64,000 bases of DNA, from positions 4,883,501-4,947,500 of the forward strand of contig JAHQIY010000008.1 of NCBI GenBank assembly GCA_019054805.1. The letters are read 5' to 3'. The stretch's first letter is position 1. Every line of letters begins with the position of its first letter. This DNA is from Brachionus manjavacas. Its lineage: Eukaryota; Rotifera; Eurotatoria; Ploima; Brachionidae. The notes under the pieces were generated by a model. The model was not told the DNA's origin. It worked only from the letters and a program-made list of their open reading frames with translations, and searched no databases. Of the stretch, positions 1 through 64,000 are shown one piece after another. Made by a program: the position numbers and the translations under genes.

Positions 1-1
1 A

Positions 2-2838
<2,837 letters not shown>

Positions 2839-2962
2839 ATAAAAAGGACCGGCCACATTAATGACTATATTTTAAAATGTATTATTGTTACTAAATTTTT
2901 AATTTTTTTATTAAAAAAAACTATTTTCAAATAAATAAAACTAATTTGAAATTAAATAATTT

Positions 2963-5900
2963 TTAATCATTCATGTTGAACAAACATTTTTTTTGAACGG
3001 CACTCTCAGTCGCCTCGAGCCATCGGTCAAACGAATACTGGCTCTCAGCTCTAAAAAAATAGACATGATTTTTAAATTGTAGTTTAAAAACAAAATCTTT
3101 GTTGATGCTATCTGACTCGCTTGGCACAGTGACAGAGTAGCCTAGCAATGGCAGACTGGCTAAAGGATATTCGTCTTGGTATGTTTTGTAGAAAAACAGG
3201 CAAAAATTGGTAAAAACAACCCAGAGCTTTTGCCATCCGTTACTATTTTTGAATTTTCTTAGCAAATAACCACTCAGCTGGTTAAGGTTGGACCTATGTA
3301 TATCGTTTGAGCCAACGCTGGTGTTTCGGTGCCAGCAAACATGCATTGTCGTATTGGCTCTGTGCTGTATATTTTGAGCGCTTACTTGATCTTCTTCGTT
3401 GCTCAGATCCAAATTGTTGTCCGAGGAGCTGTTTGATTTTAGTGTGCTGTAGTTACTCTTTTGATCGAGAAGCTTTGGTGAAACGCTTGTATTCGGTTCG
3501 CAGTTTTTGGCTTTCTCCACTGCCTCGTTCAAATCCTGCATCCATTTTGCTTTTTCTTGTGCATTTACGGCACACAGAAGCAGAGAACGCTTTGAGCAAT
3601 GAACCGTAAATGAGTTTTCTACGCTGATGTGTGCGTTTCCGTCCTCTATTTGAATATTTCTAAGCGGAAATTCGCCATGAACTTTGAACTGGAGACCTGA
3701 GTTTGTAGAACATTTAGCACAATAAAGCAATATGTCGTCAAACTTTAGAGAAAAAAATTTAATTGATTCAAAAAAAATTAATTTTATTTTAAAAAAAATA
3801 TTTTTTAAATTCTAGAATCTAAAAAAACTTCCTGTCAAATTTTGTGAAAAAAAATCATCTTTATGATATTTCGACCTATAATCAATTTTGTTAGATCACA
3901 AAAATTACCTTAAAAAATGGGAAATATTTTAGAAAAAAAATACTCCTATTAAATAGTACCACCTCAATAGTTTTATTTCTATAGTATGCTGTAAAGACCA
4001 TGGACAGACAATGAGTTTGTAAATAAAATCAATTTGACTTGTACTTTTTTGTACTTTAATATTTAGACTTAGCATGCATTGTACTTTTAGAACATTTTGT
4101 TATTTAGGATTCTGGTAAATTTTTTTGAAAAACTATGTAAAGAATTTAAAGAATTTCGTGTAAAAAGTGGAGAAATTTTAAAAAGAATCAAATGCTCATT
4201 GTTTTTACCTCAGGAATGTGATTTAAACAAAAAATCTCATAGAAAAGATTTTTACTATTAAAAAAAAATTAAGTTTATTGTCTTTTTTTAAGTTTAAACA
4301 GAAAAATTGTAATTTTTTTTCAATATTTTTATCGAATAATTATTTTCTCAAATTTTTTTTCACAACTATATTTAAATAACACTATTCAGCTTTTTAAAGG
4401 TTGTATTGGAGAGCTTTTAAATCTTCGCCATGTTATAAGATTGGCATACGAGGTTGAGAGGAGTTTAAGTTTTGCCTTTTAAATAAGAAGACATAGCAAC
4501 TGTCTTTTTAAATTAGAAATTCTCATATTTGTTAATTAAAAAGGCGCCTTACTTTGAAAGTTGATAATTTTAAAAGTTTGGGAAGTTGATTAAAAATTAG
4601 AAAATTTAAATGAATGGCGCAAAATTTGAGTTCTGAAAAATAATATAAAAGTTGAATGATATTCTTGTGACAACATCGCTCCTCAAATAAGCGAAGGCTT
4701 ATTCTGGAAAGGAATTCCTAAGCCAACTCAAATAACCAATCTTCAGATAAGTTGTACAAACTGTAAATACCATAATTTATCTAGTTTTACCCTTTAATAT
4801 CATTACCAAGCTAATTCACACTACAAAATAAAAAATAATAAAAGACAAAACTCAGAAAAATAATTAAATTTTTTTTTAATCCATATCTTCTCTCTTTCCT
4901 CTTTCTCTTTGAACCAAAAAAAAATGAAAGTTGTATGAGGCCTCGCTTCGGCACAACCTTGAGAGATCATCTCTCTAAAATTATCTATCTATCTATACTA
5001 ATTGAATACAAATAAAATTTTCAAATAAAATGAATTCGAATCCGAAATGGGAAAATTTTATAAATAATCTAAAAAATTTAGATATTTAAGAAAATGATCT
5101 TCTAAAGCTAAGCAAATTTAATCACGAGCTTTTTAAAAAAAAACATAAATTCATTGCTCAATGCTCAAATTTTTACATATCGAACTTATTCTAAAAAATA
5201 TATGTATCTTTTCGATGCGATATAAATGAACAGAGAAATAACTAAATATTTGAAAAAAATTTTAATTCTATGAAAATTTGCAGAAAGAATTAAATTTGAC
5301 AATTATAGATTCTGATTTCTGTAGGACTTGTTTCTCTAAAAAATTAAATAGTAATTTTATTTATGATCAACTGATCATAAAATTAACTAGCTTAAATGGA
5401 ATATATTGTCGCGATTCCACTTGAGTAGAAAACCGCTTGGAGTTAGTGCAATTTTTGAATTATTAAGAGGTTCAGACAAGAAAATATTTAAAGGTAAAAA
5501 TCCTTTCTGTACTTTTTGTACTTTTTCATAATTTAAATTTATTTGACCACCTCAATAGTTTTATTGACCCTCTACCTTTTTGTACTTTCTGTAATTTTTC
5601 TAATTATTTTTTTTGGCCCTGATACTTTTTGTACTTTTTCTAATTAATCTATTTGGCACTGTCCCTTTTTGTTCTTATTGATAATAAAAAAATTAATCAA
5701 TATTTTAAATATCAATTTTAAATTTAACTAATATTTTTCTTACCTCCAGCATACCCGAATCCCTAAACAAGGACTCCGCCCCGGACCCCGTTTAAGTTTT
5801 AATATAATGATTAAAATTACCATTAATTACAAAAAGTACAAAAAGGGACAGTGCCTAAAAAATTAATTAGAAATAGTACAAAAAGAAAGAGGGCCTAATA

Positions 5901-8900
5901 AAATAATATTCTGAAAAAGAACAAAAAGTACAGAAAGGAAAATTTTTTTTTAAAGTTTGATCTCATTGTCTATCCATGAAATTTTGAAATTATGGATATT
6001 AAAAAAAATTCACGTTCTTTTGGAAACTAATTTTAGCTTTCTCTTTGACTCTTAAAAAAAATTCGATCTTGAATTTGATAAAGAGTTAAAGGATAGAAGA
6101 GAAAAGAAAAATAAAGAGGAGAAGAATGTCCTGAAATCTTGAAACAATTTTTAAAAGCTTAATCATAAAAGCAAAAAAATATAAAAAGTCACATCTTTGT
6201 TTAATTATTTATAAATGTTTATAAATAAAAATAATGGGAAAGAATTAAAAAAAAAAATTAAAAGTAGATTAGATTTTTTTTCAAAGATCAATCAAATTTT
6301 TCAAATTTTAATGAACTGACTATATTTTGTTTTTGTATGGAATTAAACTATTCATTTTCATCATCTAAAAATTTCTTTTGAATAATTATATTTTTAATTT
6401 TAAGATTATTTTGAAATTATTTAAATAATTGATTTTTTTTATTTATCTTAATATGCAAGTAAAGAAAAAAGATGGAAAATATCAATCAGTTTTTTTATTT
6501 AATATTTATTTAGTTAAAAACTAAATTCAACTTACCAGGAAAAACATTCGTTGTTGATAGCCCTTGCGGGATAATTTTTGCAGAGAACCTTCACGAATGA
6601 ACTTCTAAAATTTAAAATCAAGTAAAAAAAATTCCAAAAAAAAAAATAAAAATAAAAATTACTCGTTTGGAATCAGGATCGTGGCTAAAATTAATCAAGT
6701 CTTTTTCCAACTCGAGCAATTTTTGTTTATTTTCCTTAAAAATTTTTATGAGGTGATAAGCAAATAATTTAGAATGTAAATTAGAAAAACGAATTTACGT
6801 ATGAACATATTTTTTCATTGATAAAATCGCTGAGATGCTCAAGCTTTTCAAGAATGCTGTATGTTTGCATATAATCAGGATGCTTTATTCCATAAGATAT
6901 CAACAACCCTAAAATATTTGATAATTATTTAATATTTATCTAAAAAAATAACCATTTAATGATAAAACTTTACTTTCTATTAAAATCTTATAATGGATCA
7001 CTCGTTGAACTGGTTTAAACAAAAACAATGAGAATGGCAGGTAGCAAATCTTCAGCGACTCAAACTCTTTATAGATTGCGTCAAATTTTTTATTTTTTTT
7101 ACATAATTGTTCAAGTTCATTTAGAATGAGATCATATTTTTGAATATAAAAATTATAAAATTTAAAAGAGTGCTCTAGAGAGGAGAACAAGTCCCCCAAA
7201 GCCAAACTGGTCGATGTACACTCAAAACTTTTATCAGTCCATTTTTGAAATCGGGCCTCGAGTTCATTCAAAAATTTTGAATGAAAGTCGCCTAGTGGAA
7301 GCAAAGCTTGATCCGAATAGAGCAGATCAAACAAGTTAAGATTGGCCAGGCTGAAATTCTGTTTATCAGCAAACTGTTTGAACAAAATAGTAACCAGTTC
7401 TAAATCTTTTTTGTAAGTGCGTTCAGTCATGACAAGTTCTTTCAGAATAGAAAAAACTTCTAAGTCTTGGACCAGAGGTCTTCTGAGCACTGAATCGGCC
7501 TCGTTTTTGACCACTAGAGTAAACAAAAAAATTATTTCAAATAAATTCCTTTAATTGAGCATGGCACTTACAATTTATCGCTGAATGAATGACAGGCTGC
7601 TGATAGTCCTGGAGTTCGATCTTTTGGTTCGGATTGATAGGCAAAATTTGAATTGGGCTGGTGATGTGTTGTCGGGGCCCGATGTTTTGTTTTATAGTTG
7701 GGCGATATGAGTAGCCCGGTTCTGTTCGGATGGGACTAATTGGACGTCTTATTCGCTCATAAGCTCTTATTTTTTGCTGTTCATTTTGCTTCTTCATGTT
7801 GGACAAAATAATTTGAGCCGCTAGTGAACACCGAGCTTTTTTATCCACTTTTAAATTAAAAAAGGAAAATGAAAACAAAATCACGTTTTTCTAATTTTAT
7901 TAAAACAAAAAAAATAAAAATCTACAAGACTATTCTAAACAATTTTTAGTTTGGTCAAACCTAATAGGTCCGTAAATTTTCTTCCAGCTAAAATTTGCCA
8001 TCAAAGTTTTGATATGTTGACAGTGATTAAAATTTTCAAATTTTTTCTTTTTAAAAATTAAGTGTGAGCTTAATTAAAAAAAAAAATTGTCTTATCTGAA
8101 AATAAAGATGAGCCAGCATTTATAACAGAAGTTTTGGTTTTGAAAATTCTAAATTATCAATTCGGGAAATTTGACTCTAAATTTGAAAATTCAGAATTTT
8201 TGAATAGTACGACTTAAAATATGTTGGGACACCTTGTGTTCCAAAAAGAGTTAAGAAGAAGAAAGAAGACTATTTAAAATATGATTTTCGATCATTCAAA
8301 TTAAAATTAAAACTTAATAATTGCTCAGGGTGAAGAGACTTCAAAAACATTAAAACAATATAGTGTTTATTTTTTTTAATAATGATATTAAAAAAATCAA
8401 TTTTTAGTTTTAAAATTTTTCACTAAAAAGAAAACATTTCTCTAAAATATGTAAAATTATTAACTCGACTTTTTTTTTACATTTGAAAGGATAAAATTAA
8501 ATTACTAAAAATTTTCAAAACAAATTGAACCACAATTTAAAAAATGTACTATCTTTTTGAATTTAGAGACACTTAAAATTTTTTATTATTTTGTCAGAAA
8601 AACTGAGTTTAAATTTGTTTAAATTTTTTTATTATAAATTAGACTTTGTAGACTGGTTCAAATTTTCAAAAGTTAAACATTCTTGATTTTATACATTTAC
8701 GTTTCTCTCTGAAATAAAGTGGTTATTTTTTAAAAATACTGTAGCTAGTGTCAATTTAATTTTAATTAGTTAAATATTAATGCCGGACCACAAATTGATT
8801 TGTATTAATTAACTTATGTCAATACTTGCCTTTAGCCCTTTTTTCTTTTTTTTCAAATTCAAGAGCGTAAAAAGTTCTACATGAAACAATTTACAGGAGT

Positions 8901-11900
8901 CAAAAAAGTTAAAAGGACAAGATTTTAGGCGACTTCGAAAAAGAGCAAAAAACCCATTTTTTGACCTTCTTCAGATAGGTTTTTTGCAATAAATTTTTCG
9001 AATTATGGAAAACCGAAGATACCACTAGATAGATCTTGAAATTTTCTTGCCTTTGGCTTTTACAGACCAAAAAAAGGTCAAAGATTCGAAAAGTTATGCA
9101 CATGGGAAACTTGCAAGTGATTACCAGTCACTTAGTTTTCAAGTCACTTCAGAATGGTCAATTTTTTAGCTACGATAATGATTAATAGCTCAAATTTAAG
9201 AGCGCAAAAAGTTCTACATGATACAATTTACAGGAGTCAAAAAGGTTAAAAGGACAAGATTTTAGGCGACTTCGAAAAAGGTTACATTTAAAAAATCAAA
9301 TGAGGCAATAACTCATAAAAAAATCTAACCAAATTTAAATTGATTTTATTGAAATAAAAATTTTTTTTTCAAACTTAATTTATTTAAACCTTAATTAACA
9401 ACTAGTTCTATTATAACCAAAATGACTTGACAGACTTAAATTTTTTGCTGAAAAAAAACTTAATATTTAAATACACTTTTATTTAAGTTTGGCAAATTAA
9501 GATGGAAAAAATACTTTTATTAGGCTACCAGATTTGACCATTGATTACTTCATGCTTAATCTTTTATCTGTAAAAAAATCATTCAAAGGAAGAAGAATCG
9601 TTATTTGAGGAGATATGTTTTGGACTGTGCTCCATTGGAGGCGAATCGAGTAGCAGATCACTAGATTTAGCGATCGATCGGTCAAAACTGGGGCCATCAT
9701 CCAAAGGTGTATTGGCCTCGGAGCCGTCCAGTGCCATAATTTTCGACAGACTCTCATCATCTAGGCATTTATCAATCACGTCCTCATAGGTCTCGCTGCA
9801 GCTGTCATCTTGACCACAACTACTTGAACTGTACTCCTTGTAGACTAGGTTTTTTTTTTGCGGAATTTTGAGCTGCAAATTTGTTTTCAGATTGACCGTG
9901 TCGTCCCGATACGAGAAGGAATTTTTTGGCGGCAATTTGCGCCCATCAACATACTTGATGATGTGCGGCAGCGATTTGACACTAGGGCCTGTCTTGAGAA
10001 TGCCATCTGCTTGGAATTGTGTGCCAGTATTTAATTCTATGACCGAGAGAGTCGATGAAATGGACGAGGTGGACACCGAAGTGTCCATTGACGAGTCCGA
10101 TGCATCAAGAAGCTCATTAATGTAGGATATAGATGAAGTTGACATGGAGGAACTGAGCGAAAAGGACAAATAATCGTCAGAGTTAAGCTTATTCCTAACA
10201 TTTTCAGGCTTTTTAACTTGATTACTAGTCAACACTACTGGAGTGGCACACAATTTTTTAACTCTATTAAAACTACTACTATTAGAATTGAAAAAATTTT
10301 TCTTACCGTCCTCATCATCATCTTCATGGGCTTCTTGATTCGGATTTGATGAAGATGATGACGGCGATGACGAAGATGGACTCAGCTTGTCCGCCGAGTA
10401 CAAATTGGTAGTTGTTGTTGTGTGCAGAAATTCTTCCTTGTAAGTGGTCTGGATGACTTCCTTGCGCGAGTAGATTTTGTTCGGGTTGGACCGCTCTAGG
10501 TCGCCTCTTTTCTCCTGTTGTATCGGCAGACTCACACTCGGTGGCTTGAAGGTGCTCGTGGTATTTTGCTCCTCGTTTTTCGCCTGATCACAGTCCTCGT
10601 CAGTGTTTTGGTCATCGCAGTCGTCATGGTCCGACAGGGCCAAGGTTTTTTCTTTGCCAAGACTGTGTCTGGAGTCCTGGTGCTGGTACAAATTGACCGA
10701 GTCTGTCGAGCTGATAAAATTGGTGGATCCGTGTCCGGTGGTGGCGTAGCCCGGCTGCAGTATGGCTCCTGTGGACCGGCTGGCCAGGTTTCGGTTCAGC
10801 GACTGGGTGCCCTGGGGATGAAAGTTGATAGCGCCAGAACTGCCCGAGTAGTTGTAGTGGCTTATGTTGCGCATAGAATGGTAGGATCTGTCGAACGACC
10901 TGTTCTTGGCTAGGTTTTCTCTGGCGTTTTCTATTAGTTCTTTTTGAGTTCGGCCGTAGTAGCGGAACGAGGAGCCGCGGGTAAGCAGCTTGCTCTTTTG
11001 TCTGGGCATTCGCTGGGCGCTGATGCAGCGAAAAAAAGCGTGGTGTTCTATACATTTTTTCCAGAAGTTTTTGCTGTCGTCCCTGTGGTCGAAGTAGAAT
11101 TCGACAGTGTCTTTGTAGAAGCCGTAGTTTTCCGGATGAAGTTTGACTAGGAATTTTTTGCGCTTGAAGCTCAGCTTGCGGATTTTGGCCCACGAAAATG
11201 TGTTTATTTTGGTGCAATTTTGAAAGACCAATATGCCCATATGGGCCACTGCTAGATTCAGCTGAACTCCTTCGTGATCTCTGGCAGCGTGCATCAGTAT
11301 GCCGTAGAGTTCGATTTTGCGAGCAATGTCCAGCAAATTCATGTCGGCATCGGCCGGTGTTTGACCACTTTGGAAAATTAAGATATTAGAATACAATAAA
11401 AAGTTGCTGTAAATTGGTAGAATTCTAAGCCAATTGATGACATATTCATATTACTTCCAAAAACATGGTTTGGTACAATAAAACAGAATTAATTTTAAAA
11501 AAATCATGATCCAATTTTATTTTTTGTGTACCTAGAATTTTTAATTTCGCACTAAAATAGTTTGAGTTTTTAATAAAATTAATTTGATTTGAAGTTGAAA
11601 TTATCTTTAGAAAAATAATTTTCTGGCTTTTTAATTTAATGCTTTTCGGCATTGAATTTTAGAAAAAAAAAGAAAAACAAGTTTTCATTGTCATCTAATG
11701 AAATTGATGAAGTCGGGCTAGAACTTGACAAAATTAGATTCAATAATGCCAAAGTCATAGCAGTCATAGATGTTCCTAAAGTGTCAGATGAAATCAATTT
11801 TTTTTGTAATAAGAACTGTAAATAATCACGACCAACGTGTCTTGTCCGATTTATAAGGAATTTATGAAAAACTAAAGGATTTTTAAGTAGCATATACCAA

Positions 11901-14586
11901 GTAAACATAAAGAATTAATGAAGATTGAATCATTTAACTAGGTTTAAGTTCCATGGACGAATTGAACTATTACAACCTAATTTTGACTTTTAAATTTGCA
12001 ATTAATGCTTTGGTACCGCTATTTTTAATAAAAACTCAGCTAAATTAGAAGCGGGCACTGCCAGTCCGGGAAGAGCCCTGGTTAAAGGTTTCGGGTAAGC
12101 AGAAAGTTAGGGTCTTTTTAATAAATTAGTCTTAACTTTAATTTAGAAGTTTATTTTTACTAAAATTAGCAGTGAGGAAAATTATGGGCCTCTAAAATTT
12201 AAAATTAAAGTTTCATAAAATACAAAAGTTTTTTTTAAAAATAATTTATTTGTAAAATCCTATTATTTTGCGTAAAAGATATAAATCAATAAAATTTAAA
12301 AAATTTAAAAAAAAATTTTTAAGCAAAATTTTTGACTTTAATTCAACTTTTGGCCAACTCTGATTTTATTTTTAAAAAAATAAACAGTTTTATAATATTT
12401 AAAATTTTAGATAAAAAATGATCAAAATGACTTGTTTTTTTTAAATTATTTATAACTATTAAGAAAATTGAAAAAAAAACTCACCACCAAATTGATTTTG
12501 ATGATGCTAGATGCCTATTTTGTTGAAAAAGAATCATTGTTTATTAAAAATTTTTCATTTTGTTCAAAATTTATTACTAAAAAATGAAATAAATTTTTTG
12601 AAATCAAAATAATAGATAGATTTATATTTTTGTTAAATCTCAAAATTTTCTATACACGAGCGAATGTTTATTATGCTTTCTTAACACTAGAAGCACCAAA
12701 ACGAGTCAAAATGACTTGTTTTAATAGAATCTAATGGATAAAAATGGAAAATAATTTATTATACTTAATTTTAATTGAGAAAAAATAAAAATTTGGCTAA
12801 AAAAAAGTATCTTGCAAAAATTTTATCTTCTACTGAATTCATTCCTTTTTGAACCAATTTTTCGTCTTTCATGTAAAATACGCAAAATTTAATTTTTGCA
12901 TTTTTTAAATTTGCTTATCTTGGTTCAAATATTAGGATTTAAGTCAGTTTTTAAAGATTTGCATACTTTTTATAAATATTTTATGACTCATCCATTGATT
13001 TTGTAGATAAATTCAAAATTTTAATTAAAAAACGAGTCAAAATGACTTTTTGGTGCTTCTAGTAGTATATGCTTAATTTTGTTCAAAGAAAATATTTTTT
13101 TTTTATTTGAATTTAGTTACAGTGCTGCTACGATACCTTGAATTCACCATATTTTACGTAAATTATGGTAAATTCACGATATTTTACCATAATTACCGTA
13201 AAATATGGTAATCTAAAAAAGGGTATTTTTCGTAAAATAACGATAATAACCGTAAAATACCGATAATTACTGTAAAATTCAGTAAAAAAAAATTTCCAAA
13301 ATTTCTCGAAAAAAACCAATTTCCACGAAAAAAATTTTTTTTGGATTTTTTGAAAAAGGAAAACAAAAAAAATTTTTGACAAAAATTGACGTAAATTTCG
13401 GTAAATTCATGTAAAAAAGGTAAAAAATGGTAAAAATTCAACAGAAAAGGAAAAATGGATTTTTTATTATTTCATTCAATTTTTTTTCTTAACAAATTAT
13501 GAAAATTAATATTTAAACATTATTTACAAAATAAATTTTATTTTCTAGCTTTTTTTGCTTTTAAGCTGTTAGCTGTCTTGTCCCAAGGTTAAACTTTTAA
13601 TATCGTTGAAAAAGTTAAACAAAAAAGTTCAAAATTAAACTATTTTAAGGTAAAAAAAGTTTCGCTTTTTTAATTTACACTTTATTCAGAATATAAATAT
13701 TCAACTAAAGAACAAATTCTCTGTTATTTTCTGCTCTGTTAAATTTTGTAAATAAAACTTCAAGTCAATCTATTTAATAAGATCATACCTAAGCATAAAT
13801 AATGGTGGAAGTAATTTAGAAAAAATTAAACTTGTTGAAGAATTAATTGAATCAATATTTTTAGGTAGTTATGATCCGAAAAAAAATTGTTTACTTACAT
13901 ATGATTTTTGTAGTAATCAATTATTTTAGACTCATGTTCGGTGTTTTGATGCGGAAAAAATTTTTTATTTTGAAAACAAGTTAAAGGATTGAAATTCTCG
14001 TTGAAGTCGCCAATTTCAGCTAATTAGAAAAAAAATGAAAAAAATGTAGGACTTTAATTAAAAAATTACCTTGCAGTATGTAGCTAGCTAATAGAGAGGC
14101 TGTGGCGTCCGTGCAAAGCAAAAGACCTTCGGCTAAATCGCGCTTTATCTGTAGGGCGTACAAATATCGAGTGTACTCTTCTTCGAGCTGACCAGGGTCC
14201 GGTGTGTAAAATTTAACGCAAAATATTAGCTTTAAATTGTTCTGTATTTGTTTGGCCACTGGTTTGTCATAATCAAGCCAATTCTTTAATTAACAAATAT
14301 TTAAATAAAAACAAAAAAATAATCATTTATTTCAATACTTTTTTTCCTTTAGAGTCAATAAACTCAAGGCCGAAGTAGTCGCTCTCAACAAGTTTAAGAT
14401 ATTGGTAGACCAAGTTTATCAATTCATTGCCAGTTGTCTTAGACTGCAAAAAAATTTCCCAATATTCAAAGATTCATTAAGAAATTAAATTCTTACTTCG
14501 ATTTGAAAAGGAATTTCTGAATCATCCAGCATTAGTATTTTAATTATTAAAGTCTTTCGTTTGGGTCCTGGACTTTTTGAACTCAT
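2963..14586 (-). CDS. FARP: FARP1/2-type FERM, RhoGEF (DH) and PH-domain protein
   Basis: Rho-family guanine nucleotide exchange factor linking membrane or receptor binding (FERM) to actin signalling. Exons, 5' to 3' on the minus strand: 14586-14497, 14443-14339, 14283-14070, 14019-13899, 11367 to about 9580, 7847-7572, 7513-6974, 6908-6799, 6734-6663, 6604-6536, 3742-2963; phases agree at every checked junction. The FERM domain occupies roughly residues 10-293 (DPGQLEEEYTRYLYALQIKR; NLLDIARKIELYGILMHAAR). The FERM-adjacent motif is RGSSFRYYGRTQKEL. A Ser/Asn-rich linker of about 400 residues follows, then the DH domain (LKELVMTERTYKKDLE; LFLFKPVQRVIHYKIL), PH1 (REGSLQKLSRKGYQQRMFFL) and PH2 (LLRKFKNSNGWQKLWVVF; FRAESQYSFDRWLEA). 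The start is the only Met ahead of the first FERM strand. The 3' edge of the long fifth exon is unresolved, because its frame meets TGA at 9579-9581 and I found no convincing donor. The likely length of about 1,380 residues exceeds vertebrate FARPs because of the linker. Confidence 0.93.
3743..6535 (-). other. FARP intron between the two PH1 exons
   Basis: A 2.8-kb intron that splits PH1 right after MFFL. It holds a foldback element (5501-5940) and, at about 4870-5000, a stretch resembling a retrotransposon 3' end: a short hairpin-rich tract (GCCTCGCTTCGGC) followed by an ATCT microsatellite. Nothing else in it is recognisable. Confidence 0.7.
5501..5940. repeat. Foldback (long inverted repeat) element in a FARP intron
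   Basis: The left end (TCCTTTCTGTACTTTTTGTA) is mirrored at 5921-5940, and the inverted similarity continues for roughly 170 bases. The arms share CTTTTTGTACTTTTTCTAATTA and GGCACTGTCCCTTTTTGT. Within each arm the CTTTTTGTACTTT motif recurs at about 60-base spacing. The loop contains a C/G-rich island (ACTCCGCCCCGGACCCCGTT at about 5776). A degraded relative of the loop lies near 16780-16860. No coding capacity and no clear target duplication. Superfamily unknown. Confidence 0.6.
8861..9280 (+). repeat. Pair of about 83-bp direct repeats in a FARP intron
   Basis: 8861-8943 and 9198-9280 are near-identical copies, both starting AAGAGCG and ending GGCGACTTCGAAAAAG. They are offset by 337 bp, and the sequence between them is not repeated elsewhere that I can see. 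This could be a partial tandem duplication or two copies of a small dispersed repeat. Confidence 0.7.
11368..13898 (-). other. FARP intron inside the FERM domain, with MITE insertions
   Basis: A 2.5-kb intron between the fourth and fifth FARP exons. It carries a piggyBac-like MITE (12685-13064) and, at about 13118-13285, an inverted-repeat-rich tract of TTACGGTA/TTACCGTA motifs beginning ACAGTGCTGCTACG. The ORFs at 11446-11908 and 13128-13441 are low-complexity or repeat-derived and are not called as genes. Confidence 0.6.
12685..13064. mobile_element. piggyBac-like MITE
   Basis: The terminal inverted repeat CACTAGAAGCACCAAAA at the left, directly after TTAA (12681-12684), is mirrored on the right, where the inner part reads TTTTGGTGCTTCTAGTA. 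Both ends have AGTCAAAATGACT close inside. TTAA plus CACT ends suggest piggyBac. On the right, TTAA lies 8 bases farther out (13073-13076), so that edge is damaged. No transposase coding sequence is present. Confidence 0.5.
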
Positions 14587-14765
14587 TTGTCAAAAATAAA
14601 TTTGAATATTTTTTTACTAATCTAAATATCTAATAGAAAAATCCATTTTAAATTTTATTCAAAAAAATCCGCAGAAAATTTGGAATCTTCTTTCAATGTC
14701 ATGAGAGATAACAATCTCGATGAAAAGATAATTTTTCACAATAAATATTGCTCTTAATTCTAATA

Positions 14766-16020
14766 CAGTCAATCCTCCGTATAACGAGACCCTATATAAC
14801 GAGAAATCCTTTATAACGAGCAACTTGGCTAGAACCGATTACGAGCTATAGAAAAAGATATAAAAATTAATTCGATATAACGAGTTTCGATATAACGAAA
14901 ACTTGATATAACGAGCTTATAATGAAATACCGCTTAATCATTTTCTTAAGAATAAAAACTTCCTATAACGAGCTTGAACAAAAGAAAATTTTTCACACTT
15001 TTTATATAAAAAAAAAATAAAAATAAAACAATTAACTTATCTTCATGAATAACTATAAATCACCAGAAAACATTTCCTATCTAATTGTTTATAAAAAATG
15101 TCCAATCTTAACCAAAAAAAAAGAAAGTGTATTTCACTTGAAACAAAAGTTGAAATAATAAAAAAACATTGCGAACAAAAAACCGCTACTTCAATTCTCG
15201 CAAAAGAGTATAGCGTCAACACATCGACCATTTCGACAATTCTCTCGTCTAAAGAAAAAATTTTAGAGCACTTTGAGAAGAACTTGTGCGGTACAGAAAA
15301 AAAAAGAATCAAATTATCGAGTTTCGATGATGTCGATAAAGCCGTTTTGTTTTGGTTCGAACAAGTTCAAAAGTATAGCAACGTAGTGCATGGGATGGTG
15401 TTTCGGCATTAACAATCCAAAGATGTTTTCGAAAAGCTGGTTTCAAGGGCGATTTTTTATTTGGCGATTCATTGAGTGGATGTGAAGAAAACGACGAATT
15501 TAATGATATATCTTCGTTTGAAAAAAAGTTAAACTTTGACAAATATGCTTATGTTTCAATCGACTCAAATTTTCCTGCACGCGGCTTATTATCAGATGTT
15601 GAGATCATCAGTTCAGTTAACAATACAGCACAAAATGATGACAGTGATTCTGATGTCGAAGAAATCGAAAAACCTAAAAAACCTGTTATAAGCTCAAAAG
15701 AAGCTTTCGATAAAATTAATGATTTAAAAGATTTTTTTTTGAATAAAAACCAAGATTTCTCAAAAATAGTTGATTTTTTGTTTAATATTGAAAATGTTGT
15801 GATTGAAAAATGTAATACCAAACAAACATCTATTAAATATTTTGTAAAAAAACAATAATTTTGTATTTTTTTCCTTTTTTTTTATTTTTTTACCAATAAA
15901 CATTATGAAAAAAAAAATTTTTTTGCCCATCTTTTTCAATGCAATTTCGATATAACGAGTTTCGATATAACGAGCAACGAAATTTTCGCCCAACTTGCTC
16001 GTTATATCGAGGATTGACTG
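14766..16020 (+). mobile_element. Tigger/pogo-type DNA transposon, internally deleted
   Basis: Ends CAGTCAATCCTC at both sides as inverted repeats, flanked by TA at 14764-14765 and 16021-16022, the pogo/Tigger hallmark. Near the left end the unit TATAACGAG recurs at least six times in about 200 bp. On the right it occurs three times within 75 bp, two in direct and one in inverted orientation. Two transposase pieces survive (see the pseudogene entry), but the DDE catalytic core is gone. The element lies just upstream of the FARP start codon (14586), so it could affect that promoter; this is inference only. Confidence 0.88.
15098..15858 (+). pseudogene. Tigger-type transposase, catalytic core deleted
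   Basis: 15098-15412 encodes the CENP-B-type helix-turn-helix start: KCISLETKVEIIKKHCEQ, then LAKEYSVNTSTISTIL, then the beginning of the second HTH (DKAVLFWFEQ). At about 15385 this joins, in another frame, a transposase C-terminus: AWDGVSALTIQRCFRKAGF, an acidic stretch (DDSDSDVEE) and KQTSIKYFVKKQ at 15858. The roughly 300 residues of DDE domain between these parts in full-length Tigger proteins are missing, so it cannot transpose alone. Both flanks stay open, suggesting fairly recent activity or loss. Confidence 0.85.
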
Positions 16021-16469
16021 TAGTCTTAGATCACTTAGATAATCAAGAAAAATGAAATGAAATATGAAATTGGCATACACAAGCGGTTCAAATGATAAAA
16101 TCTCATTAAATAAAATTATGTTTGTTAGTCATTAATTTGGCTGAAACAAATTAAGTGGTAAAAAAAACATGATTTTTGAAAAAATCAAATATCTGGCCCT
16201 TTTAGCTTTGGAACCAAATATTTTTTAAATCAATGTCACAAATTTTTATTGTTTTTTTTTAACTTAATTTAAAAATTTCTTATCCGATAGTCTTAAAGAT
16301 TAGTTCCGATGATACTAGCTAATCTTGTAAACTTTTGTCCCGTAAAGGAAGTAAAGACAATGAGAATATTATAAACAGAAATCATTTTTTTACTCTCTAT
16401 ACTTTTTATACTTAAAAGGAATAAAATCTAAGATTTTGATTAATTAATAGTTTTAATATTTGCCTGAAG

Positions 16470-16642
16470 TTGGACCTATTGAAGATTTTTGGTCACAATT
16501 GAAAAGGAAAGTCTACGAGAATGACTGGCAAGCGAAAACACTTCATCAATTGAGGCTCGGGATACTTAAATGTACTACATCAATACAGACCCTAATGGAA
16601 GGTGCCTAAAGTCGGATTGAAAAAATTCGAGGAAATGATATA
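16470..16642 (+). pseudogene. Tc1/mariner transposase C-terminal remnant
   Basis: The translation GPIEDFWSQLKRKVYENDW followed by KTLHQLRLGILKC matches the end of Tc1/mariner transposases, including the region just after the third catalytic position. One in-frame stop follows MEGA. No N-terminal part and no inverted repeats were found nearby. Confidence 0.7.
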
Positions 16643-17007
16643 ATACAAAAAAAACTTTGTTAAGCTTTAAATTCTCTTTCTAAATCACTTGGCCTTAGTC
16701 TTCATTTTTTAAAAATGAAGGAGTTTAAACCTTTTGAAAAATTCAGGAAACTTTTTCTTCACCCGCTAATTCTTTAATTTACAATAAACCGAATCTCTAA
16801 ACCAAAACCACATTAAGCTTTTAATATAAAGATTGAAATAATTTTAAAGTACACAAAGGATTATTATCATTATTACTAAATCAACTTATGACTTTGTAAT
16901 TATAGTCAAAAACTAAGAATGAAATAGTTTGTTAAATTAAAATTGTTATGTGGTAAAAACTTGGTGTGAAGCACTATTAGTACAGCGCTGGGAACACACA
17001 TAGACAT

Positions 17008-17255
17008 GGAGGATTCTTGGGATACACTGGTCTGAGACATTGTCTAATGCTGACCTATACAGAAGAACAAATTCAGAGCCATTTAGTCAGTGTTTTAAAA
17101 ATAAAAGACTGCGATGGCTTGGGCATGTACTTAGAATGAAAGAAACAAGGATACCAAAAAGAGCCATTCAATGGACACCTCACGGGCGACGTAAGGTAAA
17201 GCAAGGGTAAAGGCAAAAGATCGCCTAAAGTGGAAATCAATGCTCCACAAGAAGT
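17008..17255 (+). pseudogene. Non-LTR retrotransposon ORF2 C-terminal remnant
   Basis: Reads RRILGIHWSETLSNADLY, then KRLRWLGHVLRM and RIPKRAIQW, the post-RT region typical of several non-LTR clades (RLRWLGHVLRM). It becomes stop-ridden after GRRKVKQG. 5'-truncated, no intact frame. Confidence 0.75.
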
Positions 17256-17524
17256 GAATAATGAAAAAAAAAAAACTTGGTGTCCGGTCATCAAGGCATC
17301 GTAGCATTTGTCTTGAAAATTTAGGAGTAAAATTTCATTAAAAACAAAAATATTGAGAAAAATCAAAAATTAAAAAAAATATCTAAATTTAATTTTAATT
17401 TAATAAATTTCTCCTTTTTAAAAAAAGAAATCAACAAAAAAATTGAAAATAAAATTTTTTACTTGATTTGAAAAAAATATCAAAGTTTGCAGGAAAACTA
17501 TTAATTAAAAAAATCCAGCCTGAA

Positions 17525-17850
17525 AAAAACTCAAATTGGTTGCCTCTACCACATTACCACAATGCTTGTTAGTTGGCTCAACGAAATTCTATAATTTTAA
17601 ATTTCATATGGGCTCTAATGAAAGCTGAATAAATAATTTCTGCAATCTCCTCAGTGAATAGAGTGAATGTTCTTAGAATTTGCTTTAGTGACTGTTCGAC
17701 TTAAATAGTTTCCTTCTGATGCAATCTTAACGTCTAAATCTCACTAGCTACTTTAAGATTCAATTACAGTCCTTGCTAAGCTTGTGCATACCAAAATGCA
17801 TTCTCTAATGTAAAGAATCATGTCGCAAATATTCCACTAGTGGATTACTT
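17525..17850 (-). pseudogene. Non-LTR reverse transcriptase remnant
   Basis: The minus-strand reading LRLHQKET, then VEQSLKQILRTFTLF and IIYSAFIRAHMKF matches the post-catalytic RT region of CR1/jockey-like elements (compare LYKSFVRPHLEF at about 49180 in this window). It is interrupted by several stops and is old. Confidence 0.55.
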
Positions 17851-17930
17851 AGCTACGATTATCTGAATTCAGCACAAGAGAACAGAACAAAATGATAAGA
17901 CCTAAAAGCTTTTTTTCCATAAGTTCCGAA

Positions 17931-18134
17931 TTAGTTCTGTGAGTGCAACATGGTGCAGCAAGCATAGTTGCCTTATAAACCAGATTCTGGTAGAGCTCTT
18001 CAAATGTGGCACAAATTAAATTTCTATGCAGTGGAGCGTAGAGCGTTTTGCAGAGATTTTTTTGCACATCATTTGCAGACTCTGACAGTTAATTAAAACA
18101 CGCACGTTGCACCATGTTGCACTCCCAAGACTAA
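17931..18134. mobile_element. MITE, copy 1 of a two-copy family
   Basis: The left end TTAGTTCTGTGAGTGCAACA is mirrored at 18134 (inverted reading TTAGTCTTGGGAGTGCAACA), with TGGTGCA following on both sides, giving a terminal inverted repeat of about 33 bp in a 204-bp element. A second copy is at 62003-62202. No coding sequence; target duplication not evident. The 72-aa ORF at 17849-18067 is a by-product of the repeat. Confidence 0.7.
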
Positions 18135-19194
18135 TTTTGAACTTGGAGACCAATTTTATCATCTGGTTGTGTTGGTTTTGAGCCAAATTTTGCAAAAGCG
18201 TAGATACCTTGCTGGCGACAATTTACGGTCTTTAAAATTGAGTCCAAAAGCGCATTAAATCAGAAAAGAAATAGATCAGGGCACATTTGAATCCGTTGGA
18301 AGCTTTTAATTAGAGAATTAGTTTGGCTTAGATCTAAGTTCCTAGACACAGCAACAACAACAAAAACTCTTCAAATTAATGTGCTTTTGGTGGAATATGA
18401 ATTGAAAATTATGCTCAAAAATAAAAATAATTTTTTTTTTTGAAATATTATTTTTTATTGATTAGAAAGATAGAAAAAAAAGTACTGCTAATGCTAAAGA
18501 GAAAATTTAGAAATTAAAATAGCTCTAAAATCGGATATATTATAATAATTATTTATAATTGAATAAACTTGCTTGCTAGACGCACAAACTCTTTTGCTTT
18601 TTTGATGGTCGTTTCCGTGCCACATATTAAACATTTGACTCATGAAACAAGACAACTAATAGCTACGGACAAAGAACAATTCAGTCTAGAAGAAATATCG
18701 ATTTTGTTCAGCTGGCCTGGAAGCCCGTGAACAAAGTTCAACGCGTCGAAACTAGATCTTAATTATTCATTTTGTACAAATTTATATCGATTGATTTTTA
18801 TGTCAGAGCCACTCTTCGAGTACTACAGATCCTAGTCGATCTATCTACTTAGATTACTTATGAGCATATTTTTCATAATTACCGTATTTCCATTAAGATA
18901 GCAATCATTTTAATGATTCATCTCTTTTGGCCTAATTTCAAGTTAAATTTTATCTTCTATCCATATTTACAGACATGCCTATCTTGTTCAATTGTAGAAT
19001 TCTGATCAAAAGACTAAAATAGACGCTGCTCAGTCAGTTACCAACAGACCAGCATGCTTCAGATGTTTTTTTATTTTTATCTCTTTCGAGCTAATGCTCC
19101 TTCAGATAAAAAATAAAAGTTAAACAAATAACGATGTTGATGTTAATTTTTTTTGAGATATTGTTTTTAGTTTTATTAAGCCTTGAATCCCGGC

Positions 19195-19400
19195 AAAGAA
19201 TGCCATGCTCTTCTAACTCAACACCAACAAGACTTCCCAGGAAGACCACGTACAACCTTGCCAATAGTCATCAGTGGCGATCTTAAGTCCATCAAAGAGA
19301 AAGCATCGAAGAAACGAGGCAGGAAGAAATCACCATCGCATCTCTACTAGCCAAGTTAACGACAACAAGTGAGAGCAGCTAGCACAAAACAGCGAGCATT
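19195..19400 (+). pseudogene. Non-LTR retrotransposon C-terminal remnant (GRPRTTLP motif)
   Basis: Reads CHALLTQHQQDFPGRPRTTLP, then IVISGDLKSI, a tail seen in some non-LTR ORF2 proteins. Frame lost soon after. The A/T-rich tail before it (about 19060-19130) may belong to another element. Confidence 0.5.
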
Positions 19401-19639
19401 GCATAGATCTCCTGAAATTTTAAGAATGAAATCAAAGAAAAATGACTCATAGAAATAGTGAGAGTCTGATGGAACCAATGTCAAGAACGATTGACGGTGA
19501 AAACCTTGGAATATTTTTACACTGTAAAAGTATGCTTCTTGACTAGACTAATGAATAGTTTTGTGATGAAGAGATAAATGTTGAAGTTGGCAGTCTTTGA
19601 GCATTACAACAATAAATCAGTTTAAAAGTCGTGTTCAGT

Positions 19640-20210
19640 AGTCTTTTCTAAGAACAAAAAAGAGAGTGAAAATCTAAACTTAAAAATTTATGCAAACAGA
19701 ATAGTGAGCCAAAAAGAAATCAAGTTTCTTGGTATTAAATTTGATTCTAAGTTAAACTTTAATAAAGTGGTAGACGAAATTAAAGAACCCTGCGATACAA
19801 GGCTAAATAAAATAAAATAATTTAAAATTTTTACTATCAAAAAAAAAATGGGTTCTTATCTAAATCAAAATACACTAGCAAATTTATATACAGTAGTGAT
19901 TTGGCACGTGGATTTTACGTAAATTTACGAAATTACATAAATTTACGTAAAATCCACTTGTCAAATCAGTACTGTAAATCATTTTAGACTATTCTTTTCC
20001 CTGCTTGAATTCATTTTCAGAAAATAATATAAAAAAACTACAAGCAATTCAAAAAACATCAGTGAGGTCCACCCTTAAACTTAATATGATACTCCCTCCA
20101 ACAAGGAGTTTGGTGCTGTGCGAGCTATTATGGCCTAGGAATTTTTTTCTAAATTTGACGAAAAGCTTAATTATAAGAGATGTATTGATATTTTAAGAAA
20201 TAACTTGCTT
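19640..20210 (+). pseudogene. Non-LTR reverse transcriptase remnant, split by a palindromic MITE
   Basis: The first part reads KEIKFLGIKFDSKLNFNKVV, then RLNKIK and NTLANLY. After the MITE (19891-19974) the RT continues as SFPCLNSFSENNIKKLQAIQ. This is the thumb/post-RT region of jockey-type elements (KFLGI..D.KL..; KLQAIQ). Stops and small shifts are frequent, so it is inactive. Confidence 0.7.
19891..19974. mobile_element. 84-bp palindromic MITE with TA target duplication
   Basis: Almost the whole element is one inverted repeat: CAGTAGTGATTTGGCACGTG at the left against CAGTACTGATTTGACAAGTG read inward from the right, followed on both sides by GATTTTACGTAAATT. It is flanked by TA at 19889-19890 and 19975-19976. 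CAG ends plus TA suggest the pogo/Tc1 group. Confidence 0.8.
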
Positions 20211-22190
20211 CCATCAATAGATATGCGAAAAAAAGATGAGCCCATCAAGTTCCAACGAATAAATGATTCTAATGGAATGATTAAAAGTGAAAAAATACTG
20301 ACGTTTTATCTTGGCCTGCAAATAGTCCTTATCAGATAAAGCGACTGCTAAACAAGAGCCAAGGTCATTAAATACTAAAAAATTGTCTCAAGTAATCTTG
20401 ATAATGTACCAAAAATAATTTTTGAGAGTTAATAAGACTCAATGCCAAATAAAAACAATAAAAGTATGAAAAAAAAAAGCTGTTTTAACTCACTATTACA
20501 AGCTTTATTGAAGCCATTTTTTTAACTTTTTCACAATTAAATAAAATTTTAAGATTCGGATTACCTTTGTCTAATTAGAATAGCAATTGAATGGATTGTC
20601 ATTTTAGTCCTGAATTAAATAAAATTTTAATCTAAGAAAATACTGAATTAAGCCCGAAAAAAATTTCCTCAAAATTATAATTTTAATCTATTCCATGACA
20701 GTTCAAATCAAAATAGAAGCTAAAAAAATCAAGCGTTTTTTTAACTTTTTCACAATACTGCTATTCTTTATTATTTTATTTTAATTTTTTTTACTTTTTT
20801 TTACTTTATTTTGAGTTTTTATACTTTATTCTGAAGGAGCTCTACAGCAAATTTCAGAAAAAAATTTTACAGTGTTATTCATTGTAATTTTTGTCCCGAA
20901 AAAAAGAATTGTTTTTTGCTATTAGTTAACAGAAATGTCAATTCAATTCAGTTTGTACAGATTTTGAAAAAAATTAATTCATTCAGATAATAAAATTAAA
21001 ATGCTTATGTTTAAAATCTTTGTCTGAGTTCATTCTAAAATTTTCTAATATTTTTGAATTAATTGTTTCTTCTTTTAAAATGTTCCAGAGTGATGCTGGC
21101 TTATTTGTTAAACAAGTTTGCATATTATTCATCAATATATTAAAATTTTTAATTTTTTTTAATTAAATAAACAAAGTGCTAACCTTTCTATTAACTTTGA
21201 AATTGAAAAAAAGGAAAATAATAATTAAAAATTGATTAAGGTTTTTTAAAAATTCCCTTATGTTTTGAGACACAATTATTAAGCCTTGAATCACAGCGTT
21301 CTTTTAATTCATCCACTATGGGACCAAATTTTAGTTTTGAGTCTTACGAATTTGATTTAGTCAAGATTAATTTTAACTTTTGTTTTTTATTCTCAAAGAT
21401 TATATAACAGACATCTCGTTTTTCAATTAAAAAGCCAACAAAAAAAAATCGAAATGCCAAAAAGAAGTCGACTAATAACTGAAAATTGCGAAACCCTTGC
21501 TTTAATTAGATATTGATCAGCCAAATGTCCATTTACATTTTTATAAAGGATCTTAAATGTGGAAATGATCTAATCTAGTAAATCCAGAAACAATTCTTAA
21601 GAGTTTTTTTAAAGAAATTTTTTAATTAAATTCATTCATTTTACTTTCATTTTTATCAACATTAACAAAGTATATTTAAACTTAAATCTAAATATAAAAT
21701 GATAAAATTACAGAAAAAATCATTTCAGACTGGTGGAGGAATACAAAGAAGCCTTCTAATCAAGATATATTGAATACCCAACTCCATTGTGTAATTGCTA
21801 CCTTACTTTTTCCTTTTTTTTTTCCTGAAGCCTCAACTATGTAAACATGTGTAACAAGTAACAAACTATTTCAATAAATGTCTTTTTAACTTTCTTTACA
21901 TTGTTTTTTATTTTATTAACTTTATTATTACTTTTATTTTTATTTTTTTTTTTTATAATTTATTCTGAAGGAGCTCTAGCTCGGTACAGAAAACAAATAA
22001 ATAAATACTTTTCAAAAGGAGTCCAGTTAAACCTAATTAAGTAAAGGTTGGATCTTAGATGAAGAAGTCTTGGTAAGAGAATTTGAATCATAAGAATATC
22101 TTAAGCCAAGTCAAATGATTTAAATTCGAAAAAAAATTCTTAAGTGACTTGATATGACTTTGTGACTTACTCAAAGTCTGTCCAAAACTT
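20211..22190. other. A/T-rich stretch without recognisable gene
   Basis: Two similar tracts at about 20755-20845 and 21895-21985 both end TTTATTCTGAAGGAGCTCTA after a T-rich run. They may be 3' ends of 5'-truncated retroelements. Nothing else in this stretch supports a gene. Confidence 0.5.
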
Positions 22191-22199
22191 ATTGAAAAA

Positions 22200-22440
22200 T
22201 CTCCCAAAAATAAATATGCTTGGTTTAATCAAAGAATTTAAATGGACACGTAGTCATTAAGCAAAACACCTTTAAAATCTTTAATCAGTTCCGTATTCAA
22301 CTATTGCTTTATAATCTTTAACCGTGGAAGTCAAAAAATTAAAAGCAACTTACATGTTTTTCAAAATAAAATCCTTAGAATACTCAGATTTATCCCGCAA
22401 AAAACAAGCCTTGAGACGACTTGAAAAACATTAAAAATTT
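22200..22440 (+). pseudogene. Non-LTR reverse transcriptase remnant
   Basis: Reads LKSLISSVFNYCFIIFNRG, then LHVFQNKILRILRF, the post-RT region of jockey-type elements, preceded by a degraded LGLIKEFKWTRS. Ends in stops; no 5' part. Confidence 0.6.
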
Positions 22441-23369
22441 AAAAAATTAGCGACAGAGCGAACTCACTATTTTTTAAATTTTTTAAATTAAGGAATTCTT
22501 AAAAAGCTATTCATCTGCCGGTGAGAAAATATTTCAAACACCATTAAACAACATTCTTTAGGTATAAAATAACTCTCAACCCTTTTAATATTATATAAAT
22601 TTTAAAAAATTACAATTTTGAGGTCTTGTTGACTATGTGATCTTCCCAATGCATGATCTTTCATCTTGCTGGTTTTGTGCTCAGAGATGATCACATTATT
22701 CAATGATATTAACTATTTTTTAATGATCACACATAAAAATCACTATTTTAATAAAATGATTCATAATGGGTACAATATAATCAAATTCAAGTATTCAAAT
22801 TATTTTATCTATTCTCTTTAAAAGCGCTTTGTAAAAAACATTAAGTTACAATGAAATAAGAAAATCATGATTTCAAATATTATTATAGTTATAATAAAAA
22901 AAAACTCTATTTTAAATGAAGACTTTCTTGAATCGATGAAAAAAATCTTTTTGAAAAAAATAAAAAACTTTTGCTTAATACTTCCAAGCCAAAGCTGCAC
23001 TAAAATAGACCGTAAGAGAAAAGGTCAATCAACGATTTTAAAGACTAGAAAAAGATGGCCAAAAATCCGCACAAAGTGGAGTTATAAAAGTACTAAATAG
23101 GCATCCAAATGGTGTACCTTGTCCTTTTTGTGGTAACTATATGGAGATGACGGAGTACTCATATTTCAAATGGCCAAAAAACACCTTTTTTCAACTTTGA
23201 TAATTTATTAATGACTTGTATCCAATTTTTTTAATTTTTTTTAAACGATCATTAAATTTGTGATCAAAACTTTTTCAAACACCTAAGATCCCATATTTGT
23301 TGATCATGAAAATCAAAGTCGAAAAGACCTCAATATTCTTTAAAAAAAAAATTTTTTTTATTGATTCAA

Positions 23370-23765
23370 TAATTTTCAGACAAGAAGGCTCTTTTCCACT
23401 CGAAATTGTTTTATAAATTATTCCGTCTTGCTAGATTCTGTCAAAAGCTTTAGAAATGTAAAAATATAAAAAATATTCTTTTTTATTTTTACTAAAAGAT
23501 TCTACTATTTATTGAATAAGAAAATAAAGATTGTTTGCAGTGCATCTATGTTTATTTAACTCTGATTGCTCTTGCATAAGTCAGCATTTACTTTAAAGAA
23601 AATTACACATTCTAGTGAAAATAATACGTCCAAGAAACTTAGCAAAAAAGCTTATCATACTAATAGGATGATAGTTGGAAGGCTCAAGACTCGAAGAAGT
23701 TTTATTAAGTATCATTGTTGTACCTGCTTCTTTCCAGGATTTTGGAACCTTACTTTGTTAAATTA
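23370..23765 (-). pseudogene. Non-LTR reverse transcriptase, N-terminal RT remnant
   Basis: The minus-strand translation reads VPKSWKEAGTTMILNK, then NYHPISMISFFAKFLGRII, then (after a stop) a region like DISKAFD. This is the fingers part of non-LTR RT (PKxWKxA; NYRPISLL). Several stops. Confidence 0.65.
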
Positions 23766-24399
23766 AGAAATATGTGAAGGCTGTTTATTCTTAGCCTCAG
23801 AGTCAAATTACATCTTTAAAGTAGCCTTGTAAATCTGTATCGCTGTTTGGATCTACAAGGAGATGAAGTTAGAAGAAGATGCTAAAAATGTTAAAAAATT
23901 GACTGATTTCAAATAAGGCCTCTTTAGGCTAATTGAATGCATCTTTTATGCCTCTTTCTTATGAAATAGTAAACATTTCAGTTAAATGGGGTAGATGAGG
24001 ACCTAGAAAATAATTGATGAAAATTTAAAAATTTTTATAATAAAATAAAATTAAAATTATCGCTTAAAAGATATTTAATTTTTGCACTTTGTGAAAACAC
24101 TGCTGCAAGACCTATCACTTTTGATACTCGAACAAAGCTAGTTTGGAGCCTAGGAGGAAATTGTTCGACCTGGTTAAAATTGAATGACGCAATAGAATTG
24201 CTTGCCAAACGCAAATTGAAAATTAATGTTCAGTCTAATCGAGCATATTTAGAAAAATTTATTATTTATGAATTAGTAAAGCTATGATGAAAACCTAATC
24301 AAAATGCATAGTTAATTGAGAAAATATGAATATTTTAGTGCCAAATGCCCTAGAAGATTAATTAATTTTGCATCGATCATCTAAAAACTAAGCAAAAAA

Positions 24400-25120
24400 A
24401 TTCTCGGCAATGCTCACAACCATTAAACAAACAAACACACAGAGCTTCTTGCTGAATGCAAAGCCGGCTTGTACGTGATTTAATCGACTTTGAAGCTGGT
24501 GTTGATTTACTCAGAAAACAACACCGGGTTAGAAAAATAAATTCGTTTTTTCTTGATCATAAGCACTTGAAATGCTTGAAAACTTTCTCATGTCTAATAC
24601 AAAAGATCAGGTTTCTGGTAATCGAAAAGTTTTTAAATTAGCTTTTCTTATCTTGCCTCAAATCAAATTCTCTATGGAACTAAGTTAATTGAAGTCTTGG
24701 TGCTCATGATCTGAATGCGAAATTGAATACTCTTATTTAATAATCGAAAATATTACATTTCGTTTATTTTTGGATTTTGTTTGAAAATTTAATAGTTAAG
24801 GCATGCTTTGTGAGTGTGAGCCAAAGCACAGATCTTGTGGATTTTTTTACTTATTTTTTTTTTAAAATCAATAGATAATATTTTTGCCTTACAAAAATTC
24901 CAAATTAATAAAATAATTATTATTTATTTGCCTAAATAGTTGTAAATCAAAATTTAAAAAATATAGCAAAATTTACTTTTTGTGGAATAACAAACATGCA
25001 ACAGAACATTCCATTATGTTTTCAATTATTTTAACAAACTGTTTTATATTTATTAATACTGTCTTAAAAATGAACATTATTAAATTGACTATTGTCACTT
25101 GTCAGCTTTTTGAATGCTAA
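24400..25120 (+). other. Unassigned A/T-rich stretch with a small ORF
   Basis: An ORF at 24456-24641 (61 residues, containing RDLIDFEAGVDLLRKQHR) has more balanced codons than its surroundings but matches no family I recognise. It could be a retroelement fragment. I do not call it a gene. Confidence 0.3.
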
Positions 25121-25227
25121 TTAGCATGAAATTTTGATTATCAAACCATCATGGTGGTTTGGTAATCGCCGGGCAGTTTCTGGCGGAAAAACCCTAATGT
25201 TTAAAAAAGTTTTAATCAATTATAAAG

Positions 25228-25854
25228 GCTTACGCTTCATAAATCTTCACGGTATGAAAATAGACCCCATTAGAGCCATATGTTCATGTATCAAAATAAA
25301 CAAAATTCAAATTAAAAAAATTCATCGGAGCAGAATTTTGACTTGAAATTTAAAATTTTGAAAAAAAAAGCTCTCAAAGTTTTTAAAGTTTTTGTACAAT
25401 TTAGAAAATATCAGTTTAACATTAGAAAAAATATTTTTTCGCAAAATTTATACAAAAATTTGGTTCAGAAATCCTTCCAATATCTGCAAAAAATTTTTCT
25501 AAGTCTTTTAATTTCAGATTTTTCTGGTGTTTCATCACTTCCTGACACGTTTCTTCATTATGGTAGCTTTCTATGATTCCCAAAATTTCTCAAAAAATCT
25601 ATTATTTGTTCCTAAATACCACTGTGAATTAAATCCGATAGAAATGCACTGTGCTAATTTGAAATTTCGGGCTAATAACAAAAAATAAACTGATGAAAAA
25701 ATTGTAATGGATCTGATTATTAGAGATAGGGAACATTACAAAACATTAGATACAAATAATAGAATTTTTGGAAAATTTTAGGAAGCTCCCATAATGAAGC
25801 TACCGAAATTCTCTTATTTACATACCGTGAAGATTTATGAAGCATATGTCTTAA
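25228..25854 (+). mobile_element. Degraded mariner/IS630-like element with inverted repeats
   Basis: GCTTCATAAATCTTCACGGT at about 25232-25251 recurs inverted at about 25825-25844. The 3' half encodes LLFVPKYHCELNPIEMHCAN followed by LKFRANNKK, which matches the third-acidic-residue region of IS630/Tc1-type transposases (YHxELNPIE). Stops occur downstream. The inverted repeats may be internal to a larger element. Confidence 0.5.
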
Positions 25855-26801
25855 ATAACATTATGAAATAAAAGCAAAATTAATATAAATTTAAAAATTC
25901 AATAAAAAATAAAGTTTAAGTTTATTTTCAATCAAGTTAGTTTTTTGTTCAAAAGACATAAAAAGAGGAGTTAAAATTCAGCGTTGCCTTAAATCATCTT
26001 TTAAAATCAACAAAATAGCTTAAATAAATATCTTTTTTTATCCAACTGAATCTTCTTTTATCTGCATATCAAATAACAAACAAAAAATAAGCTTATCAAC
26101 TATTAATGTTTTTTTTCGAGGGCTTTTTTTTTTTTAAATGAGCTAATATTTTTGATAGCCTTTGGGGTGCGATGGTTTAACCAGAAGTTTTTCAAAAAAT
26201 AGGTTTTCTTGTATAAAAAGTGGTTTAATAAGTAACTAAGTATGCCATAATGGTAAATAATGATTTAAAATAAAAAAATTTCAAATTATCTCTTTGTTTC
26301 AGAAATTATAAAAAAAAAACGAATTTTATTCAAGTTAATTAATTTACTTCCTAATGTACCAAAAAAATTTGAAAATTAAAAGTAACAGGATATTTCAAAA
26401 TTTTGTCTCGTTTTATGAAATAAATGTGGGAAAAATTAAAATCATTAAATACAACTATGAAAATTTACCAAGAAATATTCAGAAGATAACATTAAATAAA
26501 AATTTATATCAAATAATTTAAATAAATTACAATGAAATGTCAGATTTTTTATTTTTGAAAAAAAATTAAGTATCCAAATGAGTAAATTAATAAAGCCCAC
26601 TTTTTATATTAAATTTATTTTTTTTTTATATAGATCGAAATAAATTTTCTTAAAAAAATTAATAAATAAACAAATAAATTGTTACCTATTAAATGTTTTG
26701 TTGTAAGAAATCACTTTTTTTTTTTAATTCAAATTAATTTTTATTTAATTTTAGATGCTGTCATTCATTTGGAAAACAGCATTTGTAATAGTTAAATTTA
26801 G

Positions 26802-27349
26802 CACTCAAAGGACGGATTTTTTTATACCATTAAGGACAGTCGGGTTTATAAACCCGACTTTCAAAAATCGGTTATAATAAATAAGTTTTACCCAAAACCT
26901 ATATTTTTTTTCAACTAAACTTAATATAAAACACAAATTACAACTTTCTATGATGATATAATTTATTTTGAAAAGAAAAATTCATAATGACCATAATATA
27001 TTTCAGAGCTTCTACTCTTGGACATGATAAATTTTCTAAATTTTAGTATTTAATAATCAAATTTAGATTAAAATTTATATTTTATTGCAAAACTTTAAAT
27101 TAAACCACATTTTAATACGTCAAAACAAGACATTTTTAAAGTCGTGTTTTATAAACCCGATTATCCTTAATGTGTATATTTTTTTTTACAGAAAAAATTC
27201 AACTTTTTTTTTTGATAATCAGAAAATTTTATTAGTTTTAGGTTTAAAAACAATTATTGAAAAGTTGAAGGCTGCAAGAGAATCCATTATTTAGATATTT
27301 TTGAAAAAAATGCTAAAAGGGTTTTACAAACCCGACCGTTCTTTGAGTG
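26802..27349. mobile_element. piggyBac-like MITE with TTAA-type flanks
   Basis: Terminal inverted repeat CACTCAAAG(G/A)ACGG, then a second inverted motif GTCGGGTTTATAAACCCGAC near both ends. It is flanked by TTAG at 26798-26801 and TTAA at 27350-27353. The TTAA-type flank and CACT ends suggest piggyBac. The 69-residue ORF at 27085-27294 has no recognisable domain. Confidence 0.5.
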
Positions 27350-29530
27350 TTAAAGTAAATGATAGAGAATTCGTTTAAATCAAAAACATATCTTGAAAAT
27401 ACACCTTTAATCTAATAAATGATCATTGAAAAATAATCAATATTAAAAAAAAAATTATCTTTTTTTTGTTCGTATAATAACTTTATTAAATATATAAAAA
27501 TACTTTACTTTTTATTTAAATTGTATGATGCGATTAAGCTGGAATCAGTGAGATCTATTTTAAACATAAAATTTATTTTTTAGAACAATTGATGAGATGC
27601 CCATTATGTAAAGAAGTTTTCTATTTTATTCGTGAAGTCAAACCACTTCTGACAAGAAAAATACATCGTTTTGTGTACAACTTGTACGTTTAGAAAAGCG
27701 CCTGTTAATTAATTGCCTAGAGTATGAATCCAAAATTGTAAAAGCTTTAAATTTATTTAGTTTTAGAAGTCTTAAAATGGGCCTTGTAGACTCTGTTAAA
27801 TTTGTCATATCAAGTATCACTTTTTAAATGGAAACAAATCAAGAGTTTTTTTATTTATATAGCGTATTAAATAATTTATTAAGAGTTAATTATGACTTCG
27901 GATGACTAATTGTGTAGATTTTTTGGAAAATTAGAAATATTTTTAAAACTAATTTTATTTTCTAATTCTGTATTTTTTAATTTTTACAATTTAATTGTCA
28001 ATTTGATTTAAACTTTAAATAAATAATAATGATTTAAATCACTTAATAAATTTAGAAAATAAAACGAAATTTATCAAATAAAAAAATTTGATTAAAATTT
28101 CTAAATATTTTTTTATTAAATCTATGCAAAAATTTTTTAGCTGCTTATCAATAAATATTTTAGCTTTTAATCGACTTTTATGCTGGATTTTCGATAATTA
28201 CTTCAGCACTAAAATACAATTTTCGGATTAATTAATTTGAGTTTATTTTTGCCTTTATATTATAGCGATAAATAACAAAAAGGTTTATATTTTGGGTTTT
28301 TATACTGCTTTCGATTTTCTTTTAATTTAAAAATGTAAAAAAAATAAAAATATAGACTGAATTTGTATGTTGTCACTAAAGCATCAAAATGTGTATAATT
28401 AAAAATCGTTTACAATATATTAAAGTTCAAAATTATCAAATTAATACTTTAGTTTAATTGAATATTCAAAAATTCAATTTTGTAAACTCTTTGAAAAAAT
28501 TTTTCTGCTAACCTTATTTTTAAAATCTTTAACCCTTTAAAAGCCTAATATGTGATATTAACTTTGTTTTTATTAATAATTATGGTTCCTGAGAAAGTTT
28601 TTTATTGCAAGATTAATTTTTGGTATTCATAATTGCTTAGTAATAAGAATAAAGATTAGTAATAAATTTAAGATGTGATATCTTATAATATAGAACTTAA
28701 AAATAATTTTGAAAAAAGATAAAAAAGTGATTAAAAAAATTTTGATTTCCTCTCAATCTCAAGTGACTAAAACTCGAAAATAAAAACCGAACAAATAGTA
28801 TAGCAAATGTAGTTTTAAGATTTGGGTACAAAAGTGGAGTGCCTTTTTATTAGAAATTCAGATGAAAATCTGTAAATTTTAAATTAAAAAGATATGTCTA
28901 ATAAAATTAATTTCGGATGGTAAATTATTTGAAGAATCTAAAATAAAAAGAAACCGAATTTTTTTTTTGGATATAAAATAACATCTAAAAATACTGTAGA
29001 ATACTTAAGGAAATTGATGAAAATAATAAAACTATAGAATATTTCTATAATTTACTTTTATTTTTAAAAAAATATTAAAAAAATGCCATAATCTAAATTT
29101 TTTAATTAAAATTAGAAAAAAAACTTTCCTTATTATTTGAAGTAAATTTTTTTCTTCTAGATTTTGTTAAAAAAAAACTTATCTCTAAATCTAATTCGAT
29201 TATTTCAGCTAAACTAAGACTTATACGATCAAAAAACTTAAATTAAAATATTTCTTCATTTCGTATAGAAACCTTATCCATTTATTCGGTTCATTTTAAT
29301 TGAATTTATAATTCATTTCCGAATAAACGAAAATTAATGAAAAATGGAATTCTCAATATTACTAATTAATCCATACAAAATGAATTTTTGAAAAAATATT
29401 CTTAACGATTGATTTTCTCTAAAAGACCCAAAAGTGTCACCAATTTTTGATCAAAAGAAAACTTATTTCAAAGGCTAGTATGGGACATTTTTCCAGAAAC
29501 TAACAAGAAAAATAAATAAATGGCAGCAGG
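27350..29530. other. A/T-rich stretch without recognisable gene
   Basis: No ORF with coding character, no inverted-repeat element and no RNA gene recognised here. Confidence 0.5.
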
Positions 29531-29539
29531 ATTTTGTGA

Positions 29540-29810
29540 AAATTTTTTTTAATTTAATTAATCTCTGCCTGGCAACATCCAAACATTGGAAGCATTCTAA
29601 AATCAATCAAGATCAATCAAGCTTCATTAATTATCTTGGTAAGATTCTAGGACGGATAAATTAATCTGATTCTTCAAGTGTCTTGAATAAAATAGTCTGA
29701 TTTGCTTACAACAATCTGGCTTTCGACTTAAAACTGAAAATCTTGTTTTCTTACCAAAATCCATTTTAGAATAAAAATAAACATTATATTTTTGATAATT
29801 GACAATCCTT
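29540..29810 (+). pseudogene. Heavily decayed non-LTR reverse transcriptase remnant
   Basis: Readable in pieces across two frames: INLCLATSKHWKHSK, then YLGKILGRIN, then NSLICLQQSGFRLKTENLVF, in the order found in non-LTR RT (..LGKILERII..; ..QSGFR..). Weak, with many stops and shifts. Confidence 0.45.
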
Positions 29811-30376
29811 TTATAAAACCTAGAATATTTGAAAACTCTACAAAACCGCCCAGTTTAAAGTGCCTATTTGTATCCTTAAATGATTTAACAAGTTTCTAAA
29901 CTAAAGCTCAGATTCGATTAAGTGAACCTCGGAGTCCTGTAATTAACCCTTTAATTTTTTAAAATGCTCATTAACGAGTATCCAATTTAAGATTGACAAG
30001 TTAAGTGGAAAAGGAGCAGCCATAACAATATGTCTGGTAACTCAACCCAACCTATAATTTCAGGGTTTATAAAAATAGTTGGCGAAATTATAAAAAATTA
30101 ATTTTTTTCTAAACATTCATTTTGATGAAAATCTATGTTAATTTTTAAAATCCAAAATAAAAAAAAAATTAAATTTGAGATTTTTTTTGATAAATATAAG
30201 CCATTTTATAAATAAAATATATTTTATAAATAAAATATATTTTATAACAACATAGAGATTTTTTTTGGTAAAAAAAGAGAACTATAGTTTCCAAGTCAAA
30301 TCTCTCTAGATTTAAGGTACTGCAAATTTTTCAATTAAATACAGTTAGAGTTTTCCACAAGACTGGTAAATATTTA

Positions 30377-30873
30377 CAGAGTTGTTTAAAATCTCCAAAT
30401 TAAAGTCCAAGTCCGGATTCTTTTTTCTTTTTTTTTTTTCAAAGTCTAAGTCCGGATTTAATAATTTTTTTTCAAAAATAAAAAGTCCAAGTCCGGACTT
30501 TTTTTTTTTAATTTCAAAAGAAATGTGTTCGACTTAAAGATGAGAGAGATTTAAATGAGTATTTTCTTTAAAAAATTGAATCTAAATAATAGTTAAAAAA
30601 AGGCACATATATTTAAAAAGTGAATTTTGTATAAATTTTAGAAATGTTTTAAAAATTGTCCTTTTATCCAAATCAACCAAGATTCGGACAATTATTAATT
30701 TAACACAATTTAAGAATTTTCTGGTAATGATATTCATCGCAAAAGAAAAATTGTTAAGTTTTTGGACTTTTGGTAAAAAAGTAAAAAAAACGTAAAACAC
30801 ATTACTTTTGGAAAAAAAAAATCAAGTCTGGACTTGGACTTGACTTGAGACTTGTGACTTTTACACAACTCTG
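30377..30873. mobile_element. hAT-type MITE with perfect 8-bp target duplication
   Basis: The ends CAGAGTTGT(T/G)TAAAA are inverted repeats. AATATTTA occurs directly outside both ends (30369-30376 and 30874-30881), a perfect 8-bp duplication as made by hAT transposases. Inside are repeated AAGTCCAAGTCCGGA motifs on the left (three) and the inverted relatives TCCAGACTTGA/CAAGTCCAAGTC on the right. No transposase. The 72-residue minus-strand ORF inside is not a gene. Confidence 0.85.
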
Positions 30874-30889
30874 AATATTTAAATGAAAG

Positions 30890-33800
30890 CTAAAGAAAAA
30901 TTAAAATTAGTTTTTTTTGCTTACCCAAACTCCCACCTACCACTCTTAGAAATTAATTTTAAACAATTTAATTTCTATTAGAGTTATTATTTATTTAATT
31001 TCGCCTAAATTAAATCTTTCATTAAAATCTGGGTAAAAATTGCGGTGTAGAAGATCAACTCGATGCAGTAACCTCTGTGTAAAATCAAAGAATAAAGAAG
31101 ATGAGTGCATTTCATGTTGGATTGCATGGGATGTGACAAATTATTATAAATAAAGGTGAATATTAGACATTTCTAAAGAAAGATAAGATAAATTCAAGTT
31201 TATTTCTAAAATAAAATTAAAAAAATTGTTAAATAAAAAAGGTTATTTTCTTAACTTTTTAAAATTGAAAATTTTATTGAAAATTTTTAAAATATAGATT
31301 TTTATTTGTCTGTGTCTTATAGCTCAATGTCAGAAAGAGTTAATTACTCAAAGCTGATTAAAAATTTGAATAAACTAAACAAAAAAGGCTTTTTAAGATA
31401 AAAATCTTGGATAAGCTGCCAAAAAAAACATTCCTAAATGCTCTTAGCTTTAAAAATCTCATAAATCTTTTCTAGCACTTTCTTAAGTTTTCTAATTATT
31501 TTCAAGTTGAGTAAAATTGTTTGCCTTTTGCACAAACTGCTTCTAATTAAAATTCAAAAAGCAAATCCACATGTTCTATCTAATTTTTTGAAAGTTTTAA
31601 AAAGATTGGATAAAGTAGATCTTATTTAATACAGTTTGTTAGCTTTTGTTTTTTAAACAACTTTATATAAAGTTAATTAACAAAAAAAACTATAGTTTAG
31701 CATTCTAAATCCATTTGTACTACGCGTTGACTTTGATGAAACCTCTGCTAAAGCTCATAGATTTTATTCTAAAATAATATTGTTATACCTTCAAAGCATT
31801 TTATTTATCTTGATGATAATCGTAATTTTAATCAGTATTTTGCCAAAAGCGATTTTAGCTAGAGAACTATTGTGCTGTAATGATGGAATATTCATAAAAT
31901 ATTATTTAAATAAAAGCTGTGTTTCTAGCTAAATAAATATTTGATAAATTTAAGCTCTCTTATATAAAAATTTCATAAAAACGATAAAATTAGAAAAGCT
32001 ACGTAAATAAGCGCTTCTCTTATCGGATTTAAAATAATTGTTTTGCTTTGTTTCAAAAGCATCTTGGATAAAATAAAATTTGAAAATATTTTAAATCGAT
32101 TTATCTGTAAAAATAACTAAAAGATAATTTAAATAATTTTTCAAAATTTTTTTTTCCAGTATCCAAAATAACTTGAATAAATATTCCAGTATTAATTAAA
32201 CAAAAATTTAATTAAAATAGAAAATTTTTAAAATAACTTGTTAAACATTTAAAGCTCACAAATCAGATTTTCAAATATTTTTTCTTAGTTCTGCTTAGCT
32301 TTTGTGTATTTGTTAATTAAAAGTTTTCCTTTTTTTTGTTGAAAATTCAGGTAATTTGAAAATAGTTTAAAACTTGACAAACGCCTTAGTGAATCGTCTA
32401 AAGAGTAAAATTTTTCGTATGTAATTAAACTATTTGTTAAATAGTATCCGTTAAATAGCAAATCTTAAAATCTAAATAATAATTTTTAAAAATTCAATAC
32501 TAATTAAAAAATATATGAATTCAAAAATTTGTCTTTAATTTTTTTAACACTGTTTATTTCATTTATTTTTTTTTGTTTTTTTTTTAACATCGCCTTAAAG
32601 GCGTTCATTGCAATAAATAATAATAATAATAATAACTGAAATATTTTAAAGAAACAATTTAAAATCTGTTGTCCATTAAGGGGCAAATAATTTAGTTTTT
32701 CCTTGGTTTGACTGGAATTATTCTGTTCTTTTAGAAGAGTGAATCTAGAATAAATGAAATCGTAGCAATTTTGCAGAAGCCCGTTACTATTAGCTCTAAA
32801 TTCATGCTTAAAAAAAGCCATTTTTGGTAAAAGAGTCAGTATATTTCACCTAACTAGTGACTATGTGAGCGAATAAAGTGAAAAAATATCTAAACATTTT
32901 TAATTTAAAAACTATATAAAGAAACAATTTTTTTAGAACTTAATTATTTTTTAGAGTCTAAGTGGGATTTTTTGGGAAAACATATCTTGAGTGAAAAACT
33001 TCGTTTATTTTAAGAATTTTATTGTGAAAAATTTTCGAAAATCTTTCAAACTTAGTATCAGTAATTAGATAATGTGAATTTTTATTTAATTTTTTAGACT
33101 CACTTTTATAATTATGGTCTATGATGTTTATAATTTTTTAAATAAATAAATAATTAGAATCACATGTGAAAAGCAAAATTGTATAAATTGATATTTAGAT
33201 TTTTTATTAATAAATGGCAGCTTTTTTTTTTCTTTTAAATTTTTTTTTGTAATTTTTAGCTCAAAAAGCCCAACGATTTGAAGCTACAATTTCGTTCTAT
33301 CAAAAAAAGTCAAATAAGTCTCTAAGAAATCTAACTATTTTACAACATAAAAACTTTAAATTAAATTAATTTTCAAGCATTTTTGAAACATTAATTTCAA
33401 GCTTAATTTCAAGCCTACTCGATGCAATAATTTAAAGTATTGGATTAAAACTTTAATTTTTAAAGAAAGGGATATAACACCACTGCATAACCCTTAAAAA
33501 AAGAAAAAAAATATATTTTATATATTAAGATTAGATTTAAAAAAAATAAAAGCTAAATAAAAAGAAGCCTTTATACTGGACAAAGAGGAAGATTCAGAGC
33601 AACATTGAAAACTTGGTAACCAGGTGTTGTTTCCAATAACACTATTAGAAATACTAGATTAAAAAATAATAAGTTTAAAAATATTTTTAAAAAAATTATA
33701 TTTTTCCCAATGTTTCTTGAGCAGGAGCAAAGACTAGGCAGGTTAATGACTTTAAAGGTATATAGAGAAAATAAAATTATTAAATTAAAAAGAATGCCAA

Positions 33801-34140
33801 ATAATAGCAATTATAAAATAAGTTTCCATGTTAACTGTCTCAAAATAAAATATAAATTTGGTTTATATTCAACTTTCTTCTAATTGAATATAATTAAATC
33901 TAATTTAATTAATTAAATATTGATACCAATTGTGTTTTTTATTCATTTTACAGAAAAAAATATTATTTAAGATTAACATTTTAAAGTCAAGTAGTCTTTC
34001 AAGTCAAGTTTATAATCAAATCGTTAATTTTTCTTTAAGTTTGGGTAAATTTTAAAATTTTAAGTTTTTAATTATTAATAAATAATTTAATATCCAATTA
34101 TTAAAAAAAAAATAATTTAGAATACTTTATTTAATAGCAA
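30890..34140. other. Long A/T-rich stretch without recognisable gene
   Basis: Nothing coding recognised. At about 32580-32635 a small palindrome (TCGCCTTAAAGGCG) is followed by a TAA repeat, a pattern also seen at 40615-40660 (CTCCTTAAAGGAG then an AATAAATA tail). Both look like 3' ends of 5'-truncated retroelements; the element body is not visible. Confidence 0.5.
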
Positions 34141-34151
34141 AAAAATTTTTC

Positions 34152-36194
34152 TTATGAATCATAGTCAGTATCAGAACGATGGTTATTTTTGTAGGAATAA
34201 CTATTTAGATTCCAAGCAGAATTTGTGTTTATTGAAGCTTGAAATCTTATAGAATCATCTTCAATTTTATAGAATCCATTTTTTGGATCAGTTATGTTTT
34301 TGAAAGTAAAAAAATTTAGACACGTTGAAGAAATTTCTTTTTGATTAATATACTGATTGAACGATGTGGCATAATCGTATTTGGAATCTGTTTTATGAAG
34401 AAGTCTCAATACAGCTTGGATGTTTCTATCATTTTTATATTGAACTGGCTTAATTGGCTATTTGTACAATAAATAAAAAAAAATATATTGAACTGAATTC
34501 GACTTCAAATAGATGCCCATTATCAATACATTTTGATTCAATTCAATGAATACTGACCATTCAAAATTTGGAATCAAAAATGGTTTTGTTTTTAACTCAA
34601 TTTTTCGCATTTTTTCTAATTTTGAAAAGTTCCTAATAACAAAATATAAACTCTGCTCAGAGTTAATTTGAACAGGTTTTTTGATAGGAGAAATACTATT
34701 TGTTACTTTTCGTAGACTCAGCTTTCCAAACAATTTCTGAACATCTAAATTTTCATCGCCTCTCTCAAATGCCAAATTAGCTTGACTTAAATGTTTCAAT
34801 GTAGACGTGACAACGTTAATTTGGCTGATGACTTTTTCTTCAATTTTGTTTATCAATTCTATTTTAGACTTGGTATCCAAATTTTCCACTATTTCAGCAT
34901 CGTTTGTTTCGTTTTCGAAGAGCAAAATTCTTTCTAGCTCTTTATCTATCCTAACCAAAGATGATTTTTGTTCCCTCTCAATTTCTAATAGCAAATTTTC
35001 GTAGTAGTCGTCTATTTTTTTACTAAGAAAAATCTTGATTTCTTCGAATCTGCTACTTTTCGACAAGTAAATTTCGACAAGGTAAATTAGACAAGATTTT
35101 TAATTAGACAACTATTTTCGTAAAATAGTATTTCGACAAACGTCTTTTAATTGGGCAAATAGTAATTAGACAAAAAAATTGTTGGTTAGACAAAAATATT
35201 TAATAAGAAAAATTATTTGAAATTTTTCATGTTTTTAATAATGTGAATTGAAAAAAGTTGCTTGAAAATGCTTGGAACAGCGTCGAAAGTCCCATCCCAG
35301 CCAATGACGATGAGTGTTTAACAATTGTAGATTTTTTTGAGTAGTAAATATCAAAATACGATTTTGGTTGTCACAGTCTGGATCATAATTATCAAAAAAT
35401 AGAAACGGTTCTTGGTCGTTTATAGTAGTAAAATCAGAGTGTAAAAAAAATGACAAATTATCTGGAATTATGTATTCTTTGTACAAATCGACTCTATTTC
35501 TTCTACACAGTTGTCTAGTAGAAGCATAAGATGGTAAATTTGCCATCACTTCTTCAACTACATTTTTTTGACATTCCATTATGATTTTTCTTGGTCTTGT
35601 GTCTGGCTGAGAGGCAGTCTTTTTTTTAGACGCGATGATTTAATTAAATTGAGCGACAAGCTTAAGTTATTAATTGAGCTCACTAAATCATCCATAATTG
35701 AATAGAATAAAAAAAAAACACTTGCAAAAAAAAAGTCGTCAAGTTTTGTCGAATATATATTATTCGAAAATTAATTTGTCAGGTTTTATTTGCCTCGTCG
35801 AAAATTAATTTTCTTAATTTTTATTTGTCGAAATTAAGTTGTCGAAAATTACCTTTTCCAAATTTATTTGTCGAAATGTAAATCAACCGATTTCTTCTCT
35901 TCTGAGATCGACTTGGTTCTTTAGATTTTGAAAATTTTCTTCTATTAAAAATTGCTTTTTATCTTTGGATTCTTCAATTTGTTCTAAGGAGTCTTGTAAA
36001 TGTTGTTTCTTCGACTGTAATCTCTTTGCATTTAGTGCCAGTTTATTTCGATCCAACTCCAAGCATTCTAGAGTGGAAACGTAGTGTGATTTGCAATATG
36101 GACATAGGAAAACTTTAATTGCTTTCTCATTCGAAAATAAATTATTAAATTGCATTGTGAAGCCACATGGTAATATGATGTCTAAGTCATCCAT
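34152..36194 (-). pseudogene. Zinc-finger/coiled-coil/MATH protein, copy A, broken by a MULE insertion
   Basis: Starts at ATG 36194 (MDDLDIILPCGF), chosen because copy B starts alike. Part 1 (to 35889) has a Cys-rich N-terminus (LPCGF, then CPYCKSHY) and a helical coiled-coil. The frame stops in a transposon at 35046-35888 and resumes at 35045 (EEIKIFLSKKIDDYYENL). The C-terminal part is MATH-like (FEWSVFIELNQNVLIMGIYL; DPKNGFYKIEDDSIRFQASI). Near 34457-34492 an in-frame TAG occurs; it may lie in a 36-nt GTTCAA..TAG intron, since copy B aligns on both sides, or may be a true stop. MATH proteins of this type often act as ubiquitin-ligase adaptors or TRAF-like binders; the function here is unknown. 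Confidence 0.8.
35046..35888 (-). mobile_element. MULE (Mutator-like) element, 843 bp, in the MATH gene
   Basis: The target duplication GATTTCTTC is perfect at 35037-35045 and 35889-35897 (9 bp, Mutator hallmark). Terminal inverted repeats share TTTCGACAA(G/A)TAAATTT at both ends, with more TCGACAA motifs inside. It carries a transposase piece at 35235-35579 (minus): LPSYASTRQLCRRNRV, FLFFDNYDPDCDN, then LQLLNTHRHWLGWDFRRC, which corresponds to MULE transposases up to the first catalytic Asp region. The rest of the DDE domain is deleted, so it is non-autonomous. Confidence 0.85.
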
Positions 36195-37229
36195 TTTTTG
36201 AATATTTTGAATTTTTTTTAAATAAAAAACTTTATGTTTTAATTTTTTAGCCAAATAACTAAATCTTTATCAGCGTATAGAATAAAATTCAAAAAGATTT
36301 AAGTCAAAAATTTTATTAATTATAATATTTTATTCAGGATATTTTTTTGTTTTAGATAGTTAAAATTGGTCAATTGAAGTCGATTGCTTAATATTTAAAA
36401 AAAAGCATGCATATTTTAAAAGAAACTTAAATAATTTTGATCTTTTCGAGCTATTAAACAGTTTCATTTTAAAAGACAGATGACTTAGATTAATCTTTGT
36501 AAAATATTTGGTGTTGGTGTACTGGATACCAACACCATACGCATACACCATAAAATTTAGTGTATCAAACACTGAATATTTGAAAAAAATTAGATAAAAT
36601 TTTTAACTCAGAAAAATAAAAATGCACTGGATGGCTCTGTCAGAACAGCATTTATTAATAATACTACTATTAAGCTATTTTATTTAAATTATGATTTATT
36701 TTTTCCAGAATTTTTTAGAATAGTCTTTATTTTTTTAATCAAAGTAATTGTTGAAAACAAAATGAAGATTGGAAGGTAAAAGAGAGTTAAGGGGACTAAT
36801 AAAAATTGCGTTGAAAGTTGCAACTAGAGAGTATAAAAAAAATAAATCCTGTGAAATGATTGCTACAGAACCATGCTTCCACAAAGCAGTGATGCGCTCA
36901 GACATGTAGCTTTTAGGGTTTCACATCAACAACTACTAACTTACCCAAAAAAGGTCATTCTTGTTAAATTTTAGAATATCATAAGGTACTCTAAGTCAAA
37001 AACTCTAAAATTTTATTTGATTTATCTATCTATTAAGTTTAATAATTATTATTATCAATAAACATTGATAATTTAAATGTCATTTTTTAACAATAATAAT
37101 AATAATAAAATTAAAGAGTTAAGCCTCATCATAATAGCTTGTTTAGATCTAGTTTTGTTTTTAAAAGCATTAAGTGTTCATGAATTAATATCAAATCTTT
37201 CAAGTCGATTCCAAACATTGACTACTCTG

Positions 37230-37400
37230 GGGTAAAGGGTAAAGTCAAATAAAAATCTGGGAAACTCATACGAAAAGAATTATTTTTTGGCCAACCGAAA
37301 AAATAATGAAAAAGACTTTTATTTCTGGGAAAGTCATACAAAAAACTCTTAAATCCGGTAAAGTCATATAATACTAGGGTAAAGTCAAACAAAAATAATT
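37230..37400 (+). repeat. Cluster of short degenerate repeats
   Basis: Four to five loosely spaced copies of a unit like GGGTAAAGTCA(A/T)A or GGAAAGTCATAC. They may be subterminal repeats of an unrecognised element. Low confidence. Confidence 0.35.
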
Positions 37401-37758
37401 TTGTTTTTTTTTAATACAAAATTTATTGATTATTAATTAAATTACGGATAAAAAAGTTACACAGAAATAAACGAATACAAAAAAAACTTTAATCTTTTTT
37501 TAAACAAAACTTAGCAAAGCTATATCTTCCTACTTTCTTTTTTGATTTATTTACAAAATTTGATTCCAAATTTAAACCTTTGTATTTTTTTTATCATAAT
37601 GCAGCCAACCAAAATATGGCAACAGATACCCTTATCCAAATAGGGTGAGCAAGAACATTTATTCCATTCAATACAACTACAGTTCTCATTTGTTATTTCT
37701 ACATTATCAATATCTCCATTTTTATGAAAAAAAACATTTAAAAATTAAAAAATTACTA

Positions 37759-38570
37759 CCGTAATGCCTTGCCCCCTAATGCGGCATTTATTTTCAGAAT
37801 TCTGGATTTTAATGCATGCATTTAACCCACTTTTTTTTCCAGATACGCTGCGACTAAAAATGCTTCAGTTAATGTCAAAATTTTGGTACAAATGCCGCAT
37901 TAAATATGTAAAAAATAATAAAAATATATTTTTCTATTTTTTCAATTGTTTCAAAATTTGAAACACAAAAATTGTTCTTCGGACATAATGCATGCATGTA
38001 AAGTTAAAATTTTGAGTTTTAATGCTTATGAGTAAAGCTGCTAATGCTCAGTCAGAAGTCGAAAATGAAAGTCCCGAAACAGCTGCAGATGTAGAACCAA
38101 GCAGGAAAGGCCGTGGTGGTCGCAAAAAGGGAATCAAAAATAAAAAAACTCTAGAAAAAGAAGCACGTGAGAGAGAAGCTAGTGAGAGAAAATAATAAAA
38201 TTTCATTTTTTTTAAAAACAAATAATTTTTATACGGAAAATTTTATGCCATTTTTATATTAAAATACCGTTTTTTTTATCAATTTAAATAAAATTTCGTG
38301 ACGCATTAAAACTCAAAATTTTAACTATACATGCATGCATTATGTCCGAAGAACAATTTTTGTGTTTCAAATTTTGAAACAATTGAAAAAATAGAAAAAT
38401 ATATTTTTATTATTTTTTACATATTTAATGCGGCATTTGTACCAAAATTTTGACATTAACTGCAGCATTTTTAGTCGCAGCGTATCTGGAAAAAAAATTG
38501 TGTTAAATGCAGCATTAAAATCCAGAATTCTGGTTTAAAGTGCAATGCATTAGGGGGCAAGGCATTACGG
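37759..38570. mobile_element. Foldback element with TA duplication and a small coding loop
   Basis: CCGTAATGCCTTGCCCCCTA at the left is exactly mirrored at the right end, flanked by TA (37757-37758 and 38571-38572). Inverted arms extend about 260 bp each with few mismatches (for example CATAATGCATGCATG against CATGCATGCATTATG). The loop holds the ORF 38028-38195. TA plus CCGTA ends match another MITE here (47912-48134) and suggest a pogo/Tc1 group origin. Confidence 0.85.
38028..38195 (+). CDS. 55-residue basic/acidic ORF in the foldback loop
   Basis: ATG 38028 to TAA 38195. It opens acidic (QSEVENESPETAADVEPS), then has a basic AT-hook-like core (RKGRGGRKKGIKNKK) and a charged helical end (EKEARERE). 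Its base composition is clearly less A/T-rich than the surroundings, and it exactly fills the loop between the two arms, so it looks like captured or surviving coding sequence. It could be the start of a transposase or a fragment of a nuclear protein. No function assigned. Confidence 0.5.
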   Translation: MSKAANAQSEVENESPETAADVEPSRKGRGGRKKGIKNKKTLEKEAREREASERK

Positions 38571-39259
38571 TAATATAGAATTTTAAATCTCTTTGTTTGA
38601 AAAATCATTTAGAAGATGATTTTTAAATGATGAAAATTCTATAAAATTCATGTTTATTTAAACAATTTATTAAAGTTTTATTTTTCAAATAAAATCGGAA
38701 AATGGAATAATCGAATAATTGTTTTTTGTAGAATTCTTTCCATAAATGTTTTTACTTAGAATCCAAAATTTTTTAGAATTCATAAAATACTATTATCTAG
38801 TTATTTGAGCTTATTGACACATAAAGACTCAAAAAAATTTAATTTAATCAAATTTCAATACTAATACAAATAATTGATATTTTAATTATAAGTAACAATA
38901 AACTTACGAAATTTAATAAAATCTTTTTTAAGAAGATTTGAAAATTAATTTTTGGTTGAAATTGAAAACACTGGAAAAATAAAAAAGGATCATGGCTAAT
39001 CGTTTAATGTATCTAAAAGATTTTTATTTTCATTACATCAAAAAGCAATATTTTACATACTGTTGAAACCTGATAATTTCTCTGAGATGATTTAATTTAA
39101 ATGCTCTAATATTCTTTTCTCTTGTAAAATATTTTTATGTAATATGAAAAAAATTAAATTTTTTTAATTTAAAAAATTTTTTAATTTAATTCTTTTTTTT
39201 TTTATTTAGAATGAAAAACTAATTGTTTTAATAGAAAAAAATTGTATTTCTTTTGAAAT

Positions 39260-40360
39260 TTACTGAATTATTTCAGCTTTTATTGTTGCTTTTATTGTTA
39301 TTAAGTCATATGCAGCATCGTAATATCCATTTTTCTGATCCATTATTTCATCAATTTTTATGAAACTCGGAAACCCATAGCCAATTTCGCTTTCATACAA
39401 ATATTTAAGAGAATGGGTTAAGTCTTTTACTGTGTTAGATCTATTTAACAGCGAAATTTTTAAATTGGCATCAACAGGAAATTTGTGTGATTTATCAATA
39501 GAATTACAATACAAAAAAATTCCCAATGATAATTCTTTATTTACATCATCAATTAATCTAATATTAATTAACCATTGGAAATTTCTAACAGTACATCTTT
39601 TCGAATAAATGTTAGCATTCTTTCTATTCTTAATTTTAGAAAAATCATTGATAACTAATTGAATAGTTGCTTCAGATCGACTATCATCATCAATTTCATT
39701 TTCGTTAAAAATAAAGTTTGTTTCTTCTTTCAAATATAGCTCTCCGAATAAATTTTTTATTTCAATATCTTCAATGCTATCAATGAGTCCAAACTTAGTC
39801 TCGCTCAAATTATCTTTTATATTTTTAGCCAATTTCATTCCATTGTCAATTATAGTATTATATTTTTTATAAAAATTTAATTTCGTGTGAACACATAAAT
39901 CTTGATCGATTTTTAATGAATCAATTTGTTTTTTTGTTGGGTCCATATCTTTGATTTTCTCTTTGAATTCTTTTATATTCAAATCTTTTTCTATATCAAC
40001 TTTTTTCAACAATTCATCATAATAATTGTCAACTTTTTAATTCAATAAAACTTTGATTTCTTCTCTACGAAGGTCAATTGCGTTCTTAAAGTAATCATGG
40101 GTACAATCAATTTAATATTCAAAATCTTTTTGATAATTTACAAATGCATTCAATTGTTGCGTACACTGTTCAAATTGTTTCTTCTTTAACTCGAATGATT
40201 TCTGGACCATGACCAGTCTATTTCTTGTCATATTTAGACATTCTTGAGCTGTTAGATAATGTGTTTTACAAACCGGGCATGGAAATGTTTTGTTTTTGTA
40301 AAAGATTTTTTTGTATTTGACGGAAAAACCACATGGTAAAGAAACGTTTACATTGTCCAT
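39260..40360 (-). pseudogene. Zinc-finger/coiled-coil/MATH protein, copy B, with two in-frame stops
   Basis: Related to copy A 4 kb away on the same strand. ATG at 40360 (MDNVNVSLPCGF). The N-terminus has CGF and CPVCKTHYLTAQEC zinc-type cysteines, then a coiled-coil. TAA interrupts the frame at about 40112 and about 40038. Between them the sequence remains clearly coding (DLRREEIKVLL), and it continues after as VDNYYDELLKKVDIEK. The MATH domain is well kept (RCTVRNFQWLINIRLID; LGIFLYCNS; GYGFPSFIKIDEIMDQKNGY). Elsewhere TAA ends genes normally, so these are real stops: a young pseudogene, or an assembly/allele error. The isolated MATH half (39260 to about 40012) could still be expressed. Confidence 0.8.
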
Positions 40361-41089
40361 TTTGGATAATTTTTGCAGAATTTTTAAATTGTAAAAAGGA
40401 ATATAAAAATTTTCAAAAACTAATCTTGATTGCACTTTTATTCATGAATTTTGGTCCGAATTATCTTGCTTTCTAACTTTCATCCCTTTTTCTATTTTCG
40501 AACTAATGTTCCTTTTTTATTTTTGTAATTTTATTTTTAGATAATAATTTTTCATTTTTTAAAAAAACACAAAAACACAAAAAAAAAAAAAAAAAATTTA
40601 TCTTTATTTTCTTTTATTTCTCCTTAAAGGAGGTTAATTCAATTCAATAAATAAATTAAATAAATTGCACTTTTAGACCAACCCATTTAGTTATTTAAAG
40701 CCAATATTAAATGAATTAGAAAATGTGCTCAGCTATAAATAACACGATAGAAAAAAATTATTACAATGCTTAAAAAGATTTTGAATTTTAAAAATAAGCC
40801 CTTATTTTTTTGTTTATTTCTAAGGCATGCATTAATCAAGATTGTGCAAAAATATCGGGTGTAAATCACCAAAATTTTTTTTGATAAATTTATTTCTATT
40901 TTTTTGAATTTTCCTGTACACTCATTTTCATCTAAATAAAAATTTTCATAACCTTTAAATATCGAGTGAAAATAAAAACAACATAAAACCACCAAAAATA
41001 TTCTCATAACTTTTCAGATACACACAAAAGTGATTTTATTTTTGAATAGAGCATAAAAATATCTACTAGAGAATGAAGGGGTGCCGTCC

Positions 41090-41645
41090 TTTTTACTCTA
41101 CCCTAAATATTCTAGGTAGAATAAAAGTAACCTTTTCAGACCCAAAAAAATATTGGGTCTATAAAAGTTACTTTTATTCTACCTAGAATATTATTCCCTA
41201 AAAACATGCTAAAAATGTAATTTAATAGAAAATATTTTATTCAAATTAATTATTCAATTAATCAATTAATTGTTGTTATTTCATCAGTTTTTATACATAA
41301 TTTTTATGAATTCTAGTCATATGTGTCTTTAATCTAACAAACTCTTTATTGCATATTTTACATGTTTCCTTTTTACCTTTTTGTGTTACAACATCATCAG
41401 TTATTTTTGAATTTATGTGAGTTTTGAATTAATTAGCTGCAAACATTGTTGCAAAAAAATGTTTAGATTTATTCAGTTTTATTTTTGTAATGTAAAATTA
41501 CTCCGAGTGATTTTCCCTTTTTTTAGCATTTTTTAGGGAATAATATTCTAGGTAGAATAAAAGTAACTTTTATAGACCCAATATTTTTTTGGGTCTGAAA
41601 AGGTTACTTTTATTCTACCTAGAATATTTAGGGTAGAGTAAAAAA
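41090..41645. mobile_element. Foldback element with a C2H2 zinc-finger fragment
   Basis: The arms begin TTTTTACTCTACCCTAAATA and are mirrored at 41645. Each arm is about 130 bp and is itself partly palindromic (ATTCTAGGTAGAATAAAAGT against its inverse within the arm). No convincing target duplication. The loop carries a zinc-finger coding fragment (separate entry). Confidence 0.8.
41288..41440 (-). pseudogene. C2H2-type zinc-finger fragment in the foldback loop
   Basis: The minus-strand translation contains CKICNKEFVRLKTHMTRIHK, i.e. Cys-x2-Cys-x9-His-x4-His, preceded by DDVVTQKGKKET and followed by a stop after NYV. An in-frame stop lies about 29 codons upstream of the first Cys. The spacing is short for a classical finger and resembles fingers of transposases or retroelement proteins. 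Confidence 0.5.
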
Positions 41646-42458
41646 ATCCTAACCCGAATGAAGTTTTTATAAACTAAACTAAATGATTTTGCCATTAAAA
41701 ATCGAAAAATCAACTTTTTAGGCTCTACGACAATCTACCCTGATTTTTTTGGCTTTTTTAATAAAATTTCAAAAAAAAACATAAATTTACTTTAAAAACT
41801 GATTTAAATAAAAGGAATCTAATCCTTTTATCAGATTCCTCAGGACCGATAACCAAAAATGGCAAATTTGTTTTGTGTAGAAAAAATGGAAAATGACAAA
41901 ATAATAAGGTCGCATTATTAAACAGCCTAAAAAGATTTTTGAATCTTTTTAATGGTTCCTTTTGGTTTTTAGGGTAAGTTTTGGTTCAATTCGGGAATAT
42001 TGGTTTTTAAAAAAGATTTTAAAAATTAGAGAATATTTAAAAAAATAAATACTTAGAAATTTTTTTTTTATTTAATCGCTTTTGTCTTTATTCTTTTGAA
42101 GCTATTTAGCTTCTTTTTTTTTTAATTTAAGTCCCATGGACAGGATAAAAAAAATAAAATTTAACAATTCTGAATTTTTAAGTTTCGATACTTTTTAGAT
42201 ATCATGTTTGACCCAAAAAAAATCCTTGAAATAATTATTAAAATCATCAAAATAATTTAAAGAAAAAAAAATTCTTAACTTAATAGAAGCTATTTATTTA
42301 AATTAAAAGCAAAAAAAAACTATTTTATTTATTATTTAAACTTGAAAATTTTAACTGTATCTAATAAAAAGAAAATTCTAAAAATTTATCTTAAAAAAAT
42401 TAAAATTCAAAAATTTCTCTGCAAGTTGAATAAAAATCATTAAAAACTTTTAGATGAT

Positions 42459-44881
42459 CTATAATTCACCAGTCCATTTTGATAAATCAATTTGTTCTTT
42501 TAAAGTCAAACAGTCCACATTAGGATTAGAATCCGATGATGTGTAGAACACATTTCCTGCGATTTCAGCTATTTCATAGTTGTTACATATCAACCCAGCC
42601 AACGTTACTTTCTTTATTTCAGTCAATTGTTCTACAGGATAAATAATTAAATTTTTTTTTTTCAAATAAAAAATATCAATACCCAAAGTAAAAGCTCCTG
42701 GATTAACGCTAGGACCATTTTCGTAGTAAAATCGGTCTCCATTTTTTAGATTAGCAAATTGTTCCATTATCAAACAAGAAAAAGTAGGCGCAGCCAAAAA
42801 TGAGTCCGAATCCTTTTTTTCTAACAAAGCTCCTGCATATAGATCAATATCAGCCACATCTCTATTAAAGAAAATTAGACTCCTCTTTTATCAACCCTTT
42901 AAAATTTACCCATAAACTGAAGATAACACATCTCGTCTTTTAGGACCTATAAGATCTTTTAAGTCATTCATTTCAGAAACAACAGTTCCATGGCAATAAT
43001 TCACATAATCAATATATGGTCTTAAGCCATGATCTCGCCCTCTGTGAATGTTGGTCGCAAGTAAATCATGAGCTGAAAATACACCATTGATAGTCTGAGC
43101 AAACAGATTATTTTGCAACTGTGCTCCAAAACTTCCGAATTTCCAGCAATTGTCGTTCATCATACCCTTGAATATTGAATAGATTCCTTCTCCTCTTGTA
43201 TCATAGGCATAATCAGATTTAAATTCCAAATCAGTAAAATTAATAAAGGCCAGTCTAGTGTCATCAGTTTTGTATCTATTAAATTTATCTCTTACTAATG
43301 AATGACCAAATCTAAAAGCAGCAGTGGAAAATTCGTTGGTAAGAGCCGGATTTATCTTTAAAAGATTAAAATTAATTTCAACAATTTTTTTTTATATGAA
43401 TAAAAATATTTAATATCAACTAAAAAAACTTATCTTAAATAAATTTTTTTTTCATTTTAACAAAAATTCTTTTTAATTCTAACTAAAATTTTTCTTGATT
43501 TTAGCCAAAATTTTTGAATTTTTGAATTTAAATTTTTAAAGCCCATTATTTTAATTTTTAAAGAATTTAAATTTAAATTTACAGAACTATCATATCCGGT
43601 ATAATATTGGGTTGCATCTAAATCAGGTGATATATCTCTACTTCCGTTGATCATTGGAACCCATTCATTGTAGACTATATGCTGGAGAAGAGCAATGACA
43701 ATTCGTCTTGTTTCCTGATACAGCTCTTCGTCGGTCCATGTCGGATTATTTGTGGCCAGCTTACCAGCTATTCTGTTGTGCTCCCTTAGGAACAAAGTGT
43801 GAATGCTGACTAATCCTAAATTTTCACTAGTTCTATATTCACCAGCCAAAAAGCAATTATAAGTTGGATCAGTAGATGAGCTGCATGTATCGCTTGATAC
43901 TGGTAAATAATCTCCATTTGTCACTTGTACATTGTTTGAGTTCAAAGGCTCGCTAGTGGCCAACAGTCCACCGGAAAAAGTTCTTAATTCATCTGCGCGA
44001 TCTTGATCGATTCCATAAATACCAGAGCCATCAATGAATGAAGACAGAAGATTAAGTTGTTCTCTATAGGACAAATTGCAGTCAAAATCTGGGAACGATG
44101 CACTTGACCGTGTAAACTTCATGCAATCCTGATCCAGAAATTGGTCGTTTTGGGGCCATTCAAGGGGCATACAATCTGAGTCTGTTGACCCACAAGGACA
44201 ATCGAGCTCAACACCATCAGAGTCAGTGGTGGCCGATGTTCCAGATATGTCATGAATTAAAAATTGGCCAAAAATCGCATAAATGTGCGATACTGTGTTT
44301 TCATGGACCCCCACGTTTGGTGGTGGCGAAATTAACAAACTTGCTGTTCTTGGATGCGGCAAATCGCTACCAGTGACAGATAAGCTTCTTGCTGAATTGA
44401 AGCCGTCTTGGTACGCGACAGAAAGGACTCTTTGATAAGGCGTATTTGCAGCTCCATAAAGAGGATTGTTTACATTGTTACACGAGCCATTAACTGATCT
44501 GTATTTGTAACTAAAGTCACATGTAACATCAGTAAAGGGGCAATATTGAGAGTCGATGGACAAGTCAGCTCCAGTAGATCTTGCTGTTGTTGAGTTGAGG
44601 ACTGTTTTGATGGCTAAAGAAGTAACTTGATTGATGAAATAAGCATCGGTTGATGACTGTCTCATGTTTGACTGCATTTTGGACCTGATTCTTTTAGCAT
44701 TCCTGGGCAGTTTTGTCCTGTTTCTTCCAAAAAGTGTCTGAAGGTCTGAGTTGAGTTTTTCCTGCCTTTCGCCTAGAGAATTTTTGTTGGTAGTTGTTCT
44801 TCTAGGTCTGCATTTTGCCCTGGTTTCGTCGACTAAAACACCGACTAAAAGAACTAAGAAAAATAGAGTTAAATTGCGCAT
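42459..44881 (-). CDS. Secreted animal haem peroxidase (peroxinectin-like)
   Basis: Four exons: 44881-43583, 43355-42910, 42861-42683, 42631-42459; phases agree and the joined frame is 698 residues. An N-terminal signal peptide (LTLFFLVLLVGVLVDETRA) implies export. Catalytic features of the animal peroxidase family are present: distal His210 (GQFLIHDIS), catalytic Arg350 and haem-linking Glu353 (GEYRTSEN), proximal His451 (AFRFGHSLV) and its partner Asn535 (TNIHRGRDHG). The residue before the distal His, Asp in myeloperoxidase and most relatives, is Ile209 here, so one of the two haem ester links is expected to be absent. The 51-nt last intron is easy to miss because it reads through in frame. 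Expected to oxidise substrates with H2O2 outside the cell (immunity or matrix cross-linking); substrate unknown. Confidence 0.93.
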
Positions 44882-44917
44882 TGGATTTTTACTTAGAAAA
44901 CTTTACGAGTTAATTGG

Positions 44918-44925
44918 TATTTATA
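44918..44925 (-). promoter_or_regulatory. TATA box of the peroxidase gene
   Basis: TATAAATA on the minus strand, 36 nt upstream of the ATG at 44881. The spacing implies transcription starting about 5-10 nt before the start codon, i.e. a very short 5' leader. Confidence 0.55.
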
Positions 44926-45738
44926 CCCAGAAATTGTAATTAAAAAGACTATTCGAACATTTATGGCAAGAATTGTTTACGTGGTAGCTCTAGCAAGCTA
45001 GAAATTTAATTTAAACTAAAATTAAAATTTTACTCTTAATTATCTTTTTAATTCTTCAATTTTAAGAATCAGGTCTTATTTTTCAAGAGCAATTTTTTAA
45101 TTGAAAAATAGACCTAGTTCTTTCAGACTTTTTCAACTCAATTCAAAATTATCATGTATTTCAAAAGAACACACTCAAATCAAATACACATTGTTTTTGT
45201 ATTTTGGGTGCATGAATTTGAGGATATTCGTAGCTAAGAAATTTTTAACAAAATTTTAAATTTATTTATTTAATAGAGTTTTCCAGAAATATTTTGTGTA
45301 TTATTTGAAAAAAAGTTGTCTAAAATGACATTTTAAATAGATTTTGTGATTTAAAACAAAAAAAATAATCACTAAATGAATAGATTTAATGCGTTCAAAT
45401 TTTTTAAAAATTTTATAAAATTTTTAATTACTTTTTTTGAAAGCTAAAAAAATAAAGCGTTCAGTTTAAAAACCATTATTTAATTCTATTGACCCTAGAT
45501 TCTAATCTTTAATGTCTAAAAAAAGTTATTCGATTCATTAATTTGTATTTTATTTTTTTGTTTTAAAATCAAAAATATCTAATAAAATTAAAATATATTG
45601 AACTTTATTTGGTTAAAAATTTTAAAAAAATGTCTCCGATAAATCTCAAAAAATTTGTTTCCAAAATTAAAAAGTGCATTAAAGATATTTCAATTTTTAA
45701 AAGAGATAACCGTAAAAACTATCAAATGATTGAATTTT

Positions 45739-46055
45739 ACGGGTGTAGAATAAAAAATGGCACAAGACTTTTTTTCAAAATTTAAAATCAGTCTGATCCT
45801 TGCTTTAAAATAAATAAAAATTATATCATAAAGTTAAATTTTCCACAAGTTGTTAGTAAAAAATGTACCATCAAAAAAGATCTGTACAACTTTGTAAAAA
45901 GTAACCAAAATTTGCCAAAATGCGAAGTTGTATGGCAATTCACTTTATAGAAATAACGTTAACAAGACACCGTAAAGTGTAAAGAACAAGTACGCTAAAA
46001 ATAAAAAAAAATTATGATAAAATTAATTTAATGCCATTGTTTATTCTACACCCGT
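45739..46055. mobile_element. MITE with ACGGGTGTAGAATAAA ends
   Basis: ACGGGTGTAGAATAAAAAAT at the left is mirrored at the right (inverted reading ACGGGTGTAGAATAAACAAT), with GGCA following on both sides. 317 bp. The loop has short fragments of coding character (for example near 45850-45950) but no recognisable domain. Target duplication unclear. Confidence 0.65.
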
Positions 46056-46337
46056 AATTAAAATAGATATTTTGAATTCTATACTGTTTGATTTTTTAAG
46101 AAACAAAACCATTTTTTTGGGCTTTTTTTACTTAAAGATTTATTCAAAAATTTCAAATAGAAAAAAAAAATCTTGCCAAATAAATACATTATAATTGATC
46201 AATTTTTGTTTGAAAATGCTTGTATTCTAATGCAAAAAAAATATTTTTGTTCAGCGAACAGGGATTTATTGTCCCAATGAGCAAAATATATTATATATTA
46301 CTTATAAAATAAAAAAAAAATTAAGCATATTATTTTT

Positions 46338-47447
46338 GGGTCCTACTAAAACACTGACCCTCATGTTTTTTGCAAAGCAAAAATATTTTCAAAAGTTTTA
46401 ATATATCATTTACATTGAATTTTTCTCTATTTTTTGAAAATTAAATTATTTTTTCTCCAAAATTATTATTTTTTGTGAAAATTGAATATTTTTATATTTT
46501 TAAAAACCTGACCCCCAACTGACCCCCATTTTTCTTGAAGAGAATTTAATGAACTTTCTAAAAATATGTCTAGATTTTCTCCAGGAAGTATAGTTTTTGA
46601 GATATTTTGATTATAATAAAAGATCCTAGTTATTTTGAAATCGGGTTTTAAAGTTTTAAAACGATATACTACTCGATCAAGAATTTTTGAGCTTTTTGAC
46701 TGTCATGTTTGTTTTCTTAATATCAATATTATTTTTAAAGGAAAAACTTTAATCTACTTTTAAAGAAACCTGACACCCTACTGACTCCCAATTTTATACG
46801 ACTGACCCCCATTTTTCTTGAAGAGAATTTAACGAGCTTTCTAAAAATGTGTCTAGTTTTTCTCCAGGAAGTATAGTTGGTAAAAATTATTAGTAAAAAT
46901 AAAAAATTTCGCCTCATTTAAGTTTATCAATTTTAACGTAATTTTAAATTTAATACATAGACTTTATTATTTATTAATTATTTTTTATTTTTTTTATTTA
47001 TTTTTTATTTTTTATTAAATTAGATGTTATAAATCAATAGCAATTTTTGTTAAAAAATTTAAAGAATTTATGAATAAAACATAAAATATCAAACAATTAT
47101 AAAAATTATTGAAATTATTGAAATTCTCGAAAACTATACTTCCTGGAGAAAAAATAGACACATTTTTAGAAAGCTCGTTAAATTCTCTTCAAGAAAAATG
47201 GGGGGTAAGTTGGGGGTCAGTCGTATAAAATTGGGGGTCAGTTGTAGGTCAGGTTTTTAAAAATATAAAAATATTCAATTTTCACAAAAAATAATAATTC
47301 TGGAGAAAAAATAATTTAATTTTCAAAAAATAGAGAAAAATTCAATGTAAATGGTATATTAAAACTTTTGAAAATATTTTTTCTTTGCAAAAAAAATGGG
47401 GGTCAGGAAATTAAAAAAAACTGGGGGTCAGTTCTTTAGGAGGAACC
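46338..47447. mobile_element. Large foldback element with repeated CTGACCCCC units
   Basis: The arms start GGGTCCTACTAAAACACTGA (left) and GGTTCCTCCTAAAGAACTGA (right, inverted) and stay alignable for about 250-300 bp. The phrase (A)CTGACCCCCA recurs at least four times on the left, and its complement GGGGGTCAG at least four times on the right. A second copy of part of the left arm lies at about 46770-46880 (TTTTCTTGAAGAGAATTTAA, then CTCCAGGAAGTATAG). No coding sequence found. Confidence 0.75.
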
Positions 47448-47911
47448 TTATTTTTTGATTTTAAAATCTGAGAAAAATGATTAATTTTAATTATAAGAAA
47501 AAAAAAGAATTATTCAAAATTTATGAGATTAAATTAAATTTATTGAATTAAATAAAATAAATCTACTAATTTTTTATTTACATATTTTTAAAATACTAGA
47601 TACAATTGATTATTTATTAATAATAATTAAATAAGTTTAATCAAAATAAAAAAAGTGAGAAAAATTAATTTTATACTTTTTCATACTTTATAGAAATAAT
47701 TACCCTCAAAATTTAGACCAGTTTACTTTTGATTCATTAACTTCATTTTATACAAAAAATGACTCTAAATTTAATTTTTTGATAAATGTTGATGGCAAGA
47801 AATTCAGAGTTTGTGCATAGGCTGATTTAAATCTTCCAGTTTTTAAGTTTTTTTTCTTGAGGAATTTTGTTTTTCAATTTGGTGCTCCTTTCAAATCTCT
47901 TGTAAAATATA

Positions 47912-48134
47912 CCGTATACCCTTACAAATAAGTGCCTCAAAATCGAGTCTTTTTTGAAAAATTTAGACCCTTAGATGATAGAAATTTTTCTTCAAATTAA
48001 ATATTACATAAGGATCTAAGCACGCTTTATAAGAAAGAAACATAGATGGAACTAAGCCACTTTTGATTAGCTTTACCACTTTTGATTACTTAAAAGGGAG
48101 TCTAAGGGGGGCACTTATTTGCAAGGGTATACGG
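47912..48134. mobile_element. 223-bp MITE with TA duplication (pogo-like ends)
   Basis: Terminal inverted repeat CCGTATACCCTT(A/G)CAAATAA, continuing as GTGCC on both sides, flanked by TA at 47910-47911 and 48135-48136. It shares the CCGTA terminus with the foldback element at 37759-38570. No coding sequence. Confidence 0.8.
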
Positions 48135-49539
48135 TAACTTAATTTTAAAGATGTCATTATTTAGCATCGGGCTTAATTAAAGACTAATTTATCTTACAAA
48201 ATCATATTTAAAATAAATTATAATTTAGTTGATATTTATTTATTTTATTAAAAAATCGGTTTAATAATAATAACTTATAAATATATTTAGGCAAATGTCT
48301 CCCCAATCTTCAAACAAGGTAGTATAACGAGTGTTGTTAATTATCGTTCAGATTCGCTCATTTCAGTTCCATGTAAAGTTCTTGAGTCACTGATCAAAGA
48401 CTATATTTTAGGGTAACCGGTCGAAAAAATCTATTGTCGAGTAAGCAACATGGTTTTGTCGCTAACAAGTCCTGTGCAACAAATTTCCTTGAAACCATCG
48501 ACTGACTTACTCCATGACTTACTGACTCCATGAGCCGTAGATTTCCTTCGGGCGTCATCTACCTTGACTTTACCAAAGCGTTTGACAAAGTTTTGCATGA
48601 GCTACACCTTGTCAATTTGGAGGCGTATGGAATCCCGACTGTTATAATCGACTGGGTTCGCTTTTTCCTCATTGGTCGAAAACAGCGCGTTGTAATTTGA
48701 AGTGTCATGACCGAGTGGAAGCCAGTTACAAGTGGGGTACCTCAAGGTTCTGTTCTTGGTCCACTTCTTTTCGTTATTTACGTCAATGACTTCCCTGATG
48801 TATGTCACTCAATCTGTAAGCTTTACGCTGACGACACAAAACTTATGGATTCTGTAATATGTGCTGATGACACCAGAAAGCTTCAAAAGGATCTCGACAA
48901 TCTGGTTGAATGGGCAAATCTTTGGCAAATGGGCTTTAATCAAAGAAAATGCGTAGTCATGCATCTTGGAGCAGACAACAAATGCTATGAATACAAAATA
49001 AGTGGTCGGAGCCTTGCAAAACAACCAGAGAGCGGGACTTGGAAATAATCAGTACAAGTGATCTTAAGTCAGGAAGACAGGCCAAGCGAGCAGGAGCAAG
49101 AGCCACGACGGTAGAATGTAAAGACAAGAATACATTTACTTTCTTTTCTCGTCAGCTGGTAAATCTGCTTTACAAGTCATTTGTTAGACCGCATCTTGAG
49201 TTTGCAGTGAGCGCTTGGAATCCCTACCGACGTGGGAATATTGATTTACTTGAGCGAGTTCAGAGGAAATTATCAAAACGGGTCTTTCTGACCAACATAC
49301 ATAAAAACTTTTCACCATACATTCAAATCTTTTCACCATACCTAGTTTTTATCAAAACATACATTTGCTGAAAATTATACAAAATTCTTAAAAATATACA
49401 TAGGACTGAAAAATAAACATACAGTCGAAAAACATACAGATTGCTAACAAACATACTGGTTTTTTAAAAAAGTCACTTTTAAATTTAGTGCTGTTTAATT
49501 TTAGCAGATAAATAAAAGAATTATTTTTAAATAAAAGAG

Positions 49540-50492
49540 ACGATATATTTTTATTTTTGTATTGTCAAAAATTTTAGTTACAGCATTGTATGAAGCGTCC
49601 CAAGCATCTTGCATGACATATTTTGGTTTAAATTATTATTCCTAACCTTTTGGTTAATCTTCTTGTACCATTGTAATCTCTTGTTCATGGCTTGTTAAAC
49701 CAAAGATAATGGGGTTTATTTTATTTTTAAAATCTGTACGGGCTAAAACAATTAATGGAAAACCATTTTTTGTAAGTTTATAAGTTGAGTCAATGTGATA
49801 ACAACCATTTAAATTTGAGTTTATTTTTAGGATTAATTTTTTTGTATAACATTATATTAACATGACCAAGTTCAAAACCATTATTAAGAATTATATTCCT
49901 TTTTCATTATATTTAATGTTGAAAAAAAAACGGTTCATCTTTATCTAAATCAGACGAATATAAATTATCTTTAATTATATTTATTACTTATTAATTGAAT
50001 TTGTATTTAGTTTGCTGTTACGAAAATCTGTAAAAAAATTTTGTAACTGTAAAAAAATAATTATTTCATAATTATTATGTTAACTTTTAGTTTAAAATTT
50101 ATTTACCTGTCTTAATTTTGGAATCAAAATTGTAGGTAAATTATACTCATTTATTAATGCATTATGTACTACACTTGGAATTAAATCAGGTTGTAATTTC
50201 AAGCATTTAATAATTTTATCTTTTACAATTGGATTTATACCTCATGTTTTTTTGATACCATTTACTGTACCCTCGTGTTTACCACGTTGATATACATAAA
50301 TTTTTTTATTTGTTGTAAACATATAGATTCTTGATTTAAAATTACACTTGTCTTTTTTACAATTACAAGTACGATGAATTCTTGTCATAAAATGGGAGTT
50401 ACTTTGTAGGCTTGATTTACATTCGATGCAGCTATACGGAACATACTCATTTATTGTTACACTTGTGTAATAAAAGTTATATGTAATATATA
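49540..50492 (-). pseudogene. MULE transposase, C-terminal part of the surviving coding sequence
   Basis: Runs from the GINGER2 border (50492) down to about 49540 on the minus strand: INEYVPYSCIECKSS, YVYQRGKHEGTVNG, LKLQPDLIPSVVHNALINEY, then a gap with stops, then DSTYKLTKNGFPLIVLARTD and a following segment ending QDAWDASYNAVTKIF. Order and motifs match MULE transposases; several stops. Confidence 0.75.
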
Positions 50493-50732
50493 TGTAACAG
50501 TAAAATTCCTTAACACGGAAATTTCTAAATTTACTGGTCCATCAGTAATAGTAAAATGAATATGAAAAAAATTATGTTTTGTTTTTTTACTAGTAATTTT
50601 GTAAATTTACTTTTCAATCAGTAATTATGTAAAACAATTTTTATTGCTTCAGTAATTAACTGAAACTAATTTCAGTAAAAAACTAAAACTTTTTCAGTAA
50701 ATTTTCTGAATTTGTAATTTGAAAAATAAAAA

Positions 50733-52423
50733 ATGAATTTATCAATACTTTTGGTTATTTTTGCCATGGTTCTAGACCTGGCAACTAATTCTCAACCCGA
50801 AATTTTAAATGTTGATCAAGAACGCATGCACAGAGAAAAGTTTTATTCAGCATTCGAAGCGTTTACGATCGAAGAAAGCCTCAAAAATCCCGATAAAAAG
50901 AAAAAAAAAACTCGGACGATTACATCGGCGACTGAATATCAAGCTTTAATTCTCAAAATCGAATCTGCACTAGAGAAAAAAACAAAGAAAACTCCTGAAG
51001 AATATTATTTTCTAAACCAATATGAAATTTTAGTTGTTGGCGATACTAAAAAAATAATAAAAAAAAGGAAAAACCAGGACGAACCGATAAGATTTCTCGT
51101 TCCTTGGGACCAAATTTTTGAAACGATTTATCGTATCCACGATCAAATCGGACACAAAGCACGTGATATTATGATAAAAAATTTAACGAAAATCACTTAA
51201 ACATAACAGTTGACATGATCGTAAGTAAGTTATGAAAAAATTTACCTGTAAAAATAAAAATGTGTCAATTAATTAATTAAATTTTAAGTTTTCATCAATA
51301 CATGTGAGCAATGTATTATGAATAAAAAAAGAAGCAAGACCACTGGTGTAGTTGTAAAGCCTATTCTCTCAAATAATTTTAATAGCCGTGCTCAAATGGA
51401 TTTAATTGATATGCAAACGTTACCGGACGGTGATTTCAAGTGGCTTTTAGTTTACCAAGATCATCTAACTAAATTCATCTTGTTACAAGCACTCAAAGCT
51501 AAATCGGCAATTGAAGTTGTAAATGCACTCTTCGACATTTTCACATTGATTGGTATTCCAATGATTTTGCAATCTGATAATGGTCGTGAATTTCGAAACC
51601 AAATAGTTGAAGCGTTAAAATCAATGTGGCCAGATATTAAATTTGTTCATGGCCGAGCTAGACATCCTCAGTCTCAAGGTAGCGTAGAAAGAGCCAACGC
51701 GGAAATAAAAAAAATGCTTGCTACTTGGATGCGAGAAAATAAATCGACCAAATGGTCGACTAGAATTAAATTTGTCCAACTAAAAAAAAATCATTCATTC
51801 CATTCAGGGATAAAATGTAGTCCCTATAAAGCTGTTTTTGGCGTTGAAACACCACTCGGCTTAAGTTCCACAAGTATACCTGCTGAAGAATGGGGCAAAT
51901 TGGATTCAGCTAAGCAGTTGTTCGATTTAGTTGGTTACGAGTACGACTCCTCCGAAATACTGGAAGATGAAGACGAAGGCCATGATGACATATTTGACCC
52001 GAATAGACCCGAAGAAGTAAGAAATATATCCCAGAAGCTTATATTGGAGACATTGTTGTTTTGCCCATACCAGAAGTTGATAAAGGTCTCACTGAAGCTC
52101 CGAATTTGGTCTGTCGAATAGTTGACATTGACTTTGATAAGTCAATATATGAATTAGCTTGTGAAACTGGAGTGCTTAATACTCTGTTTGCAAGAAACAG
52201 CTTTGACTCGGTAAAAGATTGTTCTATAGAGCTAAATTTAAAACTAGACAAAGCTTTAAGTGTGAGGCAAGCAGTAAATGAATTATCAATTGGTGGTGGT
52301 CAAGGCATGGTAAAGTGCAACTGTACTGGTCAATGTATGACAAATCGATGTGGTTGTAAAAAGTCGCAGTTGTTATGTAACTCAAGATGTCATGGAGGCA
52401 ATTCAAGCTGCAAAAACAAATAA
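50733..52423 (+). pseudogene. GINGER2/KRBA2-like integrase-transposase with frameshifts
   Basis: ORF 50733-51200 carries the N-terminus and the HH half of an HHCC zinc domain (YRIHDQIGHKARDIM). A one-base shift is needed near 51200, and a 68-nt GTAAGT..TAAG intron (51221-51288) leads to the CC half (CEQCIMNKK). Next comes a DDE integrase core: RAQMDLIDMQTLPDG, LQSDNGREFRNQ and PQSQGSVERANAEIK, with 36 residues between the second Asp and the Glu. A second shift near 52040 leads to frame 52061-52423, which ends in a Cys-rich CXC tail (KCNCTGQCMTNRCGCKKSQ). Catalytic residues are intact, but the two shifts make it non-functional as read. Confidence 0.85.
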
Positions 52424-52460
52424 GCTTTTTTTTTATTAGACTAATTAAAAAAATTACTAT

Positions 52461-52642
52461 AACTTAAAGAGATAAATATTTGTTTTTTTAAATTATGAAA
52501 ATCTACGTTTCGTTTCAGTAATTTACTAAACTAGTTTCAGTAAATTACTAAAACTTAAAGAGATGAATATTTGTTTTTTTATATAATGAAAATCTACGTT
52601 TCATTTCAGTAATTTACTAAAATAGTTTCAGTAAATTACTGA
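52461..52642 (+). repeat. Tandem duplication of a 91-bp subterminal unit in GINGER2
   Basis: 52461-52551 and 52552-52642 both start AACTTAAAGAGAT and include CTACGTTTC(G/A)TTTCAGTAATTT. Each contains two CAGTAA(A)TTTACTAA-type sites, so the duplication doubles potential transposase-binding motifs. Confidence 0.8.
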
Positions 52643-52989
52643 AAAAATTAAAAAATCAGTAAATAACTAAAATTTATTAATTTTTTTATGTTTTACATAT
52701 TTACTGATGGACCAGTAAATTTACAAATTTACGTGTTTTAAAAATTTACGGTAACAAATAGATTAAACTCACCATGACTCTTAAAAACACAAACAAATTC
52801 AAAATCATTTTTGCTCTGTTGAACACGTTTAAGTAATGCTGATAATGATGGTGATGATCTTTCAGACTAAGTACGAGACGTTATATTTGAATTTGTTAAA
52901 AGACTGTTTTTAGACCTAAAAATACTTAAAATTGAATCAGACTTGGTTTTATCAGTATTATCTAGTTTTATCGAACTTTGGTCAGATAA

Positions 52990-53259
52990 TTATCAGTTGT
53001 CTTGACTGTAGTCGATTTGTGTACCAATTTTATTTGATTCTTTTTCAAATGATGACTTTAATCCACTTGTTTTAGGGACGTTTTTTTCCATTCCAATATC
53101 GATATTTTCTTTTAAATCATCATCTATGTCATCTAGAGAATCATTTAATTCATCCGTTCTTTTTTTTTCAGCTTCTGAATGATCAGGTTCTTTATTGTTT
53201 CTTTTTTTATAAGTTCTTGTGGCCTTATAATGAATTGTTTGTTTTGTCCGTCTATTCAT
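52990..53259 (-). pseudogene. MULE transposase N-terminal exon/segment
   Basis: The 88-residue ORF starts MNRRTKQTIHYKATRTYKKR and is rich in Lys/Glu/Asp (DELNDSLDDIDDDLKENIDI). After a stop near 52985 the reading continues as SDQSSIKLDNTDKTKSDSIL and SPSLSALLKRVQQSKNDFEF to the GINGER2 border. It lies just inside the 3' inverted repeat of the MULE. Confidence 0.6.
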
Positions 53260-53642
53260 TTTATTAAATTTTTGAAAATAATTTTAAATTTCAAATTTTT
53301 ATTTTTTAATATGCCAATTGTATGTATGTTTTTTAGTATGTTTGTATGTTTTGAAAAATTTTGTGTATGCTGAAAAGATATGAATGTATGTTGAGAAGAT
53401 TTTCATTTATGTTAAAAAAACAAACCCTTTCAAAACTGGTTCCTGAACTTAAAACAAAGCCATCTAGAAAGAAGAGAGGCTCTTGGTTGGATAACAGGGA
53501 GCACAAGAAGAGGTCAAATGGCTATTGAAGGACAGCTTGTAAGAAATTGTGGAGCCAGGCATAATTTTTTTACAGATCAAATCGCCGGAAAAAGGAACAC
53601 ACTTGACGCGACAACTCGAAGTATAAGTGATACAAATTTTTT

Positions 53643-53705
53643 AACGCCCTGCTAAAACAACCATCGATCATTGTTAATGCTCGATGGCTGTTTTAGCAGG
53701 GCGTT
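53643..53705 (+). repeat. Strong hairpin in the retrotransposon 3' UTR
   Basis: 25-bp arms with one mismatch: AACGCCCTGCTAAAACA(A/G)CCATCGA and its complement, with a 13-base loop. It overlaps and follows the RT stop codon and precedes the trinucleotide tail by about 45 bp. It could be a 3' recognition structure for the element's RT or a small palindromic insertion. Confidence 0.8.
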
Positions 53706-53775
53706 TACATGCGCATCTGCTCGGGATTTAGGTCCCTATAGCATACCTTACTACTACTAATAATAATAATAACAA

Positions 53776-55270
53776 TTACGCATGTTTAAAACCCTTTCAT
53801 TTAAAAAAAGGGGGCCCGGTTTCTATCGGAGCTCAAGAAGGTTCTAGAAAAGAGAAGAGTGCTTCTTCGCGTAAAAAGAATAGGAACAATTCTTATTATT
53901 GTATTATTTTTTTTAAAAAACATCCTTGTTTGTCTCTCTTAAATTATTTAATTTCAATAAATAAATAAATTTACATTAATTCGATAGCTTTATTATCAAA
54001 ATCTCAGTTATTTCCTAAATTTGAACGAGAATCATTTCTTATAAAAATATTATCCAAAACAATTAGACCATTTGATGGATTGTAGCCTATAACTGCCTCT
54101 AAAAAATACTATGGTTTACCAAACAATGCATTCACTTCACTTATATAGTTCTTTGAGCCTTAAAATTAAAAGTGATCAAATCTATGTCTTGTGCAAAGAA
54201 GCAAAATTCTAAATAGAAAACTGATTCATTCTAAAACAAATTCTTTGATGCTTGATCTTTTTTGTAATAGTGATATTCAATCGATGATCTTTTTTAATTT
54301 TTCCAAATTTTTGAAAAAATTAATACAAACTCTTTTTCCTGAGAATTATTACTTTTTATGGGCTTTTTGGAAAAATTTCCTCTTAATTAGAAAATTAAGT
54401 TAAAACAAGTAAATTATATTTAATTGTCTTTCAAAGAAAATTTAGTAAAAAGGCATTTTGAAATTTCATACCAAACTTATAATAAACATAAAGAAAATAA
54501 TTTAATAACTTTTGTTATAAAATTCAAAAGCTTGTTCTGCATATGAAACAAAGTGAAACAATTTTTGCTTCTACTACTGCAGAAGCCTGCAAAATCTGTG
54601 CCAATTAATTGGGTCTTATTTTTATTACTTTTAAATAATAAAAGCATAATTTTCAATCTTTTAAATAATTTGCTAAGCTTTTACAGTAACATTCTTTGGG
54701 TCTAGTGGCTCATGAGAAGGTTTGTTCACACAAAAAGTATTCTATTATTAATTTTTTGTTTCAATATGGAATTGTTTTCTAGTACCATCTAAATTTTTTT
54801 AATGTTAACTATTAGAATAAGAATAATTTTTATTTTTTTCCAAGTTGTTACCAATATTTAACATTTTTTTTAAATAAAATTATCGAAAAGTCAAGAATAA
54901 ATTTTAATTTTTTTGAAACCAATATTTTATATTTTATTTTTTTTTGCCATGACATAATTATTAAAAATTCAAAATGCTAAATCATATAATTTTAAACTTG
55001 TAAAATTTTAAAATTATTTGTTTATCTGTACCAAGCTATCCTTCAGAAACTATAAACCATTAATTAGTTTTTTCTTGTAAATATCAAAAAAATAGACTAA
55101 ATTCTTTAAGAGTATATTTGTAATTTAATTAGAGTTACATTAATTAGAGGAAAATTAATTAATTTAAAAAATTAAATTTAAAAGGGACGAACTTAATAAA
55201 TTAAACTTAAATGAAATCCAGGAAATATTTGGATTTTTTAAATTCAAATTTCTTTATTTAACTCTAGCTA
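53776..55270. other. A/T-rich stretch without recognisable gene
   Basis: A short G/C-richer segment follows the tail (about 53800-53880), with a TTTCAATAAATAAATAAAT tail at about 53950, perhaps another truncated retroelement 3' end. The ORF at 54191-54403 has no recognisable domain. Confidence 0.45.
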
Positions 55271-55289
55271 CTTTTTTTTTTGTTTCTGT

Positions 55290-55680
55290 TCGGTCAGGGA
55301 TTTTCATCTTCTTTCAAGGTGTTATTTGAAGCTTCTTCAACAATTTTGAGACCATTTGCTGGCTTATATCAAATTTTTTGGCTGCTTGACGCTGACTGAT
55401 TATGTCTTTGTGATCAAAAGCCTTTTTTAGCTTATTGAGTTGTACTTTAGTCATTTTTTCGGTGTTTGACGAGATCCTTGTTTCTTTTCTGGTTAAAAAT
55501 ATTCACTTCGTTTTAAAATTCGGTAAACAGTACTCCTTTGAATTTTTTCTGCCATTAAATGCCTCACAGTGAATATCTTTCCAAGTGATCTATTTTCGTT
55601 AAAATCGCGTACACGCGAATTCTTAGTGCCTCTTCTTTAGATGAATTTATTTTGGTCATTTTTAATTCAGATTGAATAAT
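55290..55680 (-). pseudogene. mariner/Tc1-type transposase N-terminal remnant
   Basis: The minus strand reads FTVRHLMAEKIQRSTVYRIL, then (after a break) LNKLKKAFDHKDIISQRQAA and KKFDISQQMVSKLLKKLQ, the paired helix-turn-helix layout of mariner-like transposases. At least two frame changes; no catalytic domain seen. Confidence 0.65.
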
Positions 55681-56724
55681 TTTTTTATTTATCGTATTTA
55701 AAATTAAATTTACTTCAAGGATATGGAAAGAGATTTTAAAATTAAAAAAGCATTGCAAATGATACTTAAAGTTCGTCTCGATTTTTAGTTGCCACCCGTT
55801 AGAGTCAAAATGTTGCTTTAAATGATCACAATGTACAGATATTGCAGACTTCCGGAGGAGGTGAAGCAAAAGTTTATTCACTTTGGTTTATTTGCAAATT
55901 AAATTTTTGACCATTAGAACAAAAAAAAAGTTAAGAAAGATAAATCTTTTCATTTTATTTCTTTAAAATTTATATTTATTTTTATATTCAAATTTCATTT
56001 TTAAATTAAATTTTGAATAATAGATTTTTTAAAAAATTCAAAATAAACTTTTAAATTTATATTTTAAAATCGCTTTTATTTTTATTATTGATGAACTGAA
56101 AAATTTAAGTTTTAAATTACTTTATTTTTAAAATCAGACTTGTTTATAATTTTAATTTAAAGCATATTAAATTAAAATTAAGTTGTTTTCGGATTTATCA
56201 TTATTGAAAAAAGACTGCAATTGTTTAGCAGCTTTAAATTTGAAAATTAGTTTGAATAAATTTTTGAAACGTAATTGTTTTTATCAAATAAAGTTATAAT
56301 AAAATTCTTAATTTAGTATAATCATTTGCTATGGAGCTCCAATTTGCCTAGTTTTTTTGCCAAAATTTACAATACTACGTAAATATTTTTATCTGATTTT
56401 TACTTTCCAAAAAAATTACTAATCAAGAGTTTATGTTGGCTTATGGAAATTTGATACTGCAAAAAAATTAAAAGTTAACTCTAATTTAATAAAATCGACA
56501 TCTTATTAAATAAAACCGTTTTTTTTATAATAAAAAATTCAAAAAATAAAGACTTGCATCTAAAAAGAAAAATTGAAAACAATTTTATCAAAATACCTGT
56601 TAGTTAATTAAAGTCATTTCAAATTTTTTAATTTCTCTCTTTTGACACTTAGCCTATTTAAATATTTTATCTTTTTGCTTAAACTAAATTAAATCTTTGA
56701 AAAACTGTTCATTCTAAACAGAAA

Positions 56725-57063
56725 AATGCAAGACAATCATTTCCGAGGAGGTTATACTTGAAATCCAAATCGATGACACTCACAATGACGACCATAAAGA
56801 AATTTCTTACAAGCCAAAACTTGGAAAAGGCAAAATTTACTAGGAATTAAGTGAATTCGAGTCTTACGAGATTAAAGACAATTAAAAAAAAGTTGAAGAA
56901 GTCAAATAAAAATTAAAACAAATTTTTTTTGATAGCTTTTATAAAAAATGGATGCACAGTTTCGATGTATTATAAAGTCAATGATGAACAGAAAGGGATT
57001 GTTTATGTATCTGATGAAGAACATACTGGTCATGAACCAGTCGAAGTTAACCAAAAATTTTAG
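56725..57063 (+). pseudogene. Decayed coding fragment, possibly MULE-type N-terminus
   Basis: Pieces read TIISEEVILEIQIDDTHND, KEISYKPKLGKGKIY, ELSEFESYEIKDN, then after an A/T-rich gap FIKNGCTVSMYYKVNDEQKG and HTGHEPVEVNQKF. The last part resembles the FLYWCH/WRKY-like start of MULE transposases (..YY.......H.H). The identity of the first part is unknown. Several stops. Confidence 0.4.
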
Positions 57064-57101
57064 ATTTTTTGATTTTCTGATTTTTTTTATAAATTAAATT
57101 T

Positions 57102-57905
57102 TATTATTAGTAGTAGTAGTAGTTCTTGCTGCGACACCTAACATGTAGATTGTCTAAGCCCATCACCGCCAAATGGCCGTGTAGAGCTGTAGCAGCCGAT
57201 TCCATTGAACTTATCTAAAGCCATTTTAAAATTAGCGGTTGACTTGGATTTCACCACGTTTTCTGGCAACTTATTCCAATGCGGAACTACTCTGTTTGAG
57301 AAAAATACATGTCTGGCATTTACTGCAGCCGCAAAATCGTTTCTAATTTTAGCTGGGAAACTTTCTCTCTGGACTCTGATGCTATTTCCTCTTAACGCCC
57401 CGGCTGGTCCCTTGTTTTCTGATTTATTCACTAGATTCTTGACCAAGCTTACCTTTTCTATTCCATTCACTAGTTTGTACATTTCAATCAAGTTCCCTCT
57501 CACTCTTCTTTCACTCAGCTTTGTCAGTCCTAATTTTGTCAGCCTCTTTTCATACGGCATGCTTCTTACAGACAAAGTTATTTTTGTTGCCCTCTCTTGC
57601 ACCTTTTCCAACGCATTCACGTCCATTTTCATACTTGGATTCCAAACCTGCACTGCGTAATCTAGGTGGGGTCTCACCATGGATATATACAATCTTACCC
57701 ACAGTCTTTCCTCTCTACTTGTAAACGTTCGCTTTAGCATTCCAAGTACCCTACTCGCTTTCGCACAAGCACTTATCACTTGGCTGGTCTACTTTAAATC
57801 TGATGAAACCATCACTCCAAGATCCCTTTCACAATCTGTGGTCGCTAGTATAACATTCCTGTTGCTTTTTTGTGTATATTTATGCCTTTCATTTAGTCTG
57901 CCGAA
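57102..57905 (-). mobile_element. Non-LTR retrotransposon 3' end (CR1/jockey-like)
   Basis: The minus strand from about 57905 reads RLNERHKYTQKSNRN, DCERDLGVMVSSDLK, a stop, then an open frame 57779-57138: ISACAKASRVLGMLKRTF, LYISMVRPHLDYAVQVWNP, LEKVQERATKI, LFFS-like NARHVFFSNRVVPHWNKLP, ending RQSTC. A CTA/ATA trinucleotide tail follows at 57123-57102. The 213-residue frame is intact, so this insertion is the youngest-looking of the non-LTR copies. RT catalytic part absent (5' truncated). Confidence 0.88.
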
Positions 57906-57999
57906 ATGCAAATTTTTCAACGAAAATTTTTTTCTTTTTTTTTTGTTTACTTTCAATTCAAATGAGAAAAAAAATTAATTAATGCTTTACTCATAAGAA

Positions 58000-59390
58000 T
58001 ACCTTTTAAATTAAAAGAAAATCATCCAAATGACTATGAATTAATTTCTCTACCAAAAATCTCAGATTACCTATTCAAATTTTTGAATAAATTCAGTCCC
58101 ACTTTTGATAGTTATAATTGCATAATATTATCTCAGTGTGTGTATAATCATTTGGTTCAATGATGTATTAAAATATTTTAATTATACAATAATGAAATAA
58201 AAAAAAGTGTAGGTTTTTTTTTCGGAAATAACTATAAATATATCACTGTAAAATATAATTTAACTTGATTTTAAAATACTAAAAACCTCTCTCAGACTTT
58301 TAGCTTTGATTTCAGGCTCTATTTTGCTATGGGTAATTAAATTATTATTCGCACTTTTTCAAGTTTTAAAAAGTCATTTAAGACAAAACCCCTTGAGATG
58401 TATTTTCCTGAAATTAAGAGTAAAGCTTACATTTTTTTGCAAATTGAACTAATTTCAAGAAAAAAAAACAATTGTTACTTTGAAGTTATTCAAGTGGAAC
58501 TTTATAAATTGAGTATTTAAGAGTGTTAATTTTGAAAGCCGCCAAGTCACAAATCTGTGATTGCTAATTTATTAGATTTTTGATACTATTTTTTTTTAAT
58601 ACTGTATTTTTAAAAAAAGATAAAAATAAAGGTTAATTAAATAAAATCTAAGAAAAATAAACCGTGTAGTCAACTTGAAGGAATTCAAGCGGTCTAGATT
58701 AAGCGAGCATCTTTTAAGGGTCAAGTTTTAGCTCAGGCTGTAAAGTTTTTTCATCTTTATCATTAAGTTTTATCTAAAAAAATAAAAACAAGGTAGTAAA
58801 GCAATAAAACATTTTTGATTGAAACTATTGATTTTTTTATTGTAAAAAAATTTAATTAGATTTAAAATTTAAAATTTAGTCACGAGCCTAAAATAATTTG
58901 TTGTTTTGCATGACATTTTTATTTGAATCCGGAAAACTTGTACGCTTTCTAAAATTCCATTTGTCACTATTTTAAATTTGAAAATGATTTCTCGGGATTT
59001 CAAGACAAACAAATCGATTTTAGTTCCCACGCGTACCTCAAATTCCGATAGCTACTCGAAATATCCAAACAATTTCAAGTGTTTAGATTTAATAGTATTT
59101 TTCTTACCTATCACGTTTCAGAAGGTTCAAAATTTCCATTTGCCTAACCTGGCCAAAAAAATGGGTTTCTCCAAAGGCTTCTGATAACAAATATTTGAAA
59201 CTCTTTTTTTCTCTCAGTCGAACAGTTTTTAATTTCTCTAATTAAATATTTACCAAAAAATCTCATAAACTAATATTTGATAGAACATAAAATCACCTGC
59301 TAAGTCAAATCTTTCAAAGTTGCCTTAGTTACTAAATTTTATTTTATTTTTTAGATTTTCGGTTCCAGTAAATATAGAAAATGAATTTGA
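58000..59390. other. Intergenic stretch upstream of the death-domain gene
   Basis: A/T-rich, no recognisable coding or repeat element. The ORF at 58978-59184 lacks any known domain. A promoter for the downstream gene should lie here, but I see no clear TATA box. Confidence 0.45.
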
Positions 59391-59394
59391 GAAA

Positions 59395-60154
59395 ATGAAT
59401 TTTAGCTCGCATCAAATGCCCCCAGCTTTGATTGCGGTAAAGCGAAGTTTAGACCTGGACGATGAGTCGGGTACAAATAAAAATTTAAAAAAAATTTTTT
59501 TTAAAATTATTATAAAATTTAGATTCGTGTTGGCAAGCAAAAAGACCAAAGAGCGCTGATTCAATTGAGCTGTCCGAACTGAGTCTATGGAAGTTGGCGA
59601 ATAGACATGAAAATTTGCTGCAGTGGAAAAATTTAGCCACAGAATTGGGTCTTAAAAATTCCGAAATTCAAGAAATTGAGAGCAAATTTAAATTAAAAGA
59701 TGGCCTAGTCGAGTGTTTGTACCAAGTTCTGCTAAAGTGGAGGCTAAAAAGTCCAGACAAATGCTCAATTAAGTATTTAGAATCAAAGATGGATCTTGAC
59801 CAATTTGATGAGACTAAATGCGAAAATACAATGAGTGCTTATGAGAAATTGTTTCTTGAGAATGAAGCAAAACTAGAAAGCATCAAGTCAGATGAGAAAA
59901 TTTTATGGGATATATCGGACTATGTTTGTGCAGAATGGAAGTCGATAGGTCGATATTTGGGTCTGAAAGAGTCAGATATCTACGAAATAGAAATAAAGTA
60001 TTTGTATAGAGATGGTCTTAGGGAATGTTGTTACCAAGCTCTTTTGAAATGGTCGCATCAAACAAATGATCATCATTTGAAATTTTTATGTCTTAGCCTT
60101 ATTAAACAATCGTTTAATTTCTATGTTAAAAAATTAATTGAAATGTTTGTTTAG
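59395..60154 (+). CDS. Small protein with two tandem death domains
   Basis: Exon 1 59395-59470 and exon 2 59523-60154, with a 52-nt GT..AG intron, give a 235-residue frame. The start (MNFSSHQMPPALIAVKRS) is the first Met in frame; a five-codon upstream ORF at 59381-59398 overlaps it. Residues about 26-40 carry a basic stretch (QAKRPKSADS). Death domain 1 (about 45-115): LSLWKLANRHENLLQW, LATELGLKNSEIQEIE, LVECLYQVLLKW. Death domain 2 (about 145-215): LWDISDYVCAEWKSIGRYLG, LKESDIYEIE, LRECCYQALLKW. Death domains assemble by homotypic contacts in apoptosis or innate immune signalling. No caspase, kinase, TIR or membrane segment, so an adaptor or competitor role is inferred. An upstream non-coding or coding exon cannot be excluded. 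Confidence 0.85.
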
Positions 60155-60159
60155 TGTAT

Positions 60160-61990
60160 TTTTATTTAGTTATTATTTGTTTGTTTAATTATTTATTTTA
60201 TCCTTATCTGAAACCGTCCATCAGATAACCTTTTGTTTTTAAATGTTTTTGTTGTATTTGTTTTAGATGCTATGAGTAAAATGAAAATGTTCTATGTTAA
60301 GATTAAAAATTAAGACTAAAATTTATTTTTCGTTTATTTTTTTTTTATTAAAAAATGAAAAAAATTACCAGAATTCAATAAAACTTTAAAAATTCCATTA
60401 TCTTTAGCTTTTATCAGCTAATTCTTTTTTTTTGGCTAACCAGCAAAAAAATTTTAATTTTTAAAAGGTAAAATATATGAGAAATATCAAACTTATAATG
60501 ATCTGGAAACTTAGTCATTTGATTTGACCAAGCATGCTAAAGAAGGATATAAATGATTGTTTTACAGAAAAAAAATCAACATGCAAATCTTCTTAATACA
60601 TGGTTCCTCTTGTTATTCGCAAAATACATTGATTTTTATTTCAACATATCGATTAAGAAGTAAATTACTTTTTAAATATTGACGAATTTTACTTTATTAT
60701 ACGTATAGGTAAAATATAGCTTAAATTACTTTATTTAACCATGTGATTTGAAACTATTTTTTTTTTTTAAATATGCACAAGCTTTACAGACATTTAAACT
60801 TTCCTTAAATTTACAATATCTTCACTTTTTTACATTTTTTTTTTCATCATCCAAGAGGTGTTTTTTTGATAAATAAAAAAATAATAAATAATAAATCCCC
60901 CTTTTTTTTAATTTATTGATACTTATCCTTTATAAATGAAACTTTTAACTAAAAATTCGAAATCGATTTAATACAAAGTATCTCAATTTTTTATTTTTTT
61001 TTATAATTAATGTAATCAAGGAACATTGTAATTCAAGGCTAAATTTGATAAAGATTCTGTGAAATAATTCATTTCTTCTAGAACTAAGAAAAAAAACAAT
61101 TTTAGAATAAACTTTCAACCTAGGTTCAAAAAAACATCGAGTCCGATGATTTTGATATTGAGAAAAAGAATACGCTTCAAAATATATGATAATTAAAAAT
61201 CTATTTTACGAAGAAAAAAAAGCTGTATAATTTTTAATTTTTTTTGTCATTTAAATTTATCTTGCGTCAGTTAACAATTGATGTATTTTTTGTGGTTTCT
61301 TTAAAAAACGGGAACAAAGCTTAAAATTTTTGATGTATTTTATTAAAAATTTATGGTATTCGAACCAAATTTATTTTTATTTTTTTCAAATAATGTTCTC
61401 AAATTTTCAAATATTTAATGTAAAAATGACACGAGGTCAGTTGCTTGAAGACTTGGCTCCGTTCTTTTAGCACTGAGTTTTGTCTTATGATTTCTAATAA
61501 AAAATTTAAAAATAAAAGTATTTTTATTTATTATCTATAGCGTTTCTCAAAGTGTTGTCATTTTTAGAATTTCTTAAAATTATTTTTCACAATAATTTAT
61601 TTAAATTAAAAGTTTTTTTTTTAAATTTATTTATTTATTTGTTTTCTGCAAATTGGAATGAATTTTCAGGTAACATATAACACCTTTTTTTTATTTTTAA
61701 ATTTTGAGTTATATTTAAATGAGCATTAATTAATTTGAAGTTAACATTAATTATTATTAACGTGCATTAATTTTATTAAAAGTACATTGATTATTTTAAA
61801 CAAGCAATAATTTCTTATTTGAGCATTATTAATTTGTATTTGAAATCAATACTTAAAATCAATTTTATAAATCAACATTGACAAATGTTCTAACTTTAAG
61901 ATAGAAATTCTTACATTATAATAAAAGATTTTTTGAAGTTCAGTACAAAAGAACAGAATAAGTATTAAAAAATTTAATAATTTTTTATCT
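60160..61990. other. A/T-rich stretch without recognisable gene
   Basis: Follows the death-domain gene; a likely polyadenylation signal AATAAA is at about 60378. At 61715-61830, loose repeats of an ATTTGAGCATTAATT-like unit occur, related to ones at 63850-63940. No gene seen. Confidence 0.45.
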
Positions 61991-62002
61991 AAAAGTTTAA
62001 AA

Positions 62003-62202
62003 TAAATTCTGTAAGTGCAGAATGGTGCAACATTCTAAGTTGCATCAACTGTAAAAGTCTGCTAATGGTGTGCAGAATCTCTGCAAAATGCACCATGCTC
62101 GATTATATTGAAATTTAATTACTGCATAACTCTGCAAATTTAGCAGGCTTTGATATTTGATGCAACTTTGAAAATTGCACTATGTTGCATTTACAGAACT
62201 AA
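62003..62202. mobile_element. MITE, copy 2 of a two-copy family
   Basis: Ends TAAATTCTGTAAGTGCAGAA (left) and, inverted from the right, TTAGTTCTGTAAATGCAACA; both are followed by T(G/A)GTGCAA. Same family as 17931-18134: same length, same terminal sequence and the same GTTGCA-rich interior. Confidence 0.7.
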
Positions 62203-62242
62203 GTTTAAACCTTTAGAAAAAAAGTAATTCAATTTTTTTACA

Positions 62243-62640
62243 TTATTATTATAAGTTATTATAAGTTAATCTGCAACGGGTTTTAAACCGCGGAGCTAGG
62301 TACCTCAAGTACATGGCTATGGCAGATAAAAAGTGTGATTTAACAACAAGTTTTAAATATAAATTCAAGAAATGAAAAATAAAGATAAAATTAAAAGTGT
62401 TTTTTTGATTTGAAATTATCATATCTATTTTTAAATGAGTTCACTGTTGGTGCACTCCTAACTTCTGGTGGTAGCTCATTCCATAGGGGTACTGTTCTAT
62501 TGGAAAAGAAGTTGTCTCTCGGTGAGCAGTTTTTAACAAATTGCCTGTAAAGTCTCTTCCGTGATAATCTGGTTGAGCCAGCAGGTCCCATGTTTTCAGA
62601 TGCAGGTACATTGTTTCTGTTCTTTTTTTCATTTTGTACT
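62243..62640 (-). mobile_element. Non-LTR retrotransposon 3' end, short copy
   Basis: The minus-strand frame 62591-62391 reads MGPAGSTRLSRKRLYRQF, DNFFSNRTVPLWNELPPEVR, NSFKNRYDNF, the extreme C-terminus of a CR1/jockey-type ORF2 (compare NKGPAGALRG and FFSNRVVPHWNKLPE in the 57-kb copy). A 3' UTR with GGTACCTAGCTCCGCGG and a TAATAA-type tail follows (about 62270-62243). Confidence 0.82.
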
Positions 62641-62884
62641 GAATTTCACAAAACCATATAAAATAGGGAAAAAATAGTAAGGTATTTAATTTCTTAATAA
62701 TAAATCAATAATTGGTAAAAGAATGCTCAAAAAGAGCATCTATTTTGAACCGAAAGAAATCATTGAATTACCTGTACTAAAAGGTACGATTCTTTGATTT
62801 AAAGTCTGAAAAAGGGTATAAAATTCACTTTGTTATCAATTTTTATCTACTATTGCTGATATTAGAAGCATCAAAATTTTAATA

Positions 62885-63440
62885 AATCATAAAATGGCAA
62901 GTCAACGAGTAGCAGAATACAACAGTGACACAGATACTGATAAACCAGAACATATGGAAACAGAAATTAAAAAAAAAAAAAAAAAAAAAACAAAACAGAA
63001 GAAAATCCACTCCATTATGTAAATTTAACAACAAGAATGAATCACTGGAAAAATTCAAAAGTTATGGTTATTTGATTGTTTCGATTACATATAATACAAG
63101 TGAAGGGATACGCGTGTATTATAGATCAACAGCACAACATTTGTTATGTCATAACGAAAGTAAAGACAAAACATTTTTTTAATAAACGATGATCATGCCT
63201 ACGAAGAACCAAGAAGAACGGAGAATAAAAAGAGTCAAAAAAAGAAATTTGTGAATTTTTTAAGTTGAAAATTAAACCCAGGCGCAAAATGAACTTGAAG
63301 GATGGTGTAAACATAACAATCCAATACCAGTTAATGATGATACACCATGTGTATAAAATTTTGAAATCGTATATGACGATGAAATTGATGAAAATGAAGA
63401 TGTAGATGGAGATGGAGATGGAGATTTCTGATAAAGAAAT
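62885..63440 (+). pseudogene. MULE transposase N-terminal remnant (FLYWCH-like)
   Basis: ATG at 62894 (MASQRVAEYNSDTDTDKPEH), then a long poly-Lys tract from an A-run, LEKFKSYGYLIVSITYN, GIRVYYRST, a stop, then NDDHAYEEPRRTENKKSQ and, in another frame, NELEGWCKHNNPIPVNDDTP before an acidic DGDGDGDF repeat. The order matches the zinc-binding and linker regions of MULE transposases before the catalytic domain. Stops and shifts make it inactive. Confidence 0.6.
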
Positions 63441-64000
63441 GCATCGTTATGACAATTGAAGATACAATTCATTTGCTACATTCAAAAATGTATAATTTGG
63501 TATATGGTTTGTTTGTATTCTAAGAAACAACGATTGGAAAAAAGAACTTACTTACGTCTTTGATTTTTAAAAAATTACATGTGTAAACATATCATAGGGA
63601 TGTCAATAAGATTGAAGTACTGTAAACCATCACATGAAGTAAAAATATGGAAAAAGCTAGCAAACGTAAAAGGAAAGACCTACAAAAGCAAAAAGTGCTA
63701 TACTATTGCAATAATGTTTTGATTAATGTTCCTTTCTTTTAAAGATTATGTTCATTTTTTAGTTTTAAAATGTTTAAAAAAGTTTTTTAAAGATATTTTT
63801 TGAAAAAAATAATGTTTTTTCTATAAATTTAATGCCAAATAAATGATAAATAAATGCTCAATAATATATATTTTTATGCTTTTAATATAATGCTCATAAA
63901 ATAATGGTCGTTCAGTATTATTTAATGCTCAAATAAATACAAGCCTAAAATTTTTTGTTTATTTAAATAATGCCAAATTTATTATAATTTTATAAAGTAA
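63441..64000. other. A/T-rich end of the window
   Basis: No recognisable gene. Loose repeats of AATGCTCAAATAAAT and AATGCCAAAT occur at about 63830-63980 in both orientations, perhaps the edge of another inverted-repeat element continuing past the window. Confidence 0.35.

Follow-up and report, generated by a model that had tools for sequence, protein, structure and literature searches.

Three nested transposons in the rotifer Brachionus manjavacas: a non-LTR retrotransposon, a MULE and a Ginger2-like element

A retrotransposon reading frame in Brachionus manjavacas is interrupted by foreign DNA that is itself interrupted, raising the question of which element entered which, and when. The locus was analysed in a window of 64,000 nucleotides (contig JAHQIY010000008.1, positions 4,883,501 to 4,947,500), where three transposon layers lie nested with breakpoints at base precision: a Ginger2-like element inside a MULE inside a non-LTR retrotransposon. 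Three successive ordinary transpositions, of the retrotransposon, then the MULE and then Ginger2, followed by mutation that broke all three, are the most probable history (probability roughly 0.93). Inferring order from nesting is established practice, and the layering is ordinary genomic history; in the available text on REANNOTATE, nested clusters are resolved by insertion order, the interrupted element being the older (PMC2672092). The reasoning here is alike, and was carried out with target duplications and paralogous empty sites. The locus leaves general ideas unchanged and offers a clean, internally checked case of transposon stratigraphy in this rotifer. The layers and the outer junction are as follows.

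48289 to 49279, plus strand: left part of layer 1, a non-LTR retrotransposon truncated at its 5' end; RT domain, interrupted by several stops and frame breaks
49271 to 49279, no strand: left-hand copy of the 9-bp target duplication, TATCAAAAC, with a single base change
49280 to 53427, minus strand: layer 2, MULE; GGGT...ACCC inverted ends (starts GGGTCT, ends AAACCC), transposase remnants
50493 to 52756, plus strand: layer 3, Ginger2-like element, TGTAACAG...CGGTAACA; TIRs, siblings, integrase core
53428 to 53436, no strand: right-hand copy of the 9-bp target duplication, TTTCAAAAC, as read at empty sites
53437 to 53772, plus strand: layer 1, right part; remnant of the C-terminus, then a 3' end bearing a hairpin and an AAT-rich tail; paralogue matches

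The retrotransposon, placed at 48298 to 53775 in the initial annotation, is recognisable instead from 48289 to about 53772. The Pfam domain RVT_1 was found on 48701-49045 (E 4.4e-13, above cut-off) and on 48518-48700 (E 6.2e-4, below cut-off), and reaches E 6.9e-20 in paralogue L077. A homologue search with the retrotransposon frame returned 791 proteins at E<=0.001; among the 120 matches listed, a single one bears a species name, Brachionus calyciflorus. An AP-like endonuclease (PF14529, Exo_endo_phos_2; E 5.8e-7, above cut-off) lies upstream of the C12 paralogue and is absent from the 5'-truncated window copy. RVT_1, the 5' truncation, the short-repeat 3' tail and the paralogue's upstream Exo_endo_phos_2 are all shared with APE-type non-LTR retrotransposons, and nothing distinctive was established; the C-terminus is presumably similar to that of CR1/Jockey-like elements. 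Left-flank DNA identity over aligned stretches is 69.7-94.6% across 20 fetched loci and 80.8-94.6% for loci L077-L086, and, compared with L077 and other paralogues, about 120 bp are missing from the window copy near 53495.

An empty-site test of the outer junction was performed with these 20 retrotransposon loci, fetched from the same genome (114 Mb, 61 contigs). Both flanks are held by 17 of the 20 and are uninterrupted in all 17, and in 16 the overlap between the flanks is exactly nine bases, the remaining locus having an 8-bp deletion. These uninterrupted paralogues place the outer junction at single-base resolution, and the breakpoints first read from the letters of the window, 49280/53427, hold in the same species. 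The two copies of the duplication, TATCAAAAC and TTTCAAAAC, are identical at 8/9 bases; among 200,000 randomly drawn pairs of window 9-mers, 0.1% agree at 8 or more positions. Eight of the ten closest loci (L077-L086) read TTTCAAAAC, and none of the 17 loci holding both flanks has an A at the second base of the 9-mer. The retrotransposon frame, said to halt at 49279 and to resume in register at about 53437, does so: the window reads KLSK before the MULE and LVPELK after it, and the uninterrupted paralogue L078 reads KFSKLVPELKSKP. Repeats are where assemblies fail, and a misassembly could in principle have joined unrelated ones; however, an overlap of exactly 9 bp at the empty sites, and inverted ends paired at matching places, would be unexpected from a misjoin, and the contig is 5.2 Mb long, making this explanation extremely unlikely.

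The inverted ends of the middle layer align with a score of 78 against a best of 38 in 200 shuffles and are 82% alike over 71 bases. The earlier reading of a MULE with GGGT ends and a 9-bp duplication is borne out. MULE target duplications are about 8-11 bp long. The start of the catalytic domain was located in a transposase fragment.

49654 to 49851, minus strand: fragment of the MULE transposase in which the catalytic domain starts; PF10551 at E 8.2e-4, 20.2 bits, cut-off 27.6

This fragment has 67 matches in the same genome at E<=0.001, itself included, and among ten frames scanned from MULE relatives PF10551 was found in five, above cut-off in four and at E values down to 2.4e-17. The MULE assignment, weak on the window fragment alone, is firmly supported by these same-genome relatives. 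The element has in common with MULE (Mutator-like) transposons a 9-bp duplication, terminal inverted repeats and a PF10551 transposase, the domain being below cut-off in the window fragment and above it in relatives; it differs in that few DNA-level relatives were found and in that the window copy is without the later part of the transposase. What is left of the window transposase is degenerate, with stops, and by reading it lacks the C-terminal part present in the C27 relative as well as a complete catalytic triad and zinc-finger C-terminus. A Cys/His-rich stretch was seen in C27 by eye only, and a Pfam scan of three C27 MULE pieces gave one insignificant match on the 270-aa frame and none on the other two. 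Among papers that mention rotifers and Mutator-like transposons, PMC6431247 contains no rotifer MULE in its available text.

The MULE is in turn interrupted, and four features describe the inner junction.

50242 to 50490, minus strand: MULE transposase fragment directly left of Ginger2, the N-terminal-most part of aligned piece 49400-50490
50489 to 50492, no strand: left flank of Ginger2, TATA
52757 to 52760, no strand: right flank of Ginger2, AATA
52757 to 53283, minus strand: MULE right of Ginger2, presumed N-terminal transposase side; last 36 codons in register with 50490 and below

The initial annotation had a minus-strand transposase interrupted at 52757/50492, and both the Ginger2 borders and the left side of this claim stand: piece 49400-50490 aligns to the C27 paralogue L068 with a score of 405 (best of 100 shuffles 74) and to B. 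plicatilis P0241 with a score of 291 (best of 100 shuffles 58). The right side is recovered only in fixed register, its free alignments scoring 39 (C27) and 49 (P0241), under shuffle maxima of 64 and 59. This, together with a stop in the right-side frame 36 codons upstream of the junction, favours the alternative that the MULE DNA right of Ginger2 is noncoding and the interrupted transposase only half true. That alternative is nevertheless unlikely, given that the fixed-register extension across the junction to C27 is equalled by only 1/5000 shuffles and by 7/127,780 window positions, presumably counting the true one, and that an EFN.F motif spanning the junction is common to C27 and P0241. 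Fixed register against P0241 lends modest support (15/5000 shuffles, 97/127,780 positions). In the C27 MULE paralogue one open frame of 270 codons runs across the insertion point, and no near-identical empty MULE copy was among the matches listed by DNA searches. The inner empty site is supported by this one distant paralogue at the protein level and by the Ginger2 inverted ends; the breakpoints 50493/52756 are upheld by the TIRs and by the siblings' perfect 4-bp duplications, while the empty site is a distant protein frame rather than a near-identical DNA copy. The flanks TATA and AATA match at 3/4 bases, and because such a match arises by chance in 9% of draws, the duplication of the window copy alone proves little.

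Ginger2 elements are recognised by TGTNR termini, TIRs of about 50-180 bp, a 4-bp TSD, an RTATAY target, a DDE integrase-type core, and an H2C2 zinc finger with GPY/F and YPYY motifs absent. The available text of Bao, Kapitonov and Jurka (2010; PMC2836005) gives Ginger2/Tdd TGTNR ends, long TIRs, 4-bp AT-rich duplications, an integrase-type DDE core and a 6-bp target preference, RTATAY; the TSD can also be 5-bp according to the accessible portion of PMC10045372. Three frames were recognised in the window copy.

50730 to 51200, plus strand: N-terminal frame, presumed zinc-finger region
51288 to 52121, plus strand: integrase-type transposase core, D38/D97/E134 of frame; PF00665 at E 7.9e-6, 26.5 bits, below cut-off 32.6
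52007 to 52423, plus strand: Cys-rich C-terminal frame, in a different register from the core

The inverted ends score 93 against a best of 39 in 200 shuffles, aligning over about 140-150 bp with gaps, and TGTNR termini are present at the left (TGTAACAG) and at the right (CGGTAACA, which is TGTTACCG when inverted). The core has 995 homologues at E<=0.001, with PF00665 in many of the 120 matches listed; several listed homologues also bear PF17921, and no Pfam match was found in 50730-51197 of the window. The C-terminal frame has about 130 bases fewer than that of C13. Pieces of the C50 sibling are 98-99% identical to the window Ginger2, its 85% in a four-copy alignment being an artefact of its own nested insert. 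Of the 20 family loci fetched, 13 had two locatable ends, and perfect 4-bp duplications were found in 9/13, where 1.1% would be expected for random 4-mers; two of the remaining four match at 3/4 bases and two at 2/4. The nine perfect duplications are TATA (four times), TAAA, TTTA, AATA, TATC and CCTC. Ginger1, whose target duplication is CCGG or CCGT in the available text of PMC2836005, was rejected because the family's target sequences differ from these (0/9). The features tested, namely TGTNR ends, TIR length, 4-bp AT-rich duplications and an integrase-type core, support the Ginger2 assignment, in agreement with the GINGER2-like element with TGT..ACA ends first proposed. Short derivatives with shared ends are a further likeness to the Ginger2/Tdd elements in the available text of PMC2836005, where the hosts are hydra, sea anemone, aphid, nematode, sea snail, lancelet, protist and fungus, whereas the host here is a rotifer. 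Chance origin of the layers is ruled out by the TIR, duplication and empty-site tests.

The order of insertion was originally said to follow without a dating model, and this is correct for what entered what: a MULE was the target of Ginger2, and the retrotransposon that of a MULE. Nesting does not fix the MULE's whereabouts when Ginger2 hit, and Ginger2 may have entered it elsewhere, the composite then moving into the retrotransposon. Against this, the Ginger2 siblings are 98-99% identical (C11 98.8%, C13 98.4%), whereas the MULE ends are only 82% alike and no close MULE copy was found, which suggests an old, dead MULE; a second composite copy is absent from the matches listed. These arguments are indirect, as the two ends of a MULE may already differ when it inserts. 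Joint arrival is judged quite improbable. In a self-comparison of the window for further copies of the layers, every listed match touching 48000-54000 stays within 48000-54000. Successive arrival, with Ginger2 probably entering after the MULE had landed at its present site, is inferred from divergence and to that extent does draw on more than nesting. The retrotransposon is 89.4-91.7% identical to eight close paralogues and the nearest DNA relative of the MULE is at 67% identity; Ginger2 appears youngest and the retrotransposon older, consistent with the nesting, sibling divergences of different families not being one clock.

By the mechanisms established for the respective families, an APE-type non-LTR retrotransposon would have arrived by target-primed reverse transcription, leaving a 5'-truncated copy. 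A cut-and-paste MULE would then have entered this copy, with repair of a staggered 9-bp cut giving the duplication of TTTCAAAAC. Ginger2, with its integrase-like DDE transposase, would have entered the MULE through a 4-bp staggered cut in a TATA-like sequence, most likely within the transposase gene, and mutation would afterwards have disrupted all three layers.

Among the papers listed by a literature search, judged by title and start of abstract, there was none on Ginger elements in Brachionus, and no description of Ginger2 in rotifers was found: the available text of PMC2836005 has 'rotifer' solely in the titles of cited works, in that of PMC10045372 the rotifer mention concerns an IS5-like element, in that of PMC7943196 the sole 'ginger' is an author name, and 'ginger', 'mule' and 'mutator' are absent from the text of PMC6555955, on Brachionus repeats. 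A recent Ginger2 family in a rotifer genome is a mildly new item, and coordinates are gained both for it and for a MULE family whose relatives at the DNA level are few. The Ginger2 family of B. manjavacas may have been active recently, and perhaps still is, a tentative reading with somewhat less than an even chance; it draws on 98-99% identical copies at different places, many short end-sharing derivatives and a TATA-like target.

The genome searched comprises 114,169,980 bases in 61 contigs (G+C 27%), with the window at C8:4883501-4947500. The following features make up the nested region:

48289 to about 53772: copy of a non-LTR retrotransposon
49280-53427, minus strand: MULE with GGGT...ACCC inverted ends
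49654-49851, minus strand: MULE transposase fragment, a weak match to PF10551 (E 8.2e-4; 20.2 bits, where the cut-off is 27.6)
50493-52756, plus strand: Ginger2-like element

A genome search with 49200-50492 returned 33 matches, namely the window itself, two MULE sequences and 30 retrotransposon sequences; 28 of the latter stop at query bases 72-92, around 49279, and two stop earlier. The right flank matches many of the same genome places as the left flank. Twenty retrotransposon loci were fetched, 18 from the 30 retrotransposon matches of the left-side search and two from the right-flank search. Both flanks are held by 17 of these loci, and a right-flank match is absent in L089, L093 and L094. 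The flanks are adjacent in 17/17 two-flank loci and overlap by exactly nine bases in 16, and these empty-site paralogues bear out the initial annotation, which had placed a MULE flanked by a 9-bp duplication inside the retrotransposon. As read from the sequence, the MULE is flanked by TATCAAAAC on the left and TTTCAAAAC on the right, and the target site in the ten closest loci is TTTCAAAAC in eight, TTTCAAAAA in one and TTTTAAAAC in one. None of the 17 two-flank loci has A at the second base of the target site; the right-hand duplication is therefore ancestral, and the left-hand one carries one change. In the remaining two-flank locus, L088 (C16:699600-701900), eight bases are gone at about 1193, the very place of the MULE insertion in the window copy.

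The window retrotransposon copy starts at 48289; its match to the Pfam domain RVT_1 is fragmented (E 6.2e-4 and 4.4e-13), and the frame is interrupted by breaks and stops. A C12 paralogue possesses RVT_1 (E 6.9e-20) with PF14529 upstream (E 5.8e-7), and the family is therefore of the APE type. Compared across 48700-49279, eight close paralogues share 89.4-91.7% identity with the window copy; among themselves they are 91.7-97.0% identical, except L084 (88.2-90.4%). Truncation at the 5' end falls at almost the same base in the window copy as in L078 on C11 (position 255), the AT-rich sequence upstream differing between the two, and copies on C12 (L077), C7 (L086), C4 (L084) and C31 (L082) extend further upstream than the equivalent of 48289; the shared truncation is either a coincidence or a drop-off point. 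The 3' part holds a near-perfect hairpin at 53643-53705 (-43 kcal/mol, z -10.4, equalled by 0/200 shuffles), and part of its inverted repeat is found again in retrotransposon paralogues.

The MULE transposase fragment has 67 same-genome matches, itself included. PF10551 is matched by five of the ten scanned frames from MULE relatives, four of them above the cut-off, with E 2.4e-17 and 2.5e-17 for relatives L038 and L039. In DNA searches the left part of the MULE matched only C27 (67% across some 440 bases) and C7 (77% across 71 bases), and the right part has no DNA match within it among the matches listed (40 of 137 candidates scored), so the family is either low-copy or too diverged for such searches to detect. 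The C27 paralogue (L068, C27:110000-117000) lies, by reading, directly downstream of another retrotransposon fragment, and a further match resembling a MULE end is present at about 116425-116469.

A single 270-codon frame in the C27 paralogue spans the point equivalent to the Ginger2 insertion; its only homologue among the matches listed is from B. plicatilis (P0241; 67% over 79%). In free alignment, the MULE piece left of Ginger2 scores 405 against C27 (best of 100 shuffles, 74), whereas the right piece scores 39 against C27 (best shuffle, 64) and 49 against P0241 (best shuffle, 59). When the right piece was held in the register set by the left piece, extension to C27 scored 31 (20 residues, six identities), equalled by 1/5000 shuffles and 7/127,780 window positions, and extension to P0241 scored 20 (nine residues, four identities), equalled by 15/5000 shuffles and 97/127,780 positions. 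The transposase is thus probably in register on both sides of Ginger2, as had been claimed, the evidence for this being moderate. The nesting is independent of this claim, since the MULE inverted ends flank Ginger2 on both sides.

The Ginger2 core frame (51288-52121) matches the integrase domain PF00665 below the cut-off (E 7.9e-6), and D38, D97 and E134, chosen by motif, are arranged like a DDE triad in which 36 residues separate D97 from E134. The core has 995 protein matches at E ≤ 0.001; of the 120 homologues listed, 20 bear the name KRAB-A domain-containing protein 2 or a similar one, and the highest identities among named homologues are to Brachionus calyciflorus P0010 (73% over 59% of the query) and P0107 (78% over 52%). 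Together with the B. plicatilis homologue of the C27 frame, these point to a monogonont rotifer, probably a Brachionus or close relative, as the source of the genome. At least 148 genome matches cover the element wholly or partly (40 of 145 candidates scored), many of those listed being short derivatives that retain both ends. Ginger2 elements have been described as having TGTNR ends, TIRs roughly 50-180 bp long and 4-bp duplications, with AT-rich targets (PMC2836005). In 13 of the 20 fetched family loci the two ends could be placed; of these, nine carry perfect 4-bp duplications (TATA four times, TAAA, TTTA, AATA, TATC and CCTC), two agree at 3/4 bases and two at 2/4. The window copy has TATA/AATA. 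The one mildly new result is the presence of a recent family of Ginger2-like elements in a genome that is rotifer-like. The sibling on C11, in which an internal part is missing, shares 98.8% identity with the window copy and the sibling on C13 shares 98.4%, and pieces of the C50 sibling are 98-99% identical. The C50 sibling (L049, C50:58700-63500) is interrupted by about 2.5 kb at 1068-3542, where a long frame, by eye a putative reverse transcriptase, is accompanied by an AAAT-repeat tail and a duplication of about six bases (ACTGGT); reverse nesting therefore also occurs.

Ordering insertions by nesting is described as established practice (REANNOTATE, PMC2672092). The retrotransposon was in place before the MULE, and a MULE existed before Ginger2 entered. 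Ginger2 could have entered the MULE elsewhere, before the MULE moved to its present site, but this is unlikely given that Ginger2 is 98-99% identical to its siblings whereas the MULE ends are 82% alike over 71 bases. Three successive insertions are the main explanation, with a probability of about 0.93, slightly lowered because we infer, rather than show, that Ginger2 reached this site later than the MULE; the three-level nesting of the initial annotation is confirmed and is ordinary.

None of the three layers looks intact in the window. The retrotransposon is truncated and has frame breaks; the MULE contains stops and has lost its later part; and Ginger2 shows frame breaks and small deletions absent from C11, C13 and C50, along with about 130 missing bases that are present in C13. 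Just upstream of the retrotransposon, a short stretch at 47910-48136 with inverted ends TACCGTATACCCTT...AAGGGTATACGGTA, identified by reading, resembles a small non-autonomous DNA transposon. An inverted pair at 46354-47406 (about 250-290 bases, 84% alike) belongs to a many-copy repeat family, and a repeat unit of about 490 bp at 55214-55700 recurs at 88-93% in 39 other scored places (40 of 167 candidates scored).
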